NCBI RefSeq assembly: GCF_003386795.1
Contig: NZ_QTUC01000001.1
Span: 186,001-250,000, forward strand
Origin: Thermasporomyces composti
GTDB taxonomy: Bacteria; Actinomycetota; Actinomycetes; Propionibacteriales; Actinopolymorphaceae
Direction: 5' to 3'
Length of the DNA stretch: 64,000 bases
Shown here: piece by piece, positions 1-64,000 of the stretch
Layout: every line of letters starts with the position of its first letter
Numbering within the stretch: position 1 is the first letter of the stretch
The notes under the pieces: model-generated
Databases searched by the model: none
What the model saw: the letters and a program-made list of their open reading frames with translations, nothing else
What the model was told of the DNA's origin: nothing
Position numbers and translations under genes: made by a program

Positions 1-1799
1 CCGCGGCTGGCCTCGATGTTGCGCAGGGCGTCATCGATGATGGTGAGGTTGCGCAGCCCGAGGAAGTCCATCTTGAGCAGGCCGAGCGTCTCGCAGGTCG
101 GGTAGTCGAACTGCGTGATGATCGCTCCGTCGGTCTCCCGCTTCATCAGCGGGATGTGGTCGGCCAAGGGCTCGGCCGACATGATGACGCCCGCCGCGTG
201 GACGCCAGTCTGGCGGATCAGGCCCTCCAGTCCCCTGGCGGTGTCGATGACCTTGCGAACGTCGGGATCCTGCTCGTAGAGCGCCCGGACCTCGGCCGCC
301 TCGTGGTAGCGCGGGTGGTTCTCGTCGAAGATGCCGGACAGGGGGATGTCCTTCCCCATGACCGCCGGTGGCATCGCCTTGGTGATCTTGTCACCGAGCG
401 CGTACGGGTAGCCGAGCACCCGTGCGGCGTCCTTGATCGCCGCCTTCGCCTTGATGGTGCCGAACGTGACGATCTGCGCGACCTTGTCCTCGCCGTACTT
501 CTCGGTGACGTAGCGGATCACCTCCCCGCGCCGACGCTCGTCGAAGTCGATGTCGATGTCCGGCATCGAGACGCGCTCGGGGTTGAGGAACCGCTCGAAG
601 ATCAGGCCATGCTTGATCGGGTCGAGGTCGGTGATGCCGAGGGCGTAGGCCACCAGGCTGCCCGCCGCCGATCCCCGGCCGGGCCCCACGGCGATGCCGT
701 TGTTCTTGGCCCACATGATGAAGTCGGCCACGACCAGGAAGTACGACGGGAAGCCCATCTGGATGATGATGTCCATCTCGTACTCGGCCTGCCGCCGGTA
801 CTCCTCGGAGTAGCCGTTGGGGAAGCGGCGGCGCATGCCCCGCCAGACCTCCTCGCGGAACCACGACTCCTCGGTGTAGCCCTCGGGAACCTCGAAGCGG
901 GGCATGAGGTTGCGTGGCTCGAACATCCCCGTGGTGTCGATCCGCTCGGCGATCTCGAGCGTGGTACGGCAGCCCGCCTGCCACTCCGGCGAGTCGTCGA
1001 GGGCTCGCATCTCCTCCGGCGACTTGAGGTAGTAGCCGGATCCCTCCAGCTGGAACGCCGGTGCCGCCAGGGTGGAGGCGGTCTGCACGCACAGCAACGC
1101 GGCGTGCGCGGTCGCCTCGTGCTCGTAGGTGTAGTGCGAGTCGTTCGTGACGACGTACTGGAGGCCGAGCTCACGGGCGATCTTCTCCAGGCCCGGACGG
1201 GCCCGCTTGTCGATCTCGATCCCGTGATCCATCAGCTCGACGAAGAAGTTCTCCGCGCCGAAGATGTCGCGGAACTCCGCCGCCGCCTCGAGCGCCTCGC
1301 GCTCCATGCCGAGCCGGATCTTGGTCGGGATCTCCCCGGACGGACACCCGGTGGTGGCCATGAGGCCCTCAGCGTGTTCTGCGAGTAGCTCGCGGTCGAC
1401 CCGAGGCTTCCGGAAGAAGCCCTCCATCGAGGCGCGAGTCTGCAGCTTGAAGAGGTTGTGCAGGCCCTTGACGTCCCGGGCCCAGATGGTCATGTGCGTG
1501 AAGGCGCCGCCGCCGGAGACGTCGTCGTCCTTCTGGTGCTGCTGGCCCCACCGCACCGGCGCCTTGTGAAAGCGTGACTCCGGCGCGACGTAGGCCTCCA
1601 GGCCGATGATGGGAGTGATCCCCGCCGCCTTGGCCTTGGTGAAGAAGTCGTAGGCGCCATGGAGGTTGCCGTGGTCGGTGATGGCCACGGCAGGCATACC
1701 GAGCCGCTGCACCTCGGCGAAGATGTCCTTGAGCTTCGCCGCCCCGTCCAGCATGGAGTACTCGGTGTGGACGTGGAGATGCACGAACGAATCAGCCAT
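1..1799 (-). CDS. dnaE: DNA polymerase III alpha subunit, N-terminal part (gene cut by window edge)
   Basis: Catalytic subunit of the replicative DNA polymerase. About 599 codons are visible from the ATG at 1799; the 3' end lies outside the window. The protein opens with a PHP domain ([15 protein letters not shown], then [13 protein letters not shown]). Further in are the polymerase signatures [14 protein letters not shown] and [12 protein letters not shown], the latter carrying two catalytic aspartates, and [10 protein letters not shown] and [11 protein letters not shown] near the cut. An AGAGGAAGG ribosome-binding site precedes the start. The domain order and motifs match DnaE1-type enzymes; the error-prone DnaE2 class usually sits with imuA/imuB, which are absent here. 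Confidence 0.97.
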
Positions 1800-1823
1800 G
1801 CTGGTGCGCCTTCCTCTGGTCCG

Positions 1824-1848
1824 GGGACCCCGACTCTCCGGGGGTCCC
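1824..1848 (-). terminator. Hairpin between chorismate-mutase-like gene and dnaE
   Basis: An 8-bp perfect inverted repeat (GGGACCCC at 1824-1831, GGGGTCCC at 1841-1848) with a 9-nt loop. It follows the end of the 1947-2276 gene and lies in the dnaE leader. It could end the upstream transcript or act in the dnaE 5' untranslated region. There is no T-tract. Confidence 0.4.
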
Positions 1849-1946
1849 GACTCTAGGACCGACCTGGGACAGGGCCGAAGGGGACGCGCCGCGCGACCCT
1901 CGAGCCGGTCGCCGGACGATGGTCAACGCAGATCACCGGCCGACGA

Positions 1947-2276
1947 TCAGCGGGCAGCCGGTGCCTCCTCCGCGAGGTCCAGGCTCTCCTCGATCACCGC
2001 GGTCATGATGCGGCGGAGGCGTCGGGGGCCCAACCGCGGCGCCCACCGCGCCATCCGATCGACGATCTCCGCCTCACGGCGAGGGTCGCGCCCAGCGCGC
2101 CCGCCCACCGGCTTGAGCTGTTGGACACGCGCGCTGATCGTCGCGCGGTACTCGAGGAGGACGGCGAGCAACGCGTCGACCTCGTCGATCAGCTGCCGGC
2201 ACTCGGCCAGCGACGCGGGCACCTCTCTGCTGATCAGGGCACCGATCGAGGGGTGGTGGTCGGTCGGGTCGGGCAC
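1947..2276 (-). CDS. Chorismate-mutase-like (AroQ fold) small protein
   Basis: A 109-residue protein that matches the AroQ-class chorismate mutase helix pattern. It has ECRQLIDEVDALLAVLLEYR (first helix and second arginine), LK about ten residues later, then DPRREAEIVDRM and a C-terminal helix IMTAVIEESLDL. The family converts chorismate to prephenate for Phe/Tyr synthesis. Arginines, the lysine and the D/RE motif are in the expected places, so activity is plausible. Other aromatic-pathway genes lie far off at 52.3 and 58.5 kb. It sits alone between rluD and dnaE, with the same strand as both. Confidence 0.75.
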   Translation of the reverse strand: MPDPTDHHPSIGALISREVPASLAECRQLIDEVDALLAVLLEYRATISARVQQLKPVGGRAGRDPRREAEIVDRMARWAPRLGPRRLRRIMTAVIEESLDLAEEAPAAR

Positions 2277-2369
2277 CCTCGACTCCTTCGACGAAGACTC
2301 ACGCCAAACCAGCGCCCCACGCTAGGCGGAAGGTGATCAGCCGTTCAACATGGCGAGACGTTCGTCTCG

Positions 2370-3323
2370 CTAGGTGACCCGCTCCGTCTCCTCGCGGGCG
2401 GTCTCCAGCGCGGAAGCCAGGTCCTCCGGGTAGGGGGAGGTGAACTCGACCCACAGCCCGGTGGCGGGATGGGTGAACCCCAGCCGGACAGCGTGCAGCC
2501 ACTGCCTGGTGACGCCGAGTCGACGCGCCAGCACCGGGTCGGCGCCGTACATGAGGTCACCCACACACGGATGCCGGATCGCGCTCATGTGCACCCGGAT
2601 CTGGTGGGTACGCCCGGTCTCCAGCCGGATCTCGAGCAAGCTGGCGTACCGGAGCGCCTCCAGGGTCTCGTAGTGGGTCACGGCCGACTTCCCACCGGCC
2701 ACCACGGCCCACTTGTAGTCGTGGGTGGGATGACGGTCGATCGGCGCGTCCACCGTGCCTCGCGACGGGTCGGGGTGCCCCTGGACGAGCGCGTGGTAGT
2801 ACTTGTCGACCCGCCGCTCCTTGAACGCGCGCTTGAGGACCGAGTACGCCAGCTCGGACTTCGCCACGACCATGAGGCCGCTGGTGCCCACGTCGAGCCG
2901 GTGGACGATCCCTCGCCGCTCCGCCGCGCCAGACGTCGCGATACGGAACCCGGCAGCGTGAAGGTGACCCACGACGGTGGGTCCCCGCCACCCGGGGCTG
3001 GGATGGGCCGCGACGCCGATCGGCTTGTCCACGACCACGATGTCGGCGTCGTCGTGGACGATCCGCATGCCTTCGACGGTCTTGGGAGCGACTGGCTCCG
3101 CAGGGCCTGGAAGCTCGACCTCCAGCCATGCGCCAGCGCTCACCCGCGCCGACTTGGGGAGAGGGGAGCCGTCGACGAGAACCTGGCCACTCTCCACCAG
3201 CTCAGCCGCCTTCGTCCGGGAGAGTCCGAACATCCTCGCCAACGCGGTGTCCAGGCGCTCCCCCTCGAGGCCGTCGGGCACGGGGAGGCTCCGGCGTGAT
3301 CCGGTCGACAACGTCACGCTCAT
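2370..3323 (-). CDS. rluD: RluA/RluD-family 23S rRNA pseudouridine synthase
   Basis: Isomerises uridine to pseudouridine in RNA, most likely 23S rRNA. The 317-residue protein has an N-terminal S4 RNA-binding domain (about residues 20-75) and a catalytic domain with the signature [18 protein letters not shown]; Asp144 is the predicted nucleophile. The [10 protein letters not shown] motif near residue 240 is also typical. The ATG at 3323 overlaps the lspA stop by four bases (ATGA), so translation is probably coupled. Whether its target equals that of E. coli RluD cannot be told from sequence. Confidence 0.93.
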
Positions 3324-3997
3324 TCCGGTTCTACCGCGGGTACGTCGCGGGCGATCGCTGATCTCGTCGAGACGGTCCTAGGGGCTGACCGCTCCGGTGG
3401 CTCGGTCGTGCGCTGTTCTCCCTCCGGCGGTGGCGCGCCCTCGTCCGGCCGCGCCGGGTCGGTGTCCGTCGTGCCATCCCACCGTCGGCCGCGCAAGGCC
3501 ATGACCATGATCAGGCCGGCCGCCACGCACACCGCGGTGTCGGCCAGGTTGAACACCGGCCAGTACGGGAGCGCGATGAAGTCGACCACGTGGCCGCGCA
3601 GAAACCCGGGCTCTCGGAACACGCGGTCGCTGAGGTTTCCGAGTGCTCCTCCCAGCAGCAGGCCGAAGGCGACCGCCCAGGGAACGCTGCGCAGGCGCTT
3701 CGACAGTCGGAGCACGACGGCGACCACGCCGATCGCGAGCAGGGAGAGGATGATCGTGTACTCCTGCGCCAGCCCGAACGCCGCACCGGAGTTGCGCACG
3801 AGCCGGAGCGTGAGGAGTCCGCCGAGGAGGGAGATCGGCGGGCGACCCGCCAACTGCGCCATCGCCACGAGCTTGGTCACCACGTCCAAGGCGAGGACCA
3901 GGCTCGTGATAACGGCGACGAGGACGAGGCAACGCCGCCGGAGGGCTCGGTCGGCGTGGTTGGCGTCGTTCAGTGACGCTCCTCCTTCTGCTTGCAT
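3320..3997 (-). CDS. lspA: Lipoprotein signal peptidase (signal peptidase II)
   Basis: Membrane aspartyl protease that removes signal peptides from diacylglyceryl-modified prolipoproteins. Four membrane segments are visible, and both catalytic-Asp motifs are present (GNLSDRVF and FNLADTAV). The C-terminal ~60 residues are a Pro/Glu-rich cytoplasmic tail not needed for the fold. The start is uncertain. ATG 3997 lies inside the end of the DksA-like gene and has no strong ribosome-binding site. A CTG at 3973 sits 7 nt after a perfect AAGGAGG, so a rare CTG start is possible. It lies in an operon with the pseudouridine synthase. Confidence 0.93.
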
Positions 3998-4902
3998 GAC
4001 ACGCACAGTGTCGCACGAGGGAAGGCGAGCAGCCGAGCCTTCCCGATCGGCTGGCCGCAACCCTCGCAAACGCCGTAGGTACCGTCGTCGATCCTGGCCA
4101 GCGCGCGCTCGGTCTGGATGAGCAGGTCGCGGGTGTTGTTCGTGAGCGAGAGCTCGTGCTCGCGCTCGAACGCCTTGGAGCCCACTTCGGCCTGGTCGTC
4201 GCCCGCGCCGTCACCGCTGTCCCGAAGCAGATCAGCGAGCTCGATGGTCGCCAGGTCGAGCTCCTCCCGCAGGCGCTTGGCGTCGGCCGTGAGCTCACGG
4301 TGCACCTCCGCGAGCTCCTCCGCCGTCCACGCGTCCTCGTCATCGCGGACGACCAGGGCCGAAGCCCGCTCAGCGAAGTCGGGGGCTTGGGATGTCGCGA
4401 CGTCCGACGCGTTCATGGTGGGCCGCCCCTCCTCCGGCTTCGTCTGCTTGCTCACGGTCTTGGAATTCACCTTCGCGTTCTCTGTCGTATCTGTCGTACT
4501 GGCAGCTGACGTCTTCGTCATGGCGGAGCTGGCCCGGGATCTCGTCCCGGTGGCCTTGGTCCGGGCCTTCCGCCGGGCGCTCTTCGACACGTCCGCGGAG
4601 GCCGCGTCGTCGAGCAGCTCCTGGAGCCGCTCCTCGACGAGAGTCCCAGACACCTCGATGATCTTGTCACGGCTTCGCTCACCCGACACTAAGGAAACCT
4701 GACGACTCGAGACACCGAAGGCCTGGGCGACCGCCTCCATCACGGCTCGTGTCGCCTTCCCCTCCACGGCCGGAGCGGTGACGGCCACGACCAACGCGGG
4801 TCCGTGCGGGCCGTCGTACCGCCCGCCGACGTGGGTGCGTCGAGCGCCTGGTTTGACCCGGACTCTAACCCGCCGCGACGTCTCCATCAGGACAGTGTGC
4901 AT
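3970..4902 (-). CDS. DUF167 domain fused in frame to DksA/TraR zinc-finger protein
   Basis: 310 residues in one open frame. Residues ~10-95 form a DUF167/YggU domain (VRVKPGARRTHVGG, APAVEGKATRAV, SGERSRDKIIEVSG). Residues ~100-165 are a Ser/Thr/Lys/Arg-rich linker. Residues ~165-310 are a DksA/TraR protein: coiled-coil region, then a C4 zinc finger with Cys279, 282, 300 and 303. DksA/TraR proteins bind in the RNA polymerase secondary channel; actinobacterial members often carry a basic N-terminal tail like this linker. The two domains are normally separate genes. ATG 4416 (residue 163) has a strong upstream GGAGGAGGGG, so a 148-residue DksA alone may also be made. ATG 4887 is an alternative first start. 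Confidence 0.9.
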   Translation of the reverse strand: MHTVLMETSRRVRVRVKPGARRTHVGGRYDGPHGPALVVAVTAPAVEGKATRAVMEAVAQAFGVSSRQVSLVSGERSRDKIIEVSGTLVEERLQELLDDAASADVSKSARRKARTKATGTRSRASSAMTKTSAASTTDTTENAKVNSKTVSKQTKPEEGRPTMNASDVATSQAPDFAERASALVVRDDEDAWTAEELAEVHRELTADAKRLREELDLATIELADLLRDSGDGAGDDQAEVGSKAFEREHELSLTNNTRDLLIQTERALARIDDGTYGVCEGCGQPIGKARLLAFPRATLCVSCKQKEERH

Positions 4903-5135
4903 CGGTCGCCAACCGCCGCCGCCCCGGGTCCGACGATCAGGGACGCCGGCGTCACGACGCCTCCGGGGCTCGCGCGACGGGCCGGTTGATCATGAGCGGC
5001 CAGGGTCGATCGACGATCGGATGAACGATCGGATAAGAGAGGAGGGCGACGACGCCTCGCGCGCCGCCGCGCCAGGAAGAGCACGCCACTAGGATGGGCC
5101 GTCCGTAGATTACCCCCTTGAGGACCGGAGAACCG

Positions 5136-8100
5136 GTGAAGGACACCAACAACCGCGCCTATCGGGTCGTGGACCCCCATGTGGACCTGGCCTCCGTGGA
5201 CCGGGAGGTCCTGGACTTCTGGCGTGAGCACCGCATCTTCGAGAAGTCACTCGAGATGACGGCGGGCGGGCAGCCGTGGACCTTCTACGAGGGCCCGCCG
5301 ACCGCCAACGGGACGCCAGGCACCCACCACATCGAGGCCCGGGTGTTCAAGGACGTCTTCCCGCGGTTCCAGACCATGCGCGGCCGGCACGTCGAACGGA
5401 AGGCCGGCTGGGACTGCCACGGTCTGCCCGTCGAGGTGGCGGTCGAGAAGGAGCTCGGTCTGTCGGGCAAGCAGCAGATCGAGGAGTACGGCATCGCGGC
5501 GTTCAACGCGGCGTGCCGCGAGTCGGTCCAACGCCACGTCGACGCGTTCACCGAGCTCACGGAACGGATCGGCTACTGGGTCGACATGACCCAGGCCTAC
5601 CGCACGATGGACCGCGAGTACGTCGAGAGCGTCTGGTGGTCGCTGCGGCAGATCTTCGACAAGGGCCTGCTGGTGCGTGACTACCGCATCAGCCCCTATT
5701 GCCCGCGTTGCGGCACCCCGCTCTCCGACCACGAGCTGGGCCAGCCCGACGTCTACCAGACCGTCGCCGACCCGTCCGTCTACGTCCGCATGCCGCTCAC
5801 CTCGGGTCCGTTGGCGGGCCAGGCGGCGCTGCTGGTCTGGACGACGACACCGTGGACGCTGCTGTCCAACACCGCCGTCGCCGTTCACCCCGAGGTCGAC
5901 TACGTCGCCGCGACGGACGGCAACGAGACCCTGGTGGTCGCCGAGGCTCTCCTGTCGTCACTGGGCGAGGGTTGGCGGGTGACAGCACGCTTCCGCGGCT
6001 CCGAGATGGAGCGCTGGACCTACACCCGGCCGTTCTCGCTCATTCCCTTCCCGAGCACCGGCGAGGATGCCGCCGAGGGGCAGCCGTCGGCCCACTTCGT
6101 CGTGGTCGACTCCTACGTCTCCACCGAGGAGGGCACGGGCCTGGTCCACCAGGCGCCGGCGTTCGGTGCCGACGACTACCGGGTCGCCAAGGCGTACGGG
6201 CTGCCGATCGTCAATCCGGTGCGCGCCGACGGCACCTTCGACCCCGAGGTGCCACTCGTCGGCGGGATGTCGTTCAAGGCGGCAGATCCCACGCTGATCG
6301 CCGACCTCAGGGAGCGCGGGCTGCTCTTCCGTGCGGAAACCTACGAGCACAGCTACCCGCACTGCTGGCGCTGCGAGACGCCGCTGCTCTACTACGCCGT
6401 CCCGTCGTGGTTCATCAAGACGACGGAGATCAAGCAGCGCCTGCTGGAGGAGAACGCACGCACCAACTGGTATCCCGAGACCATCCGGGACGGCCGCTAC
6501 GGCGAGTGGCTGCGGAACAACGTCGACTGGGCGCTCTCCCGGAACCGCTACTGGGGTACGCCGTTGCCGATCTGGGTCTGCCCCGCGGGCCACTACACGT
6601 GCGTCGGATCGCTGGCGGAGCTCGGCGAGCTCGCCGGCCGCGACCTGTCCGACCTGGATCCGCACCGCCCCTACGTGGACGAGGTGACCTTCACCTGCCG
6701 ACACACCGAGGACGGCGGGCCGTGTGGGCAGACCGCGACCAGGGTGCCCGAGGTCATCGACGCCTGGTACGACTCGGGTGCGATGCCGTTCGCCCAGTGG
6801 GGCTACCCGTACGTGCCGGGGTCGAAGGAACGGTTCGAACGCGCCTTCCCCGCGCAGTTCATCTGCGAGGCGATCGACCAGACGCGCGGCTGGTTCTACT
6901 CGCTGATGGCCGTCGGCACGCTGGTGTTCGATCGGTCGGCGTACGAGAACGTCGTCTGCCTCGGGCTCATCCTGGCCGAGGACGGTCGGAAGATGAGCAA
7001 GCACCTCGGCAACGTCCTGGAGCCGATCCCGCTGCTCGACCGGCACGGCGCGGACGCCGTGCGGTGGTTCATGGTCTGTTCGGGCTCGCCGTGGTCGGCT
7101 CGCCGGGTTGGCGACGCCACGATCCAGGAGGTCGTCCGCAAGGTCATCCTCACCTACCTCAACACGGTGGCGTTCCACACCCTCTACGCCCGGCTGGCCG
7201 GCTGGACGCCCGGGGCGTCCAGTGAACAGCCCTCCCACGTCCTCGACCGGTGGCTGCGATCGGAGACGCACCGTCTGGTGCGCGAGGTCGAGGCGGCGTT
7301 CGAGCGGTTCGATACCCAGTACGCCGGACAGCTGCTGAGCCAGTTCATCGACGACCTGTCGAACTGGTACGTCCGCCGGTCCCGGCGCCGCTTCTGGACC
7401 GGTGACTCGGCCGCGTTCGCGACCTTGCACGAGACGCTCGAGGTGCTGACGAAGGTGCTGGCACCGCTCATGCCCTTCGTCACCGAGTACGTGTGGGCGC
7501 GGCTGGTCCGCCCGGTGGCGCCCGACGCGCCGGAGTCGGTGCACCTCGCCCACTGGCCGGCGGTCGACGAGGCGGCCATCGACGACCGGCTGGCCGCTCA
7601 GGTGGCTCTGGCCCGCCGCGTGGTGGAGCTCGGCAGGGCCGCGCGAGCCGAGGCCAAGGTCCGCACCCGTCAGCCGCTTCGTCAGGCTCTGGTCGGCGCC
7701 TCGGGGTGGACGGACCTGCCGGAAGAGCTGCGCCGTGAGGTCGCCGAGGAGCTGAACGTCCTCACCGTGCACGGCCTGTCCGAGACAGGTGACTCGCTCG
7801 TCGAGTACGCCGTCAAGCCCAACTTCCGTGCGCTCGGCAAACGGTTCGGCAAGGACACGCCGCGGATCGCCGCCGCGGTCACCGCGGCCGACGCCGCGTC
7901 CTTGGTCGAGCAGCTGCGCCAGACGGGTCAGGCCACGCTGGACGTCGACGGCACCGCGGTGGTCCTCGAGGCCAGCGAGGTGATCACGTCGGAGCGTCCA
8001 CGCGAGGGCTGGGCGGTCGCCAACGCGCACGGTGAGACGGTGGCACTCGACCTCACCGTGACCGAGGAGCTGCGCCGCGCTGGCATCGCTCGCGAGGTCA

Positions 8101-8345
8101 TCCGCCTCGTCCAGGAGTCCCGGAAGAAGGCCGGTCTCGAGGTGAGCGATCGGATCACGCTCTGGTGGTCCGCGTCCGACCCCGAGACAGCGGCTGCCTT
8201 GCGGGAGCACGAGGGGTTCATCGCGGACGAGGTCCTCGCGGTCCAGGTTCACGAGAAGCCACCGGCCGAGACGGCCGACATCGTCACCGGCGACGCCGAG
8301 GCTCTGGGTCTGTCGTTCTGGTTCACGCGAGCGGCGAACACCTGA
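5136..8345 (+). CDS. ileS: Isoleucyl-tRNA synthetase
   Basis: Charges tRNA-Ile. The 1069-residue protein has a class I catalytic core with the HIGH-type motif HHIE (residues 64-67) and KMSKH (619-623). The editing insert lies between them, and Cys pairs (CPRCG, CWRCE) suggest zinc sites. Its length and the motif variants match the long, eukaryote-like IleS class common in actinobacteria. GTG 5136 was chosen because GGAG lies 5 nt upstream; an in-frame TTG at 5118 would add six residues. A TAGGAT -10-like hexamer is at 5090-5095. No T-box leader is present. Confidence 0.97.
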   Translation: MKDTNNRAYRVVDPHVDLASVDREVLDFWREHRIFEKSLEMTAGGQPWTFYEGPPTANGTPGTHHIEARVFKDVFPRFQTMRGRHVERKAGWDCHGLPVEVAVEKELGLSGKQQIEEYGIAAFNAACRESVQRHVDAFTELTERIGYWVDMTQAYRTMDREYVESVWWSLRQIFDKGLLVRDYRISPYCPRCGTPLSDHELGQPDVYQTVADPSVYVRMPLTSGPLAGQAALLVWTTTPWTLLSNTAVAVHPEVDYVAATDGNETLVVAEALLSSLGEGWRVTARFRGSEMERWTYTRPFSLIPFPSTGEDAAEGQPSAHFVVVDSYVSTEEGTGLVHQAPAFGADDYRVAKAYGLPIVNPVRADGTFDPEVPLVGGMSFKAADPTLIADLRERGLLFRAETYEHSYPHCWRCETPLLYYAVPSWFIKTTEIKQRLLEENARTNWYPETIRDGRYGEWLRNNVDWALSRNRYWGTPLPIWVCPAGHYTCVGSLAELGELAGRDLSDLDPHRPYVDEVTFTCRHTEDGGPCGQTATRVPEVIDAWYDSGAMPFAQWGYPYVPGSKERFERAFPAQFICEAIDQTRGWFYSLMAVGTLVFDRSAYENVVCLGLILAEDGRKMSKHLGNVLEPIPLLDRHGADAVRWFMVCSGSPWSARRVGDATIQEVVRKVILTYLNTVAFHTLYARLAGWTPGASSEQPSHVLDRWLRSETHRLVREVEAAFERFDTQYAGQLLSQFIDDLSNWYVRRSRRRFWTGDSAAFATLHETLEVLTKVLAPLMPFVTEYVWARLVRPVAPDAPESVHLAHWPAVDEAAIDDRLAAQVALARRVVELGRAARAEAKVRTRQPLRQALVGASGWTDLPEELRREVAEELNVLTVHGLSETGDSLVEYAVKPNFRALGKRFGKDTPRIAAAVTAADAASLVEQLRQTGQATLDVDGTAVVLEASEVITSERPREGWAVANAHGETVALDLTVTEELRRAGIAREVIRLVQESRKKAGLEVSDRITLWWSASDPETAAALREHEGFIADEVLAVQVHEKPPAETADIVTGDAEALGLSFWFTRAANT

Positions 8346-8358
8346 GCGGTGTCACTGA

Positions 8359-8411
8359 CCGACCGTGCCGGCCGGGACGAGCCGCACCGGCCACCCGGCC
8401 GGCACGGTCGG
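8359..8411. terminator. Perfect 18-bp hairpin after ileS (first of two)
   Basis: Arms at 8359-8376 and 8394-8411 are exact reverse complements over 18 bp, with a 17-nt loop. It begins 14 bp after the ileS stop. It is GC-rich and lacks a T-tract, as many actinobacterial terminators do. Being symmetrical it could act on either strand. Confidence 0.75.
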
Positions 8412-8428
8412 AGCCGGCCGCGTACACG

Positions 8429-8474
8429 ACGAGGGCTCTAGCCGCTCCCCAAACGGCGCGGCTAGAGCCCTCGT
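8429..8474. terminator. Perfect 17-bp hairpin between convergent ileS and divIVA
   Basis: Arms 8429-8445 and 8458-8474 pair perfectly over 17 bp around a 12-nt loop. It is the second strong hairpin in the gap between the convergent ileS and the division cluster, and a likely bidirectional transcription stop. Confidence 0.75.
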
Positions 8475-8581
8475 GGCGTCAGTCGAGGCCTTCGTCGGTG
8501 GTGCGGTCACGCCCTTCGGTTTCGCCGGGACACCACGCCGGCGGGCTGGGCCCGGCGAGCTAGGCCGGTGAGCTGGATGGC

Positions 8582-9382
8582 CTAGATGGCGGAGTCGTCG
8601 TCGTCCTCGAGCAGAGCGTTGAGGCGGGGCGTCGCCGCGCCGCTGCTCACGCGGTCGCCACGGTCCACCCGCTCGCCACTGCCGCCGATCGCCGACGGCT
8701 GCTTGTGGGCGTTGACGGGCCGCGGGCCGTTGGACGACTCCACGTTCGGCGCGGGAATGCTGTTCTCGACGCTGCCCTGGCTGGCGAGCAGCCGCAGCTG
8801 GCTCTCGAAGTAGGCCTTGAGGCGGCTGCGGTACTGCCGCTCGTAGGCGCGCAGCTCGTCGACCTCGCGCTGCAGACGAGCCTTCTCCTTGTCGAGCTGG
8901 CCGAACAGCTGGTTGCGCTTCTCCGCGGTCTCTCGCTCCAGCTGCTCCGCCTTCGCCCGGGCCTCGGACTCCAGCCGGCTGGCCAGACCACGAGCCTCGT
9001 TCTCCATCCGCTCCGCGCGGGCGCGAGCCTCGGCGAGGATGCGGTTGGCCTGCTCCTTGCTCTCGGCCACGAGCTGGTCGGCGTTCTGGGTGGCGATCTC
9101 GAGAAGACGAGCGGCCGCGCTCGACGCCTCCGCCACGCTGGAGGGCCCCGCACCCTGGGCCTGCCTCACCATGGCGTCGTCGCCCATAGGCTGCTTGTAG
9201 ACCCCCTCGCCGCGCTGCGCAGCCGCAAGCTTCTGCCGGAGGTCCTCGTTCTCGTGGTGGAGCCGCTCCAGTTCAGACTCGACCTCGTCGAGGAACTGGT
9301 CGACCTCCCCCATGTCGTAGCCCTCCCGCAAGCGGACGGGCGTGAAGCGCTTGTTGCGCACGTCCTCGGGTGTCAGCGGCAT
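8582..9382 (-). CDS. divIVA: DivIVA/Wag31 polar growth and division-site protein
   Basis: 266-residue coiled-coil scaffold that marks negatively curved membrane at cell poles and directs apical wall growth in actinobacteria. The N-terminal DivIVA domain is clear (MPLTPEDVRNKRFTPVRLRE, GYDMGEVDQFLDEVE). A Gln/Gly-rich spacer and a long Glu/Arg/Ala coiled coil follow (about residues 85-200), ending in the acidic tail LLEDDDDSAI. GAGGTGAGG precedes the ATG. It closes the dcw cluster after yggT, the usual actinobacterial position. Confidence 0.96.
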   Translation of the reverse strand: MPLTPEDVRNKRFTPVRLREGYDMGEVDQFLDEVESELERLHHENEDLRQKLAAAQRGEGVYKQPMGDDAMVRQAQGAGPSSVAEASSAAARLLEIATQNADQLVAESKEQANRILAEARARAERMENEARGLASRLESEARAKAEQLERETAEKRNQLFGQLDKEKARLQREVDELRAYERQYRSRLKAYFESQLRLLASQGSVENSIPAPNVESSNGPRPVNAHKQPSAIGGSGERVDRGDRVSSGAATPRLNALLEDDDDSAI

Positions 9383-9488
9383 GACCTCACCTCAGGCTCG
9401 CAGGCTTCGACAACTGGCTGGGAGCAACGGTACCCGGTTTTGGGTGACAAACACCCGGGTGGGCTCCACATGCCGGTGACTTGCCACT

Positions 9489-9779
9489 CTATGCCATAAA
9501 GCTCAAGACGAGCATCTGCAGGACATAGATGATCACGATAAGTAGCAAAAAGGACAGATCGAGCGCGAAGCCGCCGAAGCGTAACGGCGGCACCACGCGG
9601 CGCAACGCTTTCAACGGCGGGTCGGTGGCGGTGTAGACCCCCTCCAATACCACGAGCAGGATCCCACTCGGCACCCACGACCGGGCGAAGACCTGAACCC
9701 AGTCCACGACCAGCCGGATGAACAGCAGCACGAGGTAGATCCACAGCGCGACGTAGATCAACTCGCCGATGACCTGCAC
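9489..9779 (-). CDS. YggT-family membrane protein
   Basis: 96 residues with two hydrophobic segments (about 4-28 and 70-95). Between them is the family's PTDPPL-like motif, here TATDPPLKALRRVVPP. YggT proteins are small integral membrane proteins found next to sepF and divIVA in Gram-positive bacteria; their exact role is unclear. The start ATG follows a good GAGGAG site. Confidence 0.9.
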   Translation of the reverse strand: MQVIGELIYVALWIYLVLLFIRLVVDWVQVFARSWVPSGILLVVLEGVYTATDPPLKALRRVVPPLRFGGFALDLSFLLLIVIIYVLQMLVLSFMA

Positions 9780-9898
9780 ATCCGCTCCTCAGGGTGGGCT
9801 GACCTTGGGTTTCGACCCTATCCCCGAGCGGTGCGGCACGCCGCTAGCCGGCCGAGGACCGGGGCCGGAGTGGTGCGCTGTGTGGTGCTCCGCGCCGG

Positions 9899-10393
9899 TC
9901 AGCTCTGGTTGAAAAAGCCCGCTTCAGCCATGCGTTCCTTGTCCTCGGCCCGCACGTTTACGTTGGCGGGCGAGAGCAGGAAAACCTTGGCTGTCACGCG
10001 CTCGATGCTGCCACGCAGGCCGAAGATCAGCCCTGCGGCGAAGTCAACCAGGCGCTTGGCGTCCGCGTCGTCCATTCCGGTGAGGTTCATGATCACCGGA
10101 GTGCCTTCGCGGAAGTGCTCCCCGATAAGCCGCGCGTCGTTATACGTGCGCGGGTGCAGGGTGGTGATGCGCGACGGCGGCGCCTCCGGCGCCACCCGGA
10201 CCCGACGACGCTCGGGGAAGGGTGCGACGTTGCCCACCCTCTCCTCGTGCACGGACGGTGGTTCGCCCGACCGCGGCTCACGCTCGTCGGCGTCGTAGTC
10301 GCCTTCGTAGGCAGGGTCATACTCGTCGTCGTAGCGGCCCTGGTCTTCGACGAGACCGAGGTAGACCGCGACCTTGCGCAGGGCGCCCGCCAT
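9899..10393 (-). CDS. sepF: SepF cell division protein
   Basis: Membrane-associated FtsZ partner that anchors the Z-ring in actinobacteria, which lack FtsA. The 164-residue protein has an N-terminal amphipathic helix (MAGALRKVAVYLGLVED), an acidic linker, and the SepF core from ~residue 75 (PRTYNDARLIGEHFREG, PVIMNLTGMDDADAKRLVDF, FGLRGSIERV). It ends in KVFLLSPANVNV plus a short tail. It lies between yggS and yggT. Confidence 0.95.
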   Translation of the reverse strand: MAGALRKVAVYLGLVEDQGRYDDEYDPAYEGDYDADEREPRSGEPPSVHEERVGNVAPFPERRRVRVAPEAPPSRITTLHPRTYNDARLIGEHFREGTPVIMNLTGMDDADAKRLVDFAAGLIFGLRGSIERVTAKVFLLSPANVNVRAEDKERMAEAGFFNQS

Positions 10394-10458
10394 TGACCTC
10401 TCGCCTTCTTGGTTGAACTGCGACTGTCGAACCCGTCAAGGCTCCGTCCGCGATGACG

Positions 10459-11196
10459 CTACCTGTTCCTCGGCCGAGCACCTAGTAACCCACGCCCTAT
10501 CCGCACGTGTGTCGCGCCGTGGCCGATCGCGGCCTCCAGATCGCCGCTCATCCCAGCCGAGATCCAGGTGGCCTCGGGGTGGCGAGACCGGACCGCCTGG
10601 GCGACCTCGGCGAGCCGCGCGAACGCGGACTCGGGGTCGACGCCGAGCGGTGCCACCGCCATGACGCCCGCGCAGAGCAGCCCGGGTGCCGCCGCGATCG
10701 CGTCCGCGAGCTCCACCGCGGCCGATGGGTCGGCGCCGCCTCGGCCTGGCTCGTCATCCAGGCGTACCTGGACCAGGCACCGGAGAGGGTCCGACCGGAC
10801 TGATGCGACGGCCCGTTCCAGGGCGTGAACGAGCCGCACCCGGTCGACGGAGTGAACGACCGAGGCGTAGCGCGCCACGGAGCGGGCCTTGTTCGTCTGG
10901 AGCTGGCCCACGAAGTGCCAGGTGAGACCGAGGTCAGCGCATGCCGCTGCCTTCTCGCGCGCCTCCTGGTCACGGTTCTCGCCGATCTCGCGGACGCCAA
11001 GCTCGGCGAGGAGCCGGATGTCAGAGACGGGGAACGTCTTCGTCACCGCGACGAGGGTCACCTCGTCCGGGTGCCGGCCGGCACGCTCGCAGGCACGCGC
11101 GATCCTCGCTCGAACCGCAGCGAGGTTGGCGGCGAGCTCCGCGCGGCGTTCCGGCCGGTTAGCGTCGAGGTAGACCCGTGGCGACCCCGGCGTCAC
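10459..11196 (-). CDS. YggS/YlmE-family PLP homeostasis protein
   Basis: 245-residue alanine-racemase-like barrel protein (PLPBP/COG0325) that binds pyridoxal phosphate and buffers its level. The PLP lysine is Lys53 in [32 protein letters not shown] and [22 protein letters not shown] are family motifs. The GTG start overlaps the ftsZ stop (GTGA). The laccase-domain gene (pgeF/ylmD) that many actinomycetes carry between ftsZ and this gene is absent. Confidence 0.93.
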
Positions 11197-12701
11197 TTCA
11201 GGAAGTCGGGGATGTCCAGGTCGTCGCCCTCGTCAGGGGCCGGGCGCAGCGGTGGTCGACTGGACGAGAGCGGCCGGCTGACCGAACCCTCACCGCGCTG
11301 GCTTGACTCGGCGTGGGTGTCGGAGCGCGCGTACGGGCTGTTGCCCAGCAGCCGCTGACGCAGCTCCTGGGTCTGCGCAGCGAGGTCACTGGTCGGTCGC
11401 CCGACGTCGCCACCGGCTGCCGCGGCTGCCGTCCGCACCTCCGCCTCGCTCGCTTGCTCCGCCGCCGTGGGCGCCTCGGCCGGCTTGGTCGCCGCTTGGG
11501 CCTCGTGCTGGTCTGCGGCCGGCCCGGACGGCTGCTGCACCGAGTGCGCCGGCGCGTCAGGGGCGTGGCTGGTCTCAGCCGACTGACCAGCGCCGTTCGA
11601 CGTGCGCGAGGTCGAGGATGCGGGCCAGCCGAGCTCCCCCGGACGCCGGAAACCGTAGACCTGGCCGCCCTGCGTCGGCAGCGAGCTCACTCCCGACCTG
11701 GACGCGGGCCGACCCGGTAGCCGTTCCTGTTGCTGCTCCTGACGACGTCGAGGCATCCCGCCATCGAAGCCCGCCGCGATGACCGTCACGCGGACCTCGT
11801 CTCCGAGACCGTCGTCGATGACCGCGCCGAAGATGATGTTGGAGTCCGGGTGCGCGGCCTGCGAGACCAGCTGGGCCGCCTCGTTGATCTCGAACAGACC
11901 GAGGTCTGAACCCCCAGCGATCGACAACAGGACACCATGGGCTCCGTCGATCGACGCCTCCAGCAGAGGGCTGGAGATCGCCATCTCGGCCGCTGCCACC
12001 GAGCGGTTCTCGCCCCGGGCTGACCCGATCCCCATGAGCGCCGAACCGGCGTTCGACATCACGCTCTTGACGTCGGCGAAGTCGAGGTTGATCAGACCGG
12101 GCGTGGTGATCAGGTCAGTGATCCCGGACACGCCCTGGAGCAGGACCTGGTCGGCCTGCTTGAACGCGTCGAGCACACTCACCTGACGGTCGCTGATCGA
12201 CAGCAACCGGTCGTTGGGGATGACGATGAGGGTGTCGACCTCCTCGCGCAGGCGGTTGATGCCCTCCTCAGCCTGCGTCGCCCGCTTCCGCCCCTCGAAG
12301 GAGAACGGGCGTGTCACGACACCAATGGTCAAGGCGCCCAGCGACCGCGCGATGCGCGCGACCACCGGCGCGCCACCGGTGCCCGTCCCACCGCCTTCCC
12401 CAGCGGTGACGAAGACCATGTCGGCGCCCTTGAGGACCTCCTCGATGTCTTCGGCGTGGTCCTCGGCCGCCTTGTGGCCGACCTCCGGGTTGGCCCCCGC
12501 TCCGAGCCCGCGCGTGAGCTCCCGGCCGATGTCGAGCTTGACGTCGGCATCGCTCATCAGGAGCGCCTGCGCGTCTGTGTTGATCGCGATGAACTCAACG
12601 CCTTTGAGGCCGACCTCGATCATCCGGTTGACCGCGTTGACACCTCCGCCGCCGATACCGACGACCTTGATGACCGCGAGGTAGTTCTGCGGTGCCGCCA
12701 C
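11193..12701 (-). CDS. ftsZ: Cell division GTPase FtsZ
   Basis: Tubulin-like protein that forms the Z-ring. The 502-residue product has the GTP-binding signature GGGTGTG at 103-109. The conserved core runs to about residue 318, followed by a long (~170-residue) low-complexity Pro/Ala/Gln linker. It ends in the conserved peptide [10 protein letters not shown], the docking site for SepF-type partners. The GTG start is supported by the conserved [15 protein letters not shown] beginning and by an AGAGGCGAG site upstream. A 191-bp gap before it allows its own promoter. Confidence 0.97.
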
Positions 12702-12754
12702 GACGCTCGCCTCTCAGTAGGAAATCCGCTCGACCCGGTCGTCCATAAACTCTC

Positions 12755-12785
12755 ACCCTCAAGTAAAGGGTTATAGTTATGTCAA
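12755..12785 (-). promoter_or_regulatory. Putative ftsZ promoter element with inverted repeat
   Basis: On the minus strand, a perfect -35 hexamer TTGACA lies at 12785-12780. It is followed by an A/T-rich stretch unusual for this genome and an ACCCT/AGGGT inverted repeat (12771-12767 and 12759-12755). No clear -10 stands at 17-18 bp from the TTGACA. The gap before ftsZ commonly holds developmental promoters in actinomycetes. Confidence 0.45.
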
Positions 12786-12892
12786 CCTCGGCTGCCAGAA
12801 CGGTACGGAAGCCGTGTCAGGCGAAGCAACACAACACGCCGTCCAGGGCTGGCGAAGCCGTGTCTTCGGCGTGTCCTGTTCCCGTCGCCGCC

Positions 12893-13660
12893 TCACGCCC
12901 GTGTCGCCGGGAACCTCGGCGCGCTCACGTCGTAGACCTTGGCTGGCAGGTGGCGCAACAGGACCTGGAGAACCTGAGCCTTCGCGGCTCCCTCCTCAGC
13001 GCTCCCCCATTTCACCACCACGCCGTCGGTGAGTCGTATCACCACCGACTCGACCGACTCCACCCGGACGACCTGCACCCGCGGGCGAAGGCTTCGGGGC
13101 AGGTCCGCCACCACCCGTGCACCGGCCCGACGTAGCTCCGGCGAGCGGCCGGCCGACGGCGCCGCCTCGACGATCGGCAACGAGGTCTTGACAGGGTCGA
13201 CGGTTCGGAACGGCACACCCTCGACGTCAACCAGGCGATGGACGGCGCCTTCGCGCCACACGCCGACCGGGGTGCGCTCGGTGACGCCGATGCGGACCGT
13301 GTGAGGCCACGACCGTTCGACGGTCGCTGTCCGCACCGGCGGCAGCTCCATGACGCGTGTGCGGATGGCGTCCAGGTCGAGGCGGGCGAGGGGACGACCG
13401 AGCGGGACCGCGGCCGCCTCACGTACCTGCGCCACCGAAAGACCCGACGCCGTACTCACACCCCGGACCGTCACCTCGCGCACGTCGAGCAGGGACGAGA
13501 AGCCCACCGCCCACACGGCCGCCCCGAGCACGAGGAGCACTCCGGCGGCGATGAGCGGCACACGGAGCCGAGACAGCCGGCGGGCCCACTGCCTGCGGAT
13601 GAATCGGCGGGCGGAGGACGGCACGGTCCCCGACCGCGCTCTCCGCGCCACGCGAGTCAT
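12893..13660 (-). CDS. ftsQ: Cell division protein FtsQ
   Basis: Bitopic divisome protein linking early and late division proteins. The 255 residues comprise a basic cytoplasmic N-terminus, one membrane helix (~35-57, PLIAAGVLLVLGAAVWAVGF) and a POTRA domain starting at LLDVREVTVRGVSTASG. The FtsQ/DivIB domain follows (WPHTVRIGVTERTPVGVW). Its ATG overlaps the murC stop by four bases. Confidence 0.92.
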   Translation of the reverse strand: MTRVARRARSGTVPSSARRFIRRQWARRLSRLRVPLIAAGVLLVLGAAVWAVGFSSLLDVREVTVRGVSTASGLSVAQVREAAAVPLGRPLARLDLDAIRTRVMELPPVRTATVERSWPHTVRIGVTERTPVGVWREGAVHRLVDVEGVPFRTVDPVKTSLPIVEAAPSAGRSPELRRAGARVVADLPRSLRPRVQVVRVESVESVVIRLTDGVVVKWGSAEEGAAKAQVLQVLLRHLPAKVYDVSAPRFPATRA

Positions 13661-15111
13661 CCTCGGATGTCCTGGTCGTTGTCGCCGGCCCCGGCGTCGG
13701 CGTCGTCTCGGCCGCCGACGAGCTCCAGGACTTCCGGGCCGATGAGTGCCACGTCCGGCGCCCCGAGGGTGAGCACCAGGTCACCCGGCCGCACCCGCTC
13801 GGCCACCCGGACCGGAGCCGCTGACCAGGAGCGTTCGTAGACGATGCGCTCCGCCGGGAGCGGGATGTGCGGGACGATCAGCGCGCCGGTGACACCGGGG
13901 ATGGGGTCATCGCCGGTCGGGTCCATGACGACGACCTCGTCCGCGAGCCCGAGCGCCTCCCCCAGCTCCTTGTGAAAGAACTTGGTCCGGGTGTGCCGAA
14001 GCGGCCGGAAGCACACGACGACTCGCCCGTCCCCAGCCGCGCTCCGAGCCGCGCGGAGGGTGGCGACCATCTCCGTCGGATGGTGACCGTAGTCGTCGTA
14101 GACGCGGATGTCTCCCGCGCTGCCTTTGTACTCGAAGCGGCGGCGCGTGCCGGTGTAGCTCGACAAGCCCTCCCTCAGCTGAGCCGAGGGAAAGCCAAGG
14201 CCCAGTCCCGCCGTGAACGCGGCCGCGGCATTGAGGGTGTAGTGACGCCCGGCCACGTGGACGTCCACCGAGCCCACCCGGCGGCCGTCGACCACGAGGT
14301 CGAACGTCGAGCTCAACGGGTGGAGCTGGACGTTGTCCACCCGGACATCCGCTTCCGGCGACTCTCCGTAGGTGCGGACGTCGATGCCACGCGCACGGGC
14401 GGCCTCCGCCACCCGCCGGGCACCCGGGTCGTCGATGCAGGCGACGAGGACGCCGCCCGGCACGATCCGGTCGGCGAAGGCGTCGAAGGCGCGGTGGTAG
14501 TCCTCTCGGGACTCGTACATGTCGAGGTGGTCGGGGTCGACGTTCGTGATGACCGCGACCTCCGGGGAGTACTGCAGGAACGCGCGGTCGGACTCGTCGG
14601 CCTCCACCACGAAGATGTCACCCGTGCCGTCGTGGGCGTTGGTTCCGGTGTCGTTGAAGTTGCCGCCGATGGCGAACGACGGGTCGGCGCCACAGTGCTG
14701 GAGTGCCACCGCGAGCATCGACGAGGTGGTGGTCTTGCCGTGCGCCCCCGACACAGCGGCGACCCGGCGGCCGTCCATGACCGCGGACAACGCGGAGGCT
14801 CGGGAGTACAGCAGGAGGCCACGTCGCCGGGCCTCCACCACCTCCGGGTTGTTCTCCTTGATCGCCGTGGACACCACCACTGTGTCGACGCCGTCGAGGT
14901 GGGACGGGTCGTGGCCGACGTAGACGGTCGCGCCGAGCGCGCGGAGGGCGGTGAGCGTGGGCGAGTCCTTGACGTCGCTGCCGCTCACGGTCATCCCGCG
15001 GGCGAGCATGATGCGCGCGATGCCCGACAGCCCGGCGCCGCCGATGCCCACGAAGTGCACGTGCCCCAACTTCTCCGCTGGGATGATCTCCGGAGGCGGA
15101 GGAATGATCAT
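13657..15111 (-). CDS. murC: UDP-N-acetylmuramate--L-alanine ligase MurC
   Basis: Adds L-Ala to UDP-MurNAc, the first peptide step of peptidoglycan synthesis. Mur-ligase motifs are present: N-terminal VHFVGIGGAGLSGIARI, ATP loop SGAHGKTTT, and NVDPDHLDMY. ATG 15111 was chosen because homologues begin just before the nucleotide-binding loop and it overlaps the murG stop (ATGA). The longer frame to 15270 reads an Arg-rich shadow of murG. 484 residues is the usual length. Confidence 0.96.
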   Translation of the reverse strand: MIIPPPPEIIPAEKLGHVHFVGIGGAGLSGIARIMLARGMTVSGSDVKDSPTLTALRALGATVYVGHDPSHLDGVDTVVVSTAIKENNPEVVEARRRGLLLYSRASALSAVMDGRRVAAVSGAHGKTTTSSMLAVALQHCGADPSFAIGGNFNDTGTNAHDGTGDIFVVEADESDRAFLQYSPEVAVITNVDPDHLDMYESREDYHRAFDAFADRIVPGGVLVACIDDPGARRVAEAARARGIDVRTYGESPEADVRVDNVQLHPLSSTFDLVVDGRRVGSVDVHVAGRHYTLNAAAAFTAGLGLGFPSAQLREGLSSYTGTRRRFEYKGSAGDIRVYDDYGHHPTEMVATLRAARSAAGDGRVVVCFRPLRHTRTKFFHKELGEALGLADEVVVMDPTGDDPIPGVTGALIVPHIPLPAERIVYERSWSAAPVRVAERVRPGDLVLTLGAPDVALIGPEVLELVGGRDDADAGAGDNDQDIRG

Positions 15112-16217
15112 CGGCCACCCTTTCCGGCATTCCCTGCGCTGGCGACCGAGCGGACCAGCTCGGCTAGTCGGTCGTCGGCGTCGGCGGGCACGAGGTCTCG
15201 CGCCACCTTGGACATCGCGGTCAGTCGGTCGGCGTCGGTGAGCAGCGCGACGACGTGCTCGCGGACCCAAGCGGGGGTGAAGTCCGCGTCATCGACGAGG
15301 AGACCGCCGCCGGCGTCGACCACGGGCTGGGCATTGAAGCGTTGGTGCCCCGCCACGGCCGGGTAGGGGACGAAGATCGCCGGCAGGCCGACCGCCGCGA
15401 GCTCGGTCACGGAACTGGCACCCGCACGTGCGATCGCCAGGTCCGCCGCCGCGTACGCCAGGTCCATGCGGTCGATGTACGGCACCGCGACGTACGGCGG
15501 TGCACCGGCGGGGCGGTCCGGCACGGTCACGGTGTTGCGTGGCCCGGTCGCGTGCAGCACCTGGATGCCCGCCTCGGCCAGCTCGGCCGCGGCGCCCGAC
15601 ACCGCTTCGTTGATGCGCACGGCGCCCTGCGAGCCGCCGGTGACGAGCAGGGTCGGCCGTTCGGGGTCGAGGCCGAAGGCCGCCCTCGCCTCGAGTCGAA
15701 GCGCGGCGCGGTCGAGGGTGGTGATCTCCCGCCGGAGCGGTAGTCCGACGAACGTCGCGTGTCGCAGCGGCGTGCCGGGGAAGCTCACCGCCACGTGCTC
15801 GGTGACGAACCGGGCCGCGAACCGGTTCGCGATGCCGGGGCGCGCGTTCTGCTCGTGCACGACCGCGGGCACCCTGAGCCGTCGGGCCGCCAGGTAGGCC
15901 GGCATCGCGACGTAGCCGCCGAAACCCACGACGACGCTCGCCCGGGTGCGCTGGATCACCGCCGCGGCGGCGCGCACCGCGCCCGCGAGACGGCCCGGCA
16001 CGGTGAGCAGGCGAGGGGTGAGCTCGCGTGGCAACGGCACGCGCGGGATCGTGACGAGCTCGTAGCCCGCCGCGGGAACAACCCGGGCCTCCAGGCCTTC
16101 CTCGGTGCCGAGAAAGGTCAGACCCACGTCCGGGTCGGCCCGGCGGAGCGCGGCGGCGAGTGCCAGCGCGGGGCTCACATGTCCGGTGCTGCCTCCACCG
16201 GCGAGGACCACGTGCAC
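15108..16217 (-). CDS. murG: Lipid II synthase MurG (GlcNAc transferase)
   Basis: Membrane-associated glycosyltransferase that adds GlcNAc to lipid I to form lipid II. The 369 residues show the GT-B N-terminal motif GGGSTGHVSPALALA, VVGFGGYVAMPAYLAA, HEQNARPGIANR, and the UDP-binding motif TGGSQGAVRINEAV. The RAGASSVTELAAVGLPAIFVPYP stretch fits the donor site. It lies 6 bp after ftsW and overlaps murC. Confidence 0.97.
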   Translation of the reverse strand: MHVVLAGGGSTGHVSPALALAAALRRADPDVGLTFLGTEEGLEARVVPAAGYELVTIPRVPLPRELTPRLLTVPGRLAGAVRAAAAVIQRTRASVVVGFGGYVAMPAYLAARRLRVPAVVHEQNARPGIANRFAARFVTEHVAVSFPGTPLRHATFVGLPLRREITTLDRAALRLEARAAFGLDPERPTLLVTGGSQGAVRINEAVSGAAAELAEAGIQVLHATGPRNTVTVPDRPAGAPPYVAVPYIDRMDLAYAAADLAIARAGASSVTELAAVGLPAIFVPYPAVAGHQRFNAQPVVDAGGGLLVDDADFTPAWVREHVVALLTDADRLTAMSKVARDLVPADADDRLAELVRSVASAGNAGKGGR

Positions 16218-16223
16218 CGACTC

Positions 16224-17504
16224 TCAACCCTCCTTCGAACGTGCCGAGCGACGCTTCCTGGCCGCACGGGCTGCCGCTCGGTCGGCGAGCGCGGCGCGCG
16301 CCGCCGGCTCGCTTCGAGCGAACGACACGAGCAGACCGATGGCGAACAACGTCGGAAGCATCGCGGACCCACCGTATGACACCAGAGGCAGCGGAATCCC
16401 GGCGATGGGAAGGAGACCCAAGACTGCGCCCATGTTGATCACGGCCTGTGAGGTGAGCCAGCCCGTGATCCCCGCGGCGGCCAATCGGACGAAGGTGTCC
16501 TCCACACGCAAGGCGATCCGCACCCCGGCGTAGGCGAGGGTGAGGAACAGGGCGAGGACGATCGTCGTCCCGGCTAGTCCGAGTTCCTCACCGATGACGG
16601 CGTAGATGAAGTCTGTATGGGCTTCGGGGAGAGAGCCCCACTTTTCCCGGCTGTTGCCGATGCCAACACCCCACCATCCGCCCGTCCCCAGAGCGAACAG
16701 CGAGTGGGCGGCCTGCCAGCCGGTGTCGTGGTAGTCGGCGAAGGGGTCGAGGAAGGAGGTCAGCCGCCTGATCCGGTGGGGAGCAGTGACCGCGAGGTAG
16801 GTCACCAAGGCGGCGACGCACACCACGAGCGCTGCGAAGAAGCGCATCGGGATGCCCACGACGAACAGCAGGACCAGCACCAGGGAGAAGAGCACCAGGG
16901 ACGTCCCGAGGTCGCCTTGGCCGAGCACCATGGCCAGGACGACACCGCTGACCGGAACGAACGGGATGAACAGGTGCTTCCAGTCGTGCAGCAGGCGCGA
17001 CTTGCGCGCGAGCAGGTCGGCGCCCCACAGCGCGAGCGCGAGCTTGGCGGCCTCACTCGGCTGGAGCAGGAACGGGCCACCGAACGACAGCCAGTTCCGG
17101 TTGCCGTTGATCTCCACCCCGAGAGGAGTGAAGGTCAGCGCCAGCAGCACGATCGCCGCCAACAGCCCCGGGAGGACCAACGCGCGCACCAGACGCAGCG
17201 GTAGGCGCGAGGCCACGAACGCCAGCGGTAACCCCGCCGCCACCCACATCAGCTGCCGGCTCGCCACCGCGTACGGGTTGCCGTAGCGCTGGAGCGAGTA
17301 GACGCTCGACGCCGAGAGCACCATGACCACGCCGAGCGCGAGCAGCAGGCCGCTGACTCCGAGTACGAGGTGGTACGAGGTCAGCGGCCGGTCGAGAGAT
17401 CGCCTCGCGTCAGCCAGCCATCCCGTACGCTCCCGCGTCGCCGTCGTCACGCCGCTCCCACTCCGGTGACCAAGGGCCTTCGGTGACCAAGGGTCTTCCT
17501 CCAC
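16224..17504 (-). CDS. ftsW: SEDS peptidoglycan glycosyltransferase FtsW
   Basis: Polytopic SEDS protein that polymerises lipid II at the septum with the FtsI transpeptidase. Up to 426 residues and about ten membrane segments. Motifs include NGNRNWLSFGGPFLLQPSE, SEAAKLAL, GQGDLGTSLV, the HTDFIYAVIGEELG loop and PLPLVSYGGSAML. GTG 17450 (VTTATRERTG) is an alternative start. The basic C-terminus is typical of actinobacterial FtsW. Confidence 0.96.
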   Translation of the reverse strand: MEEDPWSPKALGHRSGSGVTTATRERTGWLADARRSLDRPLTSYHLVLGVSGLLLALGVVMVLSASSVYSLQRYGNPYAVASRQLMWVAAGLPLAFVASRLPLRLVRALVLPGLLAAIVLLALTFTPLGVEINGNRNWLSFGGPFLLQPSEAAKLALALWGADLLARKSRLLHDWKHLFIPFVPVSGVVLAMVLGQGDLGTSLVLFSLVLVLLFVVGIPMRFFAALVVCVAALVTYLAVTAPHRIRRLTSFLDPFADYHDTGWQAAHSLFALGTGGWWGVGIGNSREKWGSLPEAHTDFIYAVIGEELGLAGTTIVLALFLTLAYAGVRIALRVEDTFVRLAAAGITGWLTSQAVINMGAVLGLLPIAGIPLPLVSYGGSAMLPTLFAIGLLVSFARSEPAARAALADRAAARAARKRRSARSKEG

Positions 17505-17515
17505 GGGTCGTGTCG

Positions 17516-18979
17516 TCAGCGACCTCCGAGCCGGCGTACCGACGCCGCGAAGGCGTCGCCACGAGCGGCGTAGCTGTCGAACAGGTCGAAGGAGGCACAG
17601 CCGGGGGCGAGGAGCACCGTGTCGCCCGGCTGGGCGAGCTGTGCGGCACTCGCCACGACACGATCCATCACCTCAGTGTCTCCGCCCGCCACCTCGACGA
17701 CGGGGACGTCAGGGGCGTGTCGCGCGAGTGCGTCGGCGAGCAGGTGGCGGTCCTGCCCCAAGAGCACTACCCCACGCAACCGACCCTTGACAGTCTGCAC
17801 CAGATCGTCGAACTCCTGTCCCTTGGCCAAGCCGCCCGCGATCCAGACCACCGGCTCGTAGGAGAGCAGGGACGCCAAGGCGGCGTGCGCGTTGGTCGCC
17901 TTGGAGTCGTCGACGTAGGTCACCCCGTTGTGCTCGGCGACGTACTGGATGCGGTGTGGCTCGAGGTGGAAGCCCGACAGGCCGGCCCGAACAGCCGCCG
18001 GTGGCACTCCGAAGGCGCGGGCGAGAGCGGCGGCCGCGAGCGCGTTGGCGATGTTGTGGGGCGCCTGGGAGGGCAGGTCATCCAGCTTGCACAGCTCCGC
18101 AGCGGAGGTCTGGCGCTGGGCGACAAAGGCACGGTCGGCGATGACCCCGTCGACGATCCCGATCATCCCGACAGCCGGGATTCCGGCGGTGAACCCGATC
18201 GCCCGACACCCTTCGACCACGTCGGCGGCCCGAACGAGGTCCTCCGTGGTGGGGTCGGCCACGTTGTAGACGCAGGCGACCTCACAGCCTTCGTAGATCT
18301 TGCCCTTGTCGCGGGCGTAGGCGTCCATCGACCCGTGCCAGTCGAGGTGGTCCGGTGCGACGTTGAGCACAGCGGCCGCCCGCGCGCCCAACGGCCGCGC
18401 CCAGTGCAGCTGAAAGCTGGAGAGCTCGACCGCGAGGACGTCGTAGGGCGTGGGATCGAGGACCGCGTCGACGACGGGAGACCCGATGTTGCCCACCGCG
18501 GCCGTGCGGAGCCCGGCAGCCCGCAAGATCGCCGCGACCATGCCCACCGTGGTGGTCTTGCCGTTCGTGCCGGTGACCGCGAGCCAGGGCGCGGGGCGTT
18601 CCGGGTCGCGGAGCCGCAACGCGAGGTCGACCTCGCCGAGAATCGGGAGGTCGCGCTTGGCCGCCTCCACCAGGAGCGGGGCGTCCGGCCGCCAGCCCGG
18701 AGAGGTGACCACCACGTCGACGCCGTCCGGGAGCGACTGGGTGGTGCCGGCGCCGAGCCGCACGTCGGCCCCCAGTGTCTCCAGGATCGTCGCCTTCTCC
18801 CGCTCGGCGTCGCCGTCCCGCTCGTCGACCACGATCACCCTCGCCCCGACCTGGAGCAGGCCGGCGGCGGCGGAGTACCCGGAGACCCCGATACCGGCGA
18901 CCAGGACGGTCACCGTCGGCCACGGAGAGGTCCGATTGGCCTCGTCGAGCCAGCTCCGCACGTTCACGTCGGTCGTCAT
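17516..18979 (-). CDS. murD: UDP-N-acetylmuramoylalanine--D-glutamate ligase MurD
   Basis: Adds D-Glu to UDP-MurNAc-L-Ala. Key motifs: [18 protein letters not shown] near the N-terminus, ATP loop [13 protein letters not shown], and [12 protein letters not shown]. The C-terminal domain has [17 protein letters not shown] and [20 protein letters not shown] 18979 was preferred over 18994 because it overlaps the mraY stop in the ATGA pattern seen through the cluster. 487 residues. Confidence 0.96.
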
Positions 18980-20061
18980 GTGCCAGTCACCCACTCGGTG
19001 TAGAAGATGCCCACCGCGCCAGCCACGCAGATCCCACAGATGATCCAGAACCGGATCACGATCGTGACCTCGTTCCAGCCCTTGAGCTCGAAGTGGTGGT
19101 GGATCGGCGCCATGCGGAAGATCCGACGTGGCGTCCCAGTCCGCCAGCGGGTGAACTTGAAGTACCCGGTCTGGATCATCACCGAGGCGGCCTCGATGAC
19201 GAAGAGCCCGCCGATGAGGAGCAGCAGCAGCTCGGTGCGGGTCATGATGGCCATGCCGGCCACTCCGCCGCCCAACGCGAGCGCCCCCGTGTCACCCATG
19301 ATGATCTTGGCCGGCGAGGCGTTCCACCACAGGAAGCCGAAGCACGCCGCGGCCACCGCGAACGCCACGACGGCCAGGTCGTAGGGGTCACGGACCTCGT
19401 AGCACTTCGGGCCCGGTTGATTGGCGCAGGACTGGTTGAACTGCCAGACGCAGATCAAGGTGTAGGCCGCGAAGACCATGACCGAGGCCCCCGTGGCGAG
19501 ACCGTCCAGGCCGTCGGTGAGGTTCACGCCATTGGACGTGGCCGCGATCATGAGCAGGACCCACAGGACGAAAGCGACCGAGCCCAGGCGGAGCCATGGC
19601 ACCTCGATGTCGCGGATGAACGAGACGAACGGCGAGCCAGGTGTGACGCCTCGCTCGTCGGGGAACTGCAAGGCCAGGATGCCGAAGATGATCGCCACCG
19701 AGATCTGGCCGGCGAGCTTTGCCTTGGCGCGCAAGCCAAGGCTGCGTTGGCGAGAGACCTTGAGGTAGTCGTCGAGGAAGCCGACGACCCCGAGCCCCAC
19801 CATGAGCAGCAGGACGAGCACCGCCGAGGCCGACGGTAGGCGGCCGGCGTAGATGTGCGCGGCCGTGTACCCCATGACCGCGGCGATGATGATGACGACG
19901 CCGCCCATCGTCGGGGTGCCTCGCTTGGTGTGGTGCGAGGTGGGCCCGTCGTCTCGGATGATCTGGCCGTAACCCCGCGCGGCGAGAATCCGGATGGCGA
20001 CCGGAGTGCCGAGCAGGGCGATCAGGAGGGAGACGCCGCCGGCAAGGAGGATCGCCTTCAC
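18976..20061 (-). CDS. mraY: Phospho-N-acetylmuramoyl-pentapeptide transferase MraY
   Basis: Integral membrane enzyme that links phospho-MurNAc-pentapeptide to undecaprenyl phosphate, forming lipid I. About ten membrane segments over 361 residues. Signatures: [46 protein letters not shown] and the histidine-rich [14 protein letters not shown] 20061 was chosen because it overlaps the murF stop (GTGA) and gives the usual N-terminus ([13 protein letters not shown]). Confidence 0.97.
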
Positions 20062-21473
20062 GCCTCGCCCTCCGAGGCAGCCGTCTGCGCGCACAGCGCG
20101 TCGCCGAGGTAACGCAAGCCCGCGTCACGCGACGACTTCACAAGCACGACGTCACCCGGTCTGACCTCGCGACGCAGCAACCTCAAGGCATGATCGGCGT
20201 CCGGCACGACGACTGGCTCCTCTCCCATCTGTCCCCCGGACCTCGCCCCGCGCTCGATCGCGCGGGCTCCTTCTCCGACGACAACCAGCCGGGACACACC
20301 CAGCTCGGCGACGAGCCGACCGATGGCCTCGTGCTCTCTCGCGGAGGCCGGGCCGAGCTCGAGCATCTCCCCCAGCACCGCCCACGTCCGCCTGCCCTTG
20401 GCGATGGTCGGCAACGCCTGGAGCGCCGCTCGCATCGAGTCCGGGTTGGCGTTGTAGGCGTCGTTAATGATCGTCACCCCGTCTGGACGCTCCGTGACCG
20501 CCATCCGCCACGGAGACAACGGCACCGCCGCCGACAGCCGCTCGGCCACCTCGCCGAGCTCCATGCCGACAGCGAGCCCCACCGCCGCGGCGGCGAGGGC
20601 GTTGGACACATGGTGACGCCCCACGAAGCGCAGTCGCACCTCGGCCTGACCCTGTGGTGTCGCGAGAGCGAACGACGGCCGTCCCCCCTCGTCGAGCCAC
20701 ACCTTCTCCGCCCGCACCGCGGCATCCTCGGCCTCACCGACGAGCACCGTGGGCGCCGAGGAGCGGTCGGACATCCCCCGCACGAGCGGGTCGTCGGCAT
20801 TGAGAACCGCCAGGCCGTCGTCGAGCAGCGCCTCGACAAGCTCCCCCTTCGCCCGGGCCGTCGCCTCTCGGCTGCCGAACTCCCCCACGTGCGCGAGACC
20901 GACGTTGAGCACCACGGCGATGTCGGGCGGCACCAGGTCACAGAGGTAGCGAATGTGTCCCACGCCACGGGCGCCCATCTCCAACACGAGGAAGCGCGTC
21001 TCCTCGTCGGCTCGGACCACGGTGAGAGGGACACCGAGCTCGTCGTTGAGGGACGCCTGCGGAGCCACCGTGGGACCGGCACCGGCGAGCACCTGGGCGA
21101 GCATGTCCTTGGTGCTGGTCTTGCCGCTGGAGCCGGTGATGGCGATCACCGAGGCGTCGACCAGCCGGCTGGCGACCACGTGCGCGAGCCGACCGAACGC
21201 GACGACGGAGGCGTCGATGTCGCGGTCGGGCGCGGGTGGCGCGACGATCGTCGGCAGATCGGGCAACGGTCGGCTGGCGAGGACAGCGACCGCACCCCGA
21301 CGGACCGCATCCTCGGCGAAGTTGTGGCCTGGGCCGTCAGCGACGAACAGGCTGCCCGGCTCCGCCAGCCGAGAGTCCGCGACCGGTGGTGCCACGACCA
21401 CGTCGTCCGGATTCGCGCCACGAAGCTCCCCGCCAACCACCGCCGCGATCTCGGCAAGCGTCATCGTGATCAT
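20058..21473 (-). CDS. murF: UDP-N-acetylmuramoyl-tripeptide--D-Ala-D-Ala ligase MurF
   Basis: Adds D-Ala-D-Ala to complete the muropeptide. 471 residues with the Mur ligase ATP loop [15 protein letters not shown], the middle-domain segment [26 protein letters not shown], and the C-terminal motif [16 protein letters not shown]. Its ATG overlaps the murE stop by four bases and its stop overlaps the mraY start. Confidence 0.96.
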
Positions 21474-23050
21474 GGGCCGGCGACCCTCCGCTCCGCGGCC
21501 TGCGTCGTCTCGGACATCTCGTGGAGAACCTCCTGGGCGACCACTCGGTCGTCGAAGGGATAGACCACTCCAGCGACTTCCTGCCCCTGTTCATGCCCCT
21601 TGCCGAGGATGAGCACGGTATCGCCGGGGCGGGCGGCACCGATCGCCCACCTGATCGCCTCCCGTCGATCGGGAACGTCCACGACGTCGCCACGCTCCGT
21701 GGCCGGCACGGCACAGGCGCCGTCGAGAATGGCTCGCCGCACCCGCGCGGGATCCTCCGAGCGCGGGTTGTCGTCAGTGATCACTACCATGTCGGCTTCC
21801 CGCGCCGCGACCTGGCCCATGAGTGGACGCTTGCCCTGGTCGCGGTCTCCGCCGCAGCCGAGAACGGCGATCACTCGCCCCTTGGTCCACTGACGAGCCG
21901 ACCTCAGGACGACCCCGACCGCGTCCGGGGTGTGGGCGTAGTCGACGATCACGCTGAAGTCTTGCGGACCCGGCACTCGCTCCATCCGTCCCGGCAAGCC
22001 GGTGAACTCGGCGAACGCGGACACGAAGGCCGCGGGTTCGACACCGGCGGTCACCAGCATGGTCGCGGCGAGGAGGGCGTTGGCGACGTTGAAGTCACCG
22101 GGCAGGTTCAGGTTCAGCGCGTACCTGGCGCCCTCAGGCCCGACGATGCGGAAGCGGCTCGTCCCGTCGGACGTCAGATGGACCGCCTCGGCCCTCCAGT
22201 CCGCCCCGGGCGCACCGGCCGCGGAGCAGGTCACCACCTCGATGGGGGCGTGGCGGGCCAGGCGCCGGCCATAGTGGTCGTCCAGGTTGACCACGCCCCG
22301 CCGAGCACGGTCGGGATGGAAGAGCGCCGCCTTGGCGGCGAAGTACGACTCCAAGTCGCCGTGCAACTCCAGGTGGTCCTGCGTGAGATTGCTGAAGCCG
22401 GCGACATCGAACACGACTCCCGCCACCCGACCGTAGGTCAGGGCGTGGCTGGAGACCTCCATCGCCACGGCGGTCACGCCTCGCTCCCGCATCAACGCCA
22501 ACAACGCCTGGAGCTCCGGCGCCTCCGGCGTCGTTCGCGCGCTCGGCAAGACCTCCTCGCCTACGCGAGTCTCGACGGTGCCGAGCAGGCCGGTCCGGTG
22601 ACCGGCCTGGCGAAGGGCGACGTCGAGCAGGAAGGTCGTCGTCGTCTTGCCGTTGGTGCCGGTCACGCCGAGCATGAGGAGGTCCCGCGACGGGTGGCCG
22701 TAGATCCACGCCGCGAGCGGCCCGAGCACCGACTGCGGGTCAGGCACGACGATCGTCGGCAGGTCGGCCTCGCGGCAGGCGGCCGCCCCCGAGGGGTCGG
22801 TCAACGCGGCGACGGCCCCGGCGTGGGCCGCCTGCGCCGCGTAGTCTGCGCCGTGAGCGACCGTGCCCGGTCGGGCGATGTAGAGGTCGCCCGGCACCAC
22901 AAGGCGGGAGTCCTGCGCCACACCGGTGACGGTGACTTCAGCGAACCCAGGGGCGGGGTCGGCACCCGCGACGCGTGCGATCTCGGCCAGGGTGTGACGA
23001 GGTGGGTTGGCAGGCCGCCGGCTCATCGGCTGGGCGGCGGGGACGGCCAC
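21470..23050 (-). CDS. murE: UDP-MurNAc-L-Ala-D-Glu--meso-diaminopimelate ligase MurE
   Basis: Adds the third residue of the stem peptide. The ATP loop is [15 protein letters not shown]. The motif DNPRSEDP is the DNPR signature that marks meso-diaminopimelate specificity rather than lysine, so the wall is predicted to be DAP-type. 526 residues; ATG 23026 is an alternative start eight codons downstream. A 161-bp gap separates it from ftsI, the largest break in the middle of the cluster. Confidence 0.96.
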   Translation of the reverse strand: MAVPAAQPMSRRPANPPRHTLAEIARVAGADPAPGFAEVTVTGVAQDSRLVVPGDLYIARPGTVAHGADYAAQAAHAGAVAALTDPSGAAACREADLPTIVVPDPQSVLGPLAAWIYGHPSRDLLMLGVTGTNGKTTTTFLLDVALRQAGHRTGLLGTVETRVGEEVLPSARTTPEAPELQALLALMRERGVTAVAMEVSSHALTYGRVAGVVFDVAGFSNLTQDHLELHGDLESYFAAKAALFHPDRARRGVVNLDDHYGRRLARHAPIEVVTCSAAGAPGADWRAEAVHLTSDGTSRFRIVGPEGARYALNLNLPGDFNVANALLAATMLVTAGVEPAAFVSAFAEFTGLPGRMERVPGPQDFSVIVDYAHTPDAVGVVLRSARQWTKGRVIAVLGCGGDRDQGKRPLMGQVAAREADMVVITDDNPRSEDPARVRRAILDGACAVPATERGDVVDVPDRREAIRWAIGAARPGDTVLILGKGHEQGQEVAGVVYPFDDRVVAQEVLHEMSETTQAAERRVAGP

Positions 23051-23211
23051 GGCGTCTCCTCCCTCGGTCGTACTCGTGTGGCGTGTCTGGACTCACCTGG
23101 ACTGTCGTCCGTGCGCACCCCGCAGCGTCGCCAGGACGGGACAGTGCGTTCCCTGGCCATCTGGGGCGTGAGAGTACCGCGCACACCACGCGGGCCGAAC
23201 CGGCGCCCGCG

Positions 23212-25389
23212 CTACCACGTGAGCGGCATCGAGGGCGAAGTGCTACCCGTGGGCGGAACGCCGTACTTCTGCAGGGTGAAGGCCATGATGTCGCGGAAGA
23301 CCGGGGCGGCGAGGCCACTTCCGCTGTTGTCGCCACCTTTGGGATCGTGGATGGCGACATAGACGACGAATCTCGGCTTGTCGGCCGGGGCGAAGCCGCC
23401 GAACGACGCCGTGTAGCCGCGGTAGCAGCCGCACGCGGGGTCGACTCGCTGCGCGGTTCCCGTCTTGCCAGCGACGCGGTAGCCCGGGATGGCGGCCTTC
23501 GGAGCCAACGGGTCCTCGCCCGTCACGACCTGCTCCATCATGCGCGCCACCGTCGAGGCGGCCTCGCGGCTGATGACCCGGGTGCGCTTCGGGGTGGACG
23601 CCCGCTCGACGCTGCCATCCTCCCGCACGAAACCTTTGATGAGCGTCGGCTGGACGCGGACGCCCGCGTTGGCCACCGCGCCGAGCGCCGATGCCATCTG
23701 TACGGCGTTGACGGACAGGCCCTGCCCGAAGGAGATCGTGGCTCGCCGGAGGTCCGACCAGTCCTCCGGGTCACCGAGGGAGCCCTTGCTCTCTCCCGGC
23801 AAGCCGACGCCGGTCGGCTGGCCCAAGCCGAACTTGCGCAGGTACTCGGCCTGCTCCCGCTTCGGCATCCGTTCCGCGGCAAGGATCGTCCCCACGTTGC
23901 TGGACTTGGCCAACGCGCCGGTGAAGGTCAGGTTGATGGTGCCGTGGTCCCAGTAGTCGCCGATCCGGTGACCGCCTCGCACCAGCGTTCCAGGCACGCG
24001 GATCTTGGTGTCAGGCGCGACGTAGCCGGCGTCGATCAACGCCGCGGCGGTGAGCACCTTCGCTACGCTCCCCGGCTCATACACCTCTTGCAAGGGGCGG
24101 TTGACGCGCTGCTCGGCTGGGGTGGCGGTCGGCTTGTTCGGGTCGTACGTGGGAACCGTCGCCACCGCGATCAGCTCACCCGTCGTGGCGTCGAGCACGA
24201 TGGCGTCACCACTGCGGGCCTTGTGACGCCGGACCTGCTCGGCGAGCGCGCGTTGTGCCACCCACTGGACGTCACGGTCGATCGTCAACGCCACGTTCGC
24301 CCCAGGCACGGGGTCTCGCTCGGCGCTCTGCGCGAGCGGGATCTGCTGCCCGTTGGCGCCACGCTCGTAGACCCGATGTCCTTCCTTACCGCGGAGCTTG
24401 GCGTCGAGGGCGTACTCGATGCCCGCCAGGCCCTGACCGTCACCGCCGACGAAGCCGACGATGTTGGCCGCGACCTGGCCAGCGGGGTAGCTGCGCAGCG
24501 GGTCAGGCTCATGGAAGACGCCGCTGAGGCCTTCCGCCGCCAACGCCTCCTTGACTTTCGTCCAGGTGTCCGCGGGAACCTTCCGCGCTAGGTAGACGAA
24601 CCGGCTGTTGGGTTTACGCAGCTTGGGGACGAGCTCGTTCGCCGGGACGTCCAGCAGCGGTTCCAGTACCTCGGCGATCTGCCTCGCGTTGGACCGCGTC
24701 ATCGTCGGGTCCGCGGTCACGGCAACCGTGTCGACGGTGGTCGCCAGCGGGACACCACTGCGGTCGGTGATCTCGCCACGCTTCGGTCTGATGGTGACCT
24801 CGCGCAGTCGCTCCCGTGCCGCGGCGTGGGCGTAGCCCGCGGCGTCCACGGCCTGCAGCTCGAGGAGACGGCCAGCGAAGATGGACATGACGAAGGCCAC
24901 CAGAACGAAGCCGACCTGCAAGCGCCGCTTCGTCTGACCCAGCACGAGCCTGCGACGGCGACGACGAGGGGGACGCGCCGGAGGGCGCGAGGGCCGGCGA
25001 CGCGGCTCGGCTCGGAGGCCTTCGGCCCCCGTCGAACGAGCTCGTCTCGGCACACCCGTCGACGCCCTGGACGAGTTCGCCTTCGTGGTTGGCGTCGCCT
25101 TCTGGGTCGCCTTCCTTGTCGTACCGGCGGATTCCCGTCGGGTCGAGGCCGCCTCTGCGACACGCCCGCTGGTGGTGCCGGAAAGTGTTCGCCGAGCCGC
25201 CCTGCCCGTCGACGTCACCCGAGCGGCCGCGACTCGCCCCGTCGCCGCTCGGGTGGCGCCGACGCGGCGACCCACCCCCTGACCGGATCTCTGTCGCACG
25301 TTCGTCGCCGCGCCGCCTGTCCGCCGGCGTTCCTGCGGGATGACCGCCGGCTCGGGACGGCCACGGCGGGGTGGCCGGACACCGGTCAT
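23212..25389 (-). CDS. ftsI: Septal transpeptidase FtsI (class B penicillin-binding protein)
   Basis: Cross-links septal peptidoglycan. In the 725-residue product a very basic cytoplasmic region (1-~155) precedes one membrane helix (158-176). The PBP dimerisation domain follows, then the transpeptidase with SVAK (Ser441, Lys444), SSN (496-498) and KTG (642-644). There are no C-terminal PASTA repeats. ATG 25389 overlaps the ftsL stop (ATGA); the longer open frame to 26103 is a shadow of ftsL and rsmH. Confidence 0.95.
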   Translation of the reverse strand: MTGVRPPRRGRPEPAVIPQERRRTGGAATNVRQRSGQGVGRRVGATRAATGRVAAARVTSTGRAARRTLSGTTSGRVAEAASTRRESAGTTRKATQKATPTTKANSSRASTGVPRRARSTGAEGLRAEPRRRPSRPPARPPRRRRRRLVLGQTKRRLQVGFVLVAFVMSIFAGRLLELQAVDAAGYAHAAARERLREVTIRPKRGEITDRSGVPLATTVDTVAVTADPTMTRSNARQIAEVLEPLLDVPANELVPKLRKPNSRFVYLARKVPADTWTKVKEALAAEGLSGVFHEPDPLRSYPAGQVAANIVGFVGGDGQGLAGIEYALDAKLRGKEGHRVYERGANGQQIPLAQSAERDPVPGANVALTIDRDVQWVAQRALAEQVRRHKARSGDAIVLDATTGELIAVATVPTYDPNKPTATPAEQRVNRPLQEVYEPGSVAKVLTAAALIDAGYVAPDTKIRVPGTLVRGGHRIGDYWDHGTINLTFTGALAKSSNVGTILAAERMPKREQAEYLRKFGLGQPTGVGLPGESKGSLGDPEDWSDLRRATISFGQGLSVNAVQMASALGAVANAGVRVQPTLIKGFVREDGSVERASTPKRTRVISREAASTVARMMEQVVTGEDPLAPKAAIPGYRVAGKTGTAQRVDPACGCYRGYTASFGGFAPADKPRFVVYVAIHDPKGGDNSGSGLAAPVFRDIMAFTLQKYGVPPTGSTSPSMPLTW

Positions 25390-25982
25390 TGGTCTCCTCT
25401 CTGTTCGGGCAGCGCCGGCGCGGGGTTCACCTGGTCGTGCTGCGGTGCGGGGCTCGCCTGCGGACTCGCCGTACCGCGAGGCTGGGTCGGGGCACCTGGT
25501 GTCGGCGTGCCGTTCGGCTGCCCAGTCGGCCCGCCGCTGGGCGCCGGTGTCGGCCCGCCGGTCGGCCCTGACGTCGGCCGCGGCTGTGGCGTGGGCGGCG
25601 GGCTCGCGGGTACGGCGTCGCCCAGCACGGCTCCGTCGGAAAGGCGCAGGAAGACGGGGTTGGTATTGGGCACCATGCCGAGCGACCGCGCGCGTCGGGC
25701 GAGGACCTCCGGCGACTTGGCCTGAGCGACTCGCTGCTCGAGCTGGCCCTGCCGCTTCTCCAGCTCGGCCGTCGTCCGGCGCAGCTCGTGGATCGCGAAC
25801 GATCCGCGCTGCAGCGACGTGTTCAACAGAAGCAAGCCGACGAGCCCAACCCCGAGGATGAGCACCACGAGCACGACGAACGCGGCTCGCGAGGGAGCCG
25901 GCGGCGGCGTGGGCACGACGCGCAGCCTCGTGCGCGGCGTGGGCGTCGACGACGGCGCGGGTTTGGCGTGCAACAGACTCAT
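25386..25982 (-). CDS. ftsL: FtsL-like divisome protein with Pro/Gly-rich C-terminal tail
   Basis: Small bitopic division protein that pairs with FtsB/DivIC and FtsQ. 198 residues: a Pro-rich cytoplasmic start, membrane helix ~34-54 ([19 protein letters not shown]) and a short coiled coil (~57-95, [20 protein letters not shown]). The family tail [20 protein letters not shown] is present. An extra ~75-residue Pro/Thr/Gly-rich extracytoplasmic tail follows. Position between rsmH and ftsI supports the call. Confidence 0.88.
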
Positions 25983-26965
25983 CCGGCTCCCCCTTGACGG
26001 ACCGTCCGACGGCCCTCTCGAATCCGTTCGGCAGCCCGGAGCCGAGCCGACGCCGCGCGGGGGTTCCGCTGCACCTCCGCGGGCGTGGGCTTCTCCGCTC
26101 CACGAGTGAGGAGCCGGAGCACCGGCTCGTGTTCCGGCGGCACGACCGGCAGTCCTGGCGGCACGTCGGGCTGGGCTAGGGCCCCGAGCGTGCGCTTGAC
26201 CAGCCGATCCTCGAGCGAGTGGTACGACAGCACGACGATCCGCCCACCGACCGCGAGCGCGTCGAGGGCGGCAGGTAACGCCCGCTCCAGAGTGGTCAGC
26301 TCGGCGTTGACCTCGATACGCAGCGCTTGGAAGGTCCGCTTGGCGGGGTGGCCGCCGGAGTGTCGACCACGGACGACGCCGCGGATCAGCTCGACCAGCT
26401 GCCCACTCGTCCGTAACGGCTCCGCACGACGCGCTCGGACGACCGCGTCGGCGATCCGCCGCGCATGGGGTTCCTCGCCGTAGACGCGGAAGATCCGGGT
26501 GAGCTCCGACGCCGAGTAGGTGTTGAGGACGTCCGCGGCAGTGCGTCCGGTCGTCGGGTCCATCCGCATGTCCAGTGGGACGTCGCGGCTGTAGGCGAAC
26601 CCACGCGCCGGCTCGTCCAGCTGGAGCGAGGAGACACCGAGGTCGAACAGCACACCCGCGACGCGCTGGAGACCGAGTCGGTCGAGGACTCGCGGGAGCT
26701 CGTCGTAGACCGCGCGTTCGACAGTGACGCGGTCACCGAACGGGGCCAGCCGCCGTCGAGCCAGGGCCAGCGCATCCGGGTCCCGGTCCAGACCGACCAC
26801 CCGAACGTGGTCGTGTTCACGCAGGATGCGCTCGGCATGACCGCCAAGGCCGAGGGTGGCGTCGACCACGACAGCGTCGGGCTCACGCAGCGCCGGAGCG
26901 AGCAGCTCGGTAACGCGCTCGACAAGCACGGGAACGTGGGCGGGCTCCGTCCGTGCGTTCATCAT
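25979..26965 (-). CDS. rsmH: 16S rRNA (cytosine-1402-N4) methyltransferase RsmH
   Basis: SAM-dependent methyltransferase (formerly MraW). 328 residues with [17 protein letters not shown], the SAM motif [50 protein letters not shown] and the C-terminal [14 protein letters not shown]. Two adjacent ATG codons (26965, 26962) could start it. The stop overlaps the ftsL start. Confidence 0.97.
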
Positions 26966-26974
26966 GGGCCCGCC

Positions 26975-27259
26975 TCAACCTGGGGATCCGACCAGAACTC
27001 GCAGCGCGATCACGACAGCCGACGAGGCGACGAGGGAGAAGGCGGCGACCGCCAGCCGGGCGCGCAACGCCTCCCGGACAGACCCGTCGCATAGCGGCGT
27101 CTCGCGCCTCGGCGCCTCGTCGGTCGGGATCCGGGGTGGTGCGACACAGGACGCGCCACCATGACCGTGGGCGAGGAACGGCGGATGGCCGTGCACGGGC
27201 CCGTGCGGAAGCGTGGCCATACGACGGCTACCGCTCCCTTCGTGACCTCGTTCGTTCAC
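26975..27259 (-). CDS. Small protein with one C-terminal membrane helix, between mraZ and rsmH
   Basis: I do not recognise this family. The GTG at 27259 follows a purine-rich GAGGGGGG site and opens a 94-residue frame; the same frame extends upstream to 27421 (148 residues). The N-terminal two-thirds is polar and His/Pro/Gly-rich. The last ~30 residues hold one helix (LAVAAFSLVASSAVVIALRVLV) with only four residues after it, a tail-anchor layout. It stops 10 bp before rsmH on the same strand. Coding status rests on frame length, third-position GC and position only. Confidence 0.5.
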   Translation of the reverse strand: MNERGHEGSGSRRMATLPHGPVHGHPPFLAHGHGGASCVAPPRIPTDEAPRRETPLCDGSVREALRARLAVAAFSLVASSAVVIALRVLVGSPG

Positions 27260-27473
27260 GCCGCCCCCCTCTACTGCAGAATTCGTGTCGTGCGGCCAGG
27301 TCTCCGCCCGCTCTCCGGGGAAGCCGCCGTCTGGCGCCGGGGAAGGTGCGTCAGAAGGCGCGAGGAGCGGGCTGGAGACCTCGCCGCACGCGTCCGTCTC
27401 AATGAGCTCCCGCCGTCCCACCCGTGAGGCGGGTGCTCGACCGGTCGTGGCGCCGCCACGCCACGCCCGCGGT

Positions 27474-27914
27474 TCACAGGATCCCGGGCAACACCTCCTC
27501 GCTCAGCTCGGCGAAGACCTCTTCCTGCTCGCTGGAGTAGCGAGCCCACGCCTCCGCGTCCCAGATCTCCACGCGGTTCATGGCGCCGATGACGACGCAG
27601 TCGCGCTTCAGTCCGGCGTACTCGCGCAGCATCGGCGGGATCGTGATGCGGCCCTGCTTGTCGGGCTTCTCGTCCGACGCACCTGCGAACAGCATCCGCA
27701 GGTAGTCGCGAGCAGCCTTGTTCGTGACGGGTGCCTGCCGCATCTGTTCCGTGAGGCGGGCGAACTCAGACATCGGCCAAACGTAGAGACAGCGCTCCTG
27801 CCCCCGTGTGACCACAAGCCCCTCCGCCAGCTCGTCACGGAACTTGGCTGGGAGGAAGAGCCGACCCTTCTCATCCAGCCGGGGAGTGTGGGTGCCGAGG
27901 AACGTGGCAGCCAC
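27474..27914 (-). CDS. mraZ: Transcriptional regulator MraZ
   Basis: AbrB-fold protein that binds repeats in its own promoter and controls the dcw cluster. It has two SpoVT-AbrB-like repeats: [20 protein letters not shown] with [14 protein letters not shown], then [18 protein letters not shown]. The start is unclear. Homologues begin with Met directly before FLGTH, but here that codon is ACG (27905), 8 nt after a GGGGAGG site. GTG 27914 and TTG 27929 are the nearest standard starts; GTG is used here. Confidence 0.93.
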
Positions 27915-27945
27915 CTCCCCGTGTAGCAATCAAGGTGCCGCTCTC

Positions 27946-27987
27946 CACCACTGGCCGCCACTTTACCCCACTTCCCCCCACGGTCAA
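27946..27987 (-). promoter_or_regulatory. mraZ promoter overlapping four MraZ-type TGGNN boxes
   Basis: On the minus strand, TTGACC (27987-27982), a 16-bp spacer and TAAAGT (27965-27960) form a good promoter. Four pentamers lie exactly 10 bp apart: TGGGG (27980-27976), TGGGG (27970-27966), TGGCG (27960-27956) and TGGTG (27950-27946). MraZ is known to bind TGGGN direct repeats with 5-bp spacers. Two boxes fall in the -35/-10 spacer, so binding should block the promoter. Confidence 0.85.
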
Positions 27988-28673
27988 TCATTCCCGGCCG
28001 TGTCGCGACAGTCCTCCGCGTCGCCACGCTGCGCACAATGTCGCAGGTCAGAGGCCGAATACGAACAGTGACGAGAGGACTGTCCGGGGAGTCGGACGCT
28101 CCGCGCTGCCCCCGTTCAGCCACGCAAAGGACGACGCTCCACAGAGCCGGTCCGCCACCGTCGCGCACGGGCCCGCTGGGCTTCGCGAGCGGCGAGCTGA
28201 CCACGCGAACGCGCGACGCGGGTGGAGGTGGTAAGGCACGTGGGGGCAAGGCACGTGGGGATGAGGCCGTGCAGGTCGTGCAGGTAAGGCAGTGGAGCGA
28301 CGTGGAGCGGCCCGCGGCTCACTGGCGGGTGTGGCACCGGGGAGTCCCGGAGACGACGACCTCGCCGCGTGACACCCACCGGCATGTCCCGGAACCGGGG
28401 ATGGGCTTGGCGCCTCGGCGTACCTTCGAATTCGAAGGGGTACCGGCTCCTGGCTGACGGCGATCGGGCACGATCTTGAAGGCGAAGGGATTTCGTCGTT
28501 CGTCCCACACGTCGCCGGCGGTCTGTTGCGGGACCCCACGCGGGTGTGACAGGAGCAGGCACGCTGTGAATGGACGAGGAGACCCTGATCTGCCGCCCCA
28601 CGCAGTACTCGAACCTGACAGACTCAGAGCCAACACTCGCCGCCCCGCGCGGCCCTGCCGGTAGAGGGAGGCC
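27988..28673. other. Divergent intergenic region between mraZ and moxR
   Basis: No convincing gene. It holds two copies of a 13-bp word (AAGGCACGTGGGG at 28233-28245 and 28248-28260, 15-bp period). It also holds a perfect 16-bp palindrome (CCTTCGAATTCGAAGG, 28423-28438), which is unusually A/T-rich for the region and could be an operator. Promoters for moxR are expected in its right half; none stands out. Open frames here have atypical composition. Confidence 0.4.
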
Positions 28674-29696
28674 ATGGTGTCGACCGGCCCGACAATCGAG
28701 CCGACGAGGCGGCCCGGACGACGCTGGGCGCCGGCTGCGGACTTTCCCTATCTCGCTCAGACCATCGCGCAGGTACGCGGTGCGGTCGAGAACGTGATCG
28801 AGGGCAAGCCCGAAGTCGTGAAGGTCGCGCTCACGGTTCTGCTCGCCGAGGGCCACCTCCTCATCGAGGACGTGCCAGGCGTCGGTAAGACGATGCTGTC
28901 GAAGGCGCTGGCCCGCTCCATCGACTGCACTGTACGCCGGATTCAGTTCACCCCCGACTTGCTTCCGAGTGACGTCACCGGCGTCTCCGTGTACAACCAG
29001 GAGACGCGGGACTTCGAGTTCCGGCCCGGTGGCATCTTCGCGAACATCGTGGTCGGTGACGAGATCAACCGCGCGTCGCCCAAGACCCAGTCCGCCCTCC
29101 TGGAGTGCATGGAGGAACGACAGGTCACCGTGGACGGCACCACCTACCACCTGGAGCCGCCGTTCATGGTGATCGCGACTCAGAACCCCATCGAGATGGA
29201 GGGCACCTACCCCCTGCCCGAAGCGCAGCGAGACCGTTTCATGGCCAGGGTCTCCATGGGCTACCCCAGCGTTCAGGCCGAGCTGCAGATGCTCGACACC
29301 CACGGCGCGCGCTCGCCGTTGGACGACTTGGAGCCGGTCACCGACGCCCGGGAGATTGCCAAGCTCATCGACATCGTGCGGGGCGTCTACGTCGCCGACG
29401 CGGTCAAGGAGTACGCCTTGGCGCTGGTCACCGCGACCCGCAACTCCCCCGAGCTACGCCTCGGCGCCTCGCCACGGGCCACGCTGCACCTGCTCCGCGC
29501 CGCTCGGGCCGCGGCCGCGCTCGACAACCGCGAGTACGTCCTTCCCGACGACATCCAAGCCCTGGCGGTCCCAGTCCTGGCGCACCGACTCCTGCCGGCC
29601 GCCGAGGCACAGGTCGCTCGGCGCACCCCCGAGCAGATCGTCGCCGATCTCCTCCGGACCGTGCCGGTACCGGACCCGCAGCGTCGTCGTCGGTGA
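28674..29696 (+). CDS. MoxR-family AAA+ ATPase
   Basis: 340-residue AAA+ ATPase of the MoxR class, thought to act as a chaperone with a DUF58/VWA partner. Walker A is EDVPGVGKTM (65-74), Walker B VVGDEINRASP, sensor 1 ATQNPIEMEGTYPLPEAQ, and the C-terminal lid includes LGASPRATLHLLRAARA. ATG 28674 follows GGGAGG. The first gene of an operon with DUF58 and transglutaminase genes, a conserved actinobacterial trio. Confidence 0.95.
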   Translation: MVSTGPTIEPTRRPGRRWAPAADFPYLAQTIAQVRGAVENVIEGKPEVVKVALTVLLAEGHLLIEDVPGVGKTMLSKALARSIDCTVRRIQFTPDLLPSDVTGVSVYNQETRDFEFRPGGIFANIVVGDEINRASPKTQSALLECMEERQVTVDGTTYHLEPPFMVIATQNPIEMEGTYPLPEAQRDRFMARVSMGYPSVQAELQMLDTHGARSPLDDLEPVTDAREIAKLIDIVRGVYVADAVKEYALALVTATRNSPELRLGASPRATLHLLRAARAAAALDNREYVLPDDIQALAVPVLAHRLLPAAEAQVARRTPEQIVADLLRTVPVPDPQRRRR

Positions 29697-31048
29697 GCTC
29701 GATGGGCGGGCGGTTCTCCTCGCTGACCACACGCGGCCGCGCGTTCCTCGCCGCGGGTGTCGCCGCCGCCGTCTGTGCGCTCGGCCTCGGGCAGAAGGAC
29801 CTCCTCCGGGTCGCCGTCTTTCTCCTCGCCCTGCCCGTCGTGACCGTGCTCATGGTCGCGAGGACCCGCTACCGCATCGCCGCGTCCCGCTCCATCACTC
29901 CCGTCCGTGTCCAGGTCGGGCAGCAGGCGGTGGTGCGCTTACGGCTGGAGAACGTGGGACGAGCGCCGACGGGCCTGCTGCTGCTCGAGGACACCGTGCC
30001 GTACACGCTCGGTTTCCGACCTCGCTTCGTCCTCGATCGGATGTCGAGCCGGTGGCGACGCGAGGTTGCCTACTCCGTCCGTTCCGATGTTCGTGGTCGA
30101 TACCCGATCGGCCCCCTGACGCTGCGCGTGACCGACCCGTTCGGCCTCGTGGAGCTCACCCGCTCCTTCAAGGCGCGCGACCACCTCCTCGTCACGCCCG
30201 CCGTCCACCCCCTGCCATCCGCGCGGCTGGTCGGTGAGTGGGCCAGCAGCGGCGAGAGCCGGTCCCATGCCGTGGCAGCGGACGGCGAGGAAGACGTCAC
30301 TGTCCGCGAGTACCGCGACGGTGACGACCTTCGCCGTGTGCACTGGCGCTCCAGCGCTCGCCGCGGCGAGCTCATGGTGCGGCGTGAGGACCAGCCATGG
30401 CAGGCACGGGCAACCCTGCTTCTCGACACCCGACGCATCGCCCACCGAGGCAGCGGCCCAGCGTCCTCATTCGAATGGGCGGTGAGCGCGGCCGCTTCCG
30501 TGGGGGTCCACCTGCTCCGACACGGCTACTCCGTCCGATTCCACACGGACTCCGGCGTCTCGGTGACGGCGTCCGCCCGGGAGTCCGGGCTCTCCGTCGA
30601 GGCCGAGGGCTTACTCCTCGACATGCTGGCCGTCGTGGGACAGTCGTCGGTGGGTCAGCTCAGCCAGATCCCCAGCCTGTCCGTCGACGGCTCCCCTGGA
30701 CTGCTCGTCACGGTCCTCGGTGTGCTGACACCGGCCGACGCCGAGGCGCTTGTTCGCCTCCGCCAAGGGAGCAGGAACGCCTTAGCCATCGTCACGGACG
30801 CGCCGTCGTGGGCGATGCAGAAGGAACGCTCGCCCCAGCAGGTGGCTGAGCAGCTGTCCGACAGCGTGCGCATGCTCCGGCACGCGGGATGGAAAGTCGC
30901 GGTCGCTACCGCTGGCGACACCGTTCCCGCGGTCTGGGGCGAGCTGGTCGGGGCGGCGGGCCGGCCCGGGCCGCCGACCTCTGGCACGCCAGCGTCGACA
31001 TCACCGTTCCATACGGTAGGTGTGATGCCGCCGAGCCGACCGGCCTGA
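29693..31048 (+). CDS. DUF58 membrane protein
   Basis: About 451 residues. Two N-terminal membrane segments (about 15-55) are followed by a beta-rich extracytoplasmic domain. The DUF58 motif follows (VREYRDGDDLRRVHWRSSAR, then GELMVRRED), leading into a VWA-like region. The GTG at 29693 overlaps the moxR stop (GTGA); ATG 29702 is an alternative. DUF58 proteins are the usual partner of MoxR ATPases; the biochemical role is not established. Confidence 0.92.
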   Translation: MSSMGGRFSSLTTRGRAFLAAGVAAAVCALGLGQKDLLRVAVFLLALPVVTVLMVARTRYRIAASRSITPVRVQVGQQAVVRLRLENVGRAPTGLLLLEDTVPYTLGFRPRFVLDRMSSRWRREVAYSVRSDVRGRYPIGPLTLRVTDPFGLVELTRSFKARDHLLVTPAVHPLPSARLVGEWASSGESRSHAVAADGEEDVTVREYRDGDDLRRVHWRSSARRGELMVRREDQPWQARATLLLDTRRIAHRGSGPASSFEWAVSAAASVGVHLLRHGYSVRFHTDSGVSVTASARESGLSVEAEGLLLDMLAVVGQSSVGQLSQIPSLSVDGSPGLLVTVLGVLTPADAEALVRLRQGSRNALAIVTDAPSWAMQKERSPQQVAEQLSDSVRMLRHAGWKVAVATAGDTVPAVWGELVGAAGRPGPPTSGTPASTSPFHTVGVMPPSRPA

Positions 31049-31116
31049 CGGGGACGCCGACCGGTCGTCGACCGGCTCGGCGACGTCTGGCTCTGACAGA
31101 CCGAGAGCGAGGGGCC

Positions 31117-33492
31117 GTGATCAGCGCATTGAGAACCACCGCAGCCGGAGCCATCGCCACCCTGCTGGCCAGCCTCGCGCTTCTCCCTGCCATGCAGAGC
31201 CAGGCGTGGTTATGGCCCACGGCTTTCGCCGTCGTGTTCGTCGCGGCGACCGGGTTCGGTCTCCGTCACCTTGGCACCCCTCGCCTGCTCATCCCCCTCG
31301 GCCAGCTCGCCGCACTTGGCTGGGCCGCCACGCTGGTCTATGCCAACGACGAGCTGCGGTTCGGCTTCCTCCCGAGCTCGGAGTCGGTCCGCACCCTGGT
31401 CGAACGCATCAACGACGGGCTCTTGGTGGTCGTCCGCTTCGCCGCTCCGGTGCCCCACGATCCCGACCTGGTGGTCGTGACCGCCCTGGGCGTCGGGCTC
31501 GTCGCGATCGTCGTCGACACGATGGTCGCGACCTTCCGCTTGGCACCGTGGGCCGGGCTGCCCCTCCTCCTGCTCTACAGCATTCCCGCCACCACGGTGG
31601 CGGACGGCATCTCACCGTTCGCCTTCATCCTGCCCGCGATCGGCTACATCGCCCTGCTCGTCAGCGAGGGACGCGAGCGCCTCAACCGATGGGGCCGAGT
31701 CGTGGGCTTCGCCGACGATGTGGCCGGTCCCCAGAAGTCGGTGGGTGGGTCCGCGCTGGGGCAGACCGGACGTCGAGTCGGCGCGACCGTGATCTGCCTC
31801 GCCGTGGTCGTCCCCGCTGTCCTGCCGTCTCTGCCGGAAGGGGTCTTCGGGCAGGGCGACGGGCCAGGGCTCGGGAACGGCGGTGGTGGTCAGACCATCC
31901 GCGTCGACAACCCCATCGTCGACCTGAAGCGTGACCTGCGGCTCCCACAGAACGTCCCGGTCCTGAGGTATCGCACCGAGGTCAACCAGCCCGACTACAT
32001 CAAGCTGGTGACCCTCGACGAGTTCGACGGCCAGCGGTGGCGACCATCGCAACGGAGTGTTCGTGACATCGCCGGTGGCTCTGGCGAGAACACCTTGCCC
32101 GACCCACCTGGACTCGACGACCGCGTGCCCCGCACGAGAGTGCGCAGCACGTTCGAGATCGCCGAAGCGCTGGAGAGCAAGTGGCTGCCGACGCCCTATC
32201 CGCCCAGCGCACTCGACGTGCCCGGCGACTGGGGGTACGACCCCGACACGCTCGACATCGTGAGCAAGGGCGAGAGCTCAGCCGGGTTGCGGTATGAGGT
32301 CACCACATTGGACGTCGACCTCCAGCCGGAGGGTCTGCAGGCGGCCGGGCCGGCGCCGTCGGCCGTCCACGGCGACTACACCAGGCTCCCTCCGGACCTG
32401 CCTCGCCAGGTCGTCGAGCTCGCCCGTCAGCAGACGGCCGGGGCGGCCACAGCGTACGAGAAGGCGGTGGCGCTGCAGCGGTGGTTCCGCACCGACTTCA
32501 TCTACGACCTCAGTGTTGAGCCGGGTCATGGTGGCTCGGCGATGGTGGAGTTCCTCACCGACAAGCGGGGCTACTGCGAGCAGTTCGCCGCCACGATGGC
32601 GGTGATGGCGCGCTCGCTCGGAATCCCCGCTCGGGTTGCGGTCGGCTACTTGCCCGGGACGCGTCAGCCCGACAACTCCTGGCTCGTCACCGCCCATGAC
32701 TCCCACGCGTGGCCGGAGCTGTATTTCGCAGGCTATGGCTGGGTGCGTTTCGAGCCGACCCCCCAGGCTCAGACGGGCATGCCGCCGACCTGGACAGTGC
32801 CCGACTCCGGCACCACCTTCACTCCGGAGCCTGGGCTGACCGGGCGCCCCGAGGATCCTCGGGAGGAACGAGCGAGCGCCGCGCCGGTCGTCCCCACGGT
32901 GGAGCCGACCGACATGGCTGCTCCAGCCAACCCGGGCTCAAACGGGTGGTCCCTCGACCCGGTTCCCCTGCTCATCGGTGCCGGCGTCCTGCTCCTCCTG
33001 GCGTCACCCATGCTCGTGCGGACGACGATTCGTCGTGTGCGCTTGGCACGGAGCGAGCCGGCCCACCTGGTCGAGGGCGCGTGGCGTGAGCTCGCCGACG
33101 CCTGTCTCGACTATGGCGTGGCCTGGGATGCCTCGCTGACACCGCGGGCGACGGGCGCCCGGCTGCTGACGGCCTTGCCGATGTCGGTGTCGGCGGCTGT
33201 CCACCGACTCGTCGGTGCCGTCGAACGGACCCGCTACGCCCCCGAACCCGGATCAGTCGGCAGCACTCCCCGCGATGTCCGCATGGTGATCCGCGCCCTG
33301 CGCGAGGGAGCGCCGCTCAGCCGCAAGCTCCTCGCGCTCCTCCTACCCCCGTCCTTGTGGCGCCACCTGCCGCGGCTGTGGCGACCGATCACACGTTTGT
33401 TCGATGCGGTGGACGCGATCGGTCCGCGGCTTCGGCAATGGTGGTCTCGTTCCGATGCTGGAGGTCAGGCGGCCGCGCGACCGGGACGCTGA
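31117..33492 (+). CDS. TgpA-like transmembrane transglutaminase/protease-fold protein
   Basis: 791 residues from GTG 31117 (preceded by GAGGGG). Five or six N-terminal membrane segments (DUF3488 region) precede a large extracytoplasmic part with a transglutaminase-like domain. Predicted catalytic Cys487 lies in KRGYCEQFAATMAVMARSLG and His530 in DSHAWPELYF; the third residue is Glu in WVRFEPTP where Asp is often found. A last membrane helix (~620) and a DUF4129-like C-terminal domain follow. With MoxR and DUF58 it probably forms an envelope module; substrate unknown. Confidence 0.92.
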   Translation: MISALRTTAAGAIATLLASLALLPAMQSQAWLWPTAFAVVFVAATGFGLRHLGTPRLLIPLGQLAALGWAATLVYANDELRFGFLPSSESVRTLVERINDGLLVVVRFAAPVPHDPDLVVVTALGVGLVAIVVDTMVATFRLAPWAGLPLLLLYSIPATTVADGISPFAFILPAIGYIALLVSEGRERLNRWGRVVGFADDVAGPQKSVGGSALGQTGRRVGATVICLAVVVPAVLPSLPEGVFGQGDGPGLGNGGGGQTIRVDNPIVDLKRDLRLPQNVPVLRYRTEVNQPDYIKLVTLDEFDGQRWRPSQRSVRDIAGGSGENTLPDPPGLDDRVPRTRVRSTFEIAEALESKWLPTPYPPSALDVPGDWGYDPDTLDIVSKGESSAGLRYEVTTLDVDLQPEGLQAAGPAPSAVHGDYTRLPPDLPRQVVELARQQTAGAATAYEKAVALQRWFRTDFIYDLSVEPGHGGSAMVEFLTDKRGYCEQFAATMAVMARSLGIPARVAVGYLPGTRQPDNSWLVTAHDSHAWPELYFAGYGWVRFEPTPQAQTGMPPTWTVPDSGTTFTPEPGLTGRPEDPREERASAAPVVPTVEPTDMAAPANPGSNGWSLDPVPLLIGAGVLLLLASPMLVRTTIRRVRLARSEPAHLVEGAWRELADACLDYGVAWDASLTPRATGARLLTALPMSVSAAVHRLVGAVERTRYAPEPGSVGSTPRDVRMVIRALREGAPLSRKLLALLLPPSLWRHLPRLWRPITRLFDAVDAIGPRLRQWWSRSDAGGQAAARPGR

Positions 33493-33534
33493 TCTCCCCT
33501 GACTTGGCGCGGTTGCGGTCTGGCGGAGTACGAC

Positions 33535-33564
33535 ATTCGATCCGCGAGAATTCGATCCGCGAAA
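33535..33564. repeat. Two-copy 15-bp tandem repeat
   Basis: ATTCGATCCGCGAGA (33535-33549) is followed directly by ATTCGATCCGCGAAA (33550-33564). It lies in the convergent gap between the transglutaminase and DUF3040 genes. No function is evident. Confidence 0.6.
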
Positions 33565-33733
33565 GCGTGACGTCGCGACACCGCCGCCTGCTCATCCGCC
33601 GCAGGGCGGCTGATCACGTGGAGCGAGCAGGTCCCAAAGCCAAGATCCGATGGACTGCGAAAGAGCGGGCACACTCAAGCCCAACGATAGGAAGGCTCGG
33701 AATCCTGCGAAGGACCCCGAAAGGCGGAGGAGG

Positions 33734-34162
33734 CTAGAAGCCGGACTCCCGTCTGCGTCGCCAGCGCTCCTCCATCCGCTGCATGAACGAACCGCTCGGC
33801 TTGCCCTTCGCACCGGGCCGGCCGGCACGACCACGCAGCGGGATCACCGTGGACGTCTCGCCCGATGCGGGCATATGGCGCAGCGTCGTCGCCACGTAGT
33901 AGGCGGACACCAGCATGACGACGAAGCCCAGGACACTGACCACGATGTAGCCGGTGGCATTCCGTCCCGTGGTCATCACGACGGCGCCACCGAGCATCAT
34001 GACCATGCCCACAAGGAACACCAGTGCACCAAGGACCGCCCTGCGGCGTTGCCGGGTGCGCAAGTCGACTCCTCGCAGCGCCGAGGCCAGTTTGGGATCC
34101 TCGGCGGCAAGGGCCCGCTCCATCTGCTCGAGCAGTCGCTGCTCGTGGTCGGAGAGAGGCAC
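33734..34162 (-). CDS. DUF3040 membrane protein
   Basis: 142 residues typical of DUF3040, an actinobacterial family of unknown function. It has the N-terminal motif MPLSDHEQRLLEQMERALAA, which gives the family its signature, then DPKLASALR. Two adjacent membrane segments follow (~43-65 and 71-93), then a basic cytoplasmic C-terminus (MEERWRRRRESGF). TTGGAGGTCC precedes the ATG. It lies at the end of a minus-strand group with a methyltransferase and a HEPN protein. Confidence 0.92.
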   Translation of the reverse strand: MPLSDHEQRLLEQMERALAAEDPKLASALRGVDLRTRQRRRAVLGALVFLVGMVMMLGGAVVMTTGRNATGYIVVSVLGFVVMLVSAYYVATTLRHMPASGETSTVIPLRGRAGRPGAKGKPSGSFMQRMEERWRRRRESGF

Positions 34163-34383
34163 CGGACCTCCAACGGGACACTGCCGTGTTCGATCTTTAA
34201 CGGCTTTAGGTGCAGTCTAGGCAGGCACCGACCCGCGCGGTAGCTGACCTGTCACGTTCGACGGTACCCCGGCAGTCCCGGCCTGCTCCACCCCGCGGCC
34301 GCCCGAATCGTCACGCACGTCCTAACCCCGTCACTTCGCGGCCACGCTGGTCCTCTCGATGGGTCTGACGCGGCCGCCGTCGG

Positions 34384-35229
34384 TCAGAGCCGCCGAGCCA
34401 GCACGTGAAGCTGGGTCGCGAGAGCGCGGAAGGTGGGATCCTCGCTCGCCAAGGACTCCAGCTGTAACAACTCGTCGACACCGCCAGGATCGTCCGCGCA
34501 TCGGCTCGGGACGAGGTCGGTGACCACGCGGACCCCGTGCTCGGCGAGCACCACCAGGCCGGCGTCTTCGACCGCTCGGCGCAGCTGTTCAGCGGTGAAC
34601 CGCCGGGGCACCGGATCGCTCACACCCCAGCGGCCAGCCGGGTCGGTCAGCGCCGTCCGAGCCTCGGCGATGTGACCGCCGAGCAGCTTGGTGAGAACCA
34701 GGCCGTAGCGATTGGCGACGACGACACTCAGCGCACCACCCGGCCTCAAGACACCCGCCAACGCACGAAGAGCGACACCGGGATCGTCGACCACCTCCAA
34801 GACGCTGTGGCAGAGCACGAGGTCGGCAGTCGTCTGGAGGACGTCCGGAAGGTCGGCGGCGTCGCCCTGCACAGCTCGAACACGGTCGGTGACACCCGCC
34901 TCCTCCGCACGCCGTTCCAAGGCCGCGAGGGAGTCCGGACTGGGGTCCACGACTGTCACGCGGTGGCCCAATCGGGCGATCGGTACGGCGAGATTGCCCG
35001 TGCCGCCACCGGCGTCGACGACGTCGAGGACGGATCGGGCCGCGACCTCCACCTGCTCTTCCAGGGCAGCTCGTACCAGGCGCCAGATCACTTCAGCACG
35101 GACCGATCGGCGGTGGCCGGCAGCACTGCCTGGCGACTCGCCCCACGGATGGTCAACGGTGTCAGGGGTGTGTGGGCCTCGCTGGGCCACGGGCGGAGCC
35201 TCCTCGACGGTGTGAACAGCTCGCCCCAA
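34384..35229 (-). CDS. SAM-dependent class I methyltransferase
   Basis: Up to 281 residues. The Rossmann SAM site is VLDVVDAGGGTGNLAVPIA, followed by acidic VTVVDPSPDSL and the motif LVLCHSVLEVVDDP. The C-terminal part has the substrate-domain look of small-molecule methyltransferases (ANRYGLVLTKLLGG). The substrate cannot be told. The start is uncertain: the longest frame uses TTG 35229 and internal GTG codons are possible. It sits between DUF3040 and a HEPN gene on the same strand, as in several actinomycetes. Confidence 0.85.
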   Translation of the reverse strand: MGRAVHTVEEAPPVAQRGPHTPDTVDHPWGESPGSAAGHRRSVRAEVIWRLVRAALEEQVEVAARSVLDVVDAGGGTGNLAVPIARLGHRVTVVDPSPDSLAALERRAEEAGVTDRVRAVQGDAADLPDVLQTTADLVLCHSVLEVVDDPGVALRALAGVLRPGGALSVVVANRYGLVLTKLLGGHIAEARTALTDPAGRWGVSDPVPRRFTAEQLRRAVEDAGLVVLAEHGVRVVTDLVPSRCADDPGGVDELLQLESLASEDPTFRALATQLHVLARRL

Positions 35230-35410
35230 CCCTACGGCGCAGCGGGGTCACTCGGACCACGGAAGGTCGTATTCGACGTCGTCCGCGTCCGACGTCGAAC
35301 GCATCCGACGATGCCATGGTCAGACCAGATCGGCCTTCCGACCGGTTCACACGTCCGAGCCAGCCTGCGCGCCCGGGTCAGGTCGCTCCAGGGGAGGCAG
35401 GCCTTCGCTC

Positions 35411-35932
35411 CTACGCGGCAGCGCCCGGTCGTCGCGACGGCGTGGGATCCGCAGCGGCCGCCGTCGCCGGTCCACCGGTCGGTCCAGTGCGCGGCTGGTC
35501 GACAACACCCGATCCCTGTGGGAGCACCGGTCGATGCGGGACGTCGAGCAATTGCTCCACCACGACCAAGAACCGCTCCGCGTCGCGAAGCAGATCGTCC
35601 GCCTCGCGATCGGTCACACGACCGAGGCCTGCCTCCAGGGCCGCTCGCTTGTCGGCACCGGCGGCGAAGAAGGCCGCCCACTCGCTGAGTTCCGGCGCCA
35701 CCCGGGCGAGGAGCGTCCAGGCGCTGGTCGGGCGGCGACGACCAGCCGGACGCGCGCGGCTGGCGAGCACGGCGGCAGCGATCCGCAACGCGGCGACGTG
35801 AGCGGCGACGTACCGATCCGCGGCGGAGTCCGCCAGCATCGCCTCGGTGAGCGAGGCGCGAGCTCGGTCGAGTGAGGTGAAGACGCTCGGTCCCAACGGC
35901 GCCTTGTATCGACTCGTGGCGCGTGTCGACAT
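35411..35932 (-). CDS. SAV_6107-type HEPN domain protein
   Basis: 173 residues, mostly helical (VFTSLDRARASLTEAMLA, VAALRIAAAVLASRA, AWTLLARVAPELSEWAAFFA). It matches the SAV_6107 HEPN group by overall pattern. An Arg40-x4-His45 motif (RYVAAH) fits the Rx4-6H active site of HEPN ribonucleases, so RNase activity is possible. The C-terminal 45 residues are Pro/Ala-rich and probably disordered. GGAGGAG precedes the ATG. A LexA box lies 262 bp upstream. Confidence 0.8.
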   Translation of the reverse strand: MSTRATSRYKAPLGPSVFTSLDRARASLTEAMLADSAADRYVAAHVAALRIAAAVLASRARPAGRRRPTSAWTLLARVAPELSEWAAFFAAGADKRAALEAGLGRVTDREADDLLRDAERFLVVVEQLLDVPHRPVLPQGSGVVDQPRTGPTGGPATAAAADPTPSRRPGAAA

Positions 35933-36066
35933 GACGACTCCTCCTGGTCAGACAGCGTCCGTCCGAGGGACTCCTACGGCCTGGCTGCGCCTCCCCCTCG
36001 TTTCGCTTCGCGCGTCCCGATCCGTCCACGTGTCAGCCGCCGTGCGTGCGTGACCGAAGGCTGCTG

Positions 36067-36114
36067 GGGTCTGGGCGGAACGCTTCCCCTGCCCTGCACA
36101 CTCCGCCCAGACCC
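36067..36114. repeat. 13-bp inverted repeat upstream of HEPN gene
   Basis: GGGTCTGGGCGGA at 36067-36079 pairs perfectly with 36102-36114 across a 22-nt loop. It lies 135 bp upstream of the HEPN start. It may be a terminator for a transcript entering from the right, or a protein-binding dyad. Confidence 0.45.
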
Positions 36115-36193
36115 AGCCAGGCCCGAGCTCGCCACGATGGTGGCGGCTGGGCCCTCACCCGGCGGAGACGAGGCACCGCACCACCGGCGTTGC

Positions 36194-36209
36194 TCGAACA
36201 TACGTTCGA
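36194..36209. promoter_or_regulatory. LexA (SOS) box
   Basis: TCGAACATACGTTCGA is a perfect match to the actinobacterial and Gram-positive SOS consensus (CGAAC-N4-GTTCG) with one extra paired base on each side. LexA binding here should repress a DNA-damage-inducible transcript. It does not abut a recognisable SOS gene: the nearest gene start on the minus strand is the HEPN gene (262 bp), and on the plus strand a short unassigned frame. Confidence 0.85.
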
Positions 36210-36540
36210 ACGATGGGCACTGTATCCGGCCACCGCCGAGGGCGTCAACACCGGAACGAGCAACCGGACACGACGCGCGGAGTTCGCAACCGGCAAGGGC
36301 CGGGTCCCGGCTGCTGGAGACGCCCAGACGATGCCGGGTCGAGACCCAGTGCCAGGTCGAGATGCCGTCGGTACGGGCCGTCATGAGGCGAGTGTGACAG
36401 CGAGCACCGACAACGCCTCAGCTCACGGAGTGGAGAAGACCACGGCGAAGACCGGTGGGAGACGCGGAGGAGAAGACGTGGAGGAGAAGAAGAGGACGAC
36501 GAAGGAAGCGAGCGAGAGAAGCGACCGGACGCGCCTCGCG

Positions 36541-36583
36541 CGTCTCGGGTGAGCCCCACCCCCGTCGGGGCCCACCCGAGACG
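36541..36583 (+). terminator. Strong hairpin terminator
   Basis: An 11-bp perfect stem (36541-36551 with 36573-36583) is extended by five inner G-C pairs around a 9-nt loop, then a T-rich tract (GCCTTCCTCTT). It lies between the LexA box and the downstream FAD gene, so it would end a plus-strand transcript of about 350 nt beginning near the box. Confidence 0.65.
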
Positions 36584-36810
36584 GTGCCTTCCTCTTGCCT
36601 GGAATCTTCCCGGCCGGAACGGCCGGCATCATCCGAAGCCGTACTCAATCCGGACTAGGTACCCGGACGAGGTCCCAGCCTGGGTACGCAGCCGGGGTCT
36701 GGGCACGACGCCTCAGGGGTGTCCACCCAGACGGAAACGGCAGGGCGAGCCGTGACCAGCGGGACCGGCCAGTCAGGCGGAACGTGGGCGCGCACTAGGC
36801 TCCCCTGGCT

Positions 36811-38169
36811 GTGGCACGCGTCGTCGTGGTCGGAGGAGGGCTCGGCGGGCTCGCCGTCGCCGCTCGGCTCGCGAAGAACGGACACCAGGTCACGCTGGTG
36901 GAGCGCGCCACCCGGCTGGGTGGCCAGATCACGCGCCGGACAGGTGTCGGCCCAGCCGAGGGCTTCCAGTGGGACGCGGGGCCCGCGGAGATGACGTTGC
37001 CGACCACCATCCGCGACCTGTTCCGCAAGTCCGGACGGCCACTGGAGAGAGTCCTCGACCTCCACCTGGTGACCGACCCTCGACGCCACGTGTTCTCGGA
37101 CGGCACGGTCCTCGACCTGCCCACCCAGAGCCGGGCCGACCAACGACGCGCGCTCTCCGAGACGCTGGGCGCGGCGACCGCGGACGCGTGGGAGGCGACC
37201 GTCGACGGTTTGACCGCGACGTGGGAGCTGCTCCGCACCCGCGTCCTGGAGGTCCCCTTCGCGGGAGCGCGACGTCTCGGCCCTCGAGCACTGCGCCGTC
37301 TGGCGTTCGGGACGTCGCTTTCCACCTTCGCCGGTCGCGCACTCCCCGATCCACGCGCGCGGCGCGTCCTGGAGTACACGGCCGTCGGTGTCGGCTCCGA
37401 GCCGCGGCTGGCTCCGGCGCTCACCGCGGTCCACGCCTACGTCGAGCGGACCTTCGGGCTCTGGCGCTGCCCCGGGGGCTTCGCCCGGCTGGCCGACGCC
37501 CTCGCCGACCGAGTCCGGGAACGCGGTGTCGACCTTCGGCTGGGGAGCGCGGTCGTGGCCATCGAGACCAACGAGGCCGCCGTCACAGGTGTCCGACTGT
37601 CAGACGGCAGCCGGCTTGCGGCTGAGGTGGTCGTGTGCGACATCGACGTGCGCGACGTGGTCTCCCGGCTGTCGCCGAGCGCTCCTCGGGCGCTGCGGCG
37701 AGCCGCTCGACGGCTCCGTCCCGGGCGAGCACTTCGCCTCGTCCACCTCGGCCTGCGAGGCGAGGCCGAGGACCTCCCCCACGAGACCGTCGTCCACGGC
37801 GCGGAGGCGACCGTCGTCGTGCGGGCGCCACGCGACCCCGCTCTCGCGCCGCCGGGCCATCGCGCGGTCACCCTCGTGGTGCCCGACGGGGCGTTGGCCG
37901 GCGAGGACGTCCTCCGGTGGCTCGCCCGGTACGGCGTCGACCTCCGCGACCGGGTCGCGGTCCGTCTCGACGACGAGTCCCGTCCATGGGGGCCGACCTG
38001 GCGGGGGCCGTGGCGTGGCCTGGGCGTCGCGCGCAACGCCACACCGGTTCGAGGACTGTTCCTCGTCGGCGACACCGCGCACCCGGGGCCGGGCGTGCCC
38101 GCGGTGCTGCTCGGAGCCGCCGCCACCGTGCGGATGATCGACGAGACGTTCGGGCGGCCGCCTCGATGA
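36811..38169 (+). CDS. Phytoene-desaturase-like FAD-dependent oxidoreductase
   Basis: 452 residues. The dinucleotide-binding fold is VVVVGGGLGGLAVAARLAKN followed by VTLVERATRLGGQI. The C-terminal FAD motif LFLVGDTAHPGPGVPAVLLGA is typical of the CrtI/amine-oxidase superfamily. Carotenoid desaturation is one option, but no phytoene synthase is nearby. A polyprenyl diphosphate synthase 1 kb away hints at isoprenoid, quinone or lipid modification. GTG 36811 lies 9 nt after TAGGCT and lacks a ribosome-binding site, so the mRNA may be nearly leaderless. Confidence 0.85.
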   Translation: MARVVVVGGGLGGLAVAARLAKNGHQVTLVERATRLGGQITRRTGVGPAEGFQWDAGPAEMTLPTTIRDLFRKSGRPLERVLDLHLVTDPRRHVFSDGTVLDLPTQSRADQRRALSETLGAATADAWEATVDGLTATWELLRTRVLEVPFAGARRLGPRALRRLAFGTSLSTFAGRALPDPRARRVLEYTAVGVGSEPRLAPALTAVHAYVERTFGLWRCPGGFARLADALADRVRERGVDLRLGSAVVAIETNEAAVTGVRLSDGSRLAAEVVVCDIDVRDVVSRLSPSAPRALRRAARRLRPGRALRLVHLGLRGEAEDLPHETVVHGAEATVVVRAPRDPALAPPGHRAVTLVVPDGALAGEDVLRWLARYGVDLRDRVAVRLDDESRPWGPTWRGPWRGLGVARNATPVRGLFLVGDTAHPGPGVPAVLLGAAATVRMIDETFGRPPR

Positions 38170-38183
38170 GGCACCTGCCGGGG

Positions 38184-39104
38184 TCAGCGAGCCGCGCGGA
38201 CTCCGGCGATGTTGGCGTAGATCTCCCGCGTGGCTGTCGAACGGTTGAGCGTGTAGAAGTGCAGGCCAGGCGCGCCGCCAGCGAGCAACTTGAGGCAGAG
38301 CTCGGTCGCCACCTCCACACCGATCGCACGGACCGCCGCGGGGTCGTCCTCCACGGCGAGCAGCCGCTCGGCCAAGTCGGCGGGGAACTCCGCGCCGGAC
38401 AGGAGGGCCATGCGCTCGATTTGGCGAACGTTCGTGACCGGCATGATCCCAGGGATGATCGGGATGTCGCAGCCGTAGCGGCTAGCCCGCTCGACCAGCG
38501 CGAAGTAGTCGTCGGCGTCGAAGAAGAACTGGGTGATGGCGAAGTCCGCGCCCGCCTTGGCCTTGCGGGCGAGGTACCGCGCGTCGGCCTCCAGGCTCTC
38601 GGCCTCCGGGTGCCCTTCGGGGAACGCCGCCACGCCCACGCAGAAGTCCCCCAGCTGCCGGATCAGCGCGACCAGCTCCTCTGCGTGGTCGAAGCCGTCG
38701 GGATGACGGACCCATGGCTGCCCCGGTCCACCTGGAGGGTCCCCGCGGAGAGCGAGGATGTTGCGCACGCCGGCGTCGGCGTACGCGCCGACGACCGAGC
38801 GCAGCTCGGCGCGGGAGTGACCGACGCACGTCAGGTGTGCCACCGGGTTGAGGGTGGTCTCGGCGGCGATCCGGCCGGTGATCCGCACCGTACGGTCCCG
38901 GTTGGACCCGCCGGCACCGTACGTCACCGACACGAAGGTGGGCGAGAGACCTTCCAGCTCCCGGATGGTCCGCCACAGCTGACGCTCGCCCTCGTCGCTC
39001 TTCGGCGGGAAGAACTCGAACGAGTACGACACCGCACCGCCCGCGAGCAGCTCACGGACCGTCGGGGGAGCGGCGAGCCTCGTGGAAGGTCGTCGGGGTG
39101 CCAT
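38184..39104 (-). CDS. metF: Methylenetetrahydrofolate reductase
   Basis: Reduces 5,10-methylene-THF to 5-methyl-THF for methionine synthesis, using FAD. 306 residues with SFEFFPPKSDEGERQLW, FVSVTYGAGGSNRDRT, HLTCVGHSRAEL, NILALRGDPP, DFAITQFFFD and IIPGIMPV. ATG 39104 was chosen by homology to the family N-terminus; the longer frame to 39362 is antisense to the prenyl synthase. A TAGCCT -10 lies exactly 7 nt upstream, which predicts a leaderless mRNA. Confidence 0.96.
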   Translation of the reverse strand: MAPRRPSTRLAAPPTVRELLAGGAVSYSFEFFPPKSDEGERQLWRTIRELEGLSPTFVSVTYGAGGSNRDRTVRITGRIAAETTLNPVAHLTCVGHSRAELRSVVGAYADAGVRNILALRGDPPGGPGQPWVRHPDGFDHAEELVALIRQLGDFCVGVAAFPEGHPEAESLEADARYLARKAKAGADFAITQFFFDADDYFALVERASRYGCDIPIIPGIMPVTNVRQIERMALLSGAEFPADLAERLLAVEDDPAAVRAIGVEVATELCLKLLAGGAPGLHFYTLNRSTATREIYANIAGVRAAR

Positions 39105-39111
39105 GCGGCCC

Positions 39112-39146
39112 AGGCTACTGGGACGGACGGCCCCGCGGTCTAGGCT
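39112..39146. promoter_or_regulatory. Divergent leaderless promoter pair (metF / polyprenyl synthase)
   Basis: TAGCCT on the minus strand (39117-39112) ends 7 nt before the metF ATG. TAGGCT on the plus strand (39141-39146) ends 7 nt before the prenyl synthase GTG. Both distances place transcription start at the start codon. The two -10 boxes are 23 bp apart, so each -35 region overlaps the opposing -10. Confidence 0.65.
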
Positions 39147-39153
39147 GGCGGGC

Positions 39154-40281
39154 GTGCCGAGCATCAAGCGCACCCAGGACGACACCGCCGAGCACGGGAG
39201 CGCGGGGGCCGGTGGCGCCGGCCTGGATCTCGCGCCGCTGCGCGCCGCTGTCGATCGCGCCTTGGACGAGTTCCTTCGCGGCAAGGCGGCCGAGCTGCGC
39301 GCCATCGACCCCGAGCTCGACGCCCAGGTGACGACCGTCGTCGAGTTCGTCGCGGGCGGCAAGCGGCTGCGTCCCGCGTTCTGCTACTGGGGTTGGCGCG
39401 GCGCCGCCGGCGACCCCGACGATCCCCGCGTCGTGGTCGCCGCCGCGGCGTTGGAGCTTCTTCAAGCGGCGGCGATCGTTCACGACGACGTGATGGACGC
39501 CTCCGACACCCGCCGCGGCAGGCCCTCCGTGCACCGGCAGTTCGCCACGCTGCACACGACACGGGGATGGGTCGGTCCGGCCGAGCGGTTCGGGCTCGGT
39601 GGGGCGCTCCTCCTCGGCGACCTGTGCCTGTGCTGGTCCGACGAGATGCTGCGCGGCTGCGGGCTCGCGCCCGACCGCCTGCTCGCCGGATTGGCGTACT
39701 TCGACACGATGCGCACCGAGGTGATGGCCGGGCAGTACCTGGACCTGGTGAGCCAGGCCTCCAACACCGCCTCGCTGGACCGAGCGATGCGAGTGGTGCG
39801 GTTCAAGAGCGCCAAGTACACCGTGGAGCGTCCGCTCCACCTCGGCGGGGTGCTGGCCGGCGCGAGCCCCGAGCTGCTCGAGGCGTACTCCGCCTACGGC
39901 ATTCCCCTCGGCGAGGCGTTCCAGCTGCGCGACGACATCCTGGGCGTGTTCGGCGATCCCGCCGTCACCGGCAAGCCCGCCGGCGACGACCTGCGCGAGG
40001 GCAAGCAGACCGTGCTCGTCGCCAAGACCCTCGAAGCAGCCAGTGACCTGGAGCGGGAGCGGTTTCAGGCCAGGTTCGGTCGGCGCGACCTCGACGACGA
40101 CGGGGTCGCGGAGCTGCGCGAGCTGATCGTCTCCACAGGCGCGCTCGACGCGGTGGAGGGCATGATCGCCGAGCTCACGACCACGGCGGAGGAGGCGCTG
40201 GCGAAGGCGCCGCTCGCCGACGACGCGCTCCGTGCCGAGTTCGCCGCCTTGGCCCAGCTCGCCACGCAGCGCACGGTCTAG
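39154..40281 (+). CDS. Polyprenyl diphosphate synthase (geranylgeranyl-type)
   Basis: Trans-isoprenyl diphosphate synthase that condenses IPP onto allylic diphosphates. 375 residues with GGKRLRPAF, the first Asp-rich motif HDDVMD within QAAAIVHDDVMDASDTRRGR, FKSAKYTVERPLHLGG, and the second motif LRDDILGVFGD followed by GKPAGDDLREGKQTVL. Chain length cannot be fixed from sequence. GTG 39154 was chosen because a TAGGCT -10 lies 7 nt upstream; the longer frame to 39082 would run into the metF promoter. Confidence 0.93.
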   Translation: MPSIKRTQDDTAEHGSAGAGGAGLDLAPLRAAVDRALDEFLRGKAAELRAIDPELDAQVTTVVEFVAGGKRLRPAFCYWGWRGAAGDPDDPRVVVAAAALELLQAAAIVHDDVMDASDTRRGRPSVHRQFATLHTTRGWVGPAERFGLGGALLLGDLCLCWSDEMLRGCGLAPDRLLAGLAYFDTMRTEVMAGQYLDLVSQASNTASLDRAMRVVRFKSAKYTVERPLHLGGVLAGASPELLEAYSAYGIPLGEAFQLRDDILGVFGDPAVTGKPAGDDLREGKQTVLVAKTLEAASDLERERFQARFGRRDLDDDGVAELRELIVSTGALDAVEGMIAELTTTAEEALAKAPLADDALRAEFAALAQLATQRTV

Positions 40282-40381
40282 CGTCGACCTCGGCCGGCTT
40301 CGACGCCACCTCGTGGCTAGATCGGCGGCCCGCGTCGACCGCCCTCGTCGCAGGCCGGCCGGAGCCCAGGCCCGCCCACTC

Positions 40382-40843
40382 TCATTCGGGGACCAGCGAG
40401 GGAACGTCGAGCGCTGGCCCGGTGCCGACGAGCAGGACCACGAAGGGCCCGCCGAGCGAGCGAGCCGCCCGGCCGGTGAACGCCTCGATGGCCAGGCGCG
40501 CCGCTTCGGGGTTGAGCTCGGCGAGGCCCGCCCAGCCGTCCCACACGACGAGGACCCCGAAGTCATCGCGGACCTCAGCGAGGTACGCCGTCAACGACTC
40601 CAGACCTCGGCCGAGGTAGGCCGGCAGGCCGAAGGTCTTCGCGACCGCGTCGAGCAACCCCGCCTTGTCGACCACGGTCGTCGTGTCGAGGTAGATGAAC
40701 CTCCAGCCGGCCTCCCCCACGACGGCCTGGATCCGGTCGGTCGCCGGCGCGGCGGGCCACAGGTAGACCCCCGGGGCGCGATCACCGGTGAGCACCTGTT
40801 CGAGTGGGTCGAGCGTCGACACCGCAGTCCTCCGGCCGTCCAT
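40382..40843 (-). CDS. Barstar-family protein
   Basis: 153 residues resembling barstar, the barnase inhibitor fold: GWRFIYLDTTTVVDKAGLLD, AVAKTFGLPAYLGRGLESLT, then VLVVWDGWAGL. The ~35-residue N-terminal part is extra. No barnase-type RNase gene is in the window, so a role as an orphan immunity or RNase-inhibitor protein is only inferred from the fold. GTG 40822 is an alternative start. Confidence 0.75.
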   Translation of the reverse strand: MDGRRTAVSTLDPLEQVLTGDRAPGVYLWPAAPATDRIQAVVGEAGWRFIYLDTTTVVDKAGLLDAVAKTFGLPAYLGRGLESLTAYLAEVRDDFGVLVVWDGWAGLAELNPEAARLAIEAFTGRAARSLGGPFVVLLVGTGPALDVPSLVPE

Positions 40844-40926
40844 GGAGCCCAGTCGTCGGCCCCGCTCGGTTCACCTGGCCCAGGCGGCCGACCTGGCCGA
40901 ATCGACTCTGCCCCGAGTGAGGCGGA

Positions 40927-41319
40927 CTAGAAACCCAAGACCTGGGCGTGACGACGAACGAGACGGCCCCGGCCGTGCGCGAGCGCCGCGATGGGGGTGC
41001 CATCGAGCGCCTCGTCCGGGGTGAAGAGCCACCGCACCGCCTCGACGGCGTCGTAACCCTGGTCGTGCAGGACGGTCAGCGTGGACCCGAGACCTCGGAG
41101 CACGTGATCGCCATCGAGGAACGCGGCCGGCACCAGGAGAGCCTCACGGTCGTCTCGGGCGCTCGGGACGGCGACCAGCTCGCCGTCACGGAGCAGTTGA
41201 CGGACCTTGCTGACGCTGACGTGGAGGCGCTCGGCCACCTCGGGAATGGTCAGCCACTCCCGCACCAGCGCGTCGAGGTCAGGGGCGGCCGCGTGCGTGG
41301 TCGAATCGCTCTGGCTCAC
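40927..41319 (-). CDS. Rv2175c-like winged-helix/HTH DNA-binding protein
   Basis: 130 residues. The N-terminal half is a helix-turn-helix (WLTIPEVAERLHVSVSKVRQ, LLRDGELVAVP). The C-terminal half has the family motif GLGSTLTVLHDQGYDAVEAVRWLFTPDEAL. The mycobacterial homologue Rv2175c binds DNA and is phosphorylated by PknL; here a Ser/Thr kinase lies 1.4 kb away. The GTG start overlaps the stop of the FAD reductase (GTGA). Confidence 0.88.
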   Translation of the reverse strand: MSQSDSTTHAAAPDLDALVREWLTIPEVAERLHVSVSKVRQLLRDGELVAVPSARDDREALLVPAAFLDGDHVLRGLGSTLTVLHDQGYDAVEAVRWLFTPDEALDGTPIAALAHGRGRLVRRHAQVLGF

Positions 41320-42539
41320 TCTGAAGAGCCTGCCACCGACTGCTTGACACTAACCAGCGGGTCGGCGAGGAGATCCAGGTCGACACGGGCGTCCCGCTCG
41401 GCCAGTCGCCGCGCCTGGGTCAGGTCGCGGGGTCGGTCGACGGTGAGGGCGGCGGCGATCCGGTGATCCGCGGTCACCCAGAACACCGCCCAGGTCGGGT
41501 CGCGGGTCGGGTCACCTCGCCAGACCAGTCGAGCGTCCGGCATCGGGACGCCCGCGAACTGGACCATGCGTCCGAACTGCTCACTCCAGACGTACGGCAC
41601 GGGGTCGTAGCTGGTCGGGCGCCCCAGGAGCGTCGCGACAGCCGCCGCGGGCGCCCGCAGGGCGTCATCCCAGTGCTCGCCCCGGATCCGCCGCTCGTAC
41701 CGCGGTGACCAACGGGCGGCGACGTCGCCCACCGCCACGACGCCGGGCCAGCTGGCGCGCAGATCCGGGCCGACCAGCACACCCGCGTCCACCTCGAGGG
41801 GCGAACCTTCGAGCCACCCGGTCGCGGGGCGAACGCCGACCCCCACGATCACGACGTCAGCCCGCAGCAGCTCACCGTCGGCCAGCTCGACGCCGTCGGG
41901 TCGGACCTCCGCGACCCGCTGGCCGGTGCGCAACTCGACGCCGGCCCGCGCGTACCAGGGCGCGAGGTGACGGCCGACCTCGGGCGGCAGGACGTGAGGC
42001 GCCGGCGTGGCGGCCTGTTCGACGACGGTCACTCGGCAGCCCCGGCGTGCGGCGGCCGTCGCGACCTCCGCGCCGATCCAGCCGGCGCCGACGACCAGCA
42101 CACGAGCGCCGGGGCGAAGGGCCGCGCGGACCGTGTGAGCGTCGTCCCGCGTCCGCAGGTAGTGACCACCGGTGCCGGGCAGCCGCAGCGGCTCGGCTCC
42201 GGTGGCGATGATGAGCCCGTCGTACGCCTGGTCTTTGCCGTCGGTCTCGACCAGGCCGGGTCGCAGGCCAGTGGCCCGCACACCGTAGTGCACGTCGACC
42301 TTCAGCTCCTGGGGGTCGAACGGCAGGGTCGAGTCGTCGAGGTCGTTCAGCAGGAACCCCTTGGTCAACGGCGGGCGGTCGTAGGGCGGGTACCGTTCCG
42401 CGCCGAGGAGGACCAGCTCACCGGCGTATCCCTGGGCCCGAAGCGCGGTGACCGCCTGGAGACCCGCCAGGCCGGCTCCGACGACGACGACTCGCTCCAC
42501 GCCTCGCACCTTAGAGGCTGCGTCGAGGTGGGCGGTCAC
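41316..42539 (-). CDS. FAD/NAD(P)H-dependent reductase (ferredoxin-reductase type)
   Basis: 407 residues. Two nucleotide-binding folds are visible: FAD site VVVVGAGLAGLQAVTALRAQ with YPPYDRPPLTKGFL, and NAD site RVLVVGAGWIGAEVATAAARRG. VVAVGDVAARW is the second FAD motif. It resembles ferredoxin/rubredoxin reductases of oxygenase systems. No ferredoxin, rubredoxin or oxygenase gene is adjacent, so its partner is unknown. The true start may be a few codons inside 42539. Cotranscribed with the Rv2175c-like gene. Confidence 0.9.
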   Translation of the reverse strand: MTAHLDAASKVRGVERVVVVGAGLAGLQAVTALRAQGYAGELVLLGAERYPPYDRPPLTKGFLLNDLDDSTLPFDPQELKVDVHYGVRATGLRPGLVETDGKDQAYDGLIIATGAEPLRLPGTGGHYLRTRDDAHTVRAALRPGARVLVVGAGWIGAEVATAAARRGCRVTVVEQAATPAPHVLPPEVGRHLAPWYARAGVELRTGQRVAEVRPDGVELADGELLRADVVIVGVGVRPATGWLEGSPLEVDAGVLVGPDLRASWPGVVAVGDVAARWSPRYERRIRGEHWDDALRAPAAAVATLLGRPTSYDPVPYVWSEQFGRMVQFAGVPMPDARLVWRGDPTRDPTWAVFWVTADHRIAAALTVDRPRDLTQARRLAERDARVDLDLLADPLVSVKQSVAGSSE

Positions 42540-42674
42540 CGCCGCGGTGACGTAACCGCCAAGATCGCTGCCTTCTGTGATCGTTATGTCGCGTCCGGTG
42601 CGTCCCTAGGGCGCCTTGACCTGGTGTCTTTACACTCGTGGGGATCTGTCCGACCACCCCTACGAGGTCCGCAC

Positions 42675-44603
42675 GTGGACGTGACCGTCAGCGACCCGAT
42701 GGTCGGCCGTCTGCTCGGCGGCCGCTATCGCGTGGGTCGGCGCATCGCGCGCGGCGGTATGGCCACCGTCTACGAGGCCCGCGACAACCGGCTCGACCGT
42801 ACCGTCGCGGTCAAGGTGCTGCATGCCAACTTCGCCGACGACGCGGACTTCGTCCGGCGCTTCCAACGGGAGGCGCGGTCGGCCGCGCGACTGTCCCACC
42901 CGAACGTCGTGGCGGTCTTCGACCAAGGCTCGGACGACGGAGTGCCCTACCTCACGATGGAGTACGTCCCCGGCGGCACCTTGCGACAGCTGCTACGTGA
43001 GGAGGTACGCCTCTCGCCGGACCGGGCGTTGACGATCCTGGACCAGATCCTCCAGGCGCTCGCGGCGGCACACCAGGCCGGTCTGGTGCACCGCGACGTG
43101 AAGCCGGAGAACGTCTTGCTGGGTGAGGACGGCTCGATCAAGGTCGCTGACTTCGGGCTGGCTCGGGCCGTCTCGGGACACACCAACACCGCCACGCAGG
43201 GCCTGCTCATGGGCACGGTCTCCTATCTCGCGCCCGAGCAGGTCACCCACGGTGTCGCGGACGCTCGCGCCGACGTGTACGCGGCGGGGATCATGCTGTA
43301 CGAGATGCTGGTGGGCGCCAAGCCGCACGAGGGCGACTCGCCGATCCAGGTCGCGTACAAGCACGTCAACGAGGACGTGCCAGCACCGTCGCTCACCGTG
43401 CCCGGCATCCCCGCCTTCCTCGACGGCCTGGTCCTGCGGGCCACGGCTCGCGACCGGGACGTCCGCCCGGCGGACGCGCGGGTCTTCCTCCAGTACGTGC
43501 GCAGGGCCCGCAGCGCGCTCGCGGAGGGCGTCGACGACCCCGAGCTCACGCAGGACCTCACGATGTTCCTGCACCGGCGACCGACGCCTCCCCAGGTGCT
43601 GGGAGTCGAGCCCACCCTGGTGGCGCCCGCTGAGGAGATGCGCGGTGCGATCGGCGTCCCCGCCGGGGCTCCCCGCCCTGGGGGCGATGTCGCTTCCTCG
43701 AGAACCTCCGTACGGTGGTGGCGGCGGCGGATTCCCGTGCTCGCGGCGACGCTCGTGCTCCTCGTCCTCGTCGCGGGTGGTGCGTGCTGGCTCGCGGGAG
43801 TTGGGCCATTCACCCGGGTGCCCGTCGTCGTGGGCGTCGCCCAGTCCGAGCTGGATGAGTTGGCGGCCCGCTCGGGAGTCCGATTCGTCGTCGCGGGCCA
43901 GGTGTACAGCGAGGAGCACCCCAAGGGCACCGTGGTGCGGTCCGAGCCGACGCCCGAACAGCGCACTTTCCGGGGCAGCACGGTCCAGGTGTGGGTCTCT
44001 CGCGGGCCTGAGCGTTACCCGGTCCCCCGGCTCGCCGGTCTCACTGAGAAGAGGGCGCGCGAGCTGATCGCCGCCACCAAACTGCGGGTCGGCTCGGTCG
44101 AGCGCGTCTACACCCTCGAGGTCGGCCGGGGCCGAGTGATCAGGTCGTCTCCAGCGGCCGGCGCGCTGCTACGCCGGGACTCCCCCGTCAACCTGGTGGT
44201 CAGCCTGGGACCCGAGCCGGTGACGATCCCCTCCGTGACCGGCCTCCCGCTCGACCAGGCGAGGGCCACGCTGGACCCGCTCGGCCTCACCGTGACCACC
44301 TCGGAGGAGTACTCCGATACCGTCCCCGCCGGTGCGGTGGTCCGCCAGAACCCAGGTCCTGGGCCCGGCCACCGTGGCGATACCGTCGAGCTGGTCGTCT
44401 CCAAAGGCCCCGAGTTCTTGCCGGTGCCCGAGGTGCGGGGCCGCAGCGAGCAGGACGCCCGACAGATCCTCACCGACGCCGGGTTCCAGGTCGAGGTCCG
44501 ACACAGCCAGCTCTACGTCGGGGCGAACCTGGTCGTGAACCAGTCCCCTGGGGCTGGCGAGTCCGCGAGGGTCGGCTCGGTGATCGTGCTCGAAGTGGTC
44601 TGA
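42675..44603 (+). CDS. Ser/Thr protein kinase with four PASTA domains (PknL/PknB type)
   Basis: 642 residues. The Hanks kinase domain (~13-280) has GxG loop ARGGMATVY, Lys47 in VAVK, HRDVKPEN with Asp141, DFG at 159-161 and APEQ. A membrane helix follows (354-376), then four PASTA repeats (~379-446, 447-514, 515-580, 581-642), which sense muropeptides or lipid II. GTG 42675 has GAGG 6-9 nt upstream. Synteny with Rv2175c suggests a PknL counterpart, although M. tuberculosis PknL has no PASTA domains. It likely links wall status to division or transcription. Confidence 0.95.
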   Translation: MDVTVSDPMVGRLLGGRYRVGRRIARGGMATVYEARDNRLDRTVAVKVLHANFADDADFVRRFQREARSAARLSHPNVVAVFDQGSDDGVPYLTMEYVPGGTLRQLLREEVRLSPDRALTILDQILQALAAAHQAGLVHRDVKPENVLLGEDGSIKVADFGLARAVSGHTNTATQGLLMGTVSYLAPEQVTHGVADARADVYAAGIMLYEMLVGAKPHEGDSPIQVAYKHVNEDVPAPSLTVPGIPAFLDGLVLRATARDRDVRPADARVFLQYVRRARSALAEGVDDPELTQDLTMFLHRRPTPPQVLGVEPTLVAPAEEMRGAIGVPAGAPRPGGDVASSRTSVRWWRRRIPVLAATLVLLVLVAGGACWLAGVGPFTRVPVVVGVAQSELDELAARSGVRFVVAGQVYSEEHPKGTVVRSEPTPEQRTFRGSTVQVWVSRGPERYPVPRLAGLTEKRARELIAATKLRVGSVERVYTLEVGRGRVIRSSPAAGALLRRDSPVNLVVSLGPEPVTIPSVTGLPLDQARATLDPLGLTVTTSEEYSDTVPAGAVVRQNPGPGPGHRGDTVELVVSKGPEFLPVPEVRGRSEQDARQILTDAGFQVEVRHSQLYVGANLVVNQSPGAGESARVGSVIVLEVV

Positions 44604-44607
44604 CACT

Positions 44608-44687
44608 TCTCCCGGGTGCCATGTCTCCCAGGTGTCTTGTCTCCCAGGTGTCATGTCTCCCAGGTGTCATGTCTCCCGGGTGTCAAG
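44608..44687. repeat. Five tandem copies of a 16-bp repeat
   Basis: Unit TCTCCCAGGTGTCATG is repeated head to tail at 44608, 44624, 44640, 44656 and 44672. The third and fourth copies are identical and the others differ at one to three bases. It begins 4 bp after the kinase stop and ends 73 bp before the endonuclease IV start. Confidence 0.9.
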
Positions 44688-44760
44688 GCCGTCCGGCGCG
44701 AGCCGTCAGCTGGCGGAACCACCACCGTGCGCCAGAGCAGGGGTTTGAGAACCTGGTGCG

Positions 44761-45642
44761 GTGCCCGCACGTCCACGTCGCACACCATCGATTCCTATCG
44801 GAGCCCACGTGCCCGTCTCGGGTGGGCTGGCGAACGGAGCCATCCGAGCCGCCACCGAGATCGGCGCCGAAGCCATCCAGGTCTTCGTCGGCAACCCTCG
44901 CGGGTGGGCGCAGAGCGCCGGAGACCCGGCCCAGGACCACGCCTTCCGGGCATGGTGCGAGCAGGCCGGCATACCGGTCTTCGTGCACGCGCCCTACCTG
45001 GTGAACCTCGGCTCGCCCACGCCAGAGACCGTGCGGCGTTCCGCTGACGCGGTGGCGCACAACCTTGCGCGCGCAGCCGCGATCGGAGCACGGGGCGTGG
45101 TGGTGCACACCGGTTCCTGTGTGTCGGAGGGGAGCTATTCCCAGGCGATGCGGCAGCTACGCGACCGGCTCCTGCCGCTGCTCGACGCCCTCCCGCCGGA
45201 CGGCCCGCGGCTGGTCCTGGAGCCGACCGCCGGTCAAGGTCGGTCACTGTGCGCCGGCGTCGACGATCTCCCGGCGTACCTGGACGCGCTCGACCGGCAC
45301 CCCGCACTCGGCATCTGTCTCGACACCTGCCACGTCTTCGCCGCAGGAGCCGACCTCGACCAGAGGGGTGGCATGACCCGCACACTTGACCGGGTGGTGG
45401 CGTACGCCGGCCCGGATCGGCTGCTCCTGGTCCACGCCAATGACGCCAAGGATCCCCGCGGCAGCTACCGGGATCGGCATGAGCGCATCGGACGCGGCCA
45501 CATCGGCAAGGCCGCCTTTCGCGCCCTGTTCCGCCATCCGGCGATGCGCGGTGTCCCAGTGATCGTGGAGACCCCGGGCGGCAAGGAGGCGTGGCGCGAG
45601 GACATCGCCCTGCTCAAGGCCCTGCGTCGGGGTGGACGGTGA
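44761..45642 (+). CDS. nfo: Deoxyribonuclease IV (AP endonuclease IV)
   Basis: Zinc-dependent endonuclease that cuts at abasic sites in base excision repair. 293 residues with IGAHVPVSGGLANGAIRAA, AIQVFVGNPRGW, HAPYLVNLGS, VVVHTGS, LEPTAGQG, GICLDTCHVFAAG, VHANDAKDPRGSYRDRHERI, GRGHIG and VETPGG. These carry the expected His/Glu/Asp metal ligands. The GTG at 45639 of the next gene overlaps its stop. Confidence 0.95.
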   Translation: MPARPRRTPSIPIGAHVPVSGGLANGAIRAATEIGAEAIQVFVGNPRGWAQSAGDPAQDHAFRAWCEQAGIPVFVHAPYLVNLGSPTPETVRRSADAVAHNLARAAAIGARGVVVHTGSCVSEGSYSQAMRQLRDRLLPLLDALPPDGPRLVLEPTAGQGRSLCAGVDDLPAYLDALDRHPALGICLDTCHVFAAGADLDQRGGMTRTLDRVVAYAGPDRLLLVHANDAKDPRGSYRDRHERIGRGHIGKAAFRALFRHPAMRGVPVIVETPGGKEAWREDIALLKALRRGGR

Positions 45643-46592
45643 CCTCGGTGTCAGGCGCACCGTTGGTCTCCGGCGAGGAGACACCTGCCAGGCCGACCGG
45701 GCGTGAGTCCGTGCTCGCCGTCACCGGACTCCTCGTGGTCACGGCGTCGTGGGGGTCGACGTTCTTCCTCATCAAGGATCTTGTGACCCGCGTGCCCGTG
45801 CCCGACTTCCTCGCGCTGCGATTCGCTGTCGCGACGGCAGCGCTGGCGCTGGTCGCGTGGCCGGCGGTGCGACGGCTGAGCGCTGGCGCGAGACTCCGGG
45901 GGGTCGTGCTCGGTCTGCTCTACGGACTCGCCCAGATCCTCCAGACGGAAGGGTTGGCCCATACGGCCGCGTCGGTGTCCGGGTTCGTGACCGGGATGTA
46001 CGTCGTCTTGACGCCGGTGTTCGCGGGACTGCTTCTCCGCCATCGGATTGGCGTGCCGGCCTTGTGCGCGACTGGGCTCGCCACGGCGGGACTGGCGGTG
46101 TTGTCCCTGCGCGGCTTCGCCTTCGGTCACGGCGAGTTGCTCACGCTCGCGTCAGCGGCGCTGTACGCGTTGCACATCGTGGCTCTGGGTGCGTGGACCA
46201 ACCAGCGGGACGCGCTCGGGCTCTCGGTGGTTCAGGTCGCCGTCATCTCCTGCGTCTGCGCGTTGGCCGCGCTGCCCGGCGGCATCACCGTGCCGAGTCG
46301 GGGCGACGACTGGCTCGCCTTGCTCTACATGGCGCTGATGGCGGGAGCCTTCGCGCTCGTCACGCAGACATGGGCGCAAGCGCACCTGTCGCCGACCAGG
46401 TCCGCGGTGATCATGTGCGCCGAGCCGGTGTGGGCGGCGCTGTTCGCCGTCGTCTTCGGCGGCGAACAGGTCACCTTGCGGATGGTCGCCGGTGGCGGAC
46501 TGATCCTCACCGCGATGTACACCTCGGAGCTGGGCAACAGTCGGCCGCAGCGCGACGCACAGCCGTCGAGGTCTGCACCGAGCGAGACCTGA
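45639..46592 (+). CDS. EamA-family (DMT superfamily) transporter
   Basis: 317 residues, about ten membrane segments in two EamA repeats. First repeat: ASWGSTFFLIKDLV, FLALRFAVATAALALV; second repeat: LTLASAALYALHIVALG and QAHLSPTRSAVIMCAEPVWAALFAVVFGGE. The family exports or takes up small metabolites; the substrate is unknown. GTG 45639 overlaps the endonuclease IV stop (GTGA), so the two are probably co-translated, though a functional link is not obvious. Confidence 0.92.
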   Translation: MTSVSGAPLVSGEETPARPTGRESVLAVTGLLVVTASWGSTFFLIKDLVTRVPVPDFLALRFAVATAALALVAWPAVRRLSAGARLRGVVLGLLYGLAQILQTEGLAHTAASVSGFVTGMYVVLTPVFAGLLLRHRIGVPALCATGLATAGLAVLSLRGFAFGHGELLTLASAALYALHIVALGAWTNQRDALGLSVVQVAVISCVCALAALPGGITVPSRGDDWLALLYMALMAGAFALVTQTWAQAHLSPTRSAVIMCAEPVWAALFAVVFGGEQVTLRMVAGGGLILTAMYTSELGNSRPQRDAQPSRSAPSET

Positions 46593-46736
46593 TCGCCGCC
46601 CCTCTTCGCCGCCTCAGCGGCGTCACGCTGTCGGATTGGTCTGGTCGTCCGCCCACCGATTGGTTCGGGAACGCGCGGCCTCCTGCACGTACGCTCGACC
46701 GCGCACATGCTCGACAACAGTGACTTCGGAGCGTCC

Positions 46737-47720
46737 ATGGAGTATCGCACCATCGGCACCAACCCCGCGACTCGGCGGTCGGTGAGCGTGCTGAGCCTCG
46801 GCGCCATGATGTTCGGGACGGCGGTCGACGAGGCGACGTCGTACGCCATCCTCGACCGCTACGTGGAGGCGGGTGGCACCTTCATCGACACGTCGAACAA
46901 CTACGCGTTCTGGCACAGCGGTACGCAAGGCGGTGAGAGCGAGACGTTGCTCGGCCGGTGGCTGCGCAGCCGCGGCGTCACCGAGAAGGTGGTCATCGCC
47001 ACCAAAGTTGGAGCTCGACCGCTGACGCCCGGGACGAGCTACGTCGACAACGCCGAAGGGCTGTCCGCGAAGGTCATCCGGGAGCAAGCGGAGCGGAGTC
47101 GCGAACGCCTCGGCGTGGAGAAGCTCGACCTGCTGTACGCGCACATCGAGGACCCCAGGACGCCGTTGCAGGAGACGGTCGAGGCGTTCGCCGAACTGGT
47201 CGCTGACGGCGTCGTCGGTCTGCTCGGTGTGAGCAACCACTGGGCATGGCGCGTCGAGCGCGCTCGTCAACTGGCCGCTGCGGCCGGGCTACCCGGATAT
47301 GAGGTGCTGCAGTACAGCTACTCCTACCTACGGCCGCGCACCGACCTGCCGGGCGAGCTCTCCAGGGACGGCAACCTGGGTGCGGCGAGCGGGGATCTGC
47401 TGAGCTACGTGCGAGAGCACGAGGGCCTCACGCTCGTCGCGTACTCGCCGTTGCTCAAGGGCGGTTACGTCAAGCGCGACAGGCTCGGCGCGGAGTTCGA
47501 CCACGCCGGCACCGCGTCACGCCTCCAGGCGCTGCAGGAGGTCGCCGATGAGACGGGCGCGACCGTCAACCAGGTCGTCCTGTCGTGGTTGATCGGGCAC
47601 GAGGTTCCCATCATTCCGCTCGTGGGCGTGTCCTCGCTGGCGCAGCTGAACGAGAACCTCGCCGCCGTGGACCTCACGCTCACCCCGGAGCAGCGGGCCA
47701 AGCTCGACGCGGCTCACTGA
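46737..47720 (+). CDS. Aldo/keto reductase
   Basis: 327 residues of the AKR barrel family, which reduces aldehydes or ketones with NADPH. Motifs: GGTFIDTSNNYAFW (catalytic Asp and Tyr), VVIATKVGARP (Lys), LDLLYAHIEDP (His), and the C-terminal NADP-binding SWLIGHEVPIIPLVGVSSL. ATG 46737 (MEYRTIG) fits the family start better than 46707. A strong hairpin follows, and a sugar ABC transporter begins 426 bp later. Confidence 0.93.
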   Translation: MEYRTIGTNPATRRSVSVLSLGAMMFGTAVDEATSYAILDRYVEAGGTFIDTSNNYAFWHSGTQGGESETLLGRWLRSRGVTEKVVIATKVGARPLTPGTSYVDNAEGLSAKVIREQAERSRERLGVEKLDLLYAHIEDPRTPLQETVEAFAELVADGVVGLLGVSNHWAWRVERARQLAAAAGLPGYEVLQYSYSYLRPRTDLPGELSRDGNLGAASGDLLSYVREHEGLTLVAYSPLLKGGYVKRDRLGAEFDHAGTASRLQALQEVADETGATVNQVVLSWLIGHEVPIIPLVGVSSLAQLNENLAAVDLTLTPEQRAKLDAAH

Positions 47721-47732
47721 GACCGGCTCGTC

Positions 47733-47775
47733 GTGACCACGTGCGACGGGCCTTCGCGCCGTCGTACGTGGTCAC
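47733..47775 (+). terminator. Hairpin after aldo/keto reductase
   Basis: Arms 47733-47749 and 47759-47775 pair over 17 positions with a single G-T wobble, around a 9-nt loop. The hairpin starts 13 bp after the aldo/keto reductase stop. There is no T-tract. Confidence 0.75.
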
Positions 47776-48036
47776 GGCTCAACTCACGTGCCGAGCGCAC
47801 GCACGCCGCCCACGGCGCTCAGCAGCGAGCCGTTCCCCTCACCGGTCGTGGCCGGGTGGGCTTGCGGAGTGGCCGGTGACGGACCGTCCTCGTCGCGGTC
47901 GACCCCGCCGAGCTGCGAGCTCGACCGTTGAGTCGACGCGGTGTCCGGATTCGGCAAGCGACGGGGGTTGATCCAGCGCAGCCGTCGTGGTCATCCTCGA
48001 CCCGGCTCCCGGCGTGTCCGATTGGCTGGTTTCCCA

Positions 48037-48056
48037 ATGTGGGAACGTGCCCACAT
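48037..48056. promoter_or_regulatory. 20-bp palindromic operator candidate upstream of ABC operon
   Basis: ATGTGGG (48037-48043) and CCCACAT (48050-48056) are exact reverse complements around a 6-bp centre whose inner four bases also pair. It lies 90 bp before the first permease start. Size and symmetry suit a LacI- or GntR-type repressor; no regulator gene is adjacent. Confidence 0.55.
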
Positions 48057-48146
48057 CGGAAGCGTCGGTACCAGCGACAGCGACGTTCGCCTAGGTACAG
48101 TGACTCGCGCCTAGGTGGAGTCGCCGGCTCACGGGAGGTACCGAGG

Positions 48147-49103
48147 GTGACCGCAACAGCGCAGGTGGCATCCGAACGCCAACCATCCCCCACCGGTCGC
48201 GCAGCCGCCCGGAGAGCGTGGAGCCCACGAGAGAAGGCCAACCTCGTCAAGGGCCTTCTCTTCATCAGCCCCTGGATCGTGGGCGTCCTGGCCTTCGTGG
48301 CCTACCCGATGGTCTACTCCCTGGCCATCAGCCTGACGAAGTACAGCGGCATGCAGGCCCCGGAATGGTTCGGGCTCGGCAACTACGTCCGGCTGTTCCA
48401 GGACCCGTTGGCGTGGACGTCGATCTACAACACGCTCTTCTACTCCGGATGGGCGGTGCCCATCGGACTGGTGGTCGCGCTCCTGCTCGCCCTGGCGATG
48501 AACCGCAACGTGCGGGAGGTGGCGTTCTACCGCACCGCGCTGTACATACCGTCGTTGGCGCCGATCTTCGCGCTGTCGTTCATCTTCATCGTGCTGGTCA
48601 ACCCCGGCACGGGTATCGTCAACCAGTTCTTCGGCCTGTTCGGCGCCGAGCCTCGGGACTACCTGGCCGACCCGACGACAGCGAAGCTCGTCATCGTGGC
48701 GACCGCGCAGCTCGGCGCTGGTAACGCCGCCCTCATCTTCCTGGCCGGGTTGAACAACATCCCGCAGACGTTGTACGAGGCAGCCCGCATCGATGGCGCG
48801 AACGCGTTCCAGTCGTTCACTCGGATCACGCTTCCGCTGCTCACGCCCGCGATCCTGTTCAACCTCATCACGGGCATCAGCGCAGGCCTGCAGGTCTTCA
48901 CCCAGGCCTACATCATGACGCGCGGCGGCCCCAACAACGGCACCTTGTTCTACATGTACTACCTGTACAAGAACGCGTTCAGCTACGCCCAGCTCGGGTA
49001 CGCGTGCGCGCTCGCCGTCATCCTCTTCCTCGTCGGTGTGATCCTCGCCGTGGCCGTCTACCAGGTCTCCAGGCGTTTCGTCCACTACGACGTCACCGCC
49101 TGA
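48147..49103 (+). CDS. Sugar ABC transporter permease (MalF/UgpA type)
   Basis: 318 residues with six membrane segments. The cytoplasmic EAA loop, which contacts the ATPase, is EAARIDGANAFQSFTRITLP. FISPWIVGVLAFVAYPMVYS is the first helix. GTG 48147 follows GGGAGG by 8 nt. It is the first gene of a permease-permease-binding-protein operon of the CUT1 carbohydrate-uptake class. Confidence 0.95.
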   Translation: MTATAQVASERQPSPTGRAAARRAWSPREKANLVKGLLFISPWIVGVLAFVAYPMVYSLAISLTKYSGMQAPEWFGLGNYVRLFQDPLAWTSIYNTLFYSGWAVPIGLVVALLLALAMNRNVREVAFYRTALYIPSLAPIFALSFIFIVLVNPGTGIVNQFFGLFGAEPRDYLADPTTAKLVIVATAQLGAGNAALIFLAGLNNIPQTLYEAARIDGANAFQSFTRITLPLLTPAILFNLITGISAGLQVFTQAYIMTRGGPNNGTLFYMYYLYKNAFSYAQLGYACALAVILFLVGVILAVAVYQVSRRFVHYDVTA

Positions 49104-49147
49104 AGCCGGCGCCGCGCAGACATCCGACCCAAGAAACGAGGACCATC

Positions 49148-50047
49148 ATGGCCACGCAGACCGAGATCGACTTCCGCACTCGGCGGCAGGACAGCGGGCC
49201 CGTGATGTCGGCACGCTCCCGTCAGCTGCGCCGGCTCTGGGACGGTGTCGGCAACCGGATCTTCCTGATCACGATGTCGGCGCTGTTCCTCCTGCCGCTG
49301 TACTGGATGGTCGCGACCGCGCTCAAGTCGAACGAAGAACTGGCCACCACGCCGCCGACGATCATCCCGAGAAGCTGGCAGTGGAGCAACTTCGTCGAAG
49401 CGTTCCAGACGATTCCGTTCGCCACCTACTTCAGCAACTCGGTCATCATCACCGTGCTCGGCGTGGTTGGCTCGGTGCTCTCGAACCTCATCGTGGCCTA
49501 CGGGTTCGCCTGCATCGAATGGCGCGGCCGGGACAAGGTCTTCTACGTCGTCTTGGCGACGCTGTTCATCCCCTTCCCCATCGCCATCATCCCCACCTTC
49601 GACCTGTTCGCCTGGCTGGGTTGGATCAACACCTTCCTGCCGCTGGTTGTCCCCCACTTCCTCGGCAGCGCGTTCTTCGTCTTCCTGCTTCGCCAGTTCC
49701 TGCTCCAGATCCCACGCGAGCACCTCGACGCCGCGCGGGTAGATGGCGCGAACGAGTGGCAGATCCTGTGGCGGGTGGTCTTCCCGATGGCGCGGCCAGC
49801 GGTCGCCACGGTGGCGATCTTCAGCGCGGTGGGCTCGTGGAACGACTTCATGGGGCCCCTGCTCTACCTGCAGGACGAGGCCAAGCAGACGCTCGCGATC
49901 GGGCTCGAGGCGTTCCGGTCGACCCACGACGTGCAGTTCAACCTGCTGATGGCCGCGTCCGTGATGATCGTCCTCCCGCTGGTCATCTTGTTCTTCGCCG
50001 CCCAGAAGTACTTCATCCGCGGCATCACGCTCGGCAGCTTCAAGTAG
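49148..50047 (+). CDS. Sugar ABC transporter permease (MalG/UgpE type)
   Basis: 299 residues with six membrane segments and the EAA-type loop DAARVDGANEWQILWRVVFP, followed by MARPAVATVAIFSAVGSWNDF. It ends in KYFIRGITLGSFK, the usual MalG-type C-terminus. An ACGAGGA site precedes ATG 49148. It pairs with the upstream permease. No ATP-binding subunit is encoded nearby, as is common in actinomycetes, where a shared MsiK-like ATPase serves several importers. Confidence 0.95.
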   Translation: MATQTEIDFRTRRQDSGPVMSARSRQLRRLWDGVGNRIFLITMSALFLLPLYWMVATALKSNEELATTPPTIIPRSWQWSNFVEAFQTIPFATYFSNSVIITVLGVVGSVLSNLIVAYGFACIEWRGRDKVFYVVLATLFIPFPIAIIPTFDLFAWLGWINTFLPLVVPHFLGSAFFVFLLRQFLLQIPREHLDAARVDGANEWQILWRVVFPMARPAVATVAIFSAVGSWNDFMGPLLYLQDEAKQTLAIGLEAFRSTHDVQFNLLMAASVMIVLPLVILFFAAQKYFIRGITLGSFK

Positions 50048-50063
50048 GAGAGGGCACTCGCAG

Positions 50064-51401
50064 ATGAGATTCCGACGCACTCGTCCTCGCCGGCTCCTCC
50101 TCACCGCGTTAGCCATGCTCATGGTGGCGGCCACTGGCGCGGCCTGCGGAAACGACCGACCAGACAACGAGCTGCTGGTGTGGACCTCTCTCGGCGGCGA
50201 GATCGATATGGCACCGCAGCGGCAGATCATCGCCGAGTTCGAGAAGCGCAACCCCGGCGTCAAGGTTCAGATCGTGCCGAAGTCCGGGCGCTTCACCGGT
50301 GACAACACCGCGCTGATCGCCGCCGTGCGCGCCAAGGAGCCCCCGGACGTCTTCATCACCGACCGGTTCACGGTGGCCAACCAGGCGTCGATCGGTCTGC
50401 TCACCAACCTGTCCGAGCTCGCTGGTGAGGAGGCCGACGAGCTGGCCAAGCAGTACCTGCCGTTCGCGATCGCCGAGGCCTCCTACAACGGCGACCTCTA
50501 CGCCCTGCCGTTCGACACCGACGCCCGCGGGCTCTACTACAACAAGCAGGTGCTGCGGGACGCGGGCATCGATCCCGACGTGCTCGACCCTCGCCATGGA
50601 CCTCCCACGATCGCCGAGGTCATGGAGATCGCCGACAAGATCACCCAGACCGACGAAAGGGGCAACTACACCCGTCTCGGCATCATCCCCTGGGACGGCC
50701 AGGCGTTCCACGCCACCTGGGGTCTGATCAACCGCGCGCAGTGGTACGACGAGAAGACGTGCGAGATCACCGCCACCTCGCCGGGCTGGCTGAAGACGTT
50801 CCGGCAGTTCGACGAGTGGGCGCGGAAGCTGGACTTCCAGAAGGTGCAGGCCTACCTCGCCACCTACCGTCCGCCGAACGCCGACCCGTCGACCTCCCCC
50901 TTCTACACCGGTCGGCTCGGTATGGCGATCGACGGCAACTGGCAGCTGGCCAGCATCAAGAAGTACGCACCCGACCTGGACTTCGGCGTGACCTGGCTGC
51001 CCGTACCGGAGGAAGGCGACCCTCCCCTGACGTGGTCGGGTGGCTTCGCCCTGGTCATGCCCAAGGGCGTGAAGAACCCGGACCTGGTCTGGAAGTTCAT
51101 GAAGTTCTACGCCGGCGAGGAGGGGCAGCGCATCTACGCCAAGGGCGCCAGCAAGATCCCCACGTGGAAGTCGCTCATCAACGACGAGAGCGTCACCGGT
51201 GAGCAGGGGATCTTCCCGAGCATGATGGAGCACTCGACCAACCGGCCGGCACTGCCTGTGGGCGCCCAGATCTCCGACGCGATGGACGCCGCGCAGTCCG
51301 GCGTCCTCCTCGGCGAGCTCACACCGGAGGAGGCCACCCAGCAAGTGCAGGACCGGGTGGGACCGCAAATGAAGCAGTTCTGCCCGTTCACGTTGACCTA
51401 G
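50064..51401 (+). CDS. Extracellular sugar-binding lipoprotein
   Basis: 445-residue solute-binding protein of ABC family 1. The N-terminal signal has basic residues, a hydrophobic stretch (LLLTALAMLMVAA) and Cys28 in TGAACG; the lipobox is imperfect (Gly at -3) but plausible. The mature part has ELLVWTSLGGEID, the family hinge region LYALPFDTDARGLYYNKQVL, and GRLGMAIDGNWQLA. It should capture an oligosaccharide or sugar for the two permeases; the ligand is not predictable. AGGAGAGGG lies upstream. A terminator follows. Confidence 0.94.
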   Translation: MRFRRTRPRRLLLTALAMLMVAATGAACGNDRPDNELLVWTSLGGEIDMAPQRQIIAEFEKRNPGVKVQIVPKSGRFTGDNTALIAAVRAKEPPDVFITDRFTVANQASIGLLTNLSELAGEEADELAKQYLPFAIAEASYNGDLYALPFDTDARGLYYNKQVLRDAGIDPDVLDPRHGPPTIAEVMEIADKITQTDERGNYTRLGIIPWDGQAFHATWGLINRAQWYDEKTCEITATSPGWLKTFRQFDEWARKLDFQKVQAYLATYRPPNADPSTSPFYTGRLGMAIDGNWQLASIKKYAPDLDFGVTWLPVPEEGDPPLTWSGGFALVMPKGVKNPDLVWKFMKFYAGEEGQRIYAKGASKIPTWKSLINDESVTGEQGIFPSMMEHSTNRPALPVGAQISDAMDAAQSGVLLGELTPEEATQQVQDRVGPQMKQFCPFTLT

Positions 51402-51433
51402 TCACGCTCTCGACCACCGTCCGAGACGGTGTC

Positions 51434-51474
51434 ACCGCCCGCTTGTCGGCGATCGCTGTCCACAAGCGGGCGGT
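51434..51474 (+). terminator. Rho-independent-type terminator after the ABC operon
   Basis: A 13-bp perfect stem (51434-51446 with 51462-51474), 15-nt loop, followed by TTC. It lies 33 bp after the binding-protein stop. Confidence 0.75.
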
Positions 51475-51526
51475 TTCATACCGTTTTCCAGACCTGCCGC
51501 GTGTCGCGTCCCCACCGTCTGGAACC

Positions 51527-52186
51527 ATGAGGTTCGTGCAGGGTTGGCCCAAAGACGCGTGCGTCGGCACGGTGACACGGGTCGACGCCCGGCGCGGGCT
51601 GCCGCCGGGCCAGCGGGTCGCCCGGGAGTGGAAGGTCTACCACTACGGACCTCTGCCGCGTCCGAAGGACCTCGCCACCTGGGACCTGCGGGTGTTCGGC
51701 GCGACGGCGTCGGGGCGCGAGCACGTGTTCGACCTCGACGCGCTGGCCGACCTGTGCCGGATCACCGTCGACGCTGACCTGCACTGCGTGAGCGGCTTCA
51801 GTGTCCTCAACCTGACCTGGGAGGGCATTCCTGCCCAGCGGCTGCTGGAGCTCGCGCCACCGCGGGACGACGTTCGCTACGTCGTCGCCTGGGCACAGTA
51901 CGGCTACTCGGCGAACATGACGCTGGCCGACTTCACCGCGCCGACCACGATCCTCGCCACCGGCGTCAACGGCCAGCCGCTCAGCGTCGAGCGTGGCGGA
52001 CCGCTTCGGCTGGTCGTTCCCCACCTGTACGCCTGGAAGGGGCCGAAGTGGCTCCGGGCCATCGAGTACCTGACCCACGACCGGCGGGGGTTCTGGGAGG
52101 AGCGCGGGTACCACAACCGCGGCGACCCGTGGTCGGGACGCCGCTACTCCTACCAGGAGGAGGCCGGCGAGGGCCCGCCCTTGTGA
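51527..52186 (+). CDS. Sulfite-oxidase-like molybdopterin oxidoreductase
   Basis: 219 residues forming one oxidoreductase molybdopterin-binding domain. It has LPPGQRVAREWKVYHYGPLP and DLATWDLRVFG at the start. The molybdenum-ligating Cys87 is in DADLHCVSGFSVLNLTWEGI, and the C-terminus has PLRLVVPHLYAWKGPKWL. There is no haem or dimerisation domain, so it resembles the small cytoplasmic YedY-like/sulfite-oxidase-like group with unknown substrate. ATG 51527 was chosen by homology; the frame extends upstream to 51443 across the terminator. Confidence 0.9.
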   Translation: MRFVQGWPKDACVGTVTRVDARRGLPPGQRVAREWKVYHYGPLPRPKDLATWDLRVFGATASGREHVFDLDALADLCRITVDADLHCVSGFSVLNLTWEGIPAQRLLELAPPRDDVRYVVAWAQYGYSANMTLADFTAPTTILATGVNGQPLSVERGGPLRLVVPHLYAWKGPKWLRAIEYLTHDRRGFWEERGYHNRGDPWSGRRYSYQEEAGEGPPL

Positions 52187-52337
52187 GTCGTCGCGCCGAT
52201 CCGGCCGTCGCTGCCGAACCGTGACCATCAGGGCTGTCCGAATCCTGGACAATCGTCCCGGAGACTGAGCGGACGCGGGCTAGGTTTCGCTCTCAAGCGG
52301 TCCAGGCCCTCGCCGCTGGGACGGAGGTCCGCCGGCC

Positions 52338-53375
52338 ATGGTGGTCGTCATGCAACCAGGCGCGACCCAGCACCAGGTCGACGCCGTCGTCGCACACATC
52401 GAGGCTCGGGGCGGGGCGGCGTTCGTCAGCAGGGGCGTGCGTCGCACGATCGTCGGCGTCGTGGGCGACACCGACATCTGCTTCGAGCTCGACCTGAGCA
52501 GGATGCCCGGAGTCGCGACGGTGCTCCGGGTGACGGCGCCCTACAAGCTGGTCAGCGCCGAGGCCAGCGGCGAGCGCTCCGTGGTCCACGTCGGACCACC
52601 GGACCGACGGGCGCCGATCGGACCCGGCACGTTCACCCTGATCGCGGGGCCGCCCGCGCTGGTGAGTGGCGACCAGGCGGTCGAAGCGGCCCGCTTGGCC
52701 GCCGCCGCGGGCGCGTCGGTCCTGCGGGGAGCCACCTACCGGCCCCGCCTCGCTCCGCCGTCGCCGCCGGGGATGGACGAATCCGACCTCCGCACCCTCG
52801 CCGAGATCGGGCGGGCAACCGGACTCCCGATCCTCGTCGAGGTGGTCGATCCCGCCGACGTCGAGACCGTGGCGGGGTACGCCGACATGCTCCACGTGGG
52901 GTCGGTGAACATGCAGAACCTTCCCCTCCTCGATCAGGTCGGCCGATGCGGTCGCCCCGTCCTGCTCACCCGTGGTACCCACGCCACGGTCGAGGAGTGG
53001 CTGCTGGCCGCCGAGTACATCGCCGAGCGGGGCAACCTCGACATCGTCCTGTGCGAGGCTGGCGTCCGAACCTTCGATCCGGCCGTCAGCCGAGCCCTCG
53101 ACATCGGCGCCGTCCCTCGGGTTCAGCGGCTGTCGCACCTCCCGGTGATCGTCGATCCCTCGACCGGCGCCCACGAGCTGGTGGTCCCGCTGGCGAGGGC
53201 CGCCATCGCGGCGGGCGCCGACGGCCTGCTCGTCGACGTCCACCCCGACCCGGACAGCGTGCTCGTCGACGGGCGCTGCCCGGTCGCCGGCGCCGTCCTT
53301 CGCGAGCTGGCTTCGGTGCTGCGCCACCTGCCTCCGCTGATGGGTCGTGCGTTGGCCGACGCTCGTCGCTCCTGA
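52338..53375 (+). CDS. Degenerate type I DAHP synthase homologue (probable pseudoenzyme)
   Basis: 345 residues aligning end to end with AroF-type (AroA-I-beta) DAHP synthases, including the ~70-residue N-terminal regulatory domain. Key residues are changed. GPCS is GPPA (metal Cys to Pro106), KRG is TRG (Lys to Thr211), CERG is CEAG (Arg to Ala241), DPSH is DPST (His to Thr276) and VEVH is VDVH (Glu to Asp300). Only the metal Asp311 remains. The rest is well kept (LLAAEYIAERGN, VRTF, LDIGAVP, HLPVIVDPS, PLARAAIAAGADG), so the fold is under selection. A class II DAHP synthase at 58.5 kb can supply the pathway. Function unknown. Confidence 0.85.
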   Translation: MVVVMQPGATQHQVDAVVAHIEARGGAAFVSRGVRRTIVGVVGDTDICFELDLSRMPGVATVLRVTAPYKLVSAEASGERSVVHVGPPDRRAPIGPGTFTLIAGPPALVSGDQAVEAARLAAAAGASVLRGATYRPRLAPPSPPGMDESDLRTLAEIGRATGLPILVEVVDPADVETVAGYADMLHVGSVNMQNLPLLDQVGRCGRPVLLTRGTHATVEEWLLAAEYIAERGNLDIVLCEAGVRTFDPAVSRALDIGAVPRVQRLSHLPVIVDPSTGAHELVVPLARAAIAAGADGLLVDVHPDPDSVLVDGRCPVAGAVLRELASVLRHLPPLMGRALADARRS

Positions 53376-53399
53376 CGCCACACGCTCTGGTACGCGTGC

Positions 53400-54455
53400 T
53401 CAGCCTTCGCGGATCGCACGGGCGAGGACGTCCCCGGCCCACGCGCAGTCGTCGGCGCCGACGTCGAGGTGGGTCACCAGGCGCAGGGTGGACGGGCCCA
53501 GCACGGACACGAGGACGCCCTCGGCCCGGGCGCGCTCCGCGACCTTGGGGGCCGCGGGACCCGACGAGGGCAGGTCGATCACGACGATGTTGGTCTCGGC
53601 GTCGGACACCGCGGCCACGCCGTCGAGTCGCTCGGCCAGGGTGCGCGCCAGCGCCTGGGCATGGGCGTGGTCCTCGGCGAGCCGCTCGATGTGGTGGTCG
53701 AGCGCGTAGAGACCGGCGGCCGCGAGCACCCCCGCCTGACGCCATCCCGCGCCCAGCCGCTTGCGCCACACCCGCGCCTCGGCGATGTGCCGCGCGGAGC
53801 CGGCGACCAGCGACCCGACGGGCGCTCCCAAGCCCTTGGACAGGCACACCGTCACCACATCGGCGAGCTCGGCGTAGACGTGGACTGGCACACCCGTCGC
53901 AACGCTGGCGTTCCACAGCCGCGCACCGTCGAGATGGATCGCGACGCCGGCCTGCGTCGCCATCGTCCGCAGCGCGCGCAGGGTCGGCACGGGCTGGACG
54001 CTGCCCCCGCCGAGGTTGTGGGTGTTCTCCACGGACACCGCCGCGGTCGAGACGAAGTGCGGGCCGGCGTCGGGTGCGAGCATGGCCTCGATCGCGTCGA
54101 GGTCGACCAAGCCTCGGGGGTGACTCCACGTCCGCGTCGTGACACCGAAGACGGCGGCGTGCCCGCCGAGCTCGGCGCGGGCGATGTGGGCGCGCGCTTC
54201 ACACAACACCTCCTGTCCGGGCTGGACGACGGTGTGGACCGCGAGCAGGTTGGCCAGCGACCCGCTCACCGTGAAGAGCGCGGCTTCCTTGCCCAGCAGC
54301 TCGGCGACCCGGTCTTCCAGCGCCCGGCAGGTGGGGTCCTCCCCGTAGACATCGTCGCCCACCTCCGCCTGGGCCATCGCCCGCCGCATTCCCTCGGTCG
54401 GCTTGGTGACGGTGTCGCTGCGCAGGTCGACGAGATGGTCTGGCTGTCGAGACAC
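53400..54455 (-). CDS. ltaE: Low-specificity L-threonine aldolase
   Basis: PLP enzyme that cleaves L-threonine or allo-threonine to glycine and acetaldehyde. 351 residues of the beta-eliminating lyase fold: LRSDTVTKPTEGMRRAMAQA, GDDVYGEDPTCRALEDRVAE, ENTHNLGGGSV, HLDGARLWNA, and PLP Lys207 in VCLSKGLGAPVGS. It is convergent with the DAHP synthase homologue (24-bp gap) and divergent from the RraA gene. Confidence 0.93.
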   Translation of the reverse strand: MSRQPDHLVDLRSDTVTKPTEGMRRAMAQAEVGDDVYGEDPTCRALEDRVAELLGKEAALFTVSGSLANLLAVHTVVQPGQEVLCEARAHIARAELGGHAAVFGVTTRTWSHPRGLVDLDAIEAMLAPDAGPHFVSTAAVSVENTHNLGGGSVQPVPTLRALRTMATQAGVAIHLDGARLWNASVATGVPVHVYAELADVVTVCLSKGLGAPVGSLVAGSARHIAEARVWRKRLGAGWRQAGVLAAAGLYALDHHIERLAEDHAHAQALARTLAERLDGVAAVSDAETNIVVIDLPSSGPAAPKVAERARAEGVLVSVLGPSTLRLVTHLDVGADDCAWAGDVLARAIREG

Positions 54456-54623
54456 GACGGCACCGTATCCGACGGCTCAGGTCCGGCCGCACCCGAGCGA
54501 CCTCCTCGGTGGCCGATTTCTCTCCGCGACTGACCGATCTCGGAACGAGCTGATGTCGACTGCTGACGCGGTGCGATGCTGGCTCGAGACGAGACGCGAT
54601 CATCGCGGAGGTCTGGGCTCCCC

Positions 54624-55445
54624 ATGCGCATCCACCCCACCCCGGACGACCTCATCGAGCTCACCGCCAGCTGGACCGGCGACCGATTCCCCGACGGGCG
54701 ACCACGGGTTCCCGACGATGTCCTCGACAAGATCCGCCTCGCCACGACGGAGCAAGCATGGGCGGTCCTGCTACGCGAGGGCTACGAACGCCAGTTCGCC
54801 GGTGGCTGGCGACAGACCCATCCCGGCACGATCCTCGTCGGACGCGCGGTGACGGCCGCGTTCCTGCCCCACCGGCCGGACTTCGACGAGGCGGTTGTGC
54901 GAGCCGGCGCCCGGGAGGGGCACCTGGAAGCGGACCGGCAGAACTCCTGGATCATTCAGACACTGCAACCCGGCGACGTGATGGTGACCGACATCTTCGG
55001 AAAGGTGAAGGAAGGCACCGTCGTCGGCGACAACCTCAGTACCGCCGTAGCGGCCCGTACCGGTGTCGGCGCCGTCATCGACGGCGGCATCCGTGACTAC
55101 CAAGGCATCGTCGAGCTCGGTGGTGGTGTCAACTTCTTCTTTCGCGACGTCGACCCCACTCCCATCCGCAACGTGACGCTCGCCGGCATCAACATCCCGA
55201 TCCGCATCGGCGAGGCGACGGTCCTGCCTGGCGACGTCGTCCTCGGCACGCCCAGCGGGGTCATCTTCATCCCAGCGCACCTGGCGGCGAAGGTCGCCGA
55301 GGTCAGCGAGGAGATCCGGATTCGCGACGTGTTCGGCAAGCTCCGCCTCGCCCACGGCGTCTACACCAGCGCCGAGATCGACGTCCCCACCTGGGCCCCG
55401 CACATCGAAGCCGACTTCCAGCAGTGGCGGAAGGAGTCGCGATGA
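54624..55445 (+). CDS. RraA-family aldolase/decarboxylase-like protein
   Basis: 273 residues. The RraA/HMG-aldolase core is visible: GDVMVTDIFGKVKEGTVVGDN, GVGAVIDGGIRDYQGI (Arg and Asp of the metal/substrate site) and VLPGDVVLGTPSGVIFIPA. It is longer than E. coli RraA (161 residues), with extra N-terminal helices. Such proteins act as oxaloacetate decarboxylases or 4-hydroxy-2-oxo-acid aldolases. Overlap with an enolase-superfamily gene suggests it processes the keto-acid made by that dehydratase. Confidence 0.85.
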   Translation: MRIHPTPDDLIELTASWTGDRFPDGRPRVPDDVLDKIRLATTEQAWAVLLREGYERQFAGGWRQTHPGTILVGRAVTAAFLPHRPDFDEAVVRAGAREGHLEADRQNSWIIQTLQPGDVMVTDIFGKVKEGTVVGDNLSTAVAARTGVGAVIDGGIRDYQGIVELGGGVNFFFRDVDPTPIRNVTLAGINIPIRIGEATVLPGDVVLGTPSGVIFIPAHLAAKVAEVSEEIRIRDVFGKLRLAHGVYTSAEIDVPTWAPHIEADFQQWRKESR

Positions 55446-56725
55446 CGACGGACCAGGCGGAGGAAAGACTCCTGGACAAGGTCAACACCTACTCCCGCCC
55501 GTCCGATCTGCGGATCACCGACCTGCGGGTCGCCACGCTCGTCGGGGTGCCGTTCCGCTCGACGATCATCCGGATCGACACCAACCAAGGCATCTCCGGG
55601 TACGGCGAGGTTCGCGACGGCGCGAGCAAGACCTACGCGCTGATTCTGAAGAGCCGTCTGCTCGGGGAGAATCCCTGCAACGTCGACAAGCTGTTCCGCA
55701 AGATCAAGCAGTTCGGCTACCACGCTCGGCAGGCCGGCGGCGTGTGCGGGGTCGAGATGGCGCTCATGGACCTGGCGGGCAAGGCGTATGGCGTCCCTGC
55801 CTACGCGCTCGCCGGCGGCAAGTTCCGTGACCGGGTCTTGTGCTACGCCGACACGCCCCGGTCAGCCGATCCGACGGTGTTGGGCGAGCGACTGCTGGAG
55901 CGACGCCGACGCGGCTACAAGTTCCTCAAGATGGACGTCGGCATCGACCTCCTCTGGGACGTGCCGGGAGCACTCATCGCCCCGCCGGGCGCCCGGGAGT
56001 CGACGACGACCATGCACCCGTTCACCGGGATCCAGGTCACCGACAAGGGCGTGGAACTGCTGGCCGAGCACGTCGCGACGGTCCGGGAGATCGTCGGCTA
56101 TGACGTCCCGCTCGCCGTCGACCACGTGGGCCACATCGGCGTCAGCTCCTGTTTGCGTCTTGGGCGCGCGCTCGAGCCCTACACCCTCGCCTGGCTCGAG
56201 GACCTCATTCCCTGGCAGCTCACCGAGCAGTGGCGTGAGCTCACCACCGCGCTCACCACGCCAACCTGCACCGGTGAGGACATCTACCTCGCGGAGAACT
56301 TCCGGCCGCTGTTGGAGCGCCAGGCCGTCCGAATCATCCACCCCGATCCCGCCACCTCGGGCGGCATCCTGGAGACGAAGCGGATCGGTGACCTCGCGGA
56401 GGAGCATGGCGTGGCCATGGCCCTCCACATGGCGGGAACGCCGATCGCCACACTGGCCAGCGTCCACATCGCCGCGGCGACGAACAACTTCCTCGCGCTC
56501 GAGCACCACGCCGCCGACATCCCCTGGTGGAGCGACCTGGTGACCGGGCTTCCCCAGCCCCTCATCGAGGACGGGTACATCACGGTGCCCGACACCCCAG
56601 GGCTGGGGTTCGACGACATCAACGAGGAACTCTTCCGCGAACACCTCGACCCAGCCGACCCGACGTTCTTCGCGGACACCTCCGCGTGGGATGCCGAGAT
56701 CGTGCGGGATCGCCTCTGGAGCTGA
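55442..56725 (+). CDS. Mandelate racemase/muconate lactonising (enolase superfamily) enzyme
   Basis: 427 residues, probably an acid-sugar dehydratase. The N-terminal capping domain (LRITDLRVATLVGVPFRS) precedes the barrel. Metal ligands are Asp227 (AVDHVGH), Glu253 (WLEDLIPW) and Glu279 (CTGEDIY). General bases may be Lys163 in KMD and His329 (ALHMAGTP). Substrate cannot be assigned from motifs. The ATG overlaps the RraA stop (ATGA) with AAGGAG just upstream, so the two enzymes are probably made together. Confidence 0.9.
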   Translation: MTTDQAEERLLDKVNTYSRPSDLRITDLRVATLVGVPFRSTIIRIDTNQGISGYGEVRDGASKTYALILKSRLLGENPCNVDKLFRKIKQFGYHARQAGGVCGVEMALMDLAGKAYGVPAYALAGGKFRDRVLCYADTPRSADPTVLGERLLERRRRGYKFLKMDVGIDLLWDVPGALIAPPGARESTTTMHPFTGIQVTDKGVELLAEHVATVREIVGYDVPLAVDHVGHIGVSSCLRLGRALEPYTLAWLEDLIPWQLTEQWRELTTALTTPTCTGEDIYLAENFRPLLERQAVRIIHPDPATSGGILETKRIGDLAEEHGVAMALHMAGTPIATLASVHIAAATNNFLALEHHAADIPWWSDLVTGLPQPLIEDGYITVPDTPGLGFDDINEELFREHLDPADPTFFADTSAWDAEIVRDRLWS

Positions 56726-56756
56726 CGTCCCGCCTTCGACGCGGCGCTCGACGTGG

Positions 56757-57659
56757 CTAGGACTCGTCGTTCACGGTCTCGATGAGATGGCGCCGTTCCA
56801 GTCCGCGCGGCACGACAATGACCGGACAGCCCGCGTGGTGGAGAAGAGCCTGGCTGACCGAGCCCACGACCATCCCGGTGAACCCGCCTCGGCCTCGGGT
56901 TCCGACGACCACCAGGCTCGCCTGCTGTGACAGGTCGAGCAGGACACCCGCCGGGTGTCCGGTCAGGACACGTTCCTCGATCGCCACCTCCGGGTGACGC
57001 CTCCGGCATCCGGCCACGGCCTGGCGAATCGCTTTGTGTCCAGACGGCGTGCCTCGAAGTCGGGCTCGAACGCGCGCGCCAGGACCTGGCCTCCGGACGT
57101 GGGTGACGAGGAGGCGGCACCCGCGAACCGCCGCCTCACGTGCCCCGACCTCGACCACGTCCGTGCTCAGCGATGACCCGTCGACACCGACGACCACGGG
57201 CCGAGAGGTGCGTTCCGGCGCAGCCGTGCCACGAACCACCGCGACGGGCGCGTGTGAGCGAGCCACGAGGCCGACAGTCATCGAGCCGGCCAACATGTCG
57301 GCCACTGGGCCGAAGCCAGAGACCCCGACGACGACCAAGCTCGCTCGGCTGCTCTCGTTGACCAGCAACGACAGCGGTTGGTCGGTCACGATGGCCGTGC
57401 TGATCGGGACGGCTGGCGCCGCCGCTCGCGCCGCCTTCTCCGCCTCGGACGTCACCAGCTCGGCGAGGGCCCGTGGGGCCCCCTCGGCCGCCACCTCCCA
57501 GGTCAGGGGTGGGATGGTCGGCAGCTGCCAGGTGAAGGCATGCACGATCCGCAGGGGTACCTCGTGCAGGTCAGCTTCGAGGGCTGCCCACGTCACCGCG
57601 GCCAAGGCACCGCTGGACCCGTCAGTCCCGACCACCACCGGCCGGACGGCTGTCGACAT
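56757..57659 (-). CDS. Universal stress protein with two USP domains
   Basis: 300 residues, two tandem UspA domains (~5-147 and ~153-290). Both keep the ATP-binding pattern G-x2-G-x9-GS: GVSGFGPVADMLAGS and GTRGRGGFTGMVVGS. ATG 57659 follows GGAAGGAGGG. These proteins are usually induced by hypoxia or stationary phase in actinobacteria. It lies beside a CBS-domain gene on the same strand, a common pairing in stress regulons. Confidence 0.93.
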   Translation of the reverse strand: MSTAVRPVVVGTDGSSGALAAVTWAALEADLHEVPLRIVHAFTWQLPTIPPLTWEVAAEGAPRALAELVTSEAEKAARAAAPAVPISTAIVTDQPLSLLVNESSRASLVVVGVSGFGPVADMLAGSMTVGLVARSHAPVAVVRGTAAPERTSRPVVVGVDGSSLSTDVVEVGAREAAVRGCRLLVTHVRRPGPGARVRARLRGTPSGHKAIRQAVAGCRRRHPEVAIEERVLTGHPAGVLLDLSQQASLVVVGTRGRGGFTGMVVGSVSQALLHHAGCPVIVVPRGLERRHLIETVNDES

Positions 57660-57703
57660 CCGCCCTCCTTCCGTCGAACACCGTCTCCGGCGTGCGTCGC
57701 GCG

Positions 57704-58360
57704 TTAGCAGTTCTCCATCAGGACCTGCACGACGTCCCGGATCGAGACGACACCGACGACGGCGTCCTGCACGCGAACCGGGATGTGCCGGACCTCGGCC
57801 TCCCGCATCATCGCCGCGACATCGCGGATCGAGTCGGTGGGCTGCGCCCACACCGTGGTGGCGCCCACCAGGTTGAGCGCTTCCACCTGGTCCGGGTCGC
57901 TCCCGCCGGCGACGGCGTGGACGACGTCGCGCTCGGAGATCATGCCGAGCGGAGTCTCGTCGTCCATCACGACGAGCGCACCGACGGCGGCGTCGGCCAA
58001 GGACACCGCCACCGTGCGGAGCGAGTCACGCGCCTCCACCGTGGCGACCGGGCTGCTCATGATGCGCTCGACGGGATCGTCCGGCCTCGTCCTCGAGACC
58101 GCGGGCGGGGTCGTCCTTCCCTCGGTGCCCTCCGCGGCCGATCCAGTCGTCGAGGCCGGCGGCTGCTCCCGCCGCGTCTGAGCAGGGATGATCGCGGCGT
58201 CCGGTCCCGGGTACAGCACGGACTCGCGACCGTCATCCCAGACGACCCGGTAGTGCTCGTGGTCACCGGCGCCGAGCACCTCGCGGACCGTTCCCTGCCG
58301 ATCGGGTCGGTCCACCGAACCGCTACGGACGACGATTCGATCTCCTACCACCGCGCGCAT
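57704..58360 (-). CDS. DUF1918 and CBS-pair protein
   Basis: 218 residues. Residues 1-60 form a DUF1918 SH3-like domain (MRAVVGDRIVV, YRVVWDDGRESVLYPGPDA). After a Pro/Thr-rich linker come two CBS motifs (PVERIMSSPVATVEARDSL, then GMISERDVVHAVAGG; and TVWAQPTDSIRDVAAMM, then GVVSIRDVVQVLMEN). CBS pairs bind adenine nucleotides and regulate partners. ATG 58360 has GAGG 5 nt upstream. It is upstream of and cotranscribed with the universal stress protein gene, probably. Confidence 0.9.
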   Translation of the reverse strand: MRAVVGDRIVVRSGSVDRPDRQGTVREVLGAGDHEHYRVVWDDGRESVLYPGPDAAIIPAQTRREQPPASTTGSAAEGTEGRTTPPAVSRTRPDDPVERIMSSPVATVEARDSLRTVAVSLADAAVGALVVMDDETPLGMISERDVVHAVAGGSDPDQVEALNLVGATTVWAQPTDSIRDVAAMMREAEVRHIPVRVQDAVVGVVSIRDVVQVLMENC

Positions 58361-58370
58361 GTCCACCTCA

Positions 58371-58400
58371 CCCTTGGCAAGGGCTCACCCCTGGCAAGGG
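58371..58400 (-). promoter_or_regulatory. Two palindromic units upstream of the CBS gene
   Basis: CCCTTGGCAAGGG (58371-58383, perfect arms with one central base) and CCCCTGGCAAGGG (58388-58400) are spaced 17 bp apart, starting 10 bp before the CBS-gene ATG. Their position suits an operator or a translational control hairpin pair. Confidence 0.5.
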
Positions 58401-58513
58401 TGCCCGGCCGCGGCGTCCCGCCGCGCGGCGAAGGTCCTCGCCAGACGGGTCGAATGGCTCTGGCGGGACGACCGAGCAGGAGGTGCGCGGCAGCGGTTCG
58501 GAGACGTCCGCGG

Positions 58514-59842
58514 TCAGGCGCGGTGCAACATCTCGGCGACGAGGAAGGCCAGCTCCAGCGACTGCGCGCGGTTGAGCCGTGGATCGCACACGGTCTCATA
58601 GCGCTGGGTCAGGTCGGCCTCCTCGAGGGCGTGCCCGCCGCCGACACACTCGGTGACGTCGTCCCCGGTGAGCTCGACGTGGAGGCCGCCGGGCACGGTC
58701 CCCAGCTCTCGGTGCACCTCGAAGAAGCCCGCGACCTCATCGAGGACGTCGTCGAAGCGACGCGTCTTGTACCCCGTGGGCGTCTCGAAGGTATTGCCGT
58801 GCATCGGGTCGCAGACCCACGCGACCGTCGCGCCGCTGGCGGTGACCTTCTCGACGAGCTCGGGCAGCACGTCGCGGATCTTGTCCGCGCCCATCCGGGT
58901 GATGAACGTCAACCGCCCGGGCTCACGGTCGGGATCGAGCGCCTCGATCAGCGCGAGGGCGTCCTCCGCGGTCGCCGTCGGGCCGAGCTTGACGCCGATC
59001 GGGTTCCGGATGTGCCGAGCGAACTCGACGTGGGCGCCGTCGAGCTGACGGGTGCGCTCCCCGATCCACAGGAAGTGGCCCGAGGTGTCGTAGGGCAGGC
59101 CGGTCCGCGAGTCGATCCGGGTGAGCGCGGCCTCGTAGTCGAGCAGCAGGGCCTCGTGGCTGGCGTAGAAGTCGACCGTGCGGAACTCCGCCGGGTCGGC
59201 GCCGCACGCGTGCATGAACGCGATCGCCCGGTCGATGTCACGGGCCATGCGCTCGTACCGCTCCCCCACCGGGCTGTTGCGGACGAAGTCGGTGTTCCAC
59301 GCGTGCACCTGACGCAAGTCGGCCTCGCCGCCCACGCAGAACGCCCGCGCCAGGTTGAGCGTGGCGGCCGACGCGTGGTAGGTGCGCACCAGCCGCCTCG
59401 GGTCGGGCACCCGCGCCTCCGGCGTGAACTCGAAGCCGTTGACGGCATCGCCGCGGTAGACAGGGAGCTCGACGCCATTGCGCACCTCGGTCGGCTTCGA
59501 CCGTGGCTTGGCGTACTGCCCGGCGATCCGCCCCACCTTCACCACCGGCATGCTCGCGGCGTAGGTGAGGACCACGGACATCTGCAAGATCGTCCGCAGC
59601 TTGTTGCGCAGCGGGTCGGCGCCCACGCCGTCGAAGGTCTCGGCGCAGTCGCCGCCTTGGAGGAGGAACGCCTTGCCCGCGGCGACGTCGGCGATGCGCG
59701 CCTTCAGCGCGTCACACTCGCCGGCGAACACCAGCGGAGGGAACGTTCGAAGCTCCGCGACCGCGGCCTCGAGCGCGGCGGGGTCGGGCCAGTCCGGCTG
59801 CTGAGCCGCCGGCCTGGCCCGCCACGAGTTCAGATCAGTCAC
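58514..59842 (-). CDS. aroG: Class II 3-deoxy-7-phosphoheptulonate (DAHP) synthase
   Basis: Condenses PEP and erythrose-4-phosphate, the first step of the shikimate pathway. 442 residues of the plant-like class II family: FLLQGGDCAETF (metal Cys), PVVKVGRIAGQYAKPRS, RTYHASAATLN, FYASHEALLLDYE, TRMGADKIRDVLP, WVCDPMHGNT and HVELTGDDVTECVGG. All expected metal and phosphate ligands appear intact, unlike the homologue at 52.3 kb. It lies 16 bp downstream of the phosphofructokinase gene. Confidence 0.97.
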   Translation of the reverse strand: MTDLNSWRARPAAQQPDWPDPAALEAAVAELRTFPPLVFAGECDALKARIADVAAGKAFLLQGGDCAETFDGVGADPLRNKLRTILQMSVVLTYAASMPVVKVGRIAGQYAKPRSKPTEVRNGVELPVYRGDAVNGFEFTPEARVPDPRRLVRTYHASAATLNLARAFCVGGEADLRQVHAWNTDFVRNSPVGERYERMARDIDRAIAFMHACGADPAEFRTVDFYASHEALLLDYEAALTRIDSRTGLPYDTSGHFLWIGERTRQLDGAHVEFARHIRNPIGVKLGPTATAEDALALIEALDPDREPGRLTFITRMGADKIRDVLPELVEKVTASGATVAWVCDPMHGNTFETPTGYKTRRFDDVLDEVAGFFEVHRELGTVPGGLHVELTGDDVTECVGGGHALEEADLTQRYETVCDPRLNRAQSLELAFLVAEMLHRA

Positions 59843-59858
59843 GAGTCGCAGATGACGG

Positions 59859-60884
59859 TCAGCCGAAGAAGACCTCGGCCTCGGCGTACAGCTCCGGCGT
59901 CACGAGCTTGAGCTCCTTGGTGGCGTCCGTGAGCGGAACGCGCACGATGTCGGTGCCTCGCAGCGCCACCATCATGCCGAAGTCCCCGTCGTGAACGGCC
60001 TCGATCGCGTGCAGGCCGAAGCGGGTCGCCAGCCACCGGTCGAACGCCGTCGGGGTACCGCCGCGCTGCACGTGTCCGAGCACGACGGCGCGCGCCTCCT
60101 TCCCGGTGCGCTTCTCCAGCTCCTTGGCGACCATGTCACCGATGCCGCCGAGCCGGACGTGTCCGAAGGCGTCGCGCTCGTCGCTCTGCAGCGAGTGGGT
60201 GCCCTCCTTCGGCACCGCCCCCTCGGCGACGACGACGATCGGCGAGTAGTTGGTGCGGAAGCGGCTCTCGACGTACTCGACGACCTTGTCCATGTCGAAG
60301 GGCCGCTCGGGGATGAGGATGACGTTGGCGCCACCGGCGAGTCCGGCGTGCAGCGCGATCCAACCGGCGTGCCGCCCCATGACCTCGACCACCATGATCC
60401 GGTGGTGGGACTCCGCCGTCGTGTGGAGACGGTCGATCGCCTCCGTGGCGATGTTGACGGCCGTGTCGAAGCCGAACGTGAAGTCGGTCGCGCCGAGGTC
60501 GTTGTCGATCGTCTTGGGCACGCCGACGACCTTGACGTCCAGCTCGGAGAGCTTCGTCGCGACGCCGAGGGTGTCTTCACCGCCGATCGCGACGAGTGCG
60601 TCGACACCGTTCGCGGCGAGGTTCTCCTTGATCCGCTCCACGCCGTTCTCGATCTTGAACGGGTTGGTGCGGGACGAACCGAGGATGGTGCCGCCGCGCG
60701 GGAGGATGCCCCGGACCTGTGGAATGCCCAGCTCGCAGGTGATGTTCTCCAGCGGTCCGCGCCACCCGTCGCGGAAGCCGACGAACTCGTAGCCGTACTC
60801 GCTGACACCTTTGCGAACAACAGCCCGAATGACAGCGTTCAGGCCAGGGCAGTCGCCACCACCGGTGAGGACACCAACGCGCAT
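59859..60884 (-). CDS. pfkA: 6-phosphofructokinase with pyrophosphate-type active-site residues
   Basis: Phosphorylates fructose-6-phosphate. 341 residues with GVLTGGGDCPGLNAVIR, PKTIDNDL, TEAIDRLHTTAESHHRIMVV, EVMGRHAGWIAL and HVQRGGTPTAFDR. In E. coli numbering Asp104 (GGED) and Lys124 (VPKT) are the residues found in PPi-dependent enzymes; ATP enzymes have Gly at both. PPi use is therefore possible, but some actinobacterial relatives with similar sequence use ATP. ATG 60884 follows AAAGGGA. A TAGGCT -10 lies at 60932-60927. Confidence 0.93.
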   Translation of the reverse strand: MRVGVLTGGGDCPGLNAVIRAVVRKGVSEYGYEFVGFRDGWRGPLENITCELGIPQVRGILPRGGTILGSSRTNPFKIENGVERIKENLAANGVDALVAIGGEDTLGVATKLSELDVKVVGVPKTIDNDLGATDFTFGFDTAVNIATEAIDRLHTTAESHHRIMVVEVMGRHAGWIALHAGLAGGANVILIPERPFDMDKVVEYVESRFRTNYSPIVVVAEGAVPKEGTHSLQSDERDAFGHVRLGGIGDMVAKELEKRTGKEARAVVLGHVQRGGTPTAFDRWLATRFGLHAIEAVHDGDFGMMVALRGTDIVRVPLTDATKELKLVTPELYAEAEVFFG

Positions 60885-60949
60885 GACAGTCCCTTTCACA
60901 AGGCTGCGCAAGAACAGGTCGTGTCGAGCCTAGTCGGGCCGCTTCGGGC

Positions 60950-61627
60950 TCATGAGCCCGGGCCGTCGCCGGTGTCGTCGTCGAGACCGGCCTGGAGAGC
61001 GTATCGAACCAGCTCGACACGGTTGTGCAACTGGAGCTTGCGCAGGGTGTTCTGGACGTGGTTCTGGACGGTCCGATGCGACAGCACGAGGCGCTCGGCG
61101 ATGTCCTTGTAGCTGAGGCCCTTCGCGACCAGTCGGAGCACCTCGGTCTCCCGCTCGGTGAGCCGTGGGGCCGCGGGCTCGGCGTTCCGCGCGGAGCCGT
61201 CACCGGCCGACAGTCGGCGGAACTCTCCCAGCACCAGCCCCGCCAGGCCGGGAGTGAAGACGGCGTCACCTTCCGCGGTGCGGCGCACCGCCTCGAGGAA
61301 CTCCTCTCGCGTCGCGGACTTCACCAGGTACCCGGACGCGCCCGCCTTGACCGCCGCGAGCACATCGGCCTGCTCCCCGCTGGCAGACAGGATGAGCACC
61401 CGCACACCCGGGTCGGCCGCGACGAGCCGACGCGTCACCTCGACCCCGCCGAGCCCGGGGATCTGCAGGTCGAGGACCACCACCTGAGGACGAGTGGCCT
61501 GGGCACGGCGGAGCGCCTCCTCACTGGTGGCGGCCTCGGCGACGACCTCGAACCCCGCCTCGCGCAGGTCGCGGGCCACGGCGTCACGCCACATCGGATG
61601 ATCGTCGACGACCATCACGCGGATCAT
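60950..61627 (-). CDS. NarL/LuxR-family response regulator (MacR-like)
   Basis: 225 residues. Receiver domain with DD at 8-9, phospho-acceptor Asp53 (VVVLDLQIPG) and Lys104 region (GYLVKSATREEF). The LuxR-type helix-turn-helix is LTERETEVLRLVAKGLSYKD and RLVLSHRTVQNHVQ near the C-terminus. It lies 10 bp after its sensor kinase. Linker residues 140-155 are Gly/Ser/Ala-rich. Confidence 0.95.
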   Translation of the reverse strand: MIRVMVVDDHPMWRDAVARDLREAGFEVVAEAATSEEALRRAQATRPQVVVLDLQIPGLGGVEVTRRLVAADPGVRVLILSASGEQADVLAAVKAGASGYLVKSATREEFLEAVRRTAEGDAVFTPGLAGLVLGEFRRLSAGDGSARNAEPAAPRLTERETEVLRLVAKGLSYKDIAERLVLSHRTVQNHVQNTLRKLQLHNRVELVRYALQAGLDDDTGDGPGS

Positions 61628-61637
61628 GCCGCTGACC

Positions 61638-62819
61638 CTACGCGGGTTCGTGCCGTCGACGACGGGTTACCTCAGGATGCGGAACGACGAGCTCCCATTC
61701 CGTGCCTTTCCCCGGCGCGGTGGTGAGGGTGGCGCTCCCTCCGAGGTCAGCGAGCCGACCGACGATGGAGCGGCTCACTCCCATCCGCCCGGCGGCCTCG
61801 GCCTCCTCCAGGCGTCCGGGTGGAATGCCGGGGCCGTCGTCGCGCAGGCTCACGACGATGCGGTCGTCGTCGTGCTCCAGGAGCACGTACGCCTTGGCTC
61901 CCGGGGCATGGCGCTCGACGTTGTCCAGGCCGGCTCGGACGGCGGCGACGAGCTCCTCGGCCAGGGACGCCGGGACCAGCACCGGCTCAGCCGGCGTCGC
62001 CACCATGACGTCGCCGGTCCCGAGGCTGGCGAGCCGCTGGGCGAGGTCAACCTGTCCCCCGGCGGAGTCGGTCGCCTCCGACTGTCCGCGGATGAGATTC
62101 CGCAGCAGCTGCTCCTGCTCCCCCGCCGCCCGCGCCAGCTCGGCCGTCTCGCCACCGATCTCCATACCGCGCCGCTGGACGTAGGCGAGCACTTGCAGGA
62201 CGCCGTCGTGGACGGCTCGCGCCAGCCGCTCCCGCTCGGCGGTGCGGGCCGCGAGCTCGGTGGCGCGTGCCCGCTCGGCCGCCGCGGCTCGCACGTGCAG
62301 CGAGGTGTAGCCGACGACCGCCGCGGCGAGCAGCAGGAGGAACATGTTGCTCACCGTGGTCGCGGTGATGATGGCGCGGGTGCCGAGGTCCACCGGCACG
62401 ATGACGAGTCCGGCGAGCACTCCCCCGACCCAGCCACGGTGGATGGCCCAGGCCAGGACGGGCGCGGTCACCCAGTAGGTCGGGAGGGTGAAGTCGTGTC
62501 GGGCCAGCATCTCGTCGCTCAAGACGTACGGCGTCACGAGCAGGGCGCCGACGGCCACGCCCAGGTCGGCGGCGAGGAGGGGCCAACGGCGCCGCCGCGG
62601 CGCGTCGTACGCCCAGGTCACGACCAGCGTCCAGACCGCGATGACGGTGAGGACGAACCATCCGACGAGCGGGTCGTCGAAGCGCTGCCAACGGGCCAGG
62701 TTGATGGCCAGCGCGTAGGCGAGGAGGATGAACCGAAGGACCGCGAGGCCCTTCCACAGGGATCCGGTGGGGTCACCCCCACCCGTCACCTCAGCCGGCG
62801 CGTCGGACACCCGCGTCAC
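61638..62819 (-). CDS. MacS-family sensor histidine kinase
   Basis: 393 residues. Five or six N-terminal membrane segments (~25-175) form the sensor part, with no large extracytoplasmic domain. The HisKA_3 dimerisation motif ERLARAVHDGVLQVLAYVQR carries phospho-His204. The ATPase has N-box LDNVERHAPGAK, DDGPGIPPGRLEEA and the terminal GKGTEWELVVPHPE. It pairs with the downstream regulator. The pattern matches the MacRS pair of Streptomyces, which affects envelope and morphology; the signal is unknown. It overlaps the acyltransferase gene by 29 bp. Confidence 0.93.
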   Translation of the reverse strand: MTRVSDAPAEVTGGGDPTGSLWKGLAVLRFILLAYALAINLARWQRFDDPLVGWFVLTVIAVWTLVVTWAYDAPRRRRWPLLAADLGVAVGALLVTPYVLSDEMLARHDFTLPTYWVTAPVLAWAIHRGWVGGVLAGLVIVPVDLGTRAIITATTVSNMFLLLLAAAVVGYTSLHVRAAAAERARATELAARTAERERLARAVHDGVLQVLAYVQRRGMEIGGETAELARAAGEQEQLLRNLIRGQSEATDSAGGQVDLAQRLASLGTGDVMVATPAEPVLVPASLAEELVAAVRAGLDNVERHAPGAKAYVLLEHDDDRIVVSLRDDGPGIPPGRLEEAEAAGRMGVSRSIVGRLADLGGSATLTTAPGKGTEWELVVPHPEVTRRRRHEPA

Positions 62820-63621
62820 TGGCGACGCCCCCCGAGCCAGCGCGGTCCGCGCCGCCGTCCGGCGCCGCGGAAGGCCGAGACGAGTCGCTGCCCTGACCGG
62901 CTGCCTGCTTCTTGGCCCGAGCGAGCTCTTCCTTGGCGCGCTGGGCGTACATGTCCACGTACTCCTGACCGGACAGCTCCATCACCTCGTACATGATCTC
63001 GTCGGTGATGGACCGGAGCACGTACCGGTCGTCCTCCATGCCCTCGTACCGGGAGAAGTCGAGCGGCTTACCGATCCGAACACCGGGCCGCATGATCTTC
63101 GGGAGGGCCTTCCCCGGAGGCTGCATCTTGTCGGTGCCGATCATGGCGACCGGCAGGACCGGGGCCCCGGACGCGAGCGCCAGTCGCGCCACACCGGTCT
63201 TGCCCTTGTACAACCGGCCGTCGGGCGATCGGGTGCCCTCGGGGTAGATCCCGAACAGCTCACCCCGCTGCAGCAGGCGAAGACCGGCCTCGAGGGCGAT
63301 CTGGCTGGCCCGTCCGCCGGAACGGTCCATGGGCACCTGACCGACACCGCGGAAGAACAGCGCAGTCAGTCGGCCCTTGATGCCGACGCCGGTGAAGTAC
63401 TCAATCTTGGCCGGGAACGTGATGCGGCGAGGCACCACGAGCGGGAGGAAGATGGAGTCGGAGAAGGACAGGTGGTTGCTCGCAAGGATGGCCGGGCCCT
63501 CCTTGGGAACGTTCTCCAGGCCCTCCACCCAGGGCCGGTAGATCGCCTTGAGCAGCGGCCCCAGGGCGAAGACCTTGAGGAACCAGTAGAGCAAGTCCCA
63601 CCTCCGTCTCCTGTCCGGCAC
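62791..63621 (-). CDS. 1-acyl-sn-glycerol-3-phosphate acyltransferase family protein
   Basis: 276 residues of the PlsC family, which acylates lysophosphatidic acid in phospholipid synthesis. The H(X)4D motif is NHLSFSD; FPAKIEYFTGVG, GIYPEGTRSPDGRLYKGKTG and PVLPVAMIGTD follow. GTG 63621 was chosen because GGGAG lies 9 nt upstream and homologues start near DRRRRWDLLYWFLKV; the frame extends to GTG 63717. The last ~45 residues are a low-complexity Gly/Ala/Ser tail. Confidence 0.93.
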   Translation of the reverse strand: MPDRRRRWDLLYWFLKVFALGPLLKAIYRPWVEGLENVPKEGPAILASNHLSFSDSIFLPLVVPRRITFPAKIEYFTGVGIKGRLTALFFRGVGQVPMDRSGGRASQIALEAGLRLLQRGELFGIYPEGTRSPDGRLYKGKTGVARLALASGAPVLPVAMIGTDKMQPPGKALPKIMRPGVRIGKPLDFSRYEGMEDDRYVLRSITDEIMYEVMELSGQEYVDMYAQRAKEELARAKKQAAGQGSDSSRPSAAPDGGADRAGSGGVASDAGVRRAG

Positions 63622-63798
63622 ATTAGGACGCTCCCGATCCGAGGGCAACGCCGGCACCGCGGTCGGCGCGCGAAAGATCTTCGGGAACACCCCCACGGAC
63701 CGCGCTGGCCCGGTCACGATGGAGGTCGACCGGCCCGGTACCCTCGCTGTCCGTCATCGCGTGATGCGTCATCGCGCGACGTCTGGAGGAGCGTGCCC

Positions 63799-64000
63799 GT
63801 GCGAGTGCAGCCCTTCGCCGAGCCCTTGGACGCCGGCTCCGGCCGAACGGGCGTTCTGCTCTGTCACGGCTTCACGGGCTCCCCTCACTCGATGCGGCCG
63901 TGGGGAACCTACCTTGTCGACCACGGGCTGCGGGTCGTCGTCCCCCGGTTGCCCGGCCACGGCACCACCTGGCAGGACCTCAACCGCACCGGCTGGCAGG
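63799..64000 (+). CDS. Alpha/beta hydrolase, N-terminal part (cut by window edge)
   Basis: The first 67 codons read VRVQPFAEPLDAGSGRTGVL, then LCHGFTGSPHSMRPWGTYL, then VVVPRLPGHGTTWQDLNRTG. The HGFTGSP oxyanion region and the LPGHG segment are typical of esterases/monoacylglycerol lipases related to carboxylesterase Est30. GTG 63799 has GGAGG 9 nt upstream; GTG 63793 is an alternative. It is divergent from the acyltransferase gene, so a lipid-related role is possible but not shown. Confidence 0.85.
   Translation, partial: MRVQPFAEPLDAGSGRTGVLLCHGFTGSPHSMRPWGTYLVDHGLRVVVPRLPGHGTTWQDLNRTGWQ

Follow-up and report, generated by a model that had tools for sequence, protein, structure and literature searches.

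Gene content of the locus

The window, that is the whole 64-kb stretch of DNA analysed here, carries on its minus strand a gene for a protein of the HEPN_SAV_6107 family, and the features around it are collected in Table 1. The initial annotation had described the gene starting at 35932 as a SAV_6107-type HEPN followed by a methyltransferase and a DUF3040 gene, and the domain matches bear this out for all three. The DUF3040 gene is also the downstream end of the gene order that the locus shares with its relatives. The next plus-strand gene encodes an FAD oxidoreductase and starts at 36811, approximately 600 bp beyond the SOS box. The gap from 35932 to 36811 measures 878 bp and, as had been described, the ORF and domain scan finds no recognisable repair gene in it.

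Table 1. Features of the HEPN locus and their positions in the window.
Feature	Position	Strand	Evidence
LexA (SOS) box	36194..36209	(-)	TCGAACATACGTTCGA; minus-strand reading TCGAACGTATGTTCGA; 0 mismatches
-35-like hexamer TTGACG	36243..36248	(-)	sigma-70-like consensus match
-10-like hexamer TACAGT, 18-nt spacer	36219..36224	(-)	sigma-70-like consensus match
Leader, box to HEPN start	35933..36193	(-)	AGGAGG-type ribosome site right before ATG
HEPN_SAV_6107 protein, 173 aa	35411..35932	(-)	Pfam PF18726 7.4e-34, above cut-off
SAM-dependent methyltransferase	34384..35229	(-)	PF08241 1.8e-19
DUF3040 / SCO2097-family protein	33734..34162	(-)	PF11239 3.1e-27; NF058603 above cut-off

Among the scanned neighbours of the HEPN gene (methyltransferase, DUF3040, FAD oxidoreductase, MTHFR and transglutaminase) there is no MNT nucleotidyltransferase antitoxin gene, and the locus thus does not have the composition of a HEPN-MNT system. 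It also has no translesion polymerase gene of the kind found in an SOS mutasome operon. A tblastn search of 33001-36800 gave no remnants of DnaE, DinB, ImuB or DUF6504 (best E 0.23), and the presence of such pseudogene remnants at the locus was rejected. When the whole window was compared with Rfam at gathering thresholds, the sole match was the mraW RNA motif RF01746 at 27278-27397 (-), which scores 50.7 bits where the gathering score is 50, and nothing was found in the gap. The RNA fold of the leader is unremarkable (z -1.17), and on these two results the idea that the gap encodes a known or structured RNA was likewise rejected.

The SOS box and the putative HEPN promoter

The perfect 16-bp SOS box reported by the initial annotation is indeed the only match without mismatches to TCGAACNNNNGTTCGA within the window, and it matches 12/12 specified bases of the actinobacterial SOS-box consensus. 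We take TCGAACNNNNGTTCGA to be this consensus, an assumption backed by two perfect boxes that lie upstream of the genome's own lexA (TIGR00498 above cut-off) at C1:461605-461687. An NrdR-type gene is located on the far side of these lexA boxes. Genome-wide (4,372,514 bp) there are 8 distinct perfect TCGAACNNNNGTTCGA sites compared to one for the reversed pattern. Four more perfect SOS boxes are found at C1:88906, 376451, 641800 and 3567506. LexA boxes starting with TCGAAC are a feature shared with the LexA regulon of Streptomyces venezuelae, in which, according to the main text of that study, the boxes begin with TCGAAC and dnaE2-dinP is a target (PMC9380542).

The TTGACG-18-TACAGT site at 36248-36219 (-) is the only sigma-70-like promoter in 35100-36900 (mean of 50 shuffles 0.0); promoters here and below are consensus matches, not mapped transcription starts. 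The site is directed at the HEPN gene and the box begins 9 bp past its -10 hexamer, so transcription should start within the box or immediately before it, which is a usual position for a repressor. Judged by this consensus-match promoter, the HEPN gene has its putative operator at its own promoter, as a gene of the LexA regulon does.

Conservation of the box

In close relatives the box is fully conserved. All 8 genomes of the window's family have a perfect box upstream of HEPN with the 12 specified bases intact, and the half-sites are perfect in 8/8 while the 4-nt spacer and the flanks vary. Among the 30 best-scoring loci of a search within the taxonomic order (HEPN plus 1.5 kb on each side, two of the loci repeating family genomes), 29 have a perfect box and one has a box with one mismatch.

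The survey was extended to 160 loci of Actinomycetes in three overlapping sets, namely 40 from the order search, 40 diversity-chosen loci from a class search and 80 named loci; the sets share genomes (e.g., L082 and L165). All the loci were collected via HEPN, and shared ancestry inflates every count. A box was called when it had at most one mismatch and was situated no more than 1.3 kb upstream of the HEPN domain. Three named loci with less than 600 bp upstream (L175, L176 and L205) were excluded, leaving 157 evaluable loci. Such a box is present in 146/157 of them (order search 39/40, class search 34/40, named 73/77). Of the control tiles, which were taken from other parts of the named loci, only 2/337 contain a box, as compared to 73/77 upstream of HEPN, and a chance origin of the box was rejected on this basis.

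Seven of the 11 box-less loci belong to Streptomycetaceae, assigned by name or by the family label f19 (L134, L135, L158, L177, L186, L198 and L222). The others are L071, the f7 loci L143 and L144, and L150, which has a perfect box at -1463, past the 1.3-kb limit; f7 loci L257-L259 do carry a box upstream of HEPN. For Streptomycetaceae this means boxes with up to one mismatch in 0/7 loci of the three sets, and the short f19 loci give 0/20 (two genomes shared with the three sets). The HEPN gene is kept in these 20 loci (L093-L096, L099, L100, L102-L104, L106, L107, L109-L115, L117 and L119). They are part of 29 short class-search loci (L091-L119), the other nine of which come from other families and all (9/9) carry a box that deviates in one base at most. 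In 10/20 f19 loci the closest match to the box deviates in two bases and sits at a common position, approximately 270-290 bp before the HEPN domain, so that the Streptomyces-type box looks degenerate rather than moved. In general, then, the box is conserved together with the gene in the manner of a LexA regulon, and it is absent or degenerate in Streptomycetaceae. The lack of a good box in Streptomyces-type loci fits the absence of the word 'HEPN' from the main text of PMC9380542 on the S. venezuelae LexA regulon.

The conserved promoter geometry also bears on the direction of control. Since the box lies within a divergent intergenic region, it could in principle serve the plus-strand side, either the FAD oxidoreductase gene that starts at 36811 or some small transcript from the gap. 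In the window, however, only the minus strand showed a promoter-like site. Among 148 box-bearing sequences (the window and 147 loci), a promoter-like site points toward HEPN in 104 and away from it in 2, and in the 108 promoter matches toward HEPN the -10 hexamer begins 13-17 bp before the box in 88 and inside the box in 16. In one family genome (G007; loci L020 and L070) the gene over the gap is not the FAD oxidoreductase, and the box and HEPN remain together. Control of the plus-strand side is thus scarcely credible, and control of the divergent gene by the box was rejected on the minus-strand promoter and on the 104 to 2 ratio.

Translesion polymerase genes in relatives

A frequent gene order in the relatives is box-DUF6504-HEPN-DnaE-methyltransferase-DinB-DUF3040, and a second one is box-HEPN-ImuA'-ImuB-DnaE2. 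The initial annotation had raised the possibility that the locus is what is left of a lost dinB locus with a surviving operator, and the comparison across relatives lends support to the first part of it: in many of them DinB sits between the methyltransferase and DUF3040 genes, and DnaE between HEPN and the methyltransferase. Polymerase matches were counted on the HEPN strand up to 8 kb downstream, contig ends shortening some of the loci. Both DnaE and DinB were found in 55 of the 160 loci, DnaE only in 10, DinB only in 22 and ImuB with DnaE2 in 13; 51 had none and 9 were too short to tell, and at least one polymerase match is present in 100/160. In 48 of the 65 loci having DnaE and no ImuB, the HEPN stop and the first DnaE match are -7 to +26 bp apart, which is expected of a single transcript.

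The identity of the operon proteins rests on several models. The reference DnaE (L051) reaches about the same score with the error-prone model PRK05672 as with the replicative PRK05673, in both cases under the cut-off, while it passes that of TIGR00594, the general DnaE model; it is therefore termed error-prone here by its context. The operon DinB is above the cut-off on DNA polymerase IV models, and the small protein upstream of HEPN is PF20114 DUF6504. In L132 the gene between HEPN and ImuB encodes ImuA' (NF058630, 183.9 bits, cut-off 65), and its DnaE2 scores 1482 bits on PRK05672 (cut-off 939). ImuB was named on a weak Y-family match together with its neighbours, no ImuB model having matched. 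In L210 (Nocardioides ungokensis) the DnaE gene next to HEPN, approximately 0.5-4.6 kb downstream of where HEPN starts, is matched by several successive fragments, which would fit a disrupted reading frame, and HEPN and its box look intact beside it.

These operons can be compared to known systems. Putative actinobacterial mutasomes of the types DnaE2B-PolY-(ImuB-C)-RecA and DnaE2B-(ImuB-C) have been described in the main text of PMC12926913, and the loci of the relatives resemble them in having a DnaE-type polymerase, DinB and DUF6504 under a LexA box, DUF6504 being probably the stand-alone ImuB-C of that study. They differ in that a HEPN gene lies between the box and the polymerase, and the window locus differs further in having no polymerase. 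In the ImuA'-ImuB-DnaE2 mutasome the known core consists of ImuA', ImuB and DnaE2, and HEPN is not part of it; in 13/160 loci HEPN is located between the LexA box and the genes for ImuB and DnaE2.

The box is also retained where polymerases are missing. Among polymerase-free loci, in which 5.5-8 kb downstream were searched, 41/50 evaluable ones have a box, and the nine without it are the seven Streptomycetaceae-type loci and two of f7. In several loci (e.g., L081, L206, L208, L236 and L241) there is a second box before the polymerase part, with HEPN keeping its own. Taken together, these two observations suggest that HEPN itself is the likely object of SOS control. They also bear on the second part of the lost-dinB proposal, in which the box would be a leftover operator of a lost polymerase operon and HEPN a passenger under SOS control without function. 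This would account for the lack of DnaE, DinB and ImuB at the locus in 8/8 family genomes. A useless remnant, however, is hard to reconcile with boxes at 41 of 50 polymerase-free loci, with second boxes beside those that HEPN keeps, and with half-sites that stay perfect in 8/8 while spacer and flanks drift. From sequence comparison, the operator is probably not a fossil, and HEPN as a mere passenger appears highly unlikely.

The locus in the window's family

In the window and the seven 15-kb loci of its family, the box, HEPN, the methyltransferase and DUF3040 are all present (8/8), and no DnaE, DinB or ImuB match occurs at the HEPN locus in any of the eight. In one of them, G007 (L070), the methyltransferase and DUF3040 genes are located across the box on the opposite strand. 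When the N-terminal 420 residues of the operon-type DnaE were searched against the window genome, no match reached E <= 1e-60. It does have an ImuA'-ImuB-DnaE2 cassette at C1:2274854-2281054 with a perfect SOS box at 2281039; its ImuA' gives 185.2 bits (cut-off 65) and its DnaE2 1484 bits (cut-off 939), and its ImuB is 50% identical to that of L132. This cassette is the likely mutasome of the genome. At 1.386 Mb there is a dinB gene, with the palindrome ACGAACATATGTTCGT, which has two mismatches to TCGAACNNNNGTTCGA and ends 17 bp before the start of the dinB match. The four Y-family genes of the genome are 46, 42, 39 and 30% identical to one operon DinB, to which four other operon DinBs are 53-61% identical. 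Translesion polymerases are thus encoded at other places in the genome, two of these sets being accompanied by a box or a box-like site, and HEPN retains a box of its own. Because the full gene order is so widespread, loss of polymerases at the locus is the simpler reading: DnaE and DinB would have left the locus in the window's family and HEPN would have stayed, a direction suggested by the distribution of gene orders.

Structure of the HEPN protein

The AlphaFold2 model, built from 55 sequences, has a mean pLDDT of 87.3 and is a six-helix bundle of the HEPN fold, with helices at residues 15-33, 37-59, 71-78, 80-91, 93-100 and 108-128. VIA-align gave Z 15.2 against 2hsb (rmsd 2.3, 116 aligned residues), 12.9 against the sacsin HEPN and approximately 9 against HEPN toxins, bearing in mind that VIA-align Z below approximately 13 can be common among helical bundles. 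Foldseek returned no match at E <= 0.001, and the HEPN assignment rests on the VIA-align Z and on Pfam; a HEPN-profile sequence search of solved structures gave two weak matches (E 0.12 and 0.66). By its profile match and helical fold, the protein belongs to the HEPN superfamily.

The RYVAAH motif, which the initial annotation had regarded as fitting a HEPN ribonuclease active site, occupies residues 40-45 at the start of helix 2. Residue 40 is Arg in 53/55 relatives and Lys in 2/55, and residue 45 is His in 49/55 and Tyr in 6/55; in a set of 81 sequences the corresponding figures are 69/74 for R40 and 65/76 for H45, among the sequences having a residue there. The entry titles of the HEPN-MNT toxins on the fold list name R102, H107 and Y109, near the end of a chain of approximately 141 residues. 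We take these to be the catalytic residues. By chain length, their site would fall at approximately residues 96-103 of the protein studied here, where R96 is present in 55/55 and no conserved His follows. Indeed, in the 55 sequences there is no conserved Rx4-6H near the last helix, and outside residues 38-40 the motif is found at any one place in no more than 3/55. The invariant residues are R50, W72, W85, R96 and F121.

An SOS-induced ribonuclease is the most substantial rival of an accessory role. Release of LexA would then lead to production of an RNase slowing translation or growth during repair, and a HEPN under a box without a nearby polymerase would suit such an independent effector, as would the fold itself, with HEPN toxins among the structural matches at Z of approximately 9, and the frequency of R40 and H45. 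However, the Rx4H is found where helix 2 begins, not near the chain end as the toxin residues are, it is rare at every other place, and its residues are replaced by Tyr and Lys in some relatives; neither is there an MNT-type antitoxin gene among the neighbours scanned. The family was also scored 'No' for Rx4-6H conservation and '-' for operons in Table 1 of Anantharaman et al. (2013; PMC3710099). The protein studied here agrees with that table entry in being an actinobacterial member of the same Pfam family (HEPN-M, SAV_6107) whose Rx4-6H is not scored as conserved, and departs from it in the strong SOS and translesion-polymerase context of the gene. The proposed RNase active site is thus not supported, given the position of the motif, Tyr in 6/55 and the published score, and of the suggested DNA-damage-inducible RNase module only inducibility finds backing, from the box, the direction of the promoter and their conservation. 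On the model, RNase action of this HEPN is unlikely, and so, somewhat less sharply than for the passenger reading, is the SOS-induced ribonuclease as a whole. The helical bundle, the five invariant residues and the presence of the gene beside two mutasome types point to a protein that binds rather than catalyses.

Co-occurrence with polymerases

Loci collected via HEPN cannot show that HEPN always occurs in such operons, and the reverse question was put to a class sample of 295 genomes, 186 of which have HEPN. It is present in 76/87 genomes with an L051-type DnaE (E <= 1e-60) and in 110/208 without, relatedness being ignored. No association with ImuB was seen in the class sample (HEPN in 80/128 genomes with ImuB and in 106/167 without). 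The L051-type DnaE lies within 600 bp of HEPN in at least 40 of the 87 genomes, both are present and apart in 28 and HEPN is absent from 11, nine of which belong to one family; in 8 of the 87 the HEPN position is not among the matches listed, and one of these (G237) is adjacent. At the thresholds used, 36/186 HEPN genomes have neither ImuB nor an L051-type DnaE, so the protein may act without either partner. Outside the class, PF18726 gave weak matches in other classes, in 13 genomes of a 296-genome phylum sample, and 11 of these (L244-L254, several on short contigs) had no box with up to one mismatch and no match to the reference polymerases.

Proposed role and significance

The box at 36194-36209 would be the working operator of a LexA-repressed promoter transcribing HEPN, and probably the methyltransferase and DUF3040 genes with it. 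In the undamaged cell LexA would occupy the transcription start and keep the promoter silent; upon DNA damage, RecA-driven cleavage of LexA would release it and HEPN would be made, in many relatives together with translesion polymerases. That the HEPN gene is DNA-damage-inducible is well supported as a prediction from the box and its surroundings. HEPN would be a usual member of actinobacterial SOS mutagenesis operons, accompanied either by DnaE and DinB or by ImuA', ImuB and DnaE2, and would still be under SOS control in the window's family, where the DnaE and DinB genes are gone from the locus. The protein would most likely be a non-catalytic helical-bundle accessory that serves translesion polymerases, or else the stalled fork, as an adaptor or regulator; the first of these, a non-catalytic accessory of the polymerases, is the likeliest role. 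As a whole, this combination of SOS operator, mutasome-operon membership and non-catalytic accessory function seems to us likely to be right.

A more specific proposal, to which we give an even chance, is that SAV_6107 HEPN is an unrecognised part dedicated to actinobacterial SOS mutagenesis. The operon would yield it early, as a bundle devoid of catalytic activity, to load, restrain or hand over DnaE2 and Y-family polymerases in two mutasome types, and it would have held on to its SOS function in trans once the polymerases had relocated. A link of SAV_6107 HEPN to the SOS response or mutasomes was not reported in the literature searched, which consisted of main texts of largely open-access papers, and the word 'HEPN' is absent from the main text of PMC12926913, PMC6511836, PMC3919608 and PMC3765255.

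SOS mutasomes generate mutations under stress, and the list of their actinobacterial parts is still being drawn. Being common (186/295), having a near-constant LexA box outside Streptomycetaceae and lying beside DnaE in at least 40/87 genomes, HEPN is a strong candidate for a missing mutasome part. The protein may assist damage-induced mutagenesis across many actinobacteria and have been overlooked in this respect. An orphan HEPN family thereby gains a testable pathway, and there is a hint of how a fold familiar chiefly from toxins may have been put to use as a repair accessory.
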